This document shows, piece after piece, positions 1-50,897 of a DNA stretch of 50,897 nt; the first letter of the stretch is position 1; each line of letters opens with the position of its first letter. Below the pieces are notes generated by a model. The model did not search any database. It saw only the letters and a program-made list of their open reading frames with translations, and was not told where the DNA came from. Source of the stretch: Promethearchaeota archaeon (lineage in GTDB: Archaea; Asgardarchaeota; Lokiarchaeia; Sigyniarchaeales; SOKP01); contig JAHPYZ010000021.1 in assembly GCA_019058425.1 (NCBI GenBank), positions 5,793 to 56,689 on the forward strand. The letters run 5' to 3'. A program made the position numbers and the translations under genes.

Positions 1-849
1 ATAACTATGCAATATGTCACCCGGTCTTGGATCAGAATAGTTAATTTTGAGATTTTCTTTATTTGTTAGCTTCAACATTAATTTAGCAAGTTCAGTTAGT
101 GTAATTGGAGATCCGCAAGCTATATTCAAAATTTCACCACCAATATTATGTTCTGCCGCCAATAAATTTGCCTGAACAACATCTTTAATATAAGTAAAGT
201 CTCTTATATTTTCTCCATCTCCAAATATGGTTAAATCTTCATTCCTAATAATTTTACCCATCCATATTGCAATTACTCCACTATAAGGGGAATCTCTTTG
301 CCTTGGACCATATATATTAAAATATCTTAAACAGCATGCATTTAATCCATAAACATGATGATATGATTGGATATAAGCTTCACAAGCTAGCTTTGTAACC
401 CCATAAGGTGATAAGGGGATTCTTCGCATATCTTCTCGTTTAGGTAAAGTAGGAGTATCACCATACACAGAAGCACTTGAAGCAAATATTATCTTTTCAA
501 TATCTTTTTTTCTAGCCGCGTTTAATATGTTTAAAATACCGTTCACATTAAAGTCATTACATGAAGATGGCATTTTAACGGATTGTGGGACACTAACAAA
601 GGAAGCTTCATGATATATTGTATCAATATCTTTGAATGTATCTAAAAGAAAGTTTAGATCTCTTACATCTCCTTTTTGAAAATCAAAATTTTTGTTCTTA
701 AAAGCAGCCTCTAAATTATCCAACCTCCCACTAAAAAGATTATCAATCCCTATTACTTCAGCTCCTAATTCAAGAAGTTTATCTGTTAAGTTACTGCCAA
801 TAAAACCAGCAGCACCAGTAACAACAATTCTTTTACCTTTAACGGACAT
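1..849 (-). CDS. NAD-dependent sugar-nucleotide epimerase, C-terminus cut off by window edge
   Basis: This is an extended short-chain dehydrogenase/reductase that probably interconverts UDP-sugars at C4 (GalE/WbpP-like). Reading from ATG at 849, the N-terminus has the NAD-binding GxxGxxG as GAAGFIGSN, then DNLFSGR, the catalytic Ser region ASSASVYGD, and the YxxxK pair as YGVTK. Later come RYFNIYGPRQ and DFTYIKDV, all typical of the GalE/WbpP group. About 283 residues are visible; family members are about 310-330, so only the C-terminus is missing. It follows the GT4 gene on the same strand after a 31-nt gap that holds its own TATA-like box. The exact substrate cannot be told from sequence. 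Confidence 0.9.
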   Translation of the reverse strand, partial: MSVKGKRIVVTGAAGFIGSNLTDKLLELGAEVIGIDNLFSGRLDNLEAAFKNKNFDFQKGDVRDLNFLLDTFKDIDTIYHEASFVSVPQSVKMPSSCNDFNVNGILNILNAARKKDIEKIIFASSASVYGDTPTLPKREDMRRIPLSPYGVTKLACEAYIQSYHHVYGLNACCLRYFNIYGPRQRDSPYSGVIAIWMGKIIRNEDLTIFGDGENIRDFTYIKDVVQANLLAAEHNIGGEILNIACGSPITLTELAKLMLKLTNKENLKINYSDPRPGDILHSY

Positions 850-870
850 ATTTATACTATTATTCTTTTG

Positions 871-880
871 ATTTTAAATT
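871..880 (-). promoter_or_regulatory. Candidate TATA box for the epimerase gene at 849
   Basis: Read on the minus strand this is AATTTAAAAT, centred about 26 nt before the ATG at 849. That is where an archaeal TATA box sits for a leaderless transcript. No Shine-Dalgarno sequence is seen before this ATG, which agrees. AT-rich background makes chance matches common. Confidence 0.35.
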
Positions 881-2089
881 TTACTCCGTTCTTTCTTTAC
901 TTTGGAGTGAGTTCATAAGATCCTTATTAAAATAATCCATTAACATTTCCCATCGAAACTTGTTATAGATTTTTTTATAACCATTTTCTCCTAAACTCCT
1001 TCTTAACTTCTTGTCTTCAATTAATTTTATAATCTTATTGCTTAATTCATTTGTTGTATAGTTATTACTCAATAATAATCCAACATCATTATCCTTGATT
1101 AGATCTGTTGAACAAGCTGTTGTTATATATGTTTTTTTACACGCCATATATTCCAAGCATTTTACTGGAATTACATATCTAAGGTAATTTTTATAGATTA
1201 GTAACCCAATCCCGATATCACAATTATTCATGTAATATGGTATTTCACCGTGAGGTTTAATACCTAAAAGATGGACCTGTTCTTTTAAATTATGATTATT
1301 AACAAAATTCAATATTTTCTTTTTTGATGGGCCGTCTCCGATGATTAAAACTTTAGTATCTTTATGTGATTCTAAAATCTGAGGTAAAGCTTTAATTAAA
1401 TTATGCAATGCATAATTCTCTGATAATAAACCCACATATAAAAGTATATTTTCACACCCATACTTGTCTTTTAAATCTTCTTGATTTTTGAAAGGGAAGA
1501 AATCTTTTGTATCTATACCGTTTGGATGTATCTTAAAATTTACATTTCTTAATTTCTTCAATTTTGAAAGGTATTCTTTCATTTCTGATGTGTTAACATA
1601 AAAAATATTTGAACTCTGAATTGATTTAAAAACACGTGTAAAGCTTAATTTATATATAAGGTTAATAGGAAAAGAATACATTTCTGAATTAAGAAAAATA
1701 TCTTGAGATCTTATGATATGAGGAATCTTTAGAATTTTAGAAAGATATCCCCCAACCACGCTTGCAAAATGATAGGCATGATACTGAGATAGAATTATAT
1801 CTGGTGAAAATGACTTTCTCATCTTTAATAGATATTTAGCTAAGTTTTCAAAATGTGAAATTATTATATTAAAAGGATTTTTAACTGCTGGATTAGAATA
1901 ATGTACTTTGACATTAGGGATAAAATATTTTTGTATGTCCCCCATGTATACATTTTTTCCATGATCTCCTTGGCAAATGACTCTTACTTCATGACCATAT
2001 TTAGAGAGATATTCAACTATTTTATGAGTATTAAATGATCCCGCTCCGACATGTGGTGGATAGTAATGTACAAAATATACTATTTTCAT
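881..2089 (-). CDS. GT4-family glycosyltransferase
   Basis: A cytoplasmic GT-B retaining glycosyltransferase (GT4, Glycos_transf_1 type), 402 aa from the chosen start. The N-terminal Rossmann half begins MKIVYFVHYYPPHVGAG. The C-terminal donor-binding half carries LLYVGLLS, VLIIGDGP and the VKCLEYMACKK segment that replaces the classical E-x7-E motif. A longer reading from 2128 adds 13 residues, but the paralogue at 18904-20094 starts exactly at the equivalent Met, so ATG 2089 is preferred. The two share long near-identical stretches (for example GGYLS-I-KIPHIIRS), pointing to duplication. Donor and acceptor are unknown. Confidence 0.9.
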   Translation of the reverse strand: MKIVYFVHYYPPHVGAGSFNTHKIVEYLSKYGHEVRVICQGDHGKNVYMGDIQKYFIPNVKVHYSNPAVKNPFNIIISHFENLAKYLLKMRKSFSPDIILSQYHAYHFASVVGGYLSKILKIPHIIRSQDIFLNSEMYSFPINLIYKLSFTRVFKSIQSSNIFYVNTSEMKEYLSKLKKLRNVNFKIHPNGIDTKDFFPFKNQEDLKDKYGCENILLYVGLLSENYALHNLIKALPQILESHKDTKVLIIGDGPSKKKILNFVNNHNLKEQVHLLGIKPHGEIPYYMNNCDIGIGLLIYKNYLRYVIPVKCLEYMACKKTYITTACSTDLIKDNDVGLLLSNNYTTNELSNKIIKLIEDKKLRRSLGENGYKKIYNKFRWEMLMDYFNKDLMNSLQSKERTE

Positions 2090-2255
2090 AGGCTTATTGA
2101 TTAATTTTTGAGTGATTAATTTAATCACCTTAGATTTAATTCTTAAATTTTTAATACAATTTAGCTTTTACTTCACGAACATATGGATTTTTAATTCATT
2201 TTAAAAATTAAAATAGTTAATGTTATCAGTTTTCAAGTATTTTAGTTAAACTGTG

Positions 2256-3365
2256 ATGAAAAGGAGATTAAAATCTGTTTTATACATGGGAGCTTATGAG
2301 GAGTATTATGCTCGAAATAATATCTTTATAAAAGGGTTACAGTCAAATCATATTAAAGTATTTCAATACAATATCAATACTAATAATCTAAAAAAAAATG
2401 TGTTTTCATTTCTAAAAAATTTCAAAACTCTTTATTCAAAAGATGTAGATTTAATTCTACTTCACACACAAGTACCAATCCAGTTTTTATTAGCAAAGAT
2501 TTTGGCATATCTAAAAAGAGTACCATTAATACATGATAAATTTATTTCTAAACTTCAAACTGTTTATTATGATCGCAATTTGCATGGACGTACTAAGTTA
2601 CTACCAAAAATTTTATGGTATTTCATTCTTTATTCTATAGATTTAATAGAATGTAAGTTATCAGACTATATTTTATTGGATACTAATACTCACATTAAAT
2701 ATTTTTATGAAAAATTTAAATCACCATTAAAAAAGTATAGACGATTTCTAATTGGAGCACAAGATGATATTTTTTATCCATTAAACAATGAAATTAAGAA
2801 GAACAAACAATTTATAATAGGATTTTGGGGAACTTTTATTCCATTACAAGGAATTCAATATATTTTGGAAGCAGCAAAGATTCTTGAAAAAGAAACAGAC
2901 ATAAAATTTGTTTTTATAGGAGATGGACAAGAATTTCCCGAGAGTTTAGCCTTAGCAAAAAGACTAAATCTCAAAAATATAGAATTTAAAGGAAAAATAC
3001 CCTTGAATCAGCTCCCAGAATATATCTGCCAATTCGATATTGGTCTAGGGATTTTTGGGGATACAGATAAAACAATCCAAGTTATTCCAAATAAAGTATT
3101 TGAAGGACTCGCTATGGATTTACCTATGATTTCATGTGATAGTCCCGCTGTTCGAGAATTATTTACTCCTGATGAAAATATTATCTTGTGTGAAAGAGCC
3201 AATTCAAATTCCTTAGCTGATAGTATTTTAAAGTTGAAAAAAGATAAAGAATTGAGAATAAAGGTGAAAAATAATGCAAATAGACTTTTTCATGAGTATT
3301 GTTCGACTGAAGCAATAAGTAGGACTTTAGTGAATTATTTGAATAATATTATAAAAAGGAAGTAA
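2256..3365 (+). CDS. GT4-like glycosyltransferase
   Basis: A 369-aa GT-B glycosyltransferase. The C-terminal half has IIGFWGTFIPLQGI, FVFIGDGQE and VIPNKVFEGLAMDLPMI, the last holding the donor-phosphate-binding Glu of GT4 enzymes. A GTG lies immediately before the ATG at 2256; the ATG is chosen. It is transcribed alone between two minus-strand genes and ends 3 nt before the convergent epimerase gene, leaving almost no room for separate terminators. The N-terminal half is divergent, so its acceptor cannot be guessed. Confidence 0.87.
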   Translation: MKRRLKSVLYMGAYEEYYARNNIFIKGLQSNHIKVFQYNINTNNLKKNVFSFLKNFKTLYSKDVDLILLHTQVPIQFLLAKILAYLKRVPLIHDKFISKLQTVYYDRNLHGRTKLLPKILWYFILYSIDLIECKLSDYILLDTNTHIKYFYEKFKSPLKKYRRFLIGAQDDIFYPLNNEIKKNKQFIIGFWGTFIPLQGIQYILEAAKILEKETDIKFVFIGDGQEFPESLALAKRLNLKNIEFKGKIPLNQLPEYICQFDIGLGIFGDTDKTIQVIPNKVFEGLAMDLPMISCDSPAVRELFTPDENIILCERANSNSLADSILKLKKDKELRIKVKNNANRLFHEYCSTEAISRTLVNYLNNIIKRK

Positions 3366-3368
3366 AAT

Positions 3369-4499
3369 CTATTTTAATAATCCTTTTTCTTTTAATTGCT
3401 TTATAGCAGTAGCTGACTTATCCAAAGCTATATCTTTTTGTGTTTTTACCCACTCAACCAACTCTTTCATACCAACTTCGAATGTATACTGAGGTTTGAA
3501 TCCAAGATTTGAGGAAATTTTGGAAATATCAGAAAAACAATGTCGTATATCACCAGGTCGAAATTGATTAGTAAATATTGGTGTAATATTAGGATTTATA
3601 AGTTTAGCAAGAATCTCAGCTATCTCCTTTATGGATATTGGATTAGCTGTCCCCACATTAAAGACTTCATTTCTTGCTTGTTCTTTTTCCATCGATAATA
3701 GAAACGCCTGACATATATCTTTAACATGAATAAAATCTCTTGATTGGTTACCATCTTCATAAATGGTTGGAGCATTATTAGATAATAGACTACTAGAAAA
3801 AATAGCACAAACACCAGTATAAGGATTTGATAATGCTTGACGACTCCCATAAACATTAAATAGTCTTAGGGCTGTAGTGTCAATCCCATAAGTTTCACCA
3901 ATTAATAAAGACATCTTTTCTTGTTCTTTTTTAGTTAATGCATAAATTGAAGTACAATCTTGGGGTTTTTCTTCGTTCGTTGGTATTGGTACAGCTTTTT
4001 TGCCGCAAATAGGACAATTTAATTCCCAAACTCCTTTTTCTAATTGTGCAGTATTTCTTAATTTTGGAGAAATTTCACCACAACTCGAACATTTATAAGC
4101 TCCCTCTCCGTACGTTGACATCGAAGAAGCGACTATTAATTTTTTTATATCGTGGGCGTTATTAACCAAAATATCCAAAAATCGAGCAGTTCCTAATACA
4201 TTAACATCAACATACTTATCAATTTGGTACATTGATTGGGCAACACCTACCATGGCAGCTAAATGAAAAACAACCTCAACATCATTTAAAATCTCTACAA
4301 GAGCTTCTTTATTTCTAATATCATTTTTAATGAATTTAATATCCTCTGATAAATAATTTGGTTGTTTTGTAATATTGCCATGGACTTGAGGTTCTAATGA
4401 GTCATATACAATAACTTCATGTCCTAAAGCAACAAGATCATCAACTAAATGGCTTCCAATGAATCCTGCTCCTCCAATTACTAAAATCTTTCTTGTCAT
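3369..4499 (-). CDS. NAD-dependent epimerase/dehydratase with inserted zinc ribbon
   Basis: An extended SDR of 376 aa. It has the NAD motif GGAGFIGSH near residue 9, the ASSMSTYGEG active-site Ser region and the YxxxK pair Y186/K190. Between Ser and Tyr is an insertion with C137-x2-C140 and C162-x2-C165, a likely structural zinc ribbon. This insertion marks a known subgroup often annotated as dTDP-L-rhamnose 4-epimerase-like. The downstream motifs RLFNVYGSRQALSNPYTG and SRDFIHVKDI also match it. It probably makes a C4-epimerised deoxyhexose nucleotide and would fit with the Rml genes at 35.6-39 kb. Substrate is inferred, not proven. Confidence 0.88.
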   Translation of the reverse strand: MTRKILVIGGAGFIGSHLVDDLVALGHEVIVYDSLEPQVHGNITKQPNYLSEDIKFIKNDIRNKEALVEILNDVEVVFHLAAMVGVAQSMYQIDKYVDVNVLGTARFLDILVNNAHDIKKLIVASSMSTYGEGAYKCSSCGEISPKLRNTAQLEKGVWELNCPICGKKAVPIPTNEEKPQDCTSIYALTKKEQEKMSLLIGETYGIDTTALRLFNVYGSRQALSNPYTGVCAIFSSSLLSNNAPTIYEDGNQSRDFIHVKDICQAFLLSMEKEQARNEVFNVGTANPISIKEIAEILAKLINPNITPIFTNQFRPGDIRHCFSDISKISSNLGFKPQYTFEVGMKELVEWVKTQKDIALDKSATAIKQLKEKGLLK

Positions 4500-4696
4500 T
4501 ATACTTCGGGCAAATTTTTAATTTAATCTATACCGCTTTTAGATAAATTATATTTATTTATTAATTATACTTCTTATATCTCTTTTAATGAATTTAATTA
4601 GCAATCAATTAAAAATTATTTGAAACAATCCAGATTACTATTTTATTTAATTCATAAGATGTAATATTCGACTTGTAGTTGAAGAGCTATTGATTA

Positions 4697-6250
4697 TTAA
4701 GCATTAATTGAAGTTGAAGGCTTTTTTTTGGCAAAAAAACCTTTAAACATATCAAAAAGAATTTTTAATATTGATTTTACTGTTTTTATTGAAGTAACGT
4801 TTAGACTAATTAGAAATATAAAATATAATAATATAGAAATTATCGCACCAATCCAGTCGATATTAATAAAGAAATAGACTATTTCATAACATAAAATGGA
4901 TGTAATTGAGGCAAATATTATTTTAAAAAGAACTTTTTCTTTTTTGGAAAGAATTTTCTTTCTATTACAAAAAGTGAAATATATTATGAAAATAATTAAG
5001 GTTGATATCAAAAATCCATATCCCGCAAATAGTAAATTTGAAGTTTGAATGGATAAAATTAAAAAGACTGTATTGGACACTCCAGCAATAATTTCTGCGA
5101 GTAAATTTATCTTTGTTTTATTATTAGCCATTGGGAATTTAGATAAAAATTGATTTAGGCAATAAAAGATTCCCGCAATTATGACTATTTTAAATAAGAC
5201 AATAAAAATTAAGTTAGAGTAATTACGATAAAGTAAATTAATCAAAAAGGGGGAAAATATATAAATTAAAATTAAAGATGTAATTTCTAAAATGGAAATT
5301 AATTGTAGAATAAAATTAGAGATTTTTTTGATTTGATCCATATTATTATCTACAAAAAGCTCTGAAATATATGAATAGGCCATATTGCTTATGGGAATTC
5401 CAATTAAACCTACAAAAATAATAATCAAATTTGTTGACAAATGATAATAAACAGCGTAAATTTGATTAACAGAACTTAAAAGCACTGTTCCTGCCCTAAA
5501 ATTCAAGAAATAAAACACATTCATCAATAAAAGAGGATAACTAAAAATCATGATTTTTTTTCCTATTCCTTTATCCGAATGCTCTATATTCTGTGGAAAT
5601 TGAATTTGAGACTTAAATTTAAAATAAAAGTAGAATCCAAAACTCAAACCACCTAAATACATAAAGATATATAAGATAATTGCCGTAAATGAATTTAGAA
5701 TATTAAGGAATCTCAAAATTAGTAAAATTATTATGAATATGAGACTAATCGATAAGTTCATCATACCTATAACTTTTGATTTCTTCAATCCATAAAAAGC
5801 ACTCTCAAGGATTTTAAAGGAAACGACAGCAATTACACCAATGATTATCATTAAATAAAATGAAATATTGGAGAATTGTGAAACTGTAAAATTGAATCCC
5901 AATAGTACTACTATTGAAAATATAAAGAAGATTACAAAAAAATTACTTAACAAAATTATGAGTATTTTCTTATTAAATGAATGAATTTTATCATGACCAA
6001 TTTCTTGATAAAATTTTGGTAAAACTGCTGGAGTTATAAGCATAAATGCTAGAAATGCACTTATATAACCTATGTAAATAGTATAATTTGATGCACTTAT
6101 TACATCTAACCAATTATAAAGCAATATATCTTTAGCTAAGAACAGAATAAAAAATGAAAAATAATTAAATCCACTAGTTATTGAAATATTTATTACCATA
6201 TTGGTCGATAATTCATCAAAAGAGAGGTCTTCTTTCTCTAGTTCTTTCAA
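4697..6250 (-). CDS. Polysaccharide flippase (MOP/Wzx-like)
   Basis: A 517-aa integral membrane protein with about 14 hydrophobic helices, the size and layout of MOP-superfamily lipid-linked oligosaccharide flippases. It should move a lipid-linked glycan across the cytoplasmic membrane. Helix-loop features such as GLIGIPISNMAYSYISELFV and PMANNKTKINLLAEI are typical. The start is a TTG at 6250 preceded by an AAAGGTAG Shine-Dalgarno stretch at good spacing. The C-terminus ends in a Lys-rich FFAKKKP tail. A second flippase lies at 26722-28017, so the locus may export two different glycans. Confidence 0.85.
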   Translation of the reverse strand: MKELEKEDLSFDELSTNMVINISITSGFNYFSFFILFLAKDILLYNWLDVISASNYTIYIGYISAFLAFMLITPAVLPKFYQEIGHDKIHSFNKKILIILLSNFFVIFFIFSIVVLLGFNFTVSQFSNISFYLMIIIGVIAVVSFKILESAFYGLKKSKVIGMMNLSISLIFIIILLILRFLNILNSFTAIILYIFMYLGGLSFGFYFYFKFKSQIQFPQNIEHSDKGIGKKIMIFSYPLLLMNVFYFLNFRAGTVLLSSVNQIYAVYYHLSTNLIIIFVGLIGIPISNMAYSYISELFVDNNMDQIKKISNFILQLISILEITSLILIYIFSPFLINLLYRNYSNLIFIVLFKIVIIAGIFYCLNQFLSKFPMANNKTKINLLAEIIAGVSNTVFLILSIQTSNLLFAGYGFLISTLIIFIIYFTFCNRKKILSKKEKVLFKIIFASITSILCYEIVYFFINIDWIGAIISILLYFIFLISLNVTSIKTVKSILKILFDMFKGFFAKKKPSTSINA

Positions 6251-6361
6251 TAATACTACCTTTGTGTAAAAATTAAGAAGAATTTAATAAGTATAACAAT
6301 AAGAAACTTAAAAGCTATTAATAGTTTTTACCTTTTTAATCTTGAATAAATCCTAACAACT

Positions 6362-7162
6362 TTATTGCTTGTCAGATCGCGATAAATAAAAGGCACTTTG
6401 ACCATTAGTTTCATTTCCATATTCAAAGTTATCAATTTTAAAATTGAAATTCTTTAATATTGATTCAAAGTATTTTTTATTATATCGAACACAATGAAGT
6501 GGTCCACTCCACGTCATCTTATAATTTTTTGGATTAATTGTTATATTGGGTACATTTTCTTCAACGAAAGCAGTAAGAAATATTTTTCCTGACGGTTCTA
6601 ATAATCGTCTAAATTCTTTTAAATAGAGTTTAATATCCTCTATTGTCATATGTGAAAACACAGAATAAAGATATATTATATCAAATTCTCTCTCATTGAA
6701 GGGTAGGGAAAATTTATTATCTATTGACACTCCTTTAGGATTATATCTCTGATTTTCTATGTCAATATGTTCAAATTGAAAAGTTGGATGCCAACGATTT
6801 ATGAAGTGTTGACACCATTCAATTGCTCTTACACTAACATCAATTCCATAATACTTATTTATATCCCCAATTTGATTTAATATTCCAATCGGTAAACGAC
6901 CCACACCACAACCAACATCTAAAATACGACTACTTTTATCTAAATCGAAATGATTTATTAAGCGTTTAGCTTCTAAACATGCGGATGAAAAGAAATAATC
7001 ATTATCATTAAAATTAGTTCCACAAAAACGTAGATGTTTTGCTGGAAGGATTGTATTATTATGTTTTACATAATTTATGGGAGATTGGGCTGTAATCTTA
7101 TGTATAATATTTCTAATGTATTTGGGAATGAATTTATAAACTTTAAAATTAAATTTGTTCAT
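6362..7162 (-). CDS. Class I SAM-dependent methyltransferase
   Basis: A 266-aa protein with a Rossmann-fold SAM-binding motif I, LDVGCGVGRL, at residues 81-90, an acidic loop at GIDVS, and a post-motif FDIIYLYSVFSHM. The C-terminal part KIFLTAF is motif III. The basic N-terminus before the fold may help membrane or substrate contact. It is probably a sugar O- or N-methyltransferase, inferred only from its setting between a flippase and a GT2. A 79-codon reading frame on the opposite strand at 7034-7273 overlaps its start and looks spurious. Confidence 0.85.
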   Translation of the reverse strand: MNKFNFKVYKFIPKYIRNIIHKITAQSPINYVKHNNTILPAKHLRFCGTNFNDNDYFFSSACLEAKRLINHFDLDKSSRILDVGCGVGRLPIGILNQIGDINKYYGIDVSVRAIEWCQHFINRWHPTFQFEHIDIENQRYNPKGVSIDNKFSLPFNEREFDIIYLYSVFSHMTIEDIKLYLKEFRRLLEPSGKIFLTAFVEENVPNITINPKNYKMTWSGPLHCVRYNKKYFESILKNFNFKIDNFEYGNETNGQSAFYLSRSDKQ

Positions 7163-7384
7163 AATACTATTCGCTATATACCTCTTTTTTTCTTAAAAAT
7201 TTACTTTACAATCCAACGCATGTTTTTTTTATTATATTTAATTAGGTATCCATTTTATAATATAATTTTCTAAATACTGCTGATAATCCAAAAAGAATGA
7301 TTTCAAAAATTAATTTTAGAAAGTGTTAATGTAAAAAATTAGATTAGCATAATTGTGGAAGAAATGCCAATAATTTAATTGCTT

Positions 7385-8224
7385 TTACTTTTTAAACAGA
7401 ATCCTTTTGATCTTCTTAAAAAAATATAAAATAATACATAAAAAAAGCATTAATATTAATTTTCTTAAGATAATATATGAAGATCCAAATTCCCGTGATG
7501 CTAAATTGATCGGAACCTCTTCAATTTTATAACGGCGTAAAACGGCTTGTAAAATTAATTCCGTTGTAAACGCATACCCTTTAAATCTAATATTCTCAAA
7601 GATATTTCTAGTTCTTTTATGAAGTGCCCTAAAACCACTTTGATTATTTTTAATTTTTTGACCAAAAAGAAGTATTATTATTACTTCCATTAATGCTTCT
7701 CCAAGTCGAGTTGCTACAGGCAATTTATAGTTGAAAGTACCTTTATATCTAGATCCTATTGCAATATCCGCATCTCCTTGAATTATAGGTTTAACCAAAT
7801 TGAATATATCTTCTGCTCTATGTTGTCCATCTGAGTCCATTGTGATGATAATTTCCCCTTGACTATGTCGAATTCCTGTAAGAAGAGCTTTTCCGTATCC
7901 CTGATTAATTTTATGTTCAATAATGTGAATATCTCCATCTCGTCTAACTTTTTTTATTTCATTAAGACTCATGTCTGTTGAATGGTCATCAACTACAATA
8001 ACTTCAATCGATTCATTTTTAGGGAGATTTTCCAATACAGTTTTAATTGTGTTTTCTTCATTATAAACAGGGAGTATAATAGAAATAAGCTTGTCGCTAT
8101 TGGTGCGCTTATTTTTGTTAAGATACTCATAAAGTAATTTAAAATTATTTAATTTTCTCGAATTCTTCTTACTTCGGCCTTCCAATAAAGTACTTGATTT
8201 AACGTTTAAGGATGGAGTTGTCAA
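7385..8224 (-). CDS. Dolichol-phosphate mannosyltransferase-like GT2
   Basis: A GT-A fold family 2 glycosyltransferase, 279 aa. After a poorly conserved 45-residue N-terminal tail the catalytic domain begins ISIILPVYNEENT, with VVDDHSTD, the metal-binding TMDSDGQH and GSRYKG motifs of DPM1-like enzymes that load a sugar onto a polyprenyl phosphate. One hydrophobic segment near the C-terminus (LILMLFLCIILYFF) probably anchors it in the membrane. No ATG occurs before the catalytic core, so TTG 8224 is the assumed start. Domain 1 of the fusion protein at 12931-14577 is its closest relative in the window. Confidence 0.9.
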   Translation of the reverse strand: MTTPSLNVKSSTLLEGRSKKNSRKLNNFKLLYEYLNKNKRTNSDKLISIILPVYNEENTIKTVLENLPKNESIEVIVVDDHSTDMSLNEIKKVRRDGDIHIIEHKINQGYGKALLTGIRHSQGEIIITMDSDGQHRAEDIFNLVKPIIQGDADIAIGSRYKGTFNYKLPVATRLGEALMEVIIILLFGQKIKNNQSGFRALHKRTRNIFENIRFKGYAFTTELILQAVLRRYKIEEVPINLASREFGSSYIILRKLILMLFLCIILYFFKKIKRILFKK

Positions 8225-8451
8225 AATATTTGCTGTGTTTTAGAAGTTATTATTTTCAATATTTTGATATTAATATTAAATTGGTTGTATTTAATTTTAA
8301 TTTTTCTGAGAAATAGATACCTAATAAATGAAAAAAAATTAAGCTTTTCCTTTCAAAATCTCATATTTGATTAAACTACCACAGAAATAAATTCAAAAAC
8401 CCAAAGTATTAATTTTATTATTCTAAATCTGAAATTAGGTGTAGAAAATTT

Positions 8452-8457
8452 GGTGAT
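8452..8457 (+). promoter_or_regulatory. Shine-Dalgarno site supporting an ATT start at 8464
   Basis: GGTGAT is complementary to the 3' end of 16S rRNA (core AGGAGGTGATCC) and lies 6 nt before the ATT at 8464. It helps decide the start of the following GT4 gene, which has no ATG, and whose first GTG lies inside the first beta strand. Confidence 0.5.
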
Positions 8458-8463
8458 ATAATT

Positions 8464-9606
8464 ATTAACATCGTATTTGTGGCTCCATTTTTTAATGAAA
8501 AACCAAATAGAAAATCAAGTTTAATTTTATTAGTTAATGAGTTATCAAAATATGCAAATATAATTATTATATCATCAAAAGTAGAAGGTACAAAGAGTAA
8601 AGAAACAATAAACCCTAATTTGCGAATTTATAGGTTTAAACCTACAATATATTTACCAAAATTACCATATACTCTGGATTTTATATTAATTAAAAGAATC
8701 CTTAAAATTTGTAAAAAAGAAAAATGTGATATAATAATCGGATATAGCCTTCAATTTTTATCATGTTTTTCAGCAGTTATTGCAGCTAAATTGAGCAGAA
8801 TCCCTTTTATTTGCCGAATAGTTGGAGCAAGTAATACTACCAATAAGAATGGAATTGAAATCCTCTCAAAAATATACGATAAATCATTTGCTAGAATTAC
8901 TCTAAAACTATCTGATAAAATTTTTGTACAGACAAAAAGCTTAATATCGAGACCTATAGAATTAGGAGCACCAATATCAAAGATATCTATTGTAGAGGAT
9001 GGAATAGACTTCTCCAGATTTTCTGGAATTGAAGATGAAGATTCACTTAGGAAAAAATTAAAGATAGACAAATCGAATATTATTATTACATTTATTAGCA
9101 GAATTTTTGAACTAAAAGGAATTGAGGATTTGATTGTTGTTGCAAAGCAGATACTAAAAGAACATCAAAATGTGAATTTTTTAATTGCTGGAAGAGGATC
9201 CCTAGAAAAAAAACTTGAACATGAAGCTAGGATAACAAAAAACCTTTTATACCTAGGATATCGAAAGGATGTTCCAAATCTGCTTGCTATTAGTGACATA
9301 TATGTATTACCTTCCTATAGTGAAGGTTTGTCTCCAGCAATACTTGAAGCCATGGCAAGTGGGTTACCAGTAGTTACTACGAATGTAGGGTCCAATCCGG
9401 ATATCAATATAAACGGAAACCATGGAAATTTAATTAATCCAGGAGATCAAATTAATCTTAAAAAAAACATTATTAATTTTATTCAAGATGAGACTTTAAG
9501 AAAGAAAATAGGTACCATTAATAAAAAAAACATCCAAATGAACTTTGATTTGAAGAAAACTGCTTTGAAATTTTTAGGAGAAATTAAAAAACTTTCTTTC
9601 GCTTAG
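8464..9606 (+). CDS. GT4-family glycosyltransferase, apparent ATT start
   Basis: A 380-aa GT-B enzyme with the full GT4 signature: FISRIFELKGIEDL, FLIAGRGSLE, LGYRKDVPNLL, and the E-x7-E motif in SEGLSPAILEAMASGLPVV. The N-terminal strand reads (I/M)NIVFVAPFFNEKP. Counting only ATG, GTG or TTG, the gene would begin at GTG 8479 and lose most of strand beta-1. The only suitable codon is ATT 8464, preceded by GGTGAT at 6-nt spacing; an in-frame stop lies at 8410. It heads the plus-strand group leading to the sulfoquinovose genes, which suggests, without proof, a role in the same glycan. Confidence 0.88.
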   Translation: MNIVFVAPFFNEKPNRKSSLILLVNELSKYANIIIISSKVEGTKSKETINPNLRIYRFKPTIYLPKLPYTLDFILIKRILKICKKEKCDIIIGYSLQFLSCFSAVIAAKLSRIPFICRIVGASNTTNKNGIEILSKIYDKSFARITLKLSDKIFVQTKSLISRPIELGAPISKISIVEDGIDFSRFSGIEDEDSLRKKLKIDKSNIIITFISRIFELKGIEDLIVVAKQILKEHQNVNFLIAGRGSLEKKLEHEARITKNLLYLGYRKDVPNLLAISDIYVLPSYSEGLSPAILEAMASGLPVVTTNVGSNPDININGNHGNLINPGDQINLKKNIINFIQDETLRKKIGTINKKNIQMNFDLKKTALKFLGEIKKLSFA

Positions 9607-9642
9607 GAGAACTTATTATATAATTGCTTTAAATTATGAATT

Positions 9643-10896
9643 ATGAATGCCCGGAACATTATTTTAGGAATTGATGGAATACCTTTTGAGTTAATGGATT
9701 CTTTATCAGATAAAGGAGTTATGCCAAATTTTAAAGAACTTAAGAGTAATTTTTATTTTAAAGAGATGAAATCATCAATTCCACATATCTCTTCTGTCTC
9801 TTGGAGCTCAATTATAACTGGAAAAAATCCTGGAGAGCATGGAATTTTTGGATTTAGTGAATTAATAGAAGGAACTTACAGTCTTAGTTATCCAAATTTT
9901 AATGCTTTGAAATGTAAACCCTTTTGGCATCAACAGAATGAGAATAAACACGTGATTATAAACGTACCAGCAACCTATCCCGCAAAGATTCTTAACGGGG
10001 TTCATATAGCAGGATTTGTGGCCTTAGATTTAGAAAAAGCTGTATACCCTAAAACTTGTATTCCTAGTTTGAAACAGTTAAACTATGTAATTGATATAGA
10101 TTCAAGTTTAGCCCATAAACAATCTAAAGATATTTTATTTGATGAACTTATGAAAGTTTTAGATATTAGGAAAAATACCTATCAGTTTTTTTGGAATAAA
10201 TTAAATTGGCTTAATTTTATGGTCGTGATTACAAGTTCTGACAGATTTGGACATTTCTTATGGAACACATATGCAAATTCGGATAATAAATGGCATTCAA
10301 GAGCTGTACAATTCTTTCAAAAAATTGATGACTTCATTGGTGATATTAAGGATAAATTAAAAGAAAATGATAATTTTATTATATTATCTGATCATGGAAT
10401 GGAAGAAATAAAACAAAACATGAATTTAAATACATACCTAGAACATGAAGGTTTTCTTAAACTTTCAGATAAATACAAGAATTATAATCGTATCGCAAAA
10501 GGCACAAAAGCGTTTGTATTAGACCCCGGACGCATATATCTCAACAAAGAAGGTAAGTATCCCAATGGTTCTGTATTTAAATCCGAAGAAAAAGAAATAA
10601 TTGCAGATCTAAAAAATATCCTTTATGATTTAAAATATCAAAACCAAAAGGTAATTAGAAAAGTCCATGAAAAGAATGAAATATATAATGGGGTTAATAT
10701 TGATAAAGCACCTGATTTAGTTGTTTTAGAAAATTCTGGATTCCGTCCAAAAGGATCAATTGGAAAAGAATCTATCTTCGAAGAGGATAATTTATCAGGA
10801 ATGCACAATGATAGCGCTTTTCTTTTCATTAATAAAAAAATTAATATACAAAAACCGAACGTTCAAGATGTTATAGGTTTTTTAGGAGGAAATTAA
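9643..10896 (+). CDS. Alkaline-phosphatase-superfamily phosphodiesterase/phosphatase
   Basis: A 417-aa member of the type I phosphodiesterase/nucleotide pyrophosphatase family (PF01663-like). The N-terminal GIDGIPFELM holds the first metal-binding Asp (D11), the SSVSWSSIITGKNPGEHGIFGF region holds the Ser/Thr nucleophile, and SDHGM is the second metal site. No signal peptide is visible, so it is probably cytoplasmic. It lies 2 nt before the UDP-sulfoquinovose synthase gene, whose Shine-Dalgarno site sits inside its last codons, so the two are surely co-transcribed. It could hydrolyse a nucleotide-sugar or lipid-linked phosphate, but the substrate is unknown. Confidence 0.85.
   Translation: MNARNIILGIDGIPFELMDSLSDKGVMPNFKELKSNFYFKEMKSSIPHISSVSWSSIITGKNPGEHGIFGFSELIEGTYSLSYPNFNALKCKPFWHQQNENKHVIINVPATYPAKILNGVHIAGFVALDLEKAVYPKTCIPSLKQLNYVIDIDSSLAHKQSKDILFDELMKVLDIRKNTYQFFWNKLNWLNFMVVITSSDRFGHFLWNTYANSDNKWHSRAVQFFQKIDDFIGDIKDKLKENDNFIILSDHGMEEIKQNMNLNTYLEHEGFLKLSDKYKNYNRIAKGTKAFVLDPGRIYLNKEGKYPNGSVFKSEEKEIIADLKNILYDLKYQNQKVIRKVHEKNEIYNGVNIDKAPDLVVLENSGFRPKGSIGKESIFEEDNLSGMHNDSAFLFINKKINIQKPNVQDVIGFLGGN
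10884..10890 (+). promoter_or_regulatory. Strong Shine-Dalgarno for the UDP-sulfoquinovose synthase gene
   Basis: AGGAGGA ends 8 nt before ATG 10899 and lies within the last codons of the preceding phosphodiesterase gene. It is one of the strongest ribosome binding sites in the window and fixes the start, so the Cys-rich N-terminal extension is real. Confidence 0.75.
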
Positions 10897-10898
10897 GA

Positions 10899-12416
10899 AT
10901 GGATAAAATGCATAATTCTGATAAAACTTGTTGGAATTGCCCCGCAGCTAAATTAATGGGTAATGTTGACTTTAGAGCTTGTGGTCAAGCACGTGAGTTT
11001 AAAGCTGGCTTGGATGAAGAGGAAGAGATCGTTATTGAATGTCGAAGACGTCCTGAACTTGGGTATTTTGAACCTAATATCACATTTGAACAATGTCCAG
11101 AATGGATCGCTTCTGAATACGGGTATATACTAAAAAATATGAGAGTAATGATCTTAGGTATTGATGGATATTTAGGTTGGACATTAGCTTTAAAATTAGG
11201 GAAATTAGGGTTTCAAATTAGCGGACTTGATAACTACACTCGCCGTGATTGTGTAATGGAAAAAGGAGCTCATACAATTATTCCTATTGAGAGAATGACA
11301 CAAAGATTAAAAATTGCTCGTGACATTTTGGGAATAAATATTAATTTCCGCAAAATAGATCTTCTTGATGCATCAAAAGTCAGAGAGTTTTTAGAAGAAG
11401 TTAAACCTGAAGCTATAGTTCATTATGGTGAAATTCCGAGTGCTCCGTACAGTATGGCTGACTCTGAACATGCTGTTAGAGTACAAGAAAATAATGTAAT
11501 AGGAACTCTGAAACTATTATGGATAATAAAAGATGTCGTTCCTGAAACCTGTCTAATTAAATTGGGGACGATGGGAGAGTATGGATCTCCATTAACTGGG
11601 CGACCACTTTTCGAAGGCTTATTCCCTGCAGATGCTATAATCAAATGGGATGAACGCGAATGGAGTCTAGGAGGAGAAACAACGCCTAGAGATCCAGTTA
11701 GTTTTTATCATGCAAGTAAGGTTCAAGACACTTTCAATGTTTTAGAAGCTTGTAAATATTGGTGGTTACGTTCTTATGATATTATGCAAGGTGTAATTTA
11801 TGGTGTCTATACTGAAGAATTGGCTGTAGATAAGAAGTTAAGGACAAGATATGATATTGATGAATGGTTTGGTACGGTTATTAATAGATTTGTAGCGCAA
11901 GCAGTGACAGGAATACCATTAACAATATATGGACAAGGTGAACAAATCAGAGGTTTCATTGCGCTAAATGATGCAATGCAATGTATGATTAGATTAATAG
12001 TTTCTCCCCCAGAACCTGGACAATATGATGTAGTTAATCAAGTTTCCGGATTGTACAAAATTAGTGACTTAGCAGAAGCGATTGCTAAGATTGGTAATAA
12101 AAAATTTAATTTGAATGTAATGATAAAAAGAATTGAAAACCCAAGAGTAGAAGCCGATAATCATCCACTTGAAGTAGTTTCGAGAAAATTGCCAAGATTT
12201 TTTGGATTTACACCACAAATAGATTTAGAAGAAGAAATTGAGAGAATGATTGAGGTGTTACTAGAAGAAGAAATTAAAAAGCGTATTGATTTGAAAAAAC
12301 ATACAATCCTACCAGTCACTACATGGCAAGGAGAAAAACGAGAAATGAAAGAATTAGAAAAGTATGAACCTGGAACAAGAGAATCTAAAGGATATAAACC
12401 AATATTTGATACATAA
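10899..12416 (+). CDS. agl3: UDP-sulfoquinovose synthase (Agl3/SQD1 family) with Cys-rich N-terminal extension
   Basis: This enzyme should convert UDP-glucose plus sulfite to UDP-sulfoquinovose. Residues about 81-460 match SQD1/Agl3: GIDGYLGW (87-94) for NAD, SAPYSM (181-186), LGTMGEYG with catalytic Thr224, and YHASK with Tyr270/Lys274, then NQ/MQGVIYGV and IYGQGEQIRGFI. Agl3 of Sulfolobus makes the sulfoquinovose of an N-glycan. Unusually, about 80 residues precede the fold with cysteines at 11, 14, 28, 48 and 66, beginning CWNCPAAK, which could bind zinc or an iron-sulfur cluster or form disulfides. The stop overlaps the start of a thioredoxin gene (TAATG). Total 505 aa against about 390-400 for the core family. 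Confidence 0.88.
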   Translation: MDKMHNSDKTCWNCPAAKLMGNVDFRACGQAREFKAGLDEEEEIVIECRRRPELGYFEPNITFEQCPEWIASEYGYILKNMRVMILGIDGYLGWTLALKLGKLGFQISGLDNYTRRDCVMEKGAHTIIPIERMTQRLKIARDILGININFRKIDLLDASKVREFLEEVKPEAIVHYGEIPSAPYSMADSEHAVRVQENNVIGTLKLLWIIKDVVPETCLIKLGTMGEYGSPLTGRPLFEGLFPADAIIKWDEREWSLGGETTPRDPVSFYHASKVQDTFNVLEACKYWWLRSYDIMQGVIYGVYTEELAVDKKLRTRYDIDEWFGTVINRFVAQAVTGIPLTIYGQGEQIRGFIALNDAMQCMIRLIVSPPEPGQYDVVNQVSGLYKISDLAEAIAKIGNKKFNLNVMIKRIENPRVEADNHPLEVVSRKLPRFFGFTPQIDLEEEIERMIEVLLEEEIKKRIDLKKHTILPVTTWQGEKREMKELEKYEPGTRESKGYKPIFDT

Positions 12417-12733
12417 TGATGGAAGTTACAGATAAAAATTTTGAACAGGAAATCCTCAATTCAGAAGTTCCTGTATTAATCGAATTTTGGGCATCTTGGT
12501 GTGTTCCCTGTAAAGCTATGGAATATTTGTTAAAAGAATTGGATAAACAATATAATGGAAAAATAAAAATAGCTAAACTAAATATTGATAGACAGAGAAA
12601 AACTCCGAAAAAATATGATTTGACGGGGGTTCCAACTTTTGCTACTTTTTTAAAAGGAACCTTGAAGGAAATGGTTGTAGGGGCTCAAACAAAAAAGAAT
12701 TTAATCCTTATGATTGAAAATTTAATAAAATGA
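12416..12733 (+). CDS. Thioredoxin, translationally coupled to UDP-sulfoquinovose synthase
   Basis: A compact 105-aa thioredoxin. It has the redox site WCVPC within FWASWCVPCKAM, the cis-proline loop GVPTF, and the usual length for a one-domain thioredoxin. No signal peptide is seen, so it is cytosolic. Its ATG at 12416 overlaps the stop codon of the preceding gene by one base; a second ATG follows at 12419 and either could be used. Such coupling suggests a shared function: reducing the synthase's cysteine-rich domain or feeding electrons to sulfite formation. That link is inference. Confidence 0.92.
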   Translation: MMEVTDKNFEQEILNSEVPVLIEFWASWCVPCKAMEYLLKELDKQYNGKIKIAKLNIDRQRKTPKKYDLTGVPTFATFLKGTLKEMVVGAQTKKNLILMIENLIK

Positions 12734-12930
12734 TGAGCAACCTTTTATCAATTTACTAAAATTCTACTTAGTATTATTTTAAGATGATATACAAAAATGA
12801 CAATTCTTAGTCTATGTAACCATCATATTTTTATATGTGAAAATAATCTTATAGGATAATCAAAAAAGGCAAAAAGATTTAAAGTATTGTAATAATAAGT
12901 AAGATTAGATCATCAAAATTAATTTGACTT

Positions 12931-14577
12931 ATGAGAGCGAACCAGGTGAATGCAGAAGAAAGTATAGAGAAAATGAACAATCTCGAACCAGATATAAGTT
13001 CCCTTAAGAGAGAAAAATTTAATAATCCCCTAATCTCAGTAGTAATACCTCTCTATAATGAAGAAAATACAATTAGAAATATAATTGAAAGGATACCTAA
13101 TCATCGACGGTATGAAATCCTTTTAGTTGACGATGGTTCAACTGATAATAGTTTAAATAATATCCAAGATATCAATAATCGAGATCTTAAGATTATTAAA
13201 CATAAAAATAATCAAGGATATGGGGCAGCAGTACTATCTGGTCTTAAGAATGCCACTGGTGATATCATTGTTACAATGGATTCAGATGGTCAGCATAATC
13301 CTGAAGAAATATCTACTATTATAAAACCAATCCTTAATCAAAAGGCAGATTTAACAGTAGGATCAAGATATTTAGGTAATGCTAATTATAGGGTTCCTCT
13401 CTATATACGTACGGGAGAATATTTTATAAGATTATGTTTAAAACTTTTATTTAAGCAAAGAGTTTATAATAACCAAAGTGGATTTCGAGCTTTTAGTTCT
13501 TCCAGCTTAAAAATATTTAATAATATTAAACAAACTAAGTTTGGATTTTGTACTGAAACTCTATTTGAAGCAGCTCACAGTAGATTAAAAATTTCTGAAA
13601 TTCCAGTTAATATGAATATGAGGAAATACGGAAGTACAAACATCAATTTATTGAAAGTCGCAATTTCAATTTCATCATGCATAATAAATTACTTTTTGAA
13701 AAGGATCAAACTAACTAAATTTAATACAAACAGAATTTCAACGAATAATCTATTATTGAAGCAAAGTAGTGTGAGTAAGCATCCATATGAAAAAGAATTG
13801 GCTCTAAAGGATAATTATATATATCCTAATTTAAAAATTGGACTTATAATTCCTGCATTTAATGAGGAATTAAATATTCGAAAAGTATTATTGAGTATAC
13901 CAAAGAATCTTTCAAATGAATTAAAAATATTAGTAATTGATGATGGTTCTACAGATAGAACTTATGAAATTGCTAAATCTTTAAATTGTATTGTTTTAAA
14001 ACATAAACAGAATAAAGGAAATGGAGCTGCAACTATAACAGGTTTAAATTATTGTAGAGAGAATGATTATGAAGTTGCAGTCATATTAGATGCTGATGGT
14101 CAACATAATCCAAAACATATTACTGATTTTATTAATCCAATAATTGAAAATAGAGTCGATTTCACAATTGGAAATCGATTTAAATATCCTTACAAGATGA
14201 ATACAAATAAGAAATTATGCTCAAAATTGATAACTGCCTTTTATTTTGTAATCTTACGGAAAAAAATATCAGACCCTACAAATGGTTATCGTGCATTATC
14301 AAGTAAAATATTTAAAAATGTAAATTTCGATTCGAATTATTCAATTACTCAAGAAATGCTATATAAAATAGTTCCTTTTTATAAGTTCAAGCAAATTCCT
14401 ATTTTAGTTAATGAAAGGAAAAATGGAGAGTCATTTATTAAATTAAATAAATACTTTTTCAAAATGGTTTTAATGCTACTTAAATATTACATATTTCCAA
14501 AATTTAGAAAAATAACAAGGAAGATTTTCAATAAAAAGATAAGAAGAATTATTACTTCTTCTGTTTTAAAAACATAA
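12931..14577 (+). CDS. Fusion of two DPM-like GT2 glycosyltransferase domains
   Basis: A 548-aa protein with two complete GT-A domains in tandem. Domain 1 (about residues 35-265) has VVIPLYNEENT, LLVDDGSTDNS, TMDSDGQH, GSRYLG and NNQSGFRAF. Domain 2 (about 305-530) has LIIPAFNEELN, VIDDGSTDRT, ILDADGQH, GNRFKY and DPTNGYRAL. Both keep the DD and DxD residues needed for metal and nucleotide binding, so both may be active. Domain 1 resembles the protein at 7385-8224 more than it resembles domain 2. Each domain ends in a short hydrophobic, Lys-rich segment that could touch the membrane. It may load sugars on polyprenyl phosphate or act in two successive steps. Confidence 0.9.
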   Translation: MRANQVNAEESIEKMNNLEPDISSLKREKFNNPLISVVIPLYNEENTIRNIIERIPNHRRYEILLVDDGSTDNSLNNIQDINNRDLKIIKHKNNQGYGAAVLSGLKNATGDIIVTMDSDGQHNPEEISTIIKPILNQKADLTVGSRYLGNANYRVPLYIRTGEYFIRLCLKLLFKQRVYNNQSGFRAFSSSSLKIFNNIKQTKFGFCTETLFEAAHSRLKISEIPVNMNMRKYGSTNINLLKVAISISSCIINYFLKRIKLTKFNTNRISTNNLLLKQSSVSKHPYEKELALKDNYIYPNLKIGLIIPAFNEELNIRKVLLSIPKNLSNELKILVIDDGSTDRTYEIAKSLNCIVLKHKQNKGNGAATITGLNYCRENDYEVAVILDADGQHNPKHITDFINPIIENRVDFTIGNRFKYPYKMNTNKKLCSKLITAFYFVILRKKISDPTNGYRALSSKIFKNVNFDSNYSITQEMLYKIVPFYKFKQIPILVNERKNGESFIKLNKYFFKMVLMLLKYYIFPKFRKITRKIFNKKIRRIITSSVLKT

Positions 14578-14835
14578 GAATAGCTTTTTCGACAAAATAT
14601 ACCAATCTAAATTTAAATTTATTAAGTATTATTTTTAAAATCTTAGCATTAGTAATGATGACGATTTTACCTATTCAACAATTTTACCTTTAATATTATA
14701 TTGAAAAAATAGAAAAAAAAAAGGAAAAACACATAATTATCTATTAATTTCGTGAATATATATAGTTAATAAAAATTTATTTAATAATCAAAAAGATAGT
14801 TTTTAATAAATAGATTATAAATTTTTTACTATACA

Positions 14836-15546
14836 ATGAGAATTATTAATTATCTAAATAAAAAAATTAATGATAATTTTCCGATTTTAATCCAGATATT
14901 TTATTCTCTTTTCAATGTTAAATATTTATTAAAACCAATGGAAGAAAAATTCTCATCTATAGTTGATAAAAATTTTTGGGGACCTGAAGAGTCATTTTCT
15001 GGAGCTGGATCAACAATTAGCAAAACAAAAACAATAAGGAAAGAATTACCAATTCTATTAGAAAAATTGGGTGCTAAATCACTGTTAGATGTTCCCTGTG
15101 GAGATTTTAATTGGATGAGAAAAGTCGATTTAAAAGTAGATAGATATATTGGAGGAGATATTGTACCTAAGTTAATTCAAGAAAATCGGAAAAAGTATCA
15201 AAATCTGCTTAGAAAATTTAAAGTTATAGACATAACTAAAGATAAACTCCCACAGGTTGATATAATATTTTGTAGGGATGGATTAGTTCATTTGTCAAAT
15301 AAAAAAATCTTCTTAGCATTAAGAAATTTTAAAGATAGTTTATCAAAATATCTTTTAACAACAACTTTCACATCACATCCTAAAAATAGAAACATAATTA
15401 CTGGAGGGTGGCGACCTTTGAATTTTCAATTAAAACCATTCTATTTTCCAAAACCAATTTCAATTATTAACGAAAAATGTGATCTCGAAGGTGGAAAATA
15501 TGTGGATAAATGTTTAGGATTATGGAAATTAGAAGATATTAACTAA
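14836..15546 (+). CDS. Class I SAM-dependent methyltransferase (DVPCGDFNW type)
   Basis: A 236-aa methyltransferase whose motif I is LDVPCGDFNW at residues 84-93, followed by YIGGDIVPKLI (acidic motif II) and VDIIFCRDGLVHLS. This set marks a recognisable group of small methyltransferases often found near polysaccharide genes. The N-terminal 35 residues are hydrophobic-aromatic and may lie on the membrane. It stands alone, with 258 nt upstream and a converging gene downstream. The methyl acceptor is probably a sugar, inferred from context only. Confidence 0.83.
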   Translation: MRIINYLNKKINDNFPILIQIFYSLFNVKYLLKPMEEKFSSIVDKNFWGPEESFSGAGSTISKTKTIRKELPILLEKLGAKSLLDVPCGDFNWMRKVDLKVDRYIGGDIVPKLIQENRKKYQNLLRKFKVIDITKDKLPQVDIIFCRDGLVHLSNKKIFLALRNFKDSLSKYLLTTTFTSHPKNRNIITGGWRPLNFQLKPFYFPKPISIINEKCDLEGGKYVDKCLGLWKLEDIN

Positions 15547-15756
15547 ATTGTCATTTTTCCTAAGAACTTTATAGATTAATGATTTTTTTTGAAATAAATA
15601 TATCTTGTTAACCCAAAGAAAAATATTAATAAAAAAAGATTTCTTCGACAGTATGATATAACTGACAAAATATTGTAAATTCTTATTTGAAATCAATGGG
15701 GATTTACAGGGGGTATATTTTTGAGAAATCTCTTTCATCATTATAAGTTGACTGTC

Positions 15757-15772
15757 AAAAAAAAAAAAAAAA
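15757..15772 (-). terminator. Oligo-T terminator after the GT4 gene at 15801-16988
   Basis: On the minus strand this is an uninterrupted run of 16 T, starting 29 nt past the stop of the GT4 gene. Archaeal RNA polymerase terminates at such U-tracts without a hairpin. The run also sits in the space between converging genes. Confidence 0.55.
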
Positions 15773-15800
15773 TTGTTAGATAAATCGTTATTTCTTTGTT

Positions 15801-16988
15801 TTAACAATTTAATACTTTTTGATATAATAATTTAAATTTTTTAATATTTTTTTCCCACATGAATTTCTCAGATAGGATTTCTAATCCATTCTTAGTTATT
15901 TTTTTGATTAAAACATCATTTTCCAATAATTTTTTGATTGATTTTACATAGCAAATATCATCTTCTTTTCTGCACAATAATCCATTATGCATATTATTAA
16001 TCAACTCTCTATTTCCAGGAATATCGCTAGCAATAATGGGTATTTCATATAAAAGAGCCTCCATTAAAACTCCTGCTAACCCTTCTCCATGACTAGGAAA
16101 AAGGAAAATGTCTGACTGATTATAAAAATTATAAACATCAAATCTTTTTCCAATAAAAAAAACTTTATTATCAATCAAAAAATCTTTAGCTAGAGAATGA
16201 AGTTTTGCTTCTTCAGAGCCAGTACCAACTATTATGAATTTAACATTATCTATTTTTAGTAATTTCGCAATTCTAAGAATAATATCTATACCCTTTCTTT
16301 TATTTAGAAGACCAATATAAAGTATAATTTTATCATTCTCGTCAAAATTTAATTCCTTTCTGATATTTATGTCTGAGGCACTCGTATTGAAATTAATACC
16401 TGTTGGGGTAATAACTATCTTTTTTAAAGGCAGCTTCGCTTTTTTCGCATATTTTAAAAAAGATTTCCCGTAAATGGTAATATTATTTGCAGAATAATTA
16501 ATCAAACGCCCCAAAGTTTTATAAAAAATTTTGAAGAGAGGATCAAGTTTATTTGATAACTTAAATGAATATCCTGGAAATGTATCCATCGTAATTATCA
16601 ATCTTTTTTTTTTAAAAAATAATAATTTAATCAAACATACAAGAATTGTATTTGGATAAAAAGGAGCCCATATATGTATTATATCATTTAATTTAAAGAC
16701 ATTCCATATTTTTTTAAAAAATTTTATATCAGTGGGTATTGGCCATAAGTATCCAGAATTATTGGTTAATACCGGATAAGAAATTAAATTAATATTTGAA
16801 TAGTTATCATAGTGTCTTGTTTTTTTTCTTTCATTATATCTTTTTTCATGAGGTGTAAAAATGGATATGGCATAATTTTCTAAGCATAATTTATTCGAGA
16901 TAAGGGCTATAGGTCTTCTAATGTTAATACCCGGATTAACATAACAAATTGATATCTTTTTTGGGAGATATTTGTTTTGGCTTTTCAT
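15801..16988 (-). CDS. GT4-family glycosyltransferase
   Basis: A 395-aa GT-B enzyme. The donor-binding half is classical: ILYIGLLNKRKGIDIIL, FIIVGTGSEE, FIGKRFDVYNFYNQSD, and the E-x7-E motif in GEGLAGVLMEALLYEIPII. The N-terminal half starts after about ten residues with ISICYVNPG. It is followed by a T16 tract that probably ends the transcript, and preceded by asnB and another GT4 on the same strand with short gaps, so the three may form one unit. Sugar specificity is unknown. Confidence 0.9.
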   Translation of the reverse strand: MKSQNKYLPKKISICYVNPGINIRRPIALISNKLCLENYAISIFTPHEKRYNERKKTRHYDNYSNINLISYPVLTNNSGYLWPIPTDIKFFKKIWNVFKLNDIIHIWAPFYPNTILVCLIKLLFFKKKRLIITMDTFPGYSFKLSNKLDPLFKIFYKTLGRLINYSANNITIYGKSFLKYAKKAKLPLKKIVITPTGINFNTSASDINIRKELNFDENDKIILYIGLLNKRKGIDIILRIAKLLKIDNVKFIIVGTGSEEAKLHSLAKDFLIDNKVFFIGKRFDVYNFYNQSDIFLFPSHGEGLAGVLMEALLYEIPIIASDIPGNRELINNMHNGLLCRKEDDICYVKSIKKLLENDVLIKKITKNGLEILSEKFMWEKNIKKFKLLYQKVLNC

Positions 16989-17066
16989 TTTATTAATGAT
17001 CTAATTTTAATTATTGATAATTAATAAGGATTTTTGATATCTATTTACAATTAAAATTAATAATTC

Positions 17067-18839
17067 TTAATTAAATACAAGGTTAAACCATTCTTCAAAT
17101 ATATATAAGCTCCACATTTTCTGCGATAAGTAAAAGTTCTTTTTATTCTGGGTCTTCAATCTATTAATTAATTTCTTAGCATATTTTTTATTATAAATTT
17201 GGTGTTTATTACTTTCTAATAAATCAGAAAATCTATCAATTAATAATTCTTTAAACCAATATTCAATTGGGACATTATAACCTCTTTTTCTTCTCTTAAT
17301 AATAGATTTGGGTAAAAAATTGCTGTAAGTTTTTTTTAAAATATATTTTTCATTCCATAAGTGAAGTTTTAATCTTATGGGAAGGTTTAAAGCAAAATTA
17401 ACCATTCTATAATCCATATAGGGGACCCTCTCTTCAAGACCGTATGCAGAACTCATTTTATCAGCTTTAAAGAAGAAATCTTCTGGCATTAATGTATTTA
17501 GGTCAAAAAACTGCATTTTTTGGAACAAATCTCCCTTATTATTCCAATAGTCATTTATACCTCTTGATTTGATTCTTAAATATTTAAGATCACTTTCCTC
17601 GAATACTCTTATTGTTTCAAGATAACCTTGATGTTCAGGCATAGATGAAAAATTTGATAACCTATTAATAATTTCGCTCTTCATATTAATTTTAGGAATA
17701 AGTTTTGATAAAAATTTTCCATAATAATAAAATTTATATTTATCATAACCTCCAAAAATTTCATCTGAACCTTCTCCTGCGAGCACAACTTTATTATATT
17801 TACTAGCTAACTCTGAGATAAGTAATGTAGGGAAAAATCCAGGATCACCAATCGGTTCATCCATATGATATATCATTTTTTCAATATTTTTTAAAACATC
17901 ATCAATAGTTATCAATAGCTCATGATGATTTGTATTAAAATAATCAGAGACTATTCTTGCATACTTTAATTCGTTTGAAACATCAAATCCTACTGAGAAT
18001 GTATTAATATCATTATTAAATTCTGAAGCAATTCCCGTTAAAATACTTGAATCAATTCCGCCAGACAAAAAACAAGCGACAGGTACATCAGCAATCATTC
18101 TTAATTTAACTGAATCAAATAACAAATGATATAATTCTTTCTTTGCTATTTTTAAATTAATTTTTCTAGTATTTAGATTCAGAGAATCATTGTATTTATG
18201 AATTTTCATTTCTTTCGTTTTTAAATTAAAAAGTAAATAATGATAAGGTTTTAATTTAGAGATCTCTCTGAAAAAGGTTTTCGGTGCTAATGAATACCGA
18301 AAAGTTAGATAATCTATAACCGCATCTAAATTTAATTTTAAATCCAAATCATATTGAAGAATTGACTTAATTTCAGATCCAAATATAAAATTTTGATCTT
18401 TAAAATAGAAATATAACGGTTTAATACCAAATCTGTCTCTGGATAGAAAAAGTATATTTTTATTAACATCATAAATACAAAAAGCAAATTGACCATTTAA
18501 ATAGGATAAACAATCAATCCCAAATTCTTCATATAAGTGAATAATCACTTCAGTATCTGTTTCTGTATAGAATTTATGCCCTTCTTTTTCTAAAAAATTT
18601 CTATGGTATTTATAATTATAAATTTCTCCATTGAAAATAATCCAAATTGAATTATCTTCATTATGCATTGGTTGTTTTCCTTGAGGAGATAAATCAATTA
18701 TAGAAAGTCTTGTATGTCCTAACGATAAATTGTCATCTATTAAACTTCCTTTATCATCAGGACCCCTGTGTTTCAAATTAGTTATCATTTTATTAATTAA
18801 ACTTCGGTCAGACCAATTAAAACCACAAATTCCACACAT
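17067..18839 (-). CDS. asnB: Glutamine-hydrolysing asparagine synthase-type amidotransferase
   Basis: A 590-aa AsnB-family protein. The N-terminal Ntn glutaminase begins MCGICGF, with Cys2 as nucleophile, followed by LKHRGPDD and FNGEIYNY. The synthetase domain has the ATP pyrophosphatase loop SGGIDSS at 259-265 and GEGSDEIFGGYD. Both halves look intact. AsnB makes asparagine from aspartate, but family members inside glycan clusters (for example WbpS-like) amidate uronic acids or other carboxylated sugars. It sits between two GT4 genes on the same strand, which favours the second role, though amino-acid synthesis cannot be excluded. Confidence 0.9.
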   Translation of the reverse strand: MCGICGFNWSDRSLINKMITNLKHRGPDDKGSLIDDNLSLGHTRLSIIDLSPQGKQPMHNEDNSIWIIFNGEIYNYKYHRNFLEKEGHKFYTETDTEVIIHLYEEFGIDCLSYLNGQFAFCIYDVNKNILFLSRDRFGIKPLYFYFKDQNFIFGSEIKSILQYDLDLKLNLDAVIDYLTFRYSLAPKTFFREISKLKPYHYLLFNLKTKEMKIHKYNDSLNLNTRKINLKIAKKELYHLLFDSVKLRMIADVPVACFLSGGIDSSILTGIASEFNNDINTFSVGFDVSNELKYARIVSDYFNTNHHELLITIDDVLKNIEKMIYHMDEPIGDPGFFPTLLISELASKYNKVVLAGEGSDEIFGGYDKYKFYYYGKFLSKLIPKINMKSEIINRLSNFSSMPEHQGYLETIRVFEESDLKYLRIKSRGINDYWNNKGDLFQKMQFFDLNTLMPEDFFFKADKMSSAYGLEERVPYMDYRMVNFALNLPIRLKLHLWNEKYILKKTYSNFLPKSIIKRRKRGYNVPIEYWFKELLIDRFSDLLESNKHQIYNKKYAKKLINRLKTQNKKNFYLSQKMWSLYIFEEWFNLVFN

Positions 18840-18903
18840 TTTTATATCGTTTATTATAAGTATCTAATTCTATATTTTTAAAAAAATTAAATTAACACAC
18901 ATT

Positions 18904-20094
18904 TTATTCCTGTACAATTTCTTTGTTTAATTTTTGAATAATTATATCCCACTTGAATTTTTCTTGAATTTTTTTTAATCCTGCATTCCCTAATTTTGTT
19001 CTTAAATGATTATCCTCTATCAACATAGATAATTTTTGAATTAATTCTTTTTGTGTAAAATTACTCCTAATCACAAAACCTGTATCATTATTATTAACTA
19101 TATCCTTTGAAATTGGAGTAGTTAAAAAACTCTTCTTACAAGCCATATATTCGATACATTTTGTAGGCATGCAGTATTGAACATATTTTGAACGAGAAAA
19201 TCTACCTATCCCAATATCAGAATTATTAATAAAGAACGGAATGGCATGATTTGGTTTTACACCAATAAAGTGACATTGATTTTGTATATTTTGCATTTTT
19301 ATATAATTTAAATAGTAATTAATATCAGGACCATGTCCAATTAAGATAAAATGAGTATCTTTATATGATTTTAAAACTTCTGGTAATGTATGTAAAAAGT
19401 TATGTAATCCATATTTTTTAATTATAGTTCCAATAAATATTATGATATTTTCACATCCATATTTCTGCTTTAGAGTATCTTGATTTTTATATGGGTAGAA
19501 CAGATTAGTGTCAACTCCATTATAATTAACCTTAATTTTTTTTTCTCTCAATTTTTTAAATTTTAATAAATGATTTTTCATCTCATTTGTAGTTACAAAA
19601 AAACATTTTGATCTATAGATAGATTTGTGAATTGGAGGATAAATTAAATAATTATAAAGTTGGTAGAATAGAGAATCTTCTTCTTGATCAACTATAAAAA
19701 GATCATGTGATCTAATTATATGAGGAATTTTCATAATCCTTGATAGATAACCTCCAATAACACTTGCATAATGATGAGGATGAAATTGTGAGAAAATTAT
19801 ATCCGGAATAAATATATTCTTTAATTTGATCAGAAATTTGAACATGTTTTCGAAATGTGAAAAAATAAAACTAAAAGGATATTTAAAAAAGGAACTTGAG
19901 TAATGAATATTATAATTATCAAAATCTTGTTTAAATTTACCATTTTTTAACTCAGAAGATCGAGTTAACTCTTTTGGTGATAAAATTAGTAGTTCATGGC
20001 CAAAATTACTTAAATATTCTACTATTTTTGATTCAATAACTGAAGCTGCTGATAATGATGGTGGAAAGTAATTTACAATATATAATATTTTCAT
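18904..20094 (-). CDS. GT4-family glycosyltransferase, paralogue of the 881-2089 gene
   Basis: A 396-aa GT-B enzyme with N-terminal MKILYIVNYFPPSLSA and C-terminal IIFIGTIIKKYG, FILIGHGP, FIGVKPNHAIPFFIN and TKCIEYMACKKSF. It aligns over its whole length with the gene at 881-2089, including FSQFHPHHYASV, IPHIIRS and FKWD near the end, so the two arose by duplication within this lineage. They may add similar sugars at different positions or in different glycans. It begins at an unambiguous ATG and shares an intergenic region with the divergent methyltransferase gene. Confidence 0.9.
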   Translation of the reverse strand: MKILYIVNYFPPSLSAASVIESKIVEYLSNFGHELLILSPKELTRSSELKNGKFKQDFDNYNIHYSSSFFKYPFSFIFSHFENMFKFLIKLKNIFIPDIIFSQFHPHHYASVIGGYLSRIMKIPHIIRSHDLFIVDQEEDSLFYQLYNYLIYPPIHKSIYRSKCFFVTTNEMKNHLLKFKKLREKKIKVNYNGVDTNLFYPYKNQDTLKQKYGCENIIIFIGTIIKKYGLHNFLHTLPEVLKSYKDTHFILIGHGPDINYYLNYIKMQNIQNQCHFIGVKPNHAIPFFINNSDIGIGRFSRSKYVQYCMPTKCIEYMACKKSFLTTPISKDIVNNNDTGFVIRSNFTQKELIQKLSMLIEDNHLRTKLGNAGLKKIQEKFKWDIIIQKLNKEIVQE

Positions 20095-20256
20095 TTTTTT
20101 AGTTTATATCTTTTATTTCTTATTATTGCTTTTTTTTTTATTAAAGTTTATTAGAAATTATCTTCTTTTAATTTATAATTCCCAAATGATTTTACTTATT
20201 GAAAAAGACACTATTTTTTGGTTTAAGTAATTATAAGAAAAAGAGTATGAAAAATA

Positions 20257-21042
20257 TTGAAGAAAAGAAAAATTCTTCACTTGTCATATTTCTATAAAAA
20301 CGTAGAAAATAAGGAAAATAAATATATATATAGTAAAATTCTGTATGATTCTAATTCTTTTTTCTTAGATTTCTATATGTATAGACATTTATATTATGCC
20401 ATAAATCTAATTAATCCTAGAAAATGCAAATATATTATAGATTTAGGATGCGCTGATGGACCACTTTTACCAAATGTAAATCAATATGGAAAATTTAATA
20501 TTGGTATTGATCTAAACTTAGATTATTTAGAGTATGCAAGGAATTTGATTAACTATCATGAATTTCCTTTATTAAAAACAGCATTAATTAATGCTGAAGG
20601 TAAAAAATTACCGATAAAAAATGAAAGTATAGACACTGTCATATGTCTTGAAGTTTTTGAACACGTGCCTAAGGTTTTAAACTTAATTAATGAAATTAAG
20701 CGAATTTTGAAATATGATGGTGAATTAATATACTCCTTGCCGATCGAAATTGGATTTTCCTTATTATTTAGAGATTTGATAGGTAGAATTTTAAGTTTTC
20801 CAAGAGATTCATATAATCTGAGAGAATTAATAAGGAATGGTATTTTGAAGAAACCGAATACTCAAAGAATTTATTATCCCCAAACGCGAATTTATAGTCA
20901 CAAAAATTTTGATTATAGAATTCTTCAGAATTATATTAAAAATAATTTTAAAATTCTAAAAAAAAATTTTTCTCCACTCCCCTTTCTGAAAACTTTAAAC
21001 CCACATTTAATATGTAAAGTACAAAAAAAAAGACCAAATTAA
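20257..21042 (+). CDS. Class I SAM-dependent methyltransferase
   Basis: A methyltransferase of up to 261 aa. Motif I is IDLGCADGPL at residues 61-70, then GIDLNLDYLEYAR, and the Methyltransf_11-type core DTVICLEVFEHVPK followed by EIKRILKYDGELIYSLP. The frame opens just after a stop at 20248, and the first usable codon is TTG 20257; an ATG at 20247 is out of frame and reaches a stop after 16 codons. An internal Met at residue 41 is a shorter alternative, but it would remove a region that is usually part of the fold. Possible sugar methylation is inferred from context. Confidence 0.82.
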   Translation: MKKRKILHLSYFYKNVENKENKYIYSKILYDSNSFFLDFYMYRHLYYAINLINPRKCKYIIDLGCADGPLLPNVNQYGKFNIGIDLNLDYLEYARNLINYHEFPLLKTALINAEGKKLPIKNESIDTVICLEVFEHVPKVLNLINEIKRILKYDGELIYSLPIEIGFSLLFRDLIGRILSFPRDSYNLRELIRNGILKKPNTQRIYYPQTRIYSHKNFDYRILQNYIKNNFKILKKNFSPLPFLKTLNPHLICKVQKKRPN

Positions 21043-21130
21043 ATTTATTATTTACTTTCTTAATTATAATAGAATAAATTAATAATCCTCTTTTTAAAAA
21101 ATTATTATTAAAATTAGAGATATTCTTAAA

Positions 21131-22243
21131 ATGATTGGAAAAAATTCTTTAGAACAAAAAATCTGCATTATAATGGGAACTCGCCCTGAAATTATAAAGT
21201 TTGCCCCTCTAATCAGGGAATTTGAATGCGAAGGATTTGATTTTGATGTCATTTTTACTGGTCAACATTATGATTATCGATTATCAAAAGTATTTTTTAA
21301 AGACTTAAATTTAGAGAATCCCAATTACCATTTAAAAATTGGGAAAGGAAGCCAAGGAATGCAAACAGGTAAAATACTCATTAAGTTAGAAAAAATCTTA
21401 AATAATATCAAACCTAATATAGTATTAGTTCAAGGAGATACTAATTCTGCTTTAGCTGGGGCGCTTAATGCAGTAAAATTACAAATAAAACTTGGACATA
21501 TCGAAGCAGGACTTCGTTCTTATGATTATCGTATGCCAGAAGAGCATAATAGACGAATAATAGATCATATTTCAGATTTATTGTTTGCTCCTACGGATAA
21601 TTCTGTGGAAATTCTAAAAAGCGAGAATGTACGAGGAAAAATATACAATACTGGAAATACCGTAATTGATGCGTGTATTCAGCATTTAAAATTAGTTGAG
21701 GAAAAATCGAATATAATGTCAAATATTCCCTTTAATAATTTTATATTGGTAACCTCACACAGAGCAGAAAATGTTGATAATCCTAATATTTTAAAGAATT
21801 TAACAGATTTGTTTCTAGATATACCTAAAAAAATTGTATTTCCATTACATCCTCGTACAAGGAAAAGACTAAAGCAGTATGGGCTATATGAAAAATTAAT
21901 AAATGCTAAGCATATTCTCATTTTACCCCCCCTAGGTTATTTTGATTTGTTGAAATTAATGCAGAAATGTGATTTTATTATCACTGACTCAGGCGGAATT
22001 CAGGAAGAAGCCACAGCTCCAGGGATAAATAAATTTACCTTTGTGATAAGAAAAACTACTGATAGACCTGAATCATGTGAAGTTGGATTTAGTAAATTAG
22101 TAGGTACAACTAAAAATGATATTTTAAATTCTATTAAAGTTTTTCTTAAAAATAGAACAGACGTACCAAATAAATCTCCTTATGGTGATGGCCATACTAG
22201 TAAAAAAATATCTTCAATAATTCTAAAAGAATTAAAAAATTAA
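21131..22243 (+). CDS. wecB: UDP-N-acetylglucosamine 2-epimerase, non-hydrolysing
   Basis: A 370-aa WecB/MnaA enzyme that interconverts UDP-GlcNAc and UDP-ManNAc in the cytosol. Diagnostic motifs are IMGTRPEIIKFAPLI (14-28), FTGQHYDYRLS, VQGDTNSALAGA, GHIEAGLRSYD, MPEEHNRRIIDH, GNTVIDA, SHRAENVDN (209-217, with catalytic His/Arg/Glu) and TDSGGIQEEA. Length and motif order match the family exactly. Its product can feed ManNAc or, after oxidation by a WecC-type dehydrogenase not seen here, ManNAcA into the glycan. A GT4 gene follows 36 nt downstream on the same strand. Confidence 0.95.
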   Translation: MIGKNSLEQKICIIMGTRPEIIKFAPLIREFECEGFDFDVIFTGQHYDYRLSKVFFKDLNLENPNYHLKIGKGSQGMQTGKILIKLEKILNNIKPNIVLVQGDTNSALAGALNAVKLQIKLGHIEAGLRSYDYRMPEEHNRRIIDHISDLLFAPTDNSVEILKSENVRGKIYNTGNTVIDACIQHLKLVEEKSNIMSNIPFNNFILVTSHRAENVDNPNILKNLTDLFLDIPKKIVFPLHPRTRKRLKQYGLYEKLINAKHILILPPLGYFDLLKLMQKCDFIITDSGGIQEEATAPGINKFTFVIRKTTDRPESCEVGFSKLVGTTKNDILNSIKVFLKNRTDVPNKSPYGDGHTSKKISSIILKELKN

Positions 22244-22279
22244 TGTAAAATGATTTTATTAAAATAAATATTGATTTAA

Positions 22280-23314
22280 ATGCGAATCCTGATGCTTGTA
22301 CCCTCATTTTTCCCTCATATTGGAGGTGTAGAAAAACATACATTAGAGATATCTAGAAACTTAATAATACAAGGTCATGATATTGTAATTTTTACCTTAA
22401 AATTTGATGAAAAATTAGCTAATTTTGAAAAATTTAATAAGATATCAATTATCAGGCTCCTCAAAAAGAACTATTTCAAAATTTGGAGTCAACTTTTAAA
22501 ATATAGAAGTTGGATTAAAAATTTTGATATAATTCATTGTCATGATTTTCCTACCTTTTATTGGTTTATCCCACTTTTAATATATAATTCTAATCTTTAT
22601 ATCACATTTCATGGATTTGAGAAATATCCGATCCCAAAAATCTATATTTTTCTTAGAAAAATAGCTGAAATTGTTGCAAAAGGAAATATCTGTGTTGGAA
22701 AGTTTATTACCAAATATTATAAAACAAAACCAACTTTTATTACTTATGGAGGCATGAATATACCTAAAAAGTATGAATTATTTTTACCAATTAATATAAC
22801 TCAAAAATCTGCTTTATTTATTGGACGTTTAGAAACCGATACGGGGATATTAGAATATATAAAGGCTATTAAAATTCTAAAATATGATTATAATGTTGAA
22901 ATCACTCTTGAAATCTGTGGTGATGGCAAATTAAGGAATATAATTGAAAAATTCTCCAAGAAATATGATCTAAAAATAAAAATCAATGGTTTTATAAATG
23001 AGATCAACGATTTTTATAATAAGAGCGAAATAATATTGTGCTCAGGTTATTTAAGCATATTAGAGGCTCTTAGTAAAAAAAAATTAGTAATTAGTATTTA
23101 CCAAAACCAATTAAAAAAAGATTATTTAATGTTATCCCCGTTTAAAAAATTTATTCTGATAGCAAAAACTCCAGATGAGATTGCATCGTATATTGTTAAA
23201 TTCCCTGAAATGAACGAGGATATAAATAATAAAATTAATAACGGATATAATTTTTCCTTAAATAATGATTGGGTTAATCTTGTACAACTTTATATGAAGT
23301 TATGGAAGAAATAA
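22280..23314 (+). CDS. GT4-like glycosyltransferase
   Basis: A 344-aa GT-B enzyme. The N-terminus MRILMLVPSFFPHIGGVEKHT is the classical GT4 glycine loop for acceptor/donor contact. The C-terminal half has SALFIGRLETDTGI and EICGDGKL, but the usual E-x7-E is weak: the segment reads CSGYLSILEALSKKK, keeping only the second Glu. It follows wecB closely and ends 14 nt before a converging gene. It may use the ManNAc-type donor made by WecB, inferred from position. Confidence 0.87.
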   Translation: MRILMLVPSFFPHIGGVEKHTLEISRNLIIQGHDIVIFTLKFDEKLANFEKFNKISIIRLLKKNYFKIWSQLLKYRSWIKNFDIIHCHDFPTFYWFIPLLIYNSNLYITFHGFEKYPIPKIYIFLRKIAEIVAKGNICVGKFITKYYKTKPTFITYGGMNIPKKYELFLPINITQKSALFIGRLETDTGILEYIKAIKILKYDYNVEITLEICGDGKLRNIIEKFSKKYDLKIKINGFINEINDFYNKSEIILCSGYLSILEALSKKKLVISIYQNQLKKDYLMLSPFKKFILIAKTPDEIASYIVKFPEMNEDINNKINNGYNFSLNNDWVNLVQLYMKLWKK

Positions 23315-23328
23315 TTAAACTATAAAAT

Positions 23329-25404
23329 TCAAATTATTTTTTTTGCGAAAGTCCAATTCCCTTGATTTTTGTATATTATCTCAAATTCTGTTAACAATTC
23401 ATTATTAAAATCATTATTAAAACTATTTATATTAAAAAATAAATATTCAATATTAGTGTCTTTATAAAAACTCCTGAAACCTTTATAATCTGAGAATATA
23501 TAAAAGTTTATAATGATTTTATTTAGTTTTGGATAGTTTAATAAATCATAATTAGTGTACCATAAATAATATTTGTAATTTACTTTTTCTATAAGAATAA
23601 TTGTATCACTTAAAGGTGGGTTTTCATTAAAATGATTACAAGTAAACAGAATAGCATCAGTATGGCTATCTTGAAAATATTGAAAATATTGAACTCTTTT
23701 AAAGTTATTAAAATATAAAAATAGACTAGTACTAACTATTAAAGAAATTGAGATAATTCTTGTTATTTTCTTAGAGATCTTTTTTCTTATCTGAAAATTT
23801 ATCTTAATAATCTTTAATTTTTTAACTGTTTTTCTAAAAAATCTTAGTAGGAATATAAATGTAAGAGAAAAAATTAAAGCCCATAAACCCGCAAATAACT
23901 CAAAAAATCTTTTAAAAAATCTGGAGAAAAAGTTTATTCCAGTTGATAATATTGTTGAACAAAAAAATATATCAATAATATATAAAATTACATAACATAA
24001 AAAAGTTAGGAAGAATGTGAACTTTATAAAATTTGCTAGATTTATTTGTTTCTGCTTGAGATTATAATGTTTTTTGAAAGGTATATATAAACCTAAGACA
24101 ACTACTAAGATACTAATCCCCAAGGTTTCATCAGTAAATCTTGTAAAAATACTTAAAATACCCTTTTCAAAATTCGGAGAAGATATTTGGATAAAATTAC
24201 TATAAAACATCCTATTAATAAATAAATCATAAAAACCTTTAACAATGTCAACAGTCATAATTAAATTATCTAAAAGAAAATTTGGTATTTTTAATACAAT
24301 AAAAGCGCTATAATATTCAAAAATATTAAATTTCAGTCTAAAAGAAGTTATCAATATAAATGGATATACAAACAATATGATTATTAGAAATAAATAAAAC
24401 TCCTCAAGGTAAAATTTTTTCCAATTTGGAATTTTTTTGATTCTCATTTTATTTGCTTTAATTTCTATTTTAAATGATGATAAAAGTTCATATAAAAAGA
24501 AAAAAAATAAAATATACAACCCATAAAGCTGATGACATAATAAAAGCCCTCCTATTATAATACCCCTAATTTCTACTTTTTTTATTGATTTTTTTAACTC
24601 AAATGAACAAAGAAATAAATAAACTAATGTCGTTGCTAATGTTGATGGAACTAATAGGGTATATCTATAAGCTGAATAATTAAAACTTAAATAAATTACC
24701 AAAGTCATGAATATATTTATGTTTTTTTTGAAAAATGATTTTGAAATGCAATGAAGTGAAATTAAATTAATACTCATTAATATTAATGGAAAATATTTAC
24801 AAAAATAATAGAATAAATAATAATCATCGACGAATGATACAATTGTGCAGCAGAAATAAACATAACCGTTAGGAAAAGTATCGTAAGAATTATAATCAAG
24901 AAAACCATTTTCATGTAAATACCAGATTTCTTTTGACCAAATGTAAGGATCATTACTAGCTAATGACAAGGATCTTGAAATGAAATAATTCTGCAGTATA
25001 AACATCATTATAATTGAGATTATTAAAGGCCAATAATCTAGAAAAAACTTTTTTAAATTAGTTTTTAAATGATCTTTACTCATCGAAAGAGTGAAATTCT
25101 TTTTCTTTAAAATATAAATTACAAAAGTAAAATCTATTATTATAAACGGCAAATATATTGAAATGAAGTTAAATGGTAAAAAATAATTTAATATTATTGA
25201 AAAGAAAATGTGAACACTTATCCCAACTGCTAAATAAATCAATATATTAGACAATTTTGTTTGATTATAAGTTCTTTTCTTGTCTAGAAGAAAAAATATA
25301 ATGTAACCAAAAATTGTAAAAATAATAAGATAAAAAACCGAAAGTAAAATTATTATTAAGAGATACATATTAGGGTAATTACTTATTTTTAAAAAAAAAT
25401 TCAC
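23329..25404 (-). CDS. Multispanning GT-C-like membrane protein
   Basis: A 691-aa protein with roughly a dozen transmembrane helices and a small C-terminal globular part. After about four helices an exposed loop holds SNDPYIW (Asp152), followed by a long amphipathic stretch and an aromatic YDTFPNGYVYF segment. This resembles the first catalytic loop of GT-C enzymes such as STT3/AglB or polyprenyl-phosphate-sugar transferases. Two more proteins in the window (30915 and 48662) share the DP[W/Y] layout. It probably acts on the outer face using lipid-linked sugars. The start is taken as GTG 25404; an internal ATG 12 codons later is possible. No confident family name. Confidence 0.6.
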   Translation of the reverse strand: MNFFLKISNYPNMYLLIIILLSVFYLIIFTIFGYIIFFLLDKKRTYNQTKLSNILIYLAVGISVHIFFSIILNYFLPFNFISIYLPFIIIDFTFVIYILKKKNFTLSMSKDHLKTNLKKFFLDYWPLIISIIMMFILQNYFISRSLSLASNDPYIWSKEIWYLHENGFLDYNSYDTFPNGYVYFCCTIVSFVDDYYLFYYFCKYFPLILMSINLISLHCISKSFFKKNINIFMTLVIYLSFNYSAYRYTLLVPSTLATTLVYLFLCSFELKKSIKKVEIRGIIIGGLLLCHQLYGLYILFFFFLYELLSSFKIEIKANKMRIKKIPNWKKFYLEEFYLFLIIILFVYPFILITSFRLKFNIFEYYSAFIVLKIPNFLLDNLIMTVDIVKGFYDLFINRMFYSNFIQISSPNFEKGILSIFTRFTDETLGISILVVVLGLYIPFKKHYNLKQKQINLANFIKFTFFLTFLCYVILYIIDIFFCSTILSTGINFFSRFFKRFFELFAGLWALIFSLTFIFLLRFFRKTVKKLKIIKINFQIRKKISKKITRIISISLIVSTSLFLYFNNFKRVQYFQYFQDSHTDAILFTCNHFNENPPLSDTIILIEKVNYKYYLWYTNYDLLNYPKLNKIIINFYIFSDYKGFRSFYKDTNIEYLFFNINSFNNDFNNELLTEFEIIYKNQGNWTFAKKII

Positions 25405-25626
25405 TTTTTAAGATTATTGTTTATTACTATTTAGACATTACTATTGTAAGAAATACTAATCAAAAAAAGGCTTTTTTAAAAAATTTTAATTCAATTTTAA
25501 TAATAAGGAATTAATGTAAATTTCCTTTCAAAAGACAGAATATTTACATAGTTTGTCATTAAATGATTTTTTAAGTAATAATAAACTATAATTGTATATT
25601 TTTTCAAATTATTCTAATGTTCTCTA

Positions 25627-26637
25627 ATGGCAAAATTTTTTTATAATCTACATGGACTATTAAAAATAAGATCAGATATTAACCTTAATTTCAATTATTT
25701 TAGGCATGAAAAGCTAAATTATAATTTAGATATAAGATTAGTGAAAGATTTTAACGTTAATAAAAAAAATCTTAAAAAACTTGGATTATTTTATTATGGC
25801 CTTGAAAATAATGATAGCATTTATTTTGAGAGTAGATTCTCTGGATTTAGACCTAGAGTTTTTTTAAAGAACCTATCAGGGAAAACTACCTTATTAATTA
25901 ATAAAGCATTTTATCTTACTAGGCTTCCTATTAATTTTCATAACTTCATTAAAATTATCTTGCAAATGAAATTATCAATAATGGGCTATAGTTTATTACA
26001 TTCTGCTTGTTTGGAATATAATGGTGAAGGAATTTTGATTTCAGCTCTTGCTGATACCGGAAAATCGACAACAGTACTTAACTGTTTAAGAAAGAAGTCT
26101 TTTTCTTATTTATCAGATGATTTAATAATTATAGATAAAGAGAGAATAGCTTATTGTATGCCACGTCTGATAAATTTTAGAACACTAAAAAAAACAGGAT
26201 ATTTTGATAACAAAAGTATAAAAAAAAAGTTTTCTTTTGGTAAATTCAAAACTCTACTTTCAGAAATCCCATATCTCTCGGCATATTTTGGTCCAATTGA
26301 TACATTGGATATACATAAGGCATTAGATCTACCTATTAAGCAAGAAACGAAAATTTCAAAAATTTTCATTATTGAAAATGGTGAAGAAACGTGCAATAAA
26401 ATTGAAAAATCTTTAGCATTTCATAAAATCAAAACAATAAATAAGGAAGAACTCGGTACATTGCCTGTTTTATTATATATGTATACTTATTTAAATTCAC
26501 ATACTGATCTTAACAAGATCAAAAATCGAGATGATTATTTAATAGAGAAAATTGTTGAATCCTCTGATTGTTATGCAATAAGTTGTAAAAACCCTAACAA
26601 GTATTCCGAGTTTATTTTTAAAATTTTAGAGAAATAA
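25627..26637 (+). CDS. HPr kinase-like P-loop protein
   Basis: A 336-aa protein whose central part resembles the ATP-binding core of HPr kinase/phosphorylase and related proteins. It has HSACLEYNGEGILISA leading into a P-loop, ALADTGKSTT (140-149), and then YLSDDLIIID, matching the conserved Asp pair after the P-loop in HprK. The N-terminal 120 residues are unlike HprK's HPr-binding domain. Such HprK-like proteins occur in exopolysaccharide and peptide-modification clusters with unknown substrate; some kin phosphorylate serine or small molecules. It precedes the second flippase on the same strand by 84 nt. Confidence 0.7.
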   Translation: MAKFFYNLHGLLKIRSDINLNFNYFRHEKLNYNLDIRLVKDFNVNKKNLKKLGLFYYGLENNDSIYFESRFSGFRPRVFLKNLSGKTTLLINKAFYLTRLPINFHNFIKIILQMKLSIMGYSLLHSACLEYNGEGILISALADTGKSTTVLNCLRKKSFSYLSDDLIIIDKERIAYCMPRLINFRTLKKTGYFDNKSIKKKFSFGKFKTLLSEIPYLSAYFGPIDTLDIHKALDLPIKQETKISKIFIIENGEETCNKIEKSLAFHKIKTINKEELGTLPVLLYMYTYLNSHTDLNKIKNRDDYLIEKIVESSDCYAISCKNPNKYSEFIFKILEK

Positions 26638-26721
26638 CAAAAAAAAAATTTAACATATAAAAATTCTTCTAAAAATTCAATATACCGTAAATTTTAAGCA
26701 ATATTTAGATTTTAAATTCTT

Positions 26722-28017
26722 ATGAAATTTATTAAATCTTTTAAATATAAAATTTCCAAAGATTTTGCATATACACTTCTGGGTAATATTTTTTATGCGG
26801 GTATAAATTTCATAAGTCTTGCATTAATTGCACGTTTTTTAGGACCATATCAATTTGGAGATTTTTCATTGCTATATGCTATATTATCGATGATTGTAAT
26901 TATTATTGATTTTGGGATGGGAGTTAGTGTAGTAAAATTCTCATCAGAATTTTATTCTCAAAAAAAATTTGAGGAGTTTAGAGGATTGTTCAGTATATCA
27001 TTTAAAATAAAATTATATATCTCTATACTTGTATTTATAATCGGAATAGTCTCTTCACAATTGATCTCCACTGTTATATTAAATAATGCTAATTTAACAA
27101 TTCCCTTAATATTAGTATTTATTGGAGGAATAGGCCTTTCCTTATTTGATTTCATGAAATTATATTTTCAATCAAAACAAGAATTTGGAAAATATTCACT
27201 TTATCTTATAATATCCGCATCATTGCAATTTATTTTAATTATATTAATAAGTAACTTTTTTTTCTTGAATTTACTCAATTCAATTTTTATTTTTTGCTTA
27301 ATTCCTTTTATACTATTTTTTGTGATGCTTGTATTAATTGATAAAAGTATTATTTTTTCAAATGTTAAAGCGCAGAATTACAAAAAGATTTTAAATTTCA
27401 ATATTTACATTATTATTTCAAGTCTTTGTGCAATGCTATATAATCGTATTGATTTATTCTTTTTAAATAGCCTCTTAAGTAATAATTCTGTTGGATTATA
27501 TTCAGCAGCTTATCAAACGGCGATTATGATAACATTATTAACTAATAGTATATCCTTTATTCTTTTACCTAAAATTTCCAGTTTACTTAAACCAAAAGAA
27601 ATTAGAGACGCTTATAAAAATATTCTCAAATATTTTTCACTGGTCTATTTAATTATAATTCCTATCGCTTTTATTACTCCTTTCTTAATGATTTTTCTGT
27701 ATGGTATAGAATATTCTCAATCTATTTCAATTTTTCAGATTTTAATATTCTCAATAGGGTTGTCTATTATAATTAATCCACTCTCTATTTTAATATACAA
27801 AGTAAATAAACCCTATATCATTACGATTACGCTTTTATGTGAAATAATCTTTATTATATTATTCGAACCTTTATTTATTCATCTTTTTTATGAATATGGA
27901 GTTGTATATATTAATATTATAACTCATGTCATAGCACTAACCGTCAATATTGCATATCTCTACTATAGACTATATATAAATGATTCGGACCTTGAAGAAT
28001 CATTAAAATTAATTTAA
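26722..28017 (+). CDS. Oligosaccharide flippase (MOP/Wzx-like), second copy
   Basis: A 431-aa integral membrane protein with 12 or more predicted helices. The N-terminus carries the typical family pattern LGNIFYAGINFISLALIARFLGPYQFGDFSLLYA, cut here only for description, and a central YNRIDLFFLNSLLSNNSVGLYSAA segment, the hallmark of PF01943-type flippases. It should flip a lipid-linked glycan to the outside. It is shorter than the flippase at 4697-6250 and not obviously its recent duplicate, so the two probably handle different glycans. Confidence 0.9.
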   Translation: MKFIKSFKYKISKDFAYTLLGNIFYAGINFISLALIARFLGPYQFGDFSLLYAILSMIVIIIDFGMGVSVVKFSSEFYSQKKFEEFRGLFSISFKIKLYISILVFIIGIVSSQLISTVILNNANLTIPLILVFIGGIGLSLFDFMKLYFQSKQEFGKYSLYLIISASLQFILIILISNFFFLNLLNSIFIFCLIPFILFFVMLVLIDKSIIFSNVKAQNYKKILNFNIYIIISSLCAMLYNRIDLFFLNSLLSNNSVGLYSAAYQTAIMITLLTNSISFILLPKISSLLKPKEIRDAYKNILKYFSLVYLIIIPIAFITPFLMIFLYGIEYSQSISIFQILIFSIGLSIIINPLSILIYKVNKPYIITITLLCEIIFIILFEPLFIHLFYEYGVVYINIITHVIALTVNIAYLYYRLYINDSDLEESLKLI

Positions 28018-28087
28018 AGTTTTTACATATTAAATAGAAATCAATTTTTATATGAAAATAATATTAGAAGATCTTATCTTTTTTGAT

Positions 28088-29497
28088 TTAGGGATTAAAA
28101 GTCCAATTACTCCATTCTCTACTTGGTAAAATATAGTTTCCTGTTGTTATATTATTTGGATATATATAATTAAAAGCATTTCCCGAAGGAACACATACTT
28201 TTGTACCATTTTGCCATTGGGTAAATAAAAAAGTTCCATAAGGCCAACCTTCTATAAGATCATGATATTTATTAAATGCAATCAAGGGAAAAGTTATACT
28301 CCTTCCCCACAATGGATTAGTTTTATTAATTTTTTCTAATTCTTTTATTATAATAGAATTATTTAAAGATTGGGTTTTATTTATAACGTAAGATAATAGA
28401 TTTACTGCATCATAAGCTCCAACCGCACTGTATATTGGTTCATGTTCAAATGTAGAAACGTATTTTACCCAAAAAATCTCAGAAATATTTGTTTTATTAT
28501 TTCTAATATTTGGAATCATTATCGTTTCAAATTCACATCCTTCATTAGTATCTACCCAAAAAGAATCAAGTTGTGATTCTATATCGATACCTACAAAAAC
28601 AAATCCTGGTTTCTCTAAAATATATCTTTTCATTAAATAACTACTTTCCTTAGATGTAATAATCGGAACTATTATTTGTGGCTCAATCGATTTTATTTGA
28701 TTCCAAGATCGGTAATAATCAATCCAAGTCGCATTAATTGGATTTATTATTTCTTGCACGATAGATAAATTATAAATGGCATTATTTTGAAGAGATTCAA
28801 ATAATTTACTACTAATATTTTCGGTCCATTCTGTATTTTCTCTTACTATCGAGACATTGTGAATATTCTGCTCAACCGTTTCGTTAAGATGTTTACTTAA
28901 GTATATTAGATATTGAGATAATTCTTTTCCTAGAGATGATGAATTTAATGGCATTATTCTAAAGAAATATTTATACTGATCATAAAAATTCAAAACATTT
29001 TCACAAAAGTAATCTGATGTAACTCCTGTATTCATAAAAATTTTATTTTGAGCCATAATATAATCAAGATAATGTTCTAAAACAGTAGACCTATATCCCC
29101 CTATAATATATTCTACACCTCCAATGTCAATAATTTTCTTTGCTGCTCGAAGTCCATCGTTTAAATCAAGCTGGAGATTCTCTTCATGAGTATCTTCTTT
29201 TAACAATCCAATGTAATACTTTTTGTCATCAATATCAATCCCACCAGCAGTGTTGATTTCATATGCTGCTAGCCAAGCACCTTCATAATTTCCAATACCG
29301 TTAATCCCATGAGTATCACCTAATAGTCCAATTCTAATAATATTTTCATAAAAATCATTATCTATACCTGGAATTTCCCAAATTGATTTATTTAAATTCA
29401 AATAATATAATAAGGAAAAATTCAAACTTATAAAGAGAGATATAATAAATCCAGAAATAATAATTCTTTTTTTTAATTTTTGTATTTTATGTACCAA
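28088..29497 (-). CDS. Membrane-anchored substrate-binding protein, branched-chain amino acid type, rich in N-glycosylation sequons
   Basis: A 469-aa protein with one hydrophobic N-terminal segment (about residues 11-32) and an extracellular Peripla_BP_6-like domain: IRIGLLGDTHGINGIGNYEGAWLAAYEINTAGG is the start typical of LivJ-like binding proteins, followed by VEYIIGGYRSTV. No ABC permease or ATPase of that type lies nearby, so it is an orphan or a receptor. It contains about 16 N-x-S/T sequons (NET, NVS, NIS, NLS, NAT, NKT, NGT, NIT, NWT among others), many more than chance, which suits a surface N-glycoprotein. The start is TTG 29497; no ATG precedes the domain. Confidence 0.8.
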   Translation of the reverse strand: MVHKIQKLKKRIIISGFIISLFISLNFSLLYYLNLNKSIWEIPGIDNDFYENIIRIGLLGDTHGINGIGNYEGAWLAAYEINTAGGIDIDDKKYYIGLLKEDTHEENLQLDLNDGLRAAKKIIDIGGVEYIIGGYRSTVLEHYLDYIMAQNKIFMNTGVTSDYFCENVLNFYDQYKYFFRIMPLNSSSLGKELSQYLIYLSKHLNETVEQNIHNVSIVRENTEWTENISSKLFESLQNNAIYNLSIVQEIINPINATWIDYYRSWNQIKSIEPQIIVPIITSKESSYLMKRYILEKPGFVFVGIDIESQLDSFWVDTNEGCEFETIMIPNIRNNKTNISEIFWVKYVSTFEHEPIYSAVGAYDAVNLLSYVINKTQSLNNSIIIKELEKINKTNPLWGRSITFPLIAFNKYHDLIEGWPYGTFLFTQWQNGTKVCVPSGNAFNYIYPNNITTGNYILPSREWSNWTFNP

Positions 29498-29684
29498 GAT
29501 AATTAATCTATATATAACTTTTTTTAAAAAGCCTTTTTGTTATTTTCTTGCTTTTTAAAGATATGTACTTTATTTAATAAAATCCTCAAGAATGTTATTC
29601 TGCAGAGTTATATGCTTGAATAATAATAAACAAATCTTACTAATACAAGTTTCACAAATAGTAAAATAAAATCTCTAGATTTAA

Positions 29685-30638
29685 TTATAAAGCTTTTCTA
29701 AAAAATGTAAAAATTTTGATAACTATCCCATAGGAGAATCCTAATACTAAAGCTAATTCAAAAATGACTAAAATCTTTAATGAAATAATAAAATTTGATG
29801 GAGATATAAATTCTTTCTTTAATTTGACTAGCATTCTCATTAAAAACAATATAAAAGGAATTAAAAAAAATATTATTAATAGAAAGAAAAGATTCCAAAA
29901 TAGAGATGTAATTAAGAAAAATGCATCAGACAGCCAAAAAATCATCCTTAAATAGTATGACGCAAAATTATTCATTGCTATGGCATCATATTGAGAATAT
30001 TGAAAAAACTGTTTAAAGAGTTTCTTGGAACTCTTCCTTGATTCCCAGTAAACTATTGCCTTTTTGTTTAAATAGAATTTCTTTCCTAAAATTCTTAGTT
30101 TTTGGTTAAAGTATGTATCTTCTCCACTTATAAGCCATTCAGGATATCCTCCTACATCAATCCATGCTTTTTTTCTAAAAGCAATAGAACGACTTGAGGG
30201 TGAAAAAGAATTAGAGTCCACTTTGTTAAAATCATACATTATTAACTTCCCTGTTAATTTTTGAAAGAGAGATTCCCCCGTAACAATATATGTTCCAGAC
30301 ACAACATCAATTTTATTATTTTTAAGAGGATTTGTGATTTCATAAACCCAATTCTTATCTAGTACACAACCACCATCAGTTGCAGCGATATAATCATATT
30401 TAGCGCTTGAAATTGCAATATTTCGACCTTCTGGGACGTTTACTCCCTTTTTTACTATTAAATTAATTGGTAGCTGGTTTTTATATTGATTAATAATTTT
30501 TATTGTATTATCAGTTGAACCTCCATCAACAATGATTATCTCATCTGGTAATTTAGTTTGATATAAAATAGATTCTAACAGATTACTTATTGAGTTTTCT
30601 TCATTCTTAACCGTAAAAATTAAACTTGCTCTAGTCAT
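29685..30638 (-). CDS. GT2 glycosyltransferase with C-terminal membrane helices
   Basis: A 317-aa family 2 enzyme. The catalytic domain runs from LIFTVKNEENSI through IIIVDGGSTDNT, AATDGGCVLDKNWV (the metal-binding region) to the ISGEDTYFNQKL acceptor/base motif, and VGGYPEW precedes it. Two or three hydrophobic helices follow (about residues 225-310), fixing the catalytic part at the cytoplasmic membrane face. It stands apart from the DPM-like and rhamnosyltransferase-like GT2 proteins elsewhere in the window. Donor unknown. Confidence 0.87.
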   Translation of the reverse strand: MTRASLIFTVKNEENSISNLLESILYQTKLPDEIIIVDGGSTDNTIKIINQYKNQLPINLIVKKGVNVPEGRNIAISSAKYDYIAATDGGCVLDKNWVYEITNPLKNNKIDVVSGTYIVTGESLFQKLTGKLIMYDFNKVDSNSFSPSSRSIAFRKKAWIDVGGYPEWLISGEDTYFNQKLRILGKKFYLNKKAIVYWESRKSSKKLFKQFFQYSQYDAIAMNNFASYYLRMIFWLSDAFFLITSLFWNLFFLLIIFFLIPFILFLMRMLVKLKKEFISPSNFIISLKILVIFELALVLGFSYGIVIKIFTFFRKAL

Positions 30639-30914
30639 TTTTTACTTTCTAAAAAAAGTTATGATTATATCTTGTCTTTTATTGATTAATTAAAAAATGT
30701 TTTTATTTCTTAAGATTTATAGAATAAATTCATTATTCTAAAATTTTTCAATTAGTTCGCTAATAATGAAAGTTAAACAACATTTTTCTAGCCGTTGTTT
30801 TAATATACATATTAAGTTATTATAAATATACTAAATTTTTTTTTAAATTCTTATTTAGTTTCATCAGTACTATTTTGATAATTTAATTTTCAATAAAATC
30901 AGAAGAAGGTTTTT

Positions 30915-33389
30915 ATTATAAAAAAGAATAGAATAACTTTATTAGTTATAGTTCTATCCTTTTTTTTCATATTATACGCATCTTTTAATGAAATCTTTGT
31001 TATTTTATATGGTAGGCACGTCTCAATAATTCTACTTTTTGGATTTGTTATTGTAATAATTAGCTTTTTTGTATTTATAAATCTGAATCAAAAAAACAAT
31101 CTAAATTCACTTTTTCAATTTCGTATGATATCAGAAAATTCAATAAAATTACTACTTCTAATTTTTATTATAATTACTATGTTCATTCCTTCAATTTTTA
31201 AAAACAATATGATAATATTATGGGAAAGAATATATTATTTAAATTATTTTAAGGCGGTACTCGCAATTATTTCATATGCTTTCTTACCAGGAGCAAACAT
31301 TTATAATATTATTTTTCCCCATGATGTTCTAAGTAATAAACTTAAAATTGAGCCCGTTATAGTAAAGCTAACACTTTATCCCCTTCTATCTCTTTGCACT
31401 CTAGGTATCTCTGTTTTACTTTTTGATCAGTTAGGATCTACTGGAGGACAAATGGAGATTTTAATCTTTCTTTTTATTTCGATATTATTTATTCTTGATT
31501 TTATTTTGCAGATAAAACGACATAAATCTTTAGATTTAAGTCTAATTGAAATCAAAATTTCAAAAAATAGTATTATTATCATTTTACTAGCAGTGGGGAT
31601 TTCAACTATTTCAATAGGATTCCAACTAGGATGGAGTTATCTTGTTTCAGGGGACCCTTGGGCCTCAATCAAATATGCAAACTTAATTGGAGATCCAAAA
31701 ATAAATCCAATTTTTATTGATGATTATCCAAATTTCTGGGGCTACATTTCTTATGGTCTAAGTATTGTTAGTGGTTTTCCGTTTATTAATATTAATTCCC
31801 TTTTAGCTCCTTTTAATTATTTATTTATATTTTCAGTTTTTATTTTTATGAAATCATTACTACTAAATTACCATATAAAGTATTCTGTTTTATCAACTAT
31901 ATTGATTTCATTATTTTCAGGGTTTTTTATAGAACCACTTATTAGTTCTATAGTCTTCGTTGGTGATTTTTACTTCATTTATAAAAGTTTTGCATATATA
32001 TTGTTCTTTATAAGTTTAGGATTGTTTTTTATTACCTCGACAAATAATTTTAATTATGCAAAAGAAATTAGACTATTAATTTTATCAGCCTTTTTTTTTA
32101 TAATAAGTTTTATGACTTATATCTTTCCATTAATTTTCGGAATTCTTATCTTGTTCATTTATTGTCTACTTACTAAAAAAATTGAAAAATCTACTTACCT
32201 GAAATTTTTCTTATATTTATTAATTCTAATTCTAATATTATATATTCTTTTTGATTTAATTTTAAATAACTATTTAAGTCAAGTTGTAATTTATCGTTTT
32301 CTATTATTTTTTGATTTAAATATAATTGAAATTGAGAATATTCTAATCTCACCTCCAATCCTAATCTATTTGTTCTTTATATTTTTTATATTGATTGTTA
32401 TTATCATTAGGAAATACTTGAAACGTACTGGAGAAATAACACTTAAAAAAAAATGGAATCCATTTTTGAATAAAATTTTTATAATTTTTTTAACATTATT
32501 CATTATTTTTTTGATTATAGAATTTCTTTCTCTTCTAATAGAATTCTTATTTTTACAAATTGATTTGAGTGAACACTTTTTCTTCTATATATTTTTAGAT
32601 AAAATTATATTAAATATTGGATTAATTGGGATAATGGGTATAGTTTTATCTTTTTATTCCTTCAAACAAAATAAAAAATTATCAATCTTTTTCTTTATAT
32701 GGATATTTATTACATTTATATTCGCATTTTTGTCATTTTTTGCAGAAATAATAATCAATAATCCTCTTTCACCTCAAGAAATATCTGAATGGCACAGAAT
32801 CCTTATAGGATATTGGTTTAATAGAATTTGGTTTTATTCAATTCCACCTCTATGTATTTTTGGATCTATTGGAATATTTGTATTGTTAGAGAGACTACAA
32901 AAAATTCATTTTATATATAAACTAAAATCAAGCCATCTAATTTTGAAAAATTTGATTGCAACTACGATAATTTGCTTCTCCTTTTCTGGTGTAATAATAA
33001 CAGGAGTTATTTATGGAAATTCAAACTTTAGATATACTGATAATCAAATTACAACTCTTGAATGGGTTTCAGAAAATGTTCCAATTCATTCAGGTGTGCT
33101 TGTTGGTGATAATTTTTTTATGGGTGTTGGGATAAAAACTATAACTTTTGTTAATCAATATTTTATGTATGATATATTTGAGGTTGATTTTAATGAGACT
33201 CAGTGTATCCAACAAATTGAATATTTAAAAAATGAAACAATACAATACGCTGTTCTATCTCAATTCTTCATTTCTTATTATCTTAATAAAACTGATTTTA
33301 CTAATAACATTTTAATCCCTCAGTTTTATAACGTCTCATTATATCATTATGGAGATTTATCAGTATATTATGCTCCCTTTTTTGACTAG
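30915..33389 (+). CDS. Multispanning GT-C-like membrane protein, start upstream of first ATG
   Basis: An integral membrane protein with about 14 helices and a C-terminal domain. The key loop is VSGDPWASIKYANLIGD (Asp247 in the longer reading), followed by FIDDYPNFWGYISYGLS, parallel to the proteins at 23329 and 48662. The C-terminal LEWVSENVP and GVLVGDNFFMGVG resembles the soluble part of GT-C enzymes. The first ATG is at 31125, but the frame is open and codes for a helical hydrophobic N-terminus from 30897, with no ATG, GTG or TTG. ATT 30915, four to five nt after AAGGT, is the best guess and gives 824 aa. Function inferred: outer-face glycosyltransferase. Confidence 0.6.
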   Translation: MIKKNRITLLVIVLSFFFILYASFNEIFVILYGRHVSIILLFGFVIVIISFFVFINLNQKNNLNSLFQFRMISENSIKLLLLIFIIITMFIPSIFKNNMIILWERIYYLNYFKAVLAIISYAFLPGANIYNIIFPHDVLSNKLKIEPVIVKLTLYPLLSLCTLGISVLLFDQLGSTGGQMEILIFLFISILFILDFILQIKRHKSLDLSLIEIKISKNSIIIILLAVGISTISIGFQLGWSYLVSGDPWASIKYANLIGDPKINPIFIDDYPNFWGYISYGLSIVSGFPFININSLLAPFNYLFIFSVFIFMKSLLLNYHIKYSVLSTILISLFSGFFIEPLISSIVFVGDFYFIYKSFAYILFFISLGLFFITSTNNFNYAKEIRLLILSAFFFIISFMTYIFPLIFGILILFIYCLLTKKIEKSTYLKFFLYLLILILILYILFDLILNNYLSQVVIYRFLLFFDLNIIEIENILISPPILIYLFFIFFILIVIIIRKYLKRTGEITLKKKWNPFLNKIFIIFLTLFIIFLIIEFLSLLIEFLFLQIDLSEHFFFYIFLDKIILNIGLIGIMGIVLSFYSFKQNKKLSIFFFIWIFITFIFAFLSFFAEIIINNPLSPQEISEWHRILIGYWFNRIWFYSIPPLCIFGSIGIFVLLERLQKIHFIYKLKSSHLILKNLIATTIICFSFSGVIITGVIYGNSNFRYTDNQITTLEWVSENVPIHSGVLVGDNFFMGVGIKTITFVNQYFMYDIFEVDFNETQCIQQIEYLKNETIQYAVLSQFFISYYLNKTDFTNNILIPQFYNVSLYHYGDLSVYYAPFFD

Positions 33390-33406
33390 CTTAATATATC
33401 GAACTA

Positions 33407-34036
33407 TTAGTTTAAAGTTTTTCCAGGTCCAAAGGGTCTTAATCTAGCAATCCTGCGCTCAAACCCTGCGATATCAGAGATCCTATGAAGTTTATAAACT
33501 AGAGAGTTTATTGAAATTACATAGCTTATAATTGTTAGTTTTTCAATATTTTGATTAAAAAATTCTATAGAATAGTAGTTAGCAGAATTAATTTGCAATT
33601 TTTTAGATAGATTGTTCATTATAGTCATCATTTTAACTTTTACTAAAATTTCACTATTAGAAGCGAAGAAGATTTTATAAGTTCCCTGCTTTAAATCACC
33701 TAGAACTTTAAAAGATGTATTTTTATTGCTTCCTTTGATAAACATTTTTGAAGTAAACAAAATCTTATTTTTTGTAATTTTAGCGATAAATTTATTTGAT
33801 CTATCTCTTAATATTTTTCTTTTATAGAACATACTATTTTTTTCTTGAATAAAGACAATATTGCTGTTATTTAAATCTTGAACCTGTAAGTTTTTATAAG
33901 GATTAAAGAAGGGGATTTTAACCTTACATAGAATATGACCGAATTCATTTAATATATTCTCACTTCCAAAATTATCAAACTTCTTCTTTATAATTGCAAA
34001 GTTGTAGGCACCACTAGATTTTTCTTTCAAAGCCAT
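33407..34036 (-). CDS. Possible scramblase/LURP-one-related (tubby-like fold) protein
   Basis: A 209-aa soluble protein of alternating short beta strands. Its pattern, VQDLNNSNIVFIQEKN followed by KILRDRSNKFIAKITKNKILF, looks like the repeated strand-turn units of the LOR/phospholipid scramblase/Tubby_C family, where a gene product reads as D-x-x-G-N-x-V then R-D-x-x-G-K. No signal peptide or clear membrane helix is seen. Its 3' end nearly meets the converging GT-C-like gene (17-nt gap). Family assignment is by pattern only and could be wrong; no function is claimed. Confidence 0.45.
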   Translation of the reverse strand: MALKEKSSGAYNFAIIKKKFDNFGSENILNEFGHILCKVKIPFFNPYKNLQVQDLNNSNIVFIQEKNSMFYKRKILRDRSNKFIAKITKNKILFTSKMFIKGSNKNTSFKVLGDLKQGTYKIFFASNSEILVKVKMMTIMNNLSKKLQINSANYYSIEFFNQNIEKLTIISYVISINSLVYKLHRISDIAGFERRIARLRPFGPGKTLN

Positions 34037-34176
34037 ATGTGAATTCCCGTGTAGAATTTCAGAATTATTACTAATTATATATTTTTAATTATGATAAATT
34101 CTTTTGAAAAATATTTAAAATAAAATAATTTTGCTTAAGATCTTAAAGCTAACATGAGTTAAGAATAATTCGAGAC

Positions 34177-35601
34177 ATGAAAGTATTAATAATCAATTTG
34201 CCAAGATTCCAAGGATCCTCAGTTACTCGTGAGGGGCGCTGTGAATTTGTCTGTAATTATCGTGTTGATACACCAGCAACATTATTGATAATTGCTTCAT
34301 TATTGAGAAATCGAGGTCACCAAATTGTTTTTATAGATGCAAATGCTCAAAATTTAGATTTCGTAAAGATAAGGAATATACTAATTACTAAAATTCCTGA
34401 TTGTGTAATATTTACTTTTAATTCATGGATTATTGAACACGATTTAAAAATAAGCGAGATTCTAAAAAGGATTAATCCCGCATGCATAACAATAGGCTTT
34501 TCATGGTTTGCAAAGAATTTTCCAAGAGAAATTTTATCCAGATTTCCTAATTTAGATATTCAAATAATTCAAGATCCTTTTTCTGTTATTGAAAGTATAA
34601 TAAACTGTTTAGCACAGAGAGAATCTCTTGAAAACATTAAGGGAATTGCATATAAAGAAAATAATATAATAAAAGTAAATAGTAAATTCACCTATGAAAA
34701 AAGTTTTAAAGAATTACCATTACCCTCATATGATTTAATAAAATCTTTTAAACCTTATTATTTATATACACCATTATTGAAACCATATGCCTTAGTGTAT
34801 GCGGGGAAAGGATGTCCATATAGTTGTGCTTATTGTCCTGATGCGAATACAAAATATAGTGGACGGTCAGCAAACAATATTCTCCATGAGTTAAAAATTT
34901 TAAAGAAACTTGCAAAAATAAAATATGTTTGGTTTTATGACCAAGTTTTTACAATCAATCGAAAACGAATAATTGAGTTATGTGAGAAATTGATTAATGA
35001 AAATCTTAAAATTTATTGGTTTTGTGATTCTAGAGCAGATTTGGTTGATTTACAACTGTTAAAAATAATGAAAGCTGCGGGATGTATAGGGATTGCTTAC
35101 GGTATTGAATCTGGTTCTCAAAAGATATTGAATAATATGAAAAAATCAATCACAATTTCTCAAGCTATTAATGCTTTAAATTGGACTAGAGAAGTGGGAA
35201 TTCCTACGCAGTTAAATCTAATATTGGGCTATATTGGAGAAAATCTAAATACACTTAAAGAAACAGAAAATTTTGTGAGACATACATTACCTCAAATTAT
35301 GCAAGCTTCATTTATTATAGCTATGAATGGAACTGAATTTACAAAAATTGCAATTGAAAACAATTGGATAAGTAATAATATAAGATGGCAAGAAAGAATT
35401 ACGGATCTAAAAATAGAAAAAGAGCTTTATGAGCCATTCCAACTCGATTTGATTAATGAGATAAAAATATTGTATAAATTCCTGTATCTAAATCCAAAAT
35501 GGTGGATAAATGGATTTAAATCTTTAATTAAAAATCCTCAATTAATCTTACCAATATTTGGAACTATATTAAATAGGAAAAGATCAATTAAATTTATATA
35601 A
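34177..35601 (+). CDS. B12-binding-domain radical SAM protein
   Basis: A 474-aa protein. Residues 1-140 form a cobalamin-binding-like Rossmann domain (VDTPATLLIIASLLRNRGHQIVFID), though the DxHxxG motif is not visible. The radical SAM core carries the cluster motif C213-x3-C217-x2-C220 in GKGCPYSCAYCPD, then FYDQVFTINRKR and GIAYGIESGSQKILNNM. The C-terminal 90 residues are unassigned. Relatives methylate unactivated carbons or rearrange lipids and natural products. Here it may C-methylate a sugar or lipid carrier, an inference from location. Its end overlaps the converging rmlD gene by 8 nt. Confidence 0.85.
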   Translation: MKVLIINLPRFQGSSVTREGRCEFVCNYRVDTPATLLIIASLLRNRGHQIVFIDANAQNLDFVKIRNILITKIPDCVIFTFNSWIIEHDLKISEILKRINPACITIGFSWFAKNFPREILSRFPNLDIQIIQDPFSVIESIINCLAQRESLENIKGIAYKENNIIKVNSKFTYEKSFKELPLPSYDLIKSFKPYYLYTPLLKPYALVYAGKGCPYSCAYCPDANTKYSGRSANNILHELKILKKLAKIKYVWFYDQVFTINRKRIIELCEKLINENLKIYWFCDSRADLVDLQLLKIMKAAGCIGIAYGIESGSQKILNNMKKSITISQAINALNWTREVGIPTQLNLILGYIGENLNTLKETENFVRHTLPQIMQASFIIAMNGTEFTKIAIENNWISNNIRWQERITDLKIEKELYEPFQLDLINEIKILYKFLYLNPKWWINGFKSLIKNPQLILPIFGTILNRKRSIKFI

Positions 35602-36532
35602 TAGGACTATTTTTAAGTTCTTCTTCCTGTTCCTTCATTTTAAGAAGTGATTCCTCTACATTCAATGACTTTACTTTCAATGTTTGGCGTGTTTTAGAAA
35701 CATCTAAACAGCATCGCATAGGTCTTTTAGCAACCTGTTTGAATAAACTACTACTTACAGGAGTAACCAATTCTCTTTTAATGTTAAAAATTTCAGCAAT
35801 CTTTAGGGTAAAATCATATCTGTTTATGCATTCACTACCAACTGTATGAAAAATACCATCTTGATTTGAATTAGCAAGAGATAATAAAAATTCAGCTAAA
35901 TTATCAGCTAATGTGGGAGTACTATATTGATCGTCTACAATCCTTAAACTCTCACCTTCTCTTAATTTGTTAAGTGCCCAAATAACAAAATTCATAGTCT
36001 TTCCTGAACTTGATTTAAGACCTTTTAGTTCACTAGGATTCCACCCAAAAACAAGACTTGTCCGTGCTATAGCATAACTAATCCCTGCATTTGAGATTCT
36101 TTCTTCAGCTCGAAGTTTGGAGGTACCGTAATAGTTTAACGGGTTTGTTTTACTTTCTTCATTATAATTATTATCAGTTCCATCGAACACGTAATCAGTG
36201 GAGATATAAATAAATCTCGTATTAATATCTTTACAAAGGGTCACTATATGCATTGGGGCTTCAACATTTACCTTCCAAGCCTCTTCTTGGTGAGTTTCAC
36301 AGTAATCTACATTATGAAGAGCAGAACAATCTACAATTACATTTGGTTTAATCTCCATTATTTTATACTTGATTTTTTCTTTATCGGTTTTATCTAGTTG
36401 AAAAATCTCACAATTATTAATCACAACTGAGCGGGTATTGTAAGAACCATAAACTTTGAACTTTTGAGAAGAAATATTTGCTAATTTATTACCTGTAAGT
36501 CCACTTACGCCAATAATTAGTAACTTTTTCAT
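35594..36532 (-). CDS. rmlD: dTDP-4-dehydrorhamnose reductase
   Basis: A 312-aa SDR reducing dTDP-4-keto-6-deoxyhexose to the final dTDP-deoxyhexose with NAD(P)H. Motifs: LIIGVSGLTGNKLA, PNVIVDCSALHNVDYCE (family form NAAAYTxVDxAE), NVEAP, FIYISTDYVFDG (108-118), and the YxxxK pair Y135/K139 in NYYGTSKLRAEE, plus DDQYSTPTLADNLA. It diverges from the RmlC-like gene; the two share the 104-nt region 36533-36636. The C-terminal Lys/Glu-rich tail is not conserved. RmlB is not in the window. Confidence 0.9.
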   Translation of the reverse strand: MKKLLIIGVSGLTGNKLANISSQKFKVYGSYNTRSVVINNCEIFQLDKTDKEKIKYKIMEIKPNVIVDCSALHNVDYCETHQEEAWKVNVEAPMHIVTLCKDINTRFIYISTDYVFDGTDNNYNEESKTNPLNYYGTSKLRAEERISNAGISYAIARTSLVFGWNPSELKGLKSSSGKTMNFVIWALNKLREGESLRIVDDQYSTPTLADNLAEFLLSLANSNQDGIFHTVGSECINRYDFTLKIAEIFNIKRELVTPVSSSLFKQVAKRPMRCCLDVSKTRQTLKVKSLNVEESLLKMKEQEEELKNSPII

Positions 36533-36636
36533 AATAATATAGATTTTTTAAATATTATAAATATTAAAATTTACTATACAAAACTTTTTGAAATAATTAA
36601 AAAGCTGAATAAATTTTGAAAAAAAGGTTAACTTAG

Positions 36637-37155
36637 ATGATTGAAGGTATTGAATTTAAGGACATTAAGAAATTTGTAGATGAGCGAGGATTCTTTTCTG
36701 AAATTTTAAGAGAGGATTGGAAAGATTTATTATTTGATGATAAAATAGTTCAATTCAATCTCTCATATAGTTATCCTAACATCGTTCGGGCATGGCATAG
36801 ACATTTAAAAGGGCAAATTGATTATTTTATTTGTATTTCTGGAGCAATTAAAGTATGTGCTTATGATGATAGAGAAGATTCCAAAACATTTGGAGAAATT
36901 GATGAAATTACACTTAGTGGGGAAAGTTTAAAAATTGTAAGAGTTCCAGGAATACTTTGGCACGGATATAAAGCCATCGGTACAAAACCTATAAAAATGT
37001 TATACGGTGTGAATCGACTCTATAATTATAGTGATCCCGATGAGGAAAGAAGAGATTGGAATGATGTAACTATCGTATCTAAGTCTATTAATGGAAAGAC
37101 CAACGATCCAAGAGTCGGAAAACCTTGGGATTGGTATTATTCACCAAATAAGTAA
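36637..37155 (+). CDS. RmlC-like dTDP-4-dehydrorhamnose 3,5-epimerase family protein
   Basis: A 172-aa cupin. It starts FKDIKKFVDERGFFSEI, then VRAWHRHLKGQIDYF, where RmlC has RGLHYQ...Q-K-L-V, and CAYDDRE, WHGYKAI and RRDWND toward the end. The catalytic His of AWHRH is kept, but the Tyr/Gln next to it and the Lys at QIDYF differ, so this is a variant subgroup whose reaction may be 3- or 5-epimerisation only. The C-terminus DPRVGKPWDWYYSP is characteristic of the archaeal-type variant. It is followed by an SDR gene with a strong ribosome binding site, 45 nt downstream. Confidence 0.82.
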   Translation: MIEGIEFKDIKKFVDERGFFSEILREDWKDLLFDDKIVQFNLSYSYPNIVRAWHRHLKGQIDYFICISGAIKVCAYDDREDSKTFGEIDEITLSGESLKIVRVPGILWHGYKAIGTKPIKMLYGVNRLYNYSDPDEERRDWNDVTIVSKSINGKTNDPRVGKPWDWYYSPNK

Positions 37156-37186
37156 ATCTCAATTTTATAATACAAAGAACCTAAAA

Positions 37187-37192
37187 AAGGAG
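37187..37192 (+). promoter_or_regulatory. Shine-Dalgarno for the SDR gene at 37201
   Basis: AAGGAG ends 8 nt before ATG 37201, a strong canonical site. It sits in the 45-nt gap after the RmlC-like gene, which fits translation of both from one transcript. Confidence 0.7.
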
Positions 37193-37200
37193 AATTTAAT

Positions 37201-38184
37201 ATGAAAATTTTAGTAACTGGTGGATGTGGATTTGTCGGATGCTCAATAATACCTCTATTTTTAGAAAATGGATATCAAGTTAAAATTTTAGACTTGCAAT
37301 TATTTGGAGAAGAACCTATAGATTCTTTTAAGGATGATGTGGAAATTATAAAAGAAGATATAAGAAATTTCAATCCATCAATTTTAGATGATATTGACAT
37401 TGTTATCCATTTAGCTGCACTTTCGCAACCAGATGAACTCAAACGAATACCACAAAATCTCTTTTATGAAATAAACCTTAATGGCTGTACCAGAGTAGCG
37501 GAGTATTGCAAGAAGACTGGTGTTGAAAGATTCATATTTGCATCTACATGTAGCGTATATGGTTATCAGAAAGAGGTAATATATGAAACTACAGAGCCGA
37601 AGCCATTAGAGGCTTACGGCGATTCTAAATTAAAAGCTGAGAAAGAACTTTTGAAACTAAGTGATAAAGATTTTTGTGTAACTATAATGAGACCCGCTAC
37701 TATGTATGGGCTTTCTCCAAAAATGCGTTTTGATTTAGTTGTAAACGGCATGACGTATGCATTATATAGCACAAAAGAAGTCAATGTTATGAAACCTGGA
37801 ACACAATGGAGACCAAATATTCATGTTAGAGATGTGGGTCAAGCAGTTACAAAGATAATGGAAGCTGATAAGGAACTTGTTGAAAATGAGATTTTCAATA
37901 TAGGTTCTAATGACCAGAATTATCAAATTCAAACTCTTGCAGAGGAGTTGGCGACTACCATATTAGGTGAGTACAATCCAAAATGGTATGGACAACCAGA
38001 TAAAAGATCTTATAAAGTTAATTTTGATAAATTGAGAGATACACTAGGTTTCAAACCAAATTACACAGTAACCGATGCAGCAACAGAAATTACTAGGTCG
38101 CTTGAGAGTGGGCAAATCGAAAAAACCGATAAAACAATCAATCTAAATTGGTATAAACATTTGGTAGAAACAAATCAAATCTAA
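37201..38184 (+). CDS. NAD-dependent sugar-nucleotide epimerase/dehydratase
   Basis: A 327-aa extended SDR. It shows GGCGFVGCSI at residues 7-16, HLAALSQPDE, FASTCSVYGY, the YxxxK pair Y139/K143 in YGDSKLKAE, RPATMYGLSPKMR and HVRDVGQAV. It is not RmlB, which has different active-site DE residues before the Tyr. The DSK form and the PATMYGLSPKMRFDLVVN stretch occur in SDRs that act on 4-keto or 6-deoxy sugars, so it may finish the product of the RmlC-like enzyme before it. Precise reaction not determined. Confidence 0.85.
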   Translation: MKILVTGGCGFVGCSIIPLFLENGYQVKILDLQLFGEEPIDSFKDDVEIIKEDIRNFNPSILDDIDIVIHLAALSQPDELKRIPQNLFYEINLNGCTRVAEYCKKTGVERFIFASTCSVYGYQKEVIYETTEPKPLEAYGDSKLKAEKELLKLSDKDFCVTIMRPATMYGLSPKMRFDLVVNGMTYALYSTKEVNVMKPGTQWRPNIHVRDVGQAVTKIMEADKELVENEIFNIGSNDQNYQIQTLAEELATTILGEYNPKWYGQPDKRSYKVNFDKLRDTLGFKPNYTVTDAATEITRSLESGQIEKTDKTINLNWYKHLVETNQI

Positions 38185-38196
38185 TTTTTCTTTTTT
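38185..38196 (+). terminator. T-rich terminator after the SDR gene
   Basis: TTTTTCTTTTTT begins at the stop codon's 3' side on the plus strand and is followed by the converging rmlA gene 20 nt later. Archaeal-type U-rich termination is likely here; no hairpin is seen. Confidence 0.45.
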
Positions 38197-38216
38197 GGTC
38201 CTACTTTTAAAACCTT

Positions 38217-38957
38217 TTATTCTTGTTCGATATTCTTTTCCATAAAAGTGCCACATCGAAGTAAAGTTCTAAAAGTACCTGCATCAGACCAAAAACCTTC
38301 CACAATTTGAGCTTTAGTTATTCCCATTTTAATATAATAATTATTAACATCAGTGATCTCCAGCTCTCCTCGGTCTGAATATCCAATATTATTTATTACT
38401 TCTTCGATTATTTCAAATATTCTCTCATCATAGAAATAAAGCCCGGTTACACATAAATCAGTTTTAGGAACCTGGGGTTTTTCTTCAATATTAATAATTT
38501 CTCCCCTTTCATTTAGTTCTGCTACACCGAATCTCTCAGGATCAGGAACTTCTTTTAGAAATAAAAAACAACCATATTCTTTAGATTTTTCAAATTCTCT
38601 TACAGCATTAGAAAAAGAATTCTCAAATATATTATCACCTAATATAACAGCAATTTTATGACCTTTAACGATTTTTTTAGTTATATATAAAGCTTCGGCA
38701 ATACCACCAGCGCCTTGTTGATATACATAACTAAAATGAGCATTAAAATTCGAACCATCGCCTAGTAACCTAATAAAATCACCAACACTTTCACCACCTA
38801 AAACAATTGTTATTTCTGTTATTCCAGAATGGGTTATTGTTTTAATGACTTTATAAATCATTGGCTCATCATAAACTGGTAGAAGATGTTTATTTGTAAC
38901 TTTTGTAAGGGGAGCTAATCTTGTACCGAAGCCTCCTGCTAAAATAACACCTTTAAT
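38217..38957 (-). CDS. rmlA: Glucose-1-phosphate thymidylyltransferase, apparent ATT start
   Basis: A nucleotidyltransferase making dTDP-glucose (or a similar NDP-sugar) from the sugar 1-phosphate. The N-terminus reads (I/M)KGVILAGGFGTRLAPLT, then NKHLLPVYDEPMIY, ILGDNIF, VEEKP-like NIEEKPQVPKT, GLYFYDE, ELEITDVNNYY and GFWSDAGTF. The Met of all RmlA proteins falls exactly on an ATT at 38957; an in-frame TGA lies three codons upstream and no ATG occurs before 38861, which would remove the G-G-x-G-T-R-L active site. With ATT the protein is 246 aa, a short-form RmlA. Confidence 0.87.
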   Translation of the reverse strand: MKGVILAGGFGTRLAPLTKVTNKHLLPVYDEPMIYKVIKTITHSGITEITIVLGGESVGDFIRLLGDGSNFNAHFSYVYQQGAGGIAEALYITKKIVKGHKIAVILGDNIFENSFSNAVREFEKSKEYGCFLFLKEVPDPERFGVAELNERGEIINIEEKPQVPKTDLCVTGLYFYDERIFEIIEEVINNIGYSDRGELEITDVNNYYIKMGITKAQIVEGFWSDAGTFRTLLRCGTFMEKNIEQE

Positions 38958-38962
38958 AAAGA

Positions 38963-38967
38963 ATCAC
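38963..38967 (-). promoter_or_regulatory. Shine-Dalgarno supporting an ATT start of rmlA
   Basis: On the minus strand GTGAT, part of the AGGAGGTGATCC consensus, lies 5 nt before the ATT at 38957. The site and spacing resemble those before the ATT start at 8464. Confidence 0.4.
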
Positions 38968-39066
38968 TTTTCTATCTCAATTTCTTATTAAAACGCAGAA
39001 TTGTCTAACTTTTAATAATATTGTTTTTTATAATAAAATTTAAAGACTTTATAAATATCAGAAAAA

Positions 39067-39984
39067 TCAATCAATTAGTTTTAAAAATAAATCTTCAAGG
39101 GATAAAGTAGGTTCACTCATTCTTAATACTTTATAATTTGCTAAAATTGGAAATAAATCAGTATAATTTTCTCTTTGTTTTAATGTAATTACTAAACCGT
39201 CATTACTTACAATAACTTCTTTTATGAAATCTTTTTGATTCAAATTTTTGACCAATTCAGATTTTTTTTCCTTTAATTCGATGCTAATTTTAATATGCAT
39301 TTCCGTAAGTGTTTTTACTTCTCTTTTCGTCCCGATTTTTAATATTTTACCCAAATTAATAAAGGCAACACGATCACATAGCTTTTCAACTATGCTCATA
39401 TCATGACTCGTTAAAAATATCGTTTTCTCTAAATTTTTTATTTTTTCAATTATGAAGTTCTTTGATTTTACATCCAAACCTAATGTTGGTTCATCTAAAA
39501 ATAAAATATCACGTTCCAATAATAAGGTTCTGCATAATGCTAATTTCATTTTCATTCCACTAGAGAAATATTCAACATATTGATCAAGCCAGTTGGTTAA
39601 TCCGAATTCTTTAGCTATGTCTTGAATTTTTTCTTTGTAATTTGGAATTTTATAAATTTTACAAAAAAACTTTAAATTATCATAGCCAGTAATTCGATAA
39701 TATAGCATTTCACTAGCAAACATGAGTCCAATTAAGGGTTTTACTTTTTTTGGGTGTGATACAATATTATATCCATTAATAGTTGCATAACCACTTGTGG
39801 GTTGTTTTATTGCTGTAAGTATTTCTATTAATGTTGTTTTTCCAGCACCATTTGGCCCGAGTAATCCAAAAATTTCACCTTTATTCACAGAAAGATTTAC
39901 TTTATCTAAAGCTGTGATTGATTTTAAATGACCTTTTAATTTATAGATTTTTGATATATCAACTGTTTTTATTACTTTATTCAT
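39067..39984 (-). CDS. ABC transporter ATP-binding protein (ABC-2 exporter type)
   Basis: A 305-aa ATPase. It has Walker A GPNGAGKTT (43-51), the signature SSGMKMK (141-147, the ABC-2/DrrA-type variant of LSGGQ), Walker B ILFLDEPTLGLD and the switch His in LTSHDMS. The usual Q-loop Gln is not evident (IGLMFASEM). A C-terminal extension of about 90 residues follows the ATPase core, as in drug and polysaccharide exporters. It is preceded by its permease gene 5 nt upstream and is clearly co-transcribed with it. The exported molecule is unknown; a lipid or glycan precursor fits the setting. Confidence 0.92.
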   Translation of the reverse strand: MNKVIKTVDISKIYKLKGHLKSITALDKVNLSVNKGEIFGLLGPNGAGKTTLIEILTAIKQPTSGYATINGYNIVSHPKKVKPLIGLMFASEMLYYRITGYDNLKFFCKIYKIPNYKEKIQDIAKEFGLTNWLDQYVEYFSSGMKMKLALCRTLLLERDILFLDEPTLGLDVKSKNFIIEKIKNLEKTIFLTSHDMSIVEKLCDRVAFINLGKILKIGTKREVKTLTEMHIKISIELKEKKSELVKNLNQKDFIKEVIVSNDGLVITLKQRENYTDLFPILANYKVLRMSEPTLSLEDLFLKLID

Positions 39985-39989
39985 AGTAA

Positions 39990-40826
39990 TTAATATCCCG
40001 TTATTCCGTATTTTTTGTAAACTTGATTAAAAAGAAAAACACCAATAGAAGGTAAAATTATTGATGTGCTTATTAAAATAATAAAATGGAAAGGATAGGT
40101 ACTAATTGTAAATAAAATATCATCCTGAATCCAAGTAATTCGCAAAAAATCAAAAATATAATAAAGAGGATTTAAGTTAATTATTTTTTGAATAAACCCC
40201 GGAAAGATTTCAAAAGGGTATGTAATGCAACTAAACCACATGACAAACATCAATAAAAATGATAAGACATTCCATATATTTTCATTTGAAATAGCAAAAA
40301 TACCAAGAATTAATCCAATTCCACTAAAAATTAAAGCTATTAAAAAAAATATAGCAATAATAAGAATTATAGTCCCTATTGAAATCGGTTGCCATATTAG
40401 ACCTAAAATAAAAAATATAATAAAAGGAAAGGAAATTATAGTTAAATGTGAAAGGAATATCCCTAATAAGAGGTTTGATCTGTTAAAAGGTCCAATTATT
40501 AAAGCAGGTAGAGTTTTCCAATATTTTTCATTACGAAATTGACTAGGGTAGGCATTAGTTATTCCAGATATTAACATTATATTATATGCTATAAATTGAT
40601 ATAAAATAAAGTTCTGAGAACTCCAGAGTCCAATATTACCCAATCCTATATTTACACGATATTCAAAAATATTCTGCATTATAATAAGAGGCATTATAAT
40701 TGAGATTAGGTATGTTATATATGATATAAATAAACCTAATTTATATCTCAATGATAATTTAATATTTTTCTCAGTTAAGGCTAAAATCTGAGAAAAGCTT
40801 TCTTTAAACTCTTTTAAATTTTTCAT
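39990..40826 (-). CDS. ABC-2 type transporter permease
   Basis: A 278-aa membrane protein with six predicted helices and the ABC-2 family features: an N-terminal amphipathic Lys-rich stretch before helix 1, SSQNFILYQFIAYNIMLISG, a central FIIFFILGLIW hairpin, and the late CITYPFEIFPGFIQKIINLNPLYYI segment, which is the conserved ABC-2 loop ahead of the last helices. It would form a dimer with the ATPase encoded just downstream. It follows the methyltransferase gene by 21 nt, so methyl transfer and export may be coupled. Confidence 0.9.
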   Translation of the reverse strand: MKNLKEFKESFSQILALTEKNIKLSLRYKLGLFISYITYLISIIMPLIIMQNIFEYRVNIGLGNIGLWSSQNFILYQFIAYNIMLISGITNAYPSQFRNEKYWKTLPALIIGPFNRSNLLLGIFLSHLTIISFPFIIFFILGLIWQPISIGTIILIIAIFFLIALIFSGIGLILGIFAISNENIWNVLSFLLMFVMWFSCITYPFEIFPGFIQKIINLNPLYYIFDFLRITWIQDDILFTISTYPFHFIILISTSIILPSIGVFLFNQVYKKYGITGY

Positions 40827-40847
40827 CTGTTTAGTTCAATTTTTTTT

Positions 40848-41768
40848 TTATTTATTAGTTTTATTACTAATAGAAATGGATTGATCTGATGTTTTAATTG
40901 TTCTACCAACACATAATACACTAGCACATGCAATCCAAGGGGAAATGTTATCTAAAAGGCGTGAGAGCACCTTTCCTATAAAATTCATCTTAAAATTAAT
41001 ACTCTTTCTAGCTTTTAAAAAAGGAAAATCTACACCTAAACCAATAGCATGGTTTTTTGAACCATGAAAGTCATGTGGAAGTGTTTCTACAACTTCGAAC
41101 TTTGATTGTTTTAAAAATGATTGTAATTCATTTATTGTGAATCTGTATTCGACAAAATGAAAATATTTTATTGGTTTTATTTTTTTATTGGATTTTTTGC
41201 TTTTAAATTGAGATGTTTCTCTTTGATTTTCCAAAACATTCTTTATTCTATTAAAAAGATAATATAATCTATTAACAATGTTAAGAACAGGTTGAATTAT
41301 TATTTTTCTAATAATATTTACAGTTGGAGTCGATAAAAAAATTAAACCGTTAGGTTTTAAAACCCTGTGTGCCTCTTGTAAAGCTAATAACGGACCATCT
41401 TCAAAATGCTCAACTACTCCCATAGATATATAAGCATCAAAATAGTTATCTGGATATCTCAGATTTAAAACATCTCCTGTTTCAACTTGGAGAGATTGAT
41501 TGAAACTTTTCAATATTTCAATTGCTAAATCACTATTATCGACACCAATGATACTATAGCCCCGTGTGTTTAAAAAGATAACCCATTTTCCAAAACCGCA
41601 TCCAGCATCAATTATTTTATTACTCTTATCAAGATATTTAAGAAACATCAATCTGGGGGCAGTTTCCATTTCAATTGCTTCTAATTCTTGCTTTACAGTT
41701 CTAGTAGACCACATATTATCCCATAAAGTACATTTGGGATTGTTATCAATAAGATATAATGTTCTCAT
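40848..41768 (-). CDS. Class I SAM-dependent methyltransferase
   Basis: A 306-aa methyltransferase. Motif I is IDAGCGFGKW at 53-62, then GVDNSDLAIEI, VETGDVLNLRYPDNYFDAYISMGVVEHFEDGPLLALQEAHRVLKPNG is the Methyltransf_11 core (quoted in part for recognition) and FLSTP motif III. A basic insert of about 70 residues after motif III and a C-terminal Cys/Trp-rich segment are unusual and may hold the acceptor. It leads the ABC exporter genes on the same strand. The acceptor may be a glycan or a lipid-linked intermediate. Confidence 0.87.
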   Translation of the reverse strand: MRTLYLIDNNPKCTLWDNMWSTRTVKQELEAIEMETAPRLMFLKYLDKSNKIIDAGCGFGKWVIFLNTRGYSIIGVDNSDLAIEILKSFNQSLQVETGDVLNLRYPDNYFDAYISMGVVEHFEDGPLLALQEAHRVLKPNGLIFLSTPTVNIIRKIIIQPVLNIVNRLYYLFNRIKNVLENQRETSQFKSKKSNKKIKPIKYFHFVEYRFTINELQSFLKQSKFEVVETLPHDFHGSKNHAIGLGVDFPFLKARKSINFKMNFIGKVLSRLLDNISPWIACASVLCVGRTIKTSDQSISISNKTNK

Positions 41769-41809
41769 TATAATTCAACGCCATTTTTTTAAAATACTCT
41801 GTTAGAATT

Positions 41810-43363
41810 TTATATTTTTAGATCATTAATTGCTTTTCTTATCACAGACTTTTCCTTTATCGTCATAATTTCAGTTAAATTTTTAAGATTTTTGATTTTT
41901 TTCAATTGCCCCGTTAAATAATGTTTCATATGATGATATTCTTCTAGATCATCTGAAATTATATTAACTTGCTCGTGAGGATCATTAATCAGATCATAAA
42001 ATTCTTCAATATTTTGTTCGAATTTAACGTATTTATAAGATTCAGATCGTAGAAAACATATATCACTAAAAATCTTTTGAATTAGATCAGCTTTTACAAA
42101 CCTTTTATACACTTCTATTAGAGTTTTTATTTCCTTTTCCAATTTTAAATTTTCTCCATATATATATTTTGGAGTTGTATTACTTTCAATTTGATTTATT
42201 AATGATTTTTGAAGGTTTAAATATTTGTTTTTATCATCAGGAATTCCTACTAAGTGAAGTATAGTATGAAATACATCCTTTAACTCAACTTGATCTTCTA
42301 TGATTCTTTTATAAAATTTAGGGTGATATATAATAAGTGGAACTTTGATTTGTGAATCTAATACGCTTTGATAAATCCCATGTCCATATAAATAATGATC
42401 AATTTGAGAACCTAGAAGTTCTCCATGATCTGATGTTATTATAACATATGAATTTTCTAATAATCCTAAATTCTGTAATACTGAAAATAATTTTTCTACA
42501 ATCATATCACTGTAATAAACACTTGAATCATATAATTTCTTAAGAGTTTTAATCTGTTTTTCAGTTAAACTTTTTGATCTTAAATTAATTTTATTGAAGT
42601 AAAAGCTAGGATTTAAGAGTAAATTTTTTAAAATCTTAAAATCTTTAGGTGTAATGTTAACATAATTTAATGCTTCTTTTTGAGGGATATATGGACAATG
42701 GGTGGCCATTATATTCAAAAAAAGGTAAAGTGGTCTCCCATTTAAATAACTTGGCAGGATCTGATTGAATTTTTCTATTAAGTTAATAGTATTTTTATAG
42801 TCGCGCAATAAAGTTTTCCAAAATATATTTTGCAACATTCTTTTATTTAGCTCTTCAATTACTTGTTTAAATTTTTTCCAATAATCTAGATATCTCTTCA
42901 CTCTTATTCTTTTTTTTATAAATCTATCAAGTAAATTCAAAATAAAATTAATAGATTCAAAAACTTCGGTATTGCCAATGTTATGAAAGGACAAGCCATT
43001 ATTTTTGAAAATTTTATGAAAACCTTTAGTTACCCGAAAATAACTACTAACCCATGGATTCTCAGTATAACAAAGGGTTATGTATCCTAAATCTTTAAGG
43101 ATTTCTGTTAATATCGGGACTTTATCACTTAATCTATCAAGATATTTCCCTGTTAATTTAATTTGAGTAGGATATAATCCTGTAAACATAGATAGATGAG
43201 ATGGCAATGTCCATGTGCAATTTGCGAAACAATTTTTGAAATATATTGAATTATTTAGCAATTTTTTGATAAAAGGAGTTAAAAGCTTTCCGTCATGAAT
43301 TGCGTTTATTCTGTCTGCTCTAAAAGCATCCAATACAACAAAAATGATGTTTAGTGCGGTCAG
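41810..43363 (-). CDS. Sulfatase-fold hydrolase/transferase lacking the formylglycine site, apparent CTG start
   Basis: An alkaline-phosphatase-superfamily protein of the sulfatase branch, 517 aa if started at CTG 43363. It has the metal Asp in NIIFVVLDAFRADRI, the nucleophile segment WTLPSHLSMFTGLYP, and SDHGELLGSQ followed by YGHGIYQS. In true sulfatases the segment is C/S-x-P-S-R; here it is T-L-P-S-H, so formylglycine cannot form and Thr52 is the likely nucleophile, as in phosphoethanolamine- or glycerol-phosphate-transferase relatives. Starting at TTG 43333 would cut off the first strand. No signal peptide is seen, so its side of the membrane is uncertain. Confidence 0.8.
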   Translation of the reverse strand: MTALNIIFVVLDAFRADRINAIHDGKLLTPFIKKLLNNSIYFKNCFANCTWTLPSHLSMFTGLYPTQIKLTGKYLDRLSDKVPILTEILKDLGYITLCYTENPWVSSYFRVTKGFHKIFKNNGLSFHNIGNTEVFESINFILNLLDRFIKKRIRVKRYLDYWKKFKQVIEELNKRMLQNIFWKTLLRDYKNTINLIEKFNQILPSYLNGRPLYLFLNIMATHCPYIPQKEALNYVNITPKDFKILKNLLLNPSFYFNKINLRSKSLTEKQIKTLKKLYDSSVYYSDMIVEKLFSVLQNLGLLENSYVIITSDHGELLGSQIDHYLYGHGIYQSVLDSQIKVPLIIYHPKFYKRIIEDQVELKDVFHTILHLVGIPDDKNKYLNLQKSLINQIESNTTPKYIYGENLKLEKEIKTLIEVYKRFVKADLIQKIFSDICFLRSESYKYVKFEQNIEEFYDLINDPHEQVNIISDDLEEYHHMKHYLTGQLKKIKNLKNLTEIMTIKEKSVIRKAINDLKI

Positions 43364-43429
43364 TTCAAGAAATCAACTTCTTTTTTCTAAAATTTTCGCT
43401 TTAACTATATTATTATTAATTAAAAAATT

Positions 43430-44248
43430 CTAGGTATTTTTATATATTAAACCAATCCCTGCCCATTTTTTACCTTTTTCACTAATAAATTCTCTATATT
43501 CACAATTTTCTTTAATTTCATTCCAAAACCTATCAACTTCGCACTTTAATTCATTAGGATGTTCTACTATGTCATGAAATGCAATAAGCCCTCCTTTTCT
43601 AACAAAAGGACTAAAATTTTCATAATCTTTTTTTACTCCTTTATAAGTATGATCCCCATCAATAAATAAAACATCTATCTTTTTTCTTTTCAAGATCTTC
43701 TGAACTTTCGTTATAGCAGCAATAGTATGAGAATTTTCTCTAATAAAATGAATTTTTTGATTTTTCGATTTAAAAGCTTTATAAAAAGGAATTTTTGCTG
43801 GAGAATATCCCGCACCTTGGCGAATTATTGGTAAATCAATGGTAATTATAGTGGCATCAGGGTGAGCAAATTTAGATAAAAAAAATAATGTTCCGCCATC
43901 ATAAGTTCCAATTTCTAGTATTAATTTAGGTTTTATTTTAGTAAATATTTTTAGAAATTCAATAATTTCATCCTTTTTCTGATATAATTTAATCGCCACT
44001 AAATATTTTGACTTTTTATATAAAGAGTATGTGAAAGAATCTACTAAATTGTAATAATCATCGAAGTTTTTGCATTGAACAAGATATTTTTTAAATTCTA
44101 TTCCTGCTTTAAAGGATATTAATTTATAGAATAATTGCACTGAATCAACTAGATCGATCAAAACCCTACCAGAAAGTTTTTCTAATAAATTTATTACTCT
44201 TCCTCCTATCATGTCAGCTTGAATTGATGTATAAATCTTTATATTCAT
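43430..44248 (-). CDS. CmcI-like class I methyltransferase, paralogue A
   Basis: A 272-aa protein. After a predicted helical N-terminal 100 residues comes the SAM fold with LEIGTYDGGTLFFLSKF (111-127), TIDLPI, and the characteristic LFIDGDHTYKGVKKDYE (194-210) of the CmcI/Methyltransf_24 group, then GGLIAFHDIVEH. The family includes cephalosporin-type hydroxylase partners and sugar methyltransferases. It is a paralogue of the gene at 46597-47472, and the two frame two GT2 paralogues. Substrate unknown. Confidence 0.87.
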   Translation of the reverse strand: MNIKIYTSIQADMIGGRVINLLEKLSGRVLIDLVDSVQLFYKLISFKAGIEFKKYLVQCKNFDDYYNLVDSFTYSLYKKSKYLVAIKLYQKKDEIIEFLKIFTKIKPKLILEIGTYDGGTLFFLSKFAHPDATIITIDLPIIRQGAGYSPAKIPFYKAFKSKNQKIHFIRENSHTIAAITKVQKILKRKKIDVLFIDGDHTYKGVKKDYENFSPFVRKGGLIAFHDIVEHPNELKCEVDRFWNEIKENCEYREFISEKGKKWAGIGLIYKNT

Positions 44249-44416
44249 TAAAAATAATCATTAGTTTTTAATTTTGTTTTATATGAAGAATAACCAAAAG
44301 GAAGAAAAAAAAATAGATCTCTTATTTCATTTTTATTTGTTAGATTAGAAAAATTTAAGAAAATTGAAATCTTTTTAATTTCAAATATATTTTCGTCATA
44401 ATGTCATGGAATTTTC

Positions 44417-45403
44417 ATGGAAAAATTAGTATCTATAATCATCGTGAATTATAACAATTATAATTACACAATAGATTGTTTAAAATCATTAATCCAACAA
44501 AAATATAAAAACTATGAAGTTCTGCTCGTTGATAATGGTTCTATATATAAAAATTTTTTAATTCTTAAAAGAGAAATTAAGCAATTTAAAAATTTTCTAA
44601 GTATTAATTTAATTAGAAGCGAAAAGAATTTATATTTCGGAGCAGGGAATAATAAAGCTATTAAAATGGCAAATGGAGAATATATTTGCTTATTGAATAA
44701 TGATACTGAAGTATTACCAGATTTTATTGAAAAAATGGTAAATTTCTTAGAAAATAATCCTCAAGCAGGTATGATATCACCTAAAATCAAATTATTTCAA
44801 GATAAGAAATATATATGGACAACTGGTGGGCAAGTAAATTTCCGAACTTCTGCTGTTGTTATTAATAGAGGGTATCTAGAAAAGGATCAAGAAAATAAAA
44901 AATATAGCAAAATTGAACCAATTGATTTTGCCCCTGGAACAGCATTATTTGTAAGAAAAGAATATTTAGAAAAAATTGGCTTAATTGATGAAATTTATTT
45001 TATGTATTGGGAAGATCCAGATTGGAATTTTAGAGCAAAGAGATTAGGTTATGAAAGTTATTATGTTCCAACAACAATTGTATATCATAAAATTCCAATT
45101 AATAGGAGTAAAAATGACAAAAGGCAGATATTTAATGATTATTTCTTTAAACGGAATAAACAAGTATTTGTATGGAAGTTTGCGACAATAAAAGAGTTAA
45201 TTATCTTTTATATCAAGTTTTATAGTGAGATTTTCTTTGAATTTATTAGAAAATTAAAGAAAAAAGATTTTAAAGTTTTAGCAATTAATATAAATTCACT
45301 GTGGCAAGGTTTTAGGATTGGTTTAAGGAGAAGAACTCATCGTCCTTGTAAAAAAGATCTGATTAAGAATTTCTATTATATTAAAAAGCTTCATGGTTTC
45401 TAA
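44417..45403 (+). CDS. GT2 rhamnosyltransferase-like glycosyltransferase, copy A
   Basis: A 328-aa GT-A enzyme of the WcaA/rhamnosyltransferase type: VSIIIVNYNNY, VLLVDNGS, CLLNNDTEVLPDF as the metal/nucleotide site, DFAPGTALFVRKEYLEKIGLIDE and the ED-motif in YWEDPDWNFRAKRLGY. A short hydrophobic helix lies near residue 265, followed by a basic tail GFRIGLRRRTHR. It aligns end to end with the next gene. A dTDP-deoxyhexose from the Rml genes is a plausible donor, inferred from the family. Confidence 0.9.
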   Translation: MEKLVSIIIVNYNNYNYTIDCLKSLIQQKYKNYEVLLVDNGSIYKNFLILKREIKQFKNFLSINLIRSEKNLYFGAGNNKAIKMANGEYICLLNNDTEVLPDFIEKMVNFLENNPQAGMISPKIKLFQDKKYIWTTGGQVNFRTSAVVINRGYLEKDQENKKYSKIEPIDFAPGTALFVRKEYLEKIGLIDEIYFMYWEDPDWNFRAKRLGYESYYVPTTIVYHKIPINRSKNDKRQIFNDYFFKRNKQVFVWKFATIKELIIFYIKFYSEIFFEFIRKLKKKDFKVLAININSLWQGFRIGLRRRTHRPCKKDLIKNFYYIKKLHGF

Positions 45404-45519
45404 TTTATCGAATTCTATTTTTCCTTAAAAAAACAATAATTTTAATTATCATTAAAATTTAAGAAAGTGAAATATATTTCAAATATTATACTTCTATAGA
45501 TAGCCTAAGGTTATTATTA

Positions 45520-46500
45520 GTGGAAAAGTTAGTCTCTATAATAATTTTAAACTATAACAATTATAAGAACACAATAGAGTGCTTAAAATCATTAATACAT
45601 CAGAAATACAAGAACTTTGAAGTAATTTTGGTTGATAATGGTTCAAAACTTCGTTATTACTTAGATTTAGAAAAAGATATTGTACAATTTGAAGTTAATT
45701 TAAAATTAAAATTAATTCGAAATGAAAAAAATATATTTTTTGTTTCTGGGAGTAACAAGGCTATCAAGATTGCTAAGGGAGAATATCTTTGCTTACTTAA
45801 TTATGATGTCATTGTCAATCCAGATTTTATTGAAAAGATGGTCACCTTCTTAGAGGCTCATCCTGAAGCTGGAATGATTACGCCTAAAATTAGAGTATAT
45901 AAAGATAAGGATATACTTTGGAATTCTGGAGCATTTCTCAACTTTAGGTCAGCCATAGTTATTGGCAATCGAGGTTATTTGGAGTATGATCCACTAGATA
46001 AAAAGTATAATGATATTGAAACTATTGGATTTGCTCCTGGAACAGCGGTCTTTATCAATAAAAAGGTTATTGAAGATATTGGGTTAATGGATGAAATTTT
46101 TTTAATGTATCATGAAGATCCAGATTGGAATTTGAGAGCGCAAAAGAAAGGCTACAAATCCTACTATGTTCCAACAACAACAGTTTATCATAATATCCCT
46201 CGTCTTATATCCGAGGAAAGAATGATTTTCAATCACCATTTTTTTACAAGAAATTCTCAAATTCTCGTATGGAAGCATGCAAAATTTATTGATATATTGA
46301 TATTTTATTATATTTTTGGTATTTTGAATTTAGGAATTATATTTCTAAATTTTCTTACAAGAAAGTTTAAATCGATTATTATACGGATTAATTCTATCTG
46401 GCAAGGTTTTAGAATTGGACTCAAAAGAAGAACGCACCGATCTTGTAGAAAATATATGATTCATGATTACAATTATATCAAAAAAATTCAAGATTTTTGA
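45520..46500 (+). CDS. GT2 rhamnosyltransferase-like glycosyltransferase, copy B
   Basis: A 326-aa GT2 that duplicates the previous gene, with VSIIILNYNNY, LLNYDVIVNPDF, GFAPGTAVFINKKVIEDIGLMDE, YHEDPDWNLRAQKKGY and the shared C-terminal tail GFRIGLKRRTHR. The start is GTG 45520, aligned with the ATG of copy A. One change stands out: copy A's LLNNDTEV is LLNYDVIV here, with the key Asp kept. The change may alter donor preference. The pair could add two deoxyhexoses in succession. Confidence 0.9.
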   Translation: MEKLVSIIILNYNNYKNTIECLKSLIHQKYKNFEVILVDNGSKLRYYLDLEKDIVQFEVNLKLKLIRNEKNIFFVSGSNKAIKIAKGEYLCLLNYDVIVNPDFIEKMVTFLEAHPEAGMITPKIRVYKDKDILWNSGAFLNFRSAIVIGNRGYLEYDPLDKKYNDIETIGFAPGTAVFINKKVIEDIGLMDEIFLMYHEDPDWNLRAQKKGYKSYYVPTTTVYHNIPRLISEERMIFNHHFFTRNSQILVWKHAKFIDILIFYYIFGILNLGIIFLNFLTRKFKSIIIRINSIWQGFRIGLKRRTHRSCRKYMIHDYNYIKKIQDF

Positions 46501-46596
46501 ATCTTATTTATTGTTAAGAAGTAAATATAATTTAGGATCAGCTAGATGGAATGAAGAAAATCATCCTATATTTTTAAAATTGTATCTAAATTTTCT

Positions 46597-47472
46597 CTAT
46601 GTAATAAATATGATTCCAATCCCGAATCCACCTTGAGACCAATCTTGAACTATCTCACGAGAATCATATTTTTCACGAATCCTATTCCAAAAATTAGGAA
46701 CATCACCAACATCGCTATATGAACCAGGAACAATATCATGGAGGCATATTAATCCGCCAGGTTTTACTAAGGATTTATACATTTCAAAATCTTTTTTAAC
46801 ACCTTCATATGTATGATCTCCATCAATAAATAACAGATCAATTTTTCTATTTTTCAAAATATTTTCAATTTTATGGAAAGTAGAGAAATCATGGGAATTG
46901 CCTTTTATCAATACAACTTTTTGGTTTTTTTGGACAAAACTTTTGTAAAAAGAAGGATTGGCTGGAAGTATTATATCACCAACTTTTACTATGGGTAAAT
47001 CAACGGATATTAACAATGAATTAGAACTAGAAAATCTTGATAATACGTAGAGAGTTCCTCCCATTGCAGTTCCTATTTCAAGAATTACCTTGGGTTTAAT
47101 TGTATCTATCAATTTTAAAAACTCAGATATTTCAAATCTATTCTGAAGAATATCTATTCTTACTTTATGAAATAAATATAATGGTATTTTAGGAAGAAAA
47201 AATTGAAAAGAAAAACTAAGATCAATAATCTCTTCTATGCTTTTTGCTTTATTACTTAATTTCCTAAGTTCTTTTGACGCAATGAGATTTGTACAATATT
47301 TTGCTAAAATGTTAAGGTTCTTTCCTATAAGAGATTTAATTCTAATCATTCCTAATCTACGTTTTAAAACAATATTGTAAAAAAGGAAACTACCTGCCTC
47401 TGTACTTATTATTTTTTTTAGAAAATTTTTTAATATTTTCTGTATCAAATCTTTAATTCTTAAATAAAACAT
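46597..47472 (-). CDS. CmcI-like class I methyltransferase, paralogue B
   Basis: A 291-aa paralogue of the gene at 43430-44248. It has LEIGTAMGGTLYVLSRF (131-147), SVDLPIV, LFIDGDHTYEGVKKDFE (214-230) and GGLICLHDIVPG. The N-terminal helical region is longer and unlike paralogue A. It starts 5 nt after the stop of the GT2 gene on the same strand, so the two are probably co-transcribed and act on the same sugar. The two methyltransferases may place methyl groups on residues added by the neighbouring GT2 pair. Confidence 0.87.
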   Translation of the reverse strand: MFYLRIKDLIQKILKNFLKKIISTEAGSFLFYNIVLKRRLGMIRIKSLIGKNLNILAKYCTNLIASKELRKLSNKAKSIEEIIDLSFSFQFFLPKIPLYLFHKVRIDILQNRFEISEFLKLIDTIKPKVILEIGTAMGGTLYVLSRFSSSNSLLISVDLPIVKVGDIILPANPSFYKSFVQKNQKVVLIKGNSHDFSTFHKIENILKNRKIDLLFIDGDHTYEGVKKDFEMYKSLVKPGGLICLHDIVPGSYSDVGDVPNFWNRIREKYDSREIVQDWSQGGFGIGIIFIT

Positions 47473-47477
47473 TAGCT

Positions 47478-48503
47478 TTAGACAAATTTAAAAAATTTAT
47501 TTAACATGTTTAACAACTTTCTAAAGATTTTATACCTCTGGAAATCTCCGAGTAAAATAGGATCTAAGGTTTTTGATAATTTTTGATAAGGAAGAAGGTT
47601 TGCTTCCCTTTTTGATTTATTTCTCATATTTCTTAGATGCTTTACATTAGATATAAGCTCTAAATATATCTTAAGCCTTAACCTAAACTTTCTAACAAAA
47701 ACTGAGTGAAATAACAAAATTAGCTCTACCACAATAATAACTGGTAATAATTTTTGGATATTATTTATATTTCTAATAACAACTATAATTCTATTACGCT
47801 CAAGGAAGTAGTATTGAAACTCGTTTAGTGATTGAAATTTTTTTTGATGGATCAGAAAAGGATCATTGGTTGTATAAATTTTATATCCATTTCTTAATAT
47901 TTTCAAAGATAAGTCTGTATCCTCATAATACATAAAGAATTTTTTATAAAAACCTCCCATTTTTAAGAAGAAGTCTTTTTTTATAAATAATGTTCCACCA
48001 GAAAACCTCTGAGTTCTTTTTATAATTTTGTTTTTGGGTAATTCTTCACCAACTTCAGGTGTATATGAGAATCCTAGAAAATGATTTTTTGCTCCAAAAT
48101 AATGAATTTTCCCTGTTTCAAAAACCAATGCGGGGGATATAACAATTTCCTTTTTGTTTTTGAAATCCTTATAAATTTGATTTAGTTTATCAAAAAAATC
48201 AGAAGGGAACAAGACATCTTGATTTGTAATAAAAAGAAACTCACCATTAGAGTTTAGTGCACCTGAATTGCAAGCTCCCGCAAACCCTTCGTTATTAGAA
48301 TTTTCAATTAATTTAATATTAACTTCTTTTTCATAAGATTTTAAAGTATTTAATGTTGAATCTGTTGAATTATTATCAACAATAACAAGTTCAATTTCAT
48401 CTAAGTTATTCAAAGCTTTTATGGAATCTAAGTTTTTCTTTAGACATTTTGCTCCATTAAAAGCAGGAATTACGATTGAAATTGAAGGATTTATTTTTGC
48501 CAT
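47478..48503 (-). CDS. GT2 glycosyltransferase, rhamnosyltransferase-like
   Basis: A 341-aa GT2 protein: ISIVIPAFNGAKCL, LVIVDNNSTDST, FITNQDVLFPSDF, RFSGGTLFIKKDFFLKMGG and the acceptor motif MYYEDTDLSLKILRNGY. One hydrophobic helix near residue 255 and a basic C-terminal region follow. It differs from the paired GT2 genes nearby but belongs to the same branch. It lies immediately upstream of the methyltransferase (5-nt gap), so they form a two-gene unit. Confidence 0.9.
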   Translation of the reverse strand: MAKINPSISIVIPAFNGAKCLKKNLDSIKALNNLDEIELVIVDNNSTDSTLNTLKSYEKEVNIKLIENSNNEGFAGACNSGALNSNGEFLFITNQDVLFPSDFFDKLNQIYKDFKNKKEIVISPALVFETGKIHYFGAKNHFLGFSYTPEVGEELPKNKIIKRTQRFSGGTLFIKKDFFLKMGGFYKKFFMYYEDTDLSLKILRNGYKIYTTNDPFLIHQKKFQSLNEFQYYFLERNRIIVVIRNINNIQKLLPVIIVVELILLFHSVFVRKFRLRLKIYLELISNVKHLRNMRNKSKREANLLPYQKLSKTLDPILLGDFQRYKIFRKLLNMLNKFFKFV

Positions 48504-48624
48504 ATTTTTAGAGCTTCTGAAATTTTCGAAGTAGATACAATAAATATAAACAGAATTTTTTATTAATAATTATTTTGTTTATAAAATTTTAAGATATGAA
48601 TATATTGTAGTATTTTTCAAAGAT

Positions 48625-48634
48625 AAGTATATTT
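48625..48634 (+). promoter_or_regulatory. Candidate TATA box for the gene at 48662
   Basis: AAGTATATTT lies about 32 nt before the ATG, compatible with a transcript starting a few bases ahead of it. No Shine-Dalgarno sequence is seen in between. Low confidence because of AT-rich background. Confidence 0.25.
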
Positions 48635-48661
48635 AGTTAATTAACCAATCAAAATATAACA

Positions 48662-50897
48662 ATGGAAAATCTTTATTTAAAATCAAAGAAATTAGTCTAT
48701 TTTATAAGATCTCGAATTCAACTTGTAGCTTTACTAATTTCATTGGTTTCTATCTTATTCATTTATTTAAAACTAATTAATATAGAGATGAATAATTGGA
48801 TTTCCATGAATCCTATTTTTTTGTTTATAACTCAATTATTCATAATTTTAAGTACAATCTTTATAATTCTGTTTTTACCCTCATACCCCCTTCTTTTAAT
48901 TTTACTTAGGAATAAGGACTTTCCCTTTCGAGAAAAGCTAGGAATTATGGTTGTTTTAAACTTATCATATTACATAATTATTGGATTTTTTGGTTCTTGG
49001 ATTAATTTACCAATAACATTTGAATATTTTTTTTATTTTACGGTTTTAACTTACTCTTTGCTTATTATAATAGCGATTTTACACGGGCATCGTAGAGGAA
49101 CACCTTTTTTTTTTAAGAAAGTAAAGAAACTTGATAATCAACCATTAGATGATCATAATTTTTCTTTATCGAATTTTATCTCTAAGAACATTTCTTTAAA
49201 TTGGATTTTATTAGTCTCGTTTATCGTTTTAATTTGTATAGTAAATCTCATAAATACAAGTATTTTTGCAGGTACTGATCCATGGCTTCACATTTCTATC
49301 GTTAGATATATAACAGAAATACATTATATTCCAATGAACGAGTATTATGGAGCATTAGGATTACATGTATTTGGGGTTGTGATTCATTTCTTTTCTGGAA
49401 TAAATTTAATGATATTACCAAAAATATTTTTGTTCTATACAATCCCCATATTTTCATTAATTTTATACAATTTATTTATGAGAATTTTTAAGAATAAGAA
49501 TCTCGCAATATTTGGAGTTTTCTTTTTAATATCATCATTTGGATTTTCTTGGTTTATGATGGTTCAATTTTGGCCAACTGGTATTGCTATAATACAGGGA
49601 TTAGTGATATTTTTTATCCTTTACGTGAGATTACAAAATTTAGTTAAGGAACAAATCCCTAAAAAGGAAGATGTATTATCAAATATCTTATCCTCATATG
49701 TTTTGTCTATATTTATATTTATTAGCTCTTTATTGACACATTCCTTGTTGGTAATGTTAATGTTAATTTCTTTTTTATGGGTATATTTGATTTATTTTGC
49801 AAAAAACTATAGGAGAGGTTTTGATTTACTACTTTTAGTTATTTTTTTTGGTATATTTTTACTTTTTTACTCATTCAATATCAGTACAGGGCATTTTCAA
49901 GTTTTTGATCCATTTAGGATTATACCTTGGTATTATCTGCTTTTAGGGGGCTTCATTTTTGCGTTAATGGTAGCAATACTTCTTCTATTTTATCGGAGAT
50001 CTATGAATTTTTCCAAAGGTAGGTTTAAATCAATCATAACAGGAAAGGAGAAAAAATTTTATAGACTTACTGAAGATAAATTTATATTTCCATTAATTTT
50101 TGGATTGACTATTATTCTTTCTATAGCCTTTACTCTCATCAATTTTTTAGTATTTAATATCTCTTTTGTATTTGTGATATATTTTGTCGAGATGCTTCTT
50201 ATTAGCTCCTTCGCAATATGGGGAATCTTTCTTTTCCGATATAAACCACGTGGTAAACCTTTGTTCATTTGGGGATTGGCATTGGATGCGCTGTTCTTAT
50301 TAATGTTTTTATATGATGCGTTTATTGGATTTACTACTTTCTTTTTAAGAGTATACTTTATAACTACGATAATAATTTCAATAGGATTCGTCTCTTATCT
50401 GTATAAATTAATAAAATTAAACTCATTTCATAAGAGGAAATTTAAGTTATTCTTAATATTTCTCGTTACTTTTTCGGTATATACCCAAAATTTATTTGAT
50501 TCAACTGCAATCGAGATTTTTTGCCTACAAAAACGGGAGGTAAAGTCTATACAATGGTATTCAAATTATACTTCTAATAAAGAAGTTATTATTTCAAAAT
50601 TCGGCTGGTATGCAATTTTTATATATTATGATTATCCTTTTGAAGATAAAAATAAAGAGCTTCCTTTAGAATCAATTCACAACTTTTTATTAGTAGATGA
50701 CCGGTTAACTCATCCCGATTTACATATATCTAATGGTTCCAATGTATTAAAGAACTTAAAATTGCAATATAATACGGATGTTATTTTAGTATTTCCTGAA
50801 GAATTCTATTCACCCTTTAGCTGGACTTTTTTTGATCAACTCAGTGAAGAAGAAATAGAAGCTTATTATAATTTAGATTATTTGAATAGAATTTTTT
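48662..50897 (+). CDS. Multispanning GT-C-like membrane protein, C-terminus cut off by window edge
   Basis: The reading frame is open from ATG 48662 to the end, 745 codons. About 12 hydrophobic helices are visible. The marker loop is FAGTDPWLHISIVRYI (Asp206), followed by NEYYGALGLHVFGVVIHFFSG, the arrangement also seen at 23329 and 30915. The region before the edge (SIQWYSNYTSNKEVIIS) begins a globular C-terminal domain like that of the other two. It is probably a glycosyltransferase using polyprenyl-phosphate sugars, or an oligosaccharyltransferase relative, but the family is not certain. Confidence 0.6.
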   Translation, partial: MENLYLKSKKLVYFIRSRIQLVALLISLVSILFIYLKLINIEMNNWISMNPIFLFITQLFIILSTIFIILFLPSYPLLLILLRNKDFPFREKLGIMVVLNLSYYIIIGFFGSWINLPITFEYFFYFTVLTYSLLIIIAILHGHRRGTPFFFKKVKKLDNQPLDDHNFSLSNFISKNISLNWILLVSFIVLICIVNLINTSIFAGTDPWLHISIVRYITEIHYIPMNEYYGALGLHVFGVVIHFFSGINLMILPKIFLFYTIPIFSLILYNLFMRIFKNKNLAIFGVFFLISSFGFSWFMMVQFWPTGIAIIQGLVIFFILYVRLQNLVKEQIPKKEDVLSNILSSYVLSIFIFISSLLTHSLLVMLMLISFLWVYLIYFAKNYRRGFDLLLLVIFFGIFLLFYSFNISTGHFQVFDPFRIIPWYYLLLGGFIFALMVAILLLFYRRSMNFSKGRFKSIITGKEKKFYRLTEDKFIFPLIFGLTIILSIAFTLINFLVFNISFVFVIYFVEMLLISSFAIWGIFLFRYKPRGKPLFIWGLALDALFLLMFLYDAFIGFTTFFLRVYFITTIIISIGFVSYLYKLIKLNSFHKRKFKLFLIFLVTFSVYTQNLFDSTAIEIFCLQKREVKSIQWYSNYTSNKEVIISKFGWYAIFIYYDYPFEDKNKELPLESIHNFLLVDDRLTHPDLHISNGSNVLKNLKLQYNTDVILVFPEEFYSPFSWTFFDQLSEEEIEAYYNLDYLNRIF

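Follow-up and report, generated by a model that had tools for sequence, protein, structure and literature searches.

The window, a stretch of 50,897 nucleotides from a Promethearchaeota genome (contig JAHPYZ010000021.1), carries three consecutive genes on the same strand: a type I phosphodiesterase / nucleotide pyrophosphatase, an SQD1-like short-chain dehydrogenase/reductase (SDR) and a thioredoxin (Table 1). The phosphodiesterase ORF stops 2 bases before the start of the SQD1-like ORF, which in turn overlaps the thioredoxin ORF by 1 base, in TAATG. The last two ORFs and their overlap had been placed correctly by the initial annotation, where they were described as a pair. Their linkage holds, but a third partner, the upstream phosphodiesterase, had been missed, although it is equally conserved.

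Table 1. Features of the three-gene cassette in the window.
Feature	Position	Strand	Evidence
Type I phosphodiesterase / nucleotide pyrophosphatase (PF01663), 417 aa, first gene of the cassette	9643..10896	+	Pfam E 6.2e-37
SQD1-like SDR with N-terminal Cys domain and C-terminal tail, 505 aa	10899..12416	+	NF041015, PDB SQD1, Foldseek
N-terminal Cys domain, residues 1-80	10899..11138	+	alignment, Cys columns
Pro180 codon, aligned with the Agl3-essential Arg (EQRSAP)	11436..11438	+	alignment
Cassette-specific loop, residues 231-262, between the TMGEYG and YxxxK motifs	11589..11684	+	column comparison
C-terminal tail, residues 478-505	12330..12413	+	column comparison
Thioredoxin, 105 aa, WCVPCK active site, GVPT cis-Pro site	12416..12733	+	Pfam PF00085 E 2.5e-27

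A pattern-based scan covering 84,980 species genomes, a method sensitive to close relatives alone, returned six full-length relatives of the central enzyme with 70-95% identity: two from Lokiarchaeota, two from Theionarchaea, one from Altiarchaeales and one from a Zipacnadia bacterium. These hosts are metagenome bins; for Altiarchaeales and Zipacnadia, membership depends on a single genome each. Profile searches at E <= 1e-50 in the four phyla concerned matched 10 of 227 genomes in the phylum of the window (8 with and 2 without the N-terminal extension of the window protein), 2 of 115 in that of the Theionarchaea, 2 of 291 in that of Zipacnadia (one extended) and 1 of 29 in that of the Altiarchaeales. 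Two of the eight extended genes (G118 and G108) are, by their contig coordinates, the Lokiarchaeota already found by the pattern scan. The total, window included, is 12 extended genes in 12 genomes. Their spread is patchy: among the 19 same-genus genomes listed, the cassette occurs only in that of the window and in G118. No extended homologue was found on the viral contigs.

The order phosphodiesterase - SQD1-like enzyme - thioredoxin is a fixed three-gene unit. The trio is complete at 10 of the 12 loci, and the two incomplete loci end at contig ends, one on the upstream side (L029) and one on the downstream side (L030). Wherever the respective side is present, the phosphodiesterase lies upstream (11/11) and the thioredoxin downstream (11/11); the thioredoxin that the initial annotation expected beside the extended synthases is thus found at every visible locus, other archaeal genomes included. 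Intergenic gaps in the complete loci range from -14 to +76 bases with the starts as chosen, and those between the SQD1-like and thioredoxin genes from -4 to +76 bases (the thioredoxin start is uncertain in L009); the exact 1-base overlap is not kept across loci. For comparison, 91 homologues without the extension were available, 80 from viral contigs, 7 from plasmids and 4 from other genomes. None has a thioredoxin in its available flanks (0/91), and a phosphatase related to the phosphodiesterase lies near one of them (Haladaptatus, L040). Some of the viral loci are near-copies; 76 of the 80 have at least 400 bases downstream and 73 at least 1,300 bases upstream. As a modest check of its reach, the thioredoxin profile recovers two phage thioredoxin-like ORFs (L161 and L162), which tblastn matches to the window thioredoxin at 38-39% identity. 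It is this gene linkage that suggests the thioredoxin as a dedicated partner of the SQD1-like enzyme.

Residues 1-80 of the SQD1-like protein are an addition to the known enzyme: SQD1 chains in the PDB, like NCBIfam model NF041015, align from residue 81 onward only, in agreement with the initial remark that the domain is foreign to SQD1. It contains five cysteines, C11, C14, C28, C48 and C66, in the pattern CX2C-X13-C-X19-C-X17-C. Among the cassette proteins covering each position, these are invariant in 11/11, 11/11, 11/11, 12/12 and 12/12, respectively, a conservation among orthologues that had been supposed from the window alone. No match of the window's domain to Pfam was obtained at E <= 10, nor any to the PDB in a profile search at the same limit; in a Pfam scan of 7 members of the domain, two families match 3 and 2 other members, with best E-values of 0.039 and 0.19. 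Assignment to a known family was given up, neither search having returned anything usable. The domain is absent from all 91 unextended homologues (lowest E 0.1). Its profile matched nine of 222 genomes from the phylum of the window, eight of them through the cassette gene; the ninth match was set aside as chance-like (29 residues in a 37-aa frame, E 0.003), rescoring of the locus giving no support. Judged from these alignments, the five-cysteine domain is conserved by more than chance. Its first 60 residues have pLDDT block means of 39-58 in the AF2 model.

The first four cysteines fit the CX2CXnCXnC ligand pattern of HiPIP-like [4Fe-4S] domains. According to the excerpted text of PMC12358834, accessory subunits bind a [4Fe-4S] cluster or one Fe through this pattern, whose cysteines in the HiPIP-like subunit MASS beta are Cys32, 35, 51 and 86. 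The pattern cannot decide the metal or the fold, because rubredoxin-like MASS delta binds a single Fe via the same one (same excerpt).

From residue 81 on, the protein resembles UDP-sulfoquinovose synthases. The NCBIfam model of this family, NF041015, covers residues 81-477 with 407.8 bits, the SQD1 structure 1i24 is matched with an E-value of 9.4e-78, and the identity to SQD1 in the core is about 37%. An initial AF2 model, built on 7 close sequences, was of no use (pLDDT 39); a second, from 65 sequences, has a pLDDT of 84.6 overall, with most core blocks above 90 and values of 66-77 at residues 221-270. Foldseek with the AF2 model gave 1qrr as the best match (E 1.5e-42, TMt 0.93), the next families following at 1e-20; among solved structures, SQD1 comes closest to the predicted fold, with a margin of roughly twenty orders of magnitude. 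UDP-sulfoquinovose synthases are marked by a [ST]MG...YxxxK fingerprint and by GxxGxxG (excerpts of PMC8987622 and PMC4388408), and the window protein contains the NAD-site GxxGxxG (G87/G90/G93), T224-M225-G226 and the YxxxK residues Y270/K274. The counterparts of His95, Met145, Tyr182 and Lys186, given as essential for Agl3 in the excerpt of PMC4388408, are kept as H175, M225, Y270 and K274; E227 and Y228 are also retained.

Four points are contrary to a plain assignment to this family. The Agl3 mutant R101A is inactive (excerpt of PMC4388408; the residue was identified via the mutagenic primer), and the position of this arginine, within EQRSAP, is occupied by proline in all 12 cassette enzymes (Pro180 in the window), whose motif reads EIP, ECP or EVP in place of EQR. 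The same replacement is present in many unextended homologues (EQP or EIP) and was for this reason dropped as a mark of the cassette. The methionine of TMG is changed to leucine (TLG) in 4 of the 12 enzymes (L026, L027, L028 and L030). In the midpoint-rooted tree, which did not include Agl3 itself, the cassette clade falls in the opposite half from SQD1_1i24/SqdB. Finally, the scores of 405-428 bits (217 for the contig-cut G003 copy) stay below the NF041015 equivalog cut-off of 575 bits. This last point is the weakest of the four, because 0/20 genomes exceed the cut-off, unextended homologues included, and, of the only controls matching the model, Synechococcus elongatus and Sulfolobus acidocaldarius, one is also below it. 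The protein is therefore filed as a new SQD1-like subfamily. Of the UDP-sulfoquinovose synthase named initially, the SQD1 fold and the catalytic Tyr/Lys stand, but with its own clade, its proline and its score the name is too firm, and the activity predicted from the sequence is not secured.

Invariant residues specific to the cassette enzymes cluster in the loop at 231-262 and in the C-terminal tail, others being scattered through the core. In the loop, L232, T233, R235, W255, S256, G258, E260 and T262 are invariant in 12/12 cassette enzymes and missing from every unextended row that aligns in this stretch (12 cassette vs. 70 unextended rows); the AF2 pLDDT for the stretch at 221-260 is 66-68. 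In the tail, Y489, P491 and G498 are cassette-specific in all 11 rows that reach it.

The cassette thioredoxins all contain WCxPC (11/11), with a cis-Pro site GVPT or GLPT. The classical thioredoxin active site is CGPC, which is found in none of the 11; each has C[VLPI]PC. The phosphodiesterase family, PF01663, belongs to the alkaline phosphatase superfamily, and weak matches to ENPP1 and ENPP4 are found in the PDB. The window protein shows GIDG, SSVSW, SDRFGH and SDHGM, which we take to be catalytic or metal-binding motifs; the SDRxxH pattern was not found in the L030 phosphodiesterase. Median identity among the cassettes is 70% for the SQD1-like enzyme and 49% for both the thioredoxin and the phosphodiesterase. 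A further phosphodiesterase is located beside the Altiarchaeal cassette.

A tree built from 82 proteins unites all 12 cassette enzymes in a single, 100/100-supported clade, whose stem measures 1.42 substitutions/site (for alignment, model and tree, the viral homologues of 370 aa or more were thinned from 79 to 58). The Theionarchaeal pair is nested among sequences of the window's phylum (93/71 with five of them, 99/95 with all eight), as expected for horizontal transfer. Moreover, the pairwise distances of the three cassette proteins correlate (r 0.60, 0.61 and 0.78, over 8, 8 and 7 loci), values reached in 17, 18 and 10 of 5000 permutations, respectively. This small test on 7-8 loci, from which the near-copies L005, L010 and L028 were excluded, agrees with a joint transfer of the three genes; the direction of transfer is given by neither trees nor distances.

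The thioredoxin had initially been connected with sulfite formation. CysH-type PAPS/APS reductases carry a Cys-S-sulfonate on the enzyme and rely on thioredoxin to free the sulfite from it. ATP sulfurylase is present in 10 of the 12 cassette genomes; a CysH-type reductase is matched strongly in 5, weakly only in 2 and not at all in 5, and the genome of the window, which is 97.6% complete, is among the latter. The PF01077 sulfite reductase was found in 0/12 cassette genomes (11 of 14 control species match), so that neither reductase was found in 5 of the 12 hosts. The search with PF12139 (APS reductase beta) matched nowhere, controls included, and is uninformative. With strong CysH in 5/12 hosts only and PF01077 in none, no role of the thioredoxin in sulfite formation is established: in several hosts it cannot simply serve CysH, unless assembly gaps conceal the CysH gene. 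Within the cassette there is no sulfur-donor gene, and a Pfam scan gives no PF01507 match in the cassette proteins. Among ten cassette-free genomes of the same genus, ATP sulfurylase was found in 7 (in one case in broken pieces), strong CysH in 3 and PF01077 above the cut-off in none (one weak broken match). Because these counts are similar, the sulfate-activation features do not track the cassette. The "redox-controlled or sulfite-delivering" module of the initial annotation is retained as a hypothesis.

Whether or not the cassette is present, the ATP sulfurylase gene adjoins genes for a small RHH-like protein, an APS kinase and usually a phosphodiesterase related to that of the cassette. Of the 10 cassette genomes that have ATP sulfurylase, 7 encode this operon phosphodiesterase; it also occupies the place between ATP sulfurylase and APS kinase at 6/6 same-genus cassette-free loci. 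In two cassette genomes (G176 and G177), a DHH phosphoesterase takes its place, which hints that the operon phosphodiesterases handle nucleotide by-products. As proof of a sulfonucleotide link, the phosphodiesterase of the cassette is weakened, the operon enzyme being general. Just one of the compared operon copies, the phosphodiesterase from Zipacnadia, falls with the cassette clade (100/99 under a midpoint root; 31-38% identity). In the Altiarchaeal genome, an ATP sulfurylase-APS kinase pair and the cassette are located on one 23-kb contig.

We tentatively propose, while rating it somewhat short of probable, that the mobile trio makes a C6-modified, likely sulfonated UDP-hexose for surface glycans and that the thioredoxin serves the cysteine domain. 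Gene order, the cysteine domain and its exclusivity within the sequences searched, the fold and the clade are the observations from which this starts; a metal, a thioredoxin target, sulfur and the product are what it would add to them. By analogy with SQD1 and Agl3, the core would oxidise and dehydrate UDP-glucose to the 5,6-ene. C11, C14, C28 and C48 may hold a metal or Fe-S centre, as in HiPIP-like or rubredoxin-like accessory domains, and the fifth cysteine (C66), or an oxidised set, could be the target of the thioredoxin, which would reduce the domain at each turnover or for activation. This reduction would release a sulfur nucleophile or hold it near the sugar, replacing the uptake of free sulfite, and the phosphodiesterase would hydrolyse a nucleotide or nucleotide-sugar that the SQD1-like/thioredoxin pair produces or consumes. 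Ferredoxin-dependent glutamate synthase, itself a redox enzyme, copurifies with plant SQD1 (excerpt of PMC4388408).

A further-reaching version, to which we give little credence, is a self-contained, thioredoxin-driven sulfosugar synthase working without free sulfite. Here, the cysteine domain would take sulfur from APS/PAPS or a thiosulfonate as an S-sulfonate or persulfide, the thioredoxin would release it onto the 5,6-ene, and the phosphodiesterase would clear the nucleotide by-product. If true, sulfate reduction and sugar sulfonation would be joined in one module, present even in the hosts (5/12) that match neither CysH nor PF01077.

Alternatively, the N-terminal cysteines could act as a redox switch, as a regulatory disulfide or an oxygen-sensitive cluster closing the active site, which the thioredoxin would reduce under anoxia; the thioredoxin would take no part in sulfur chemistry, and sulfite or another nucleophile would come free. 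Invariant cysteines outside the catalytic core next to a linked thioredoxin would suit this idea, as would the hosts from the pattern scan, which presumably belong to anaerobic lineages, as these are generally held to be. Yet five cysteines with a conserved CX2CXnCXnC suggest a metal site above a simple disulfide, and the phosphodiesterase is left unexplained; such a switch appears unlikely.

Just as unlikely, in our estimation, is a core that no longer makes sulfo-sugars: a derived UDP-hexose dehydratase- or reductase-type enzyme whose product needs electrons from the thioredoxin and no sulfur. The separate clade on its long stem, the change of Arg to Pro and the altered loop point in this direction, as do the hosts without a CysH match (5/12) or a PF01077 match (12/12) and, weakly, the score under the family cut-off. 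However, the window protein retains H175, M225, E227, Y228, Y270 and K274 (Met being Leu in 4/12 cassette enzymes), and SQD1 is by far the closest solved structure.

The cysteines might also bind Zn or Fe-S for stability or oligomer contacts, with the thioredoxin merely keeping them reduced. In favour of such a structural role, the excerpt of PMC12358834 describes Fe-S accessory subunits of glycyl radical enzymes as important either for expression in soluble form or for regulating conformation; nevertheless, the retention of the thioredoxin through inter-phylum transfers exceeds a housekeeping need, and this explanation is considered improbable. A chance neighbourhood inside a glycan gene cluster, which the glycosyltransferase-like ORFs seen by eye around the trio in the window and some relatives might suggest, was rejected as having practically no likelihood: the trio order is conserved (10 complete trios in 12 genomes), thioredoxin is missing from all 91 unextended flanks, and at L027/L028 the trio is complete amid genes unrelated by eye, e.g., a UvrB-like ORF.

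Should the trio indeed make a sulfo-sugar, as preferred here, this would suggest that Asgard and other anaerobic archaea carry sulfonated glycans at their surface. A cotransferred thioredoxin together with a private cysteine domain would offer a handle on the delivery of sulfur to the sugar C6. A natural, thioredoxin-linked version matters because the transfer of sulfite in vivo is called unknown for the known synthases, SQD1 among them, in the excerpted text of PMC4388408 (2015). Even if the product is not a sulfo-sugar, the enzymes form a distinct and strongly conserved subfamily, the nearest NCBIfam model being UDP-sulfoquinovose synthase. No description of an extended enzyme with a thioredoxin was found in the titles and abstract openings of the papers listed, a search that left subscription literature mostly outside and is not proof of novelty.

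Among known systems, SQD1 of Arabidopsis (1i24/1qrr) and Agl3 of Sulfolobus acidocaldarius share with the cassette enzyme the SDR fold, GxxGxxG, TMGEYG and YxxxK. The cassette enzyme differs from both by the 80-residue cysteine domain, the C-terminal tail, the changed loop 231-262, EIP/ECP/EVP in place of EQR and the linked thioredoxin and phosphodiesterase, and from SQD1 also by its separate clade. Unextended SQD1-like enzymes of the EIP/EQP type, from archaea and viral contigs (L033, L058, L067, L077 and others), lie in the same half of the tree, and some share EIPSAP, but they are devoid of the cysteine domain, and their available flanks (0/91) of a thioredoxin. With the CysH-type reductases, the comparison is limited to the use of thioredoxin: the cassette proteins give no PF01507 match, and 5 of the 12 cassette genomes searched give no CysH match. 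The accessory subunits of glycyl radical enzymes (MASS beta/gamma/delta and BSS beta/gamma, as excerpted) resemble the N-terminal domain in having CX2CXnCXnC in a small domain on an anaerobic enzyme. Compared with these subunits, none of which was matched in the PDB profile search, the cassette domain is fused to an SDR and possesses a fifth invariant cysteine.

ATP sulfurylase, APS kinase, a phosphodiesterase of the PF01663 kind and an RHH-like small protein are grouped in one conserved operon of variable gene order; in L166, where the contig ends, the small protein was not seen. At two loci, L158 and L169, a DHH phosphoesterase occupies the place of the phosphodiesterase. This replacement suggests a hydrolase that acts on a by-product, perhaps PAP.

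Next to the phosphodiesterase of the thioredoxin cassette, a gene for a TrmB-type sugar-sensing regulator is found in L151, L027 and L028; in L030, it is merely nearby. In the window, a nucleotidyltransferase-like ORF seems, by eye, short at its N-terminus and is possibly truncated.

Coordinates of the features discussed
Feature	Locus	Positions	Remark
Sulfate-activation operon with PF01663-kind phosphodiesterase	L153	5271-8684	also L154-L157, L159, L163-L168, L170
TrmB-type regulator	L151 (same locus as L008)	7728-8549	domain match
TrmB-type regulator	L027	3007-3864	domain match
TrmB-type regulator	L028	3239-4096	by resemblance only
TrmB-type regulator	L030	3-749	domain match
Nucleotidyltransferase-like ORF	window	38217-38861	214 aa; by eye
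Second SQD1-like gene of genome G176, unextended	L041	5485-6645	350 bits to NF041015
Alkaline phosphatase family gene and unextended SQD1-like gene	L040	1407-4185	Haladaptatus plasmid

The unextended SQD1-like gene of G176 has no thioredoxin neighbor. The one on the Haladaptatus plasmid is directly preceded by the phosphatase gene, a pairing unique among the 91 unextended homologues. Viral contigs of IMG/VR also contain 153 candidate stretches that code for SQD1-like enzymes. Among the best 80 of these (L042-L121), 39 carry the EQR motif known from SQD1 and Agl3 and are thus possible sulfosugar genes of viruses.
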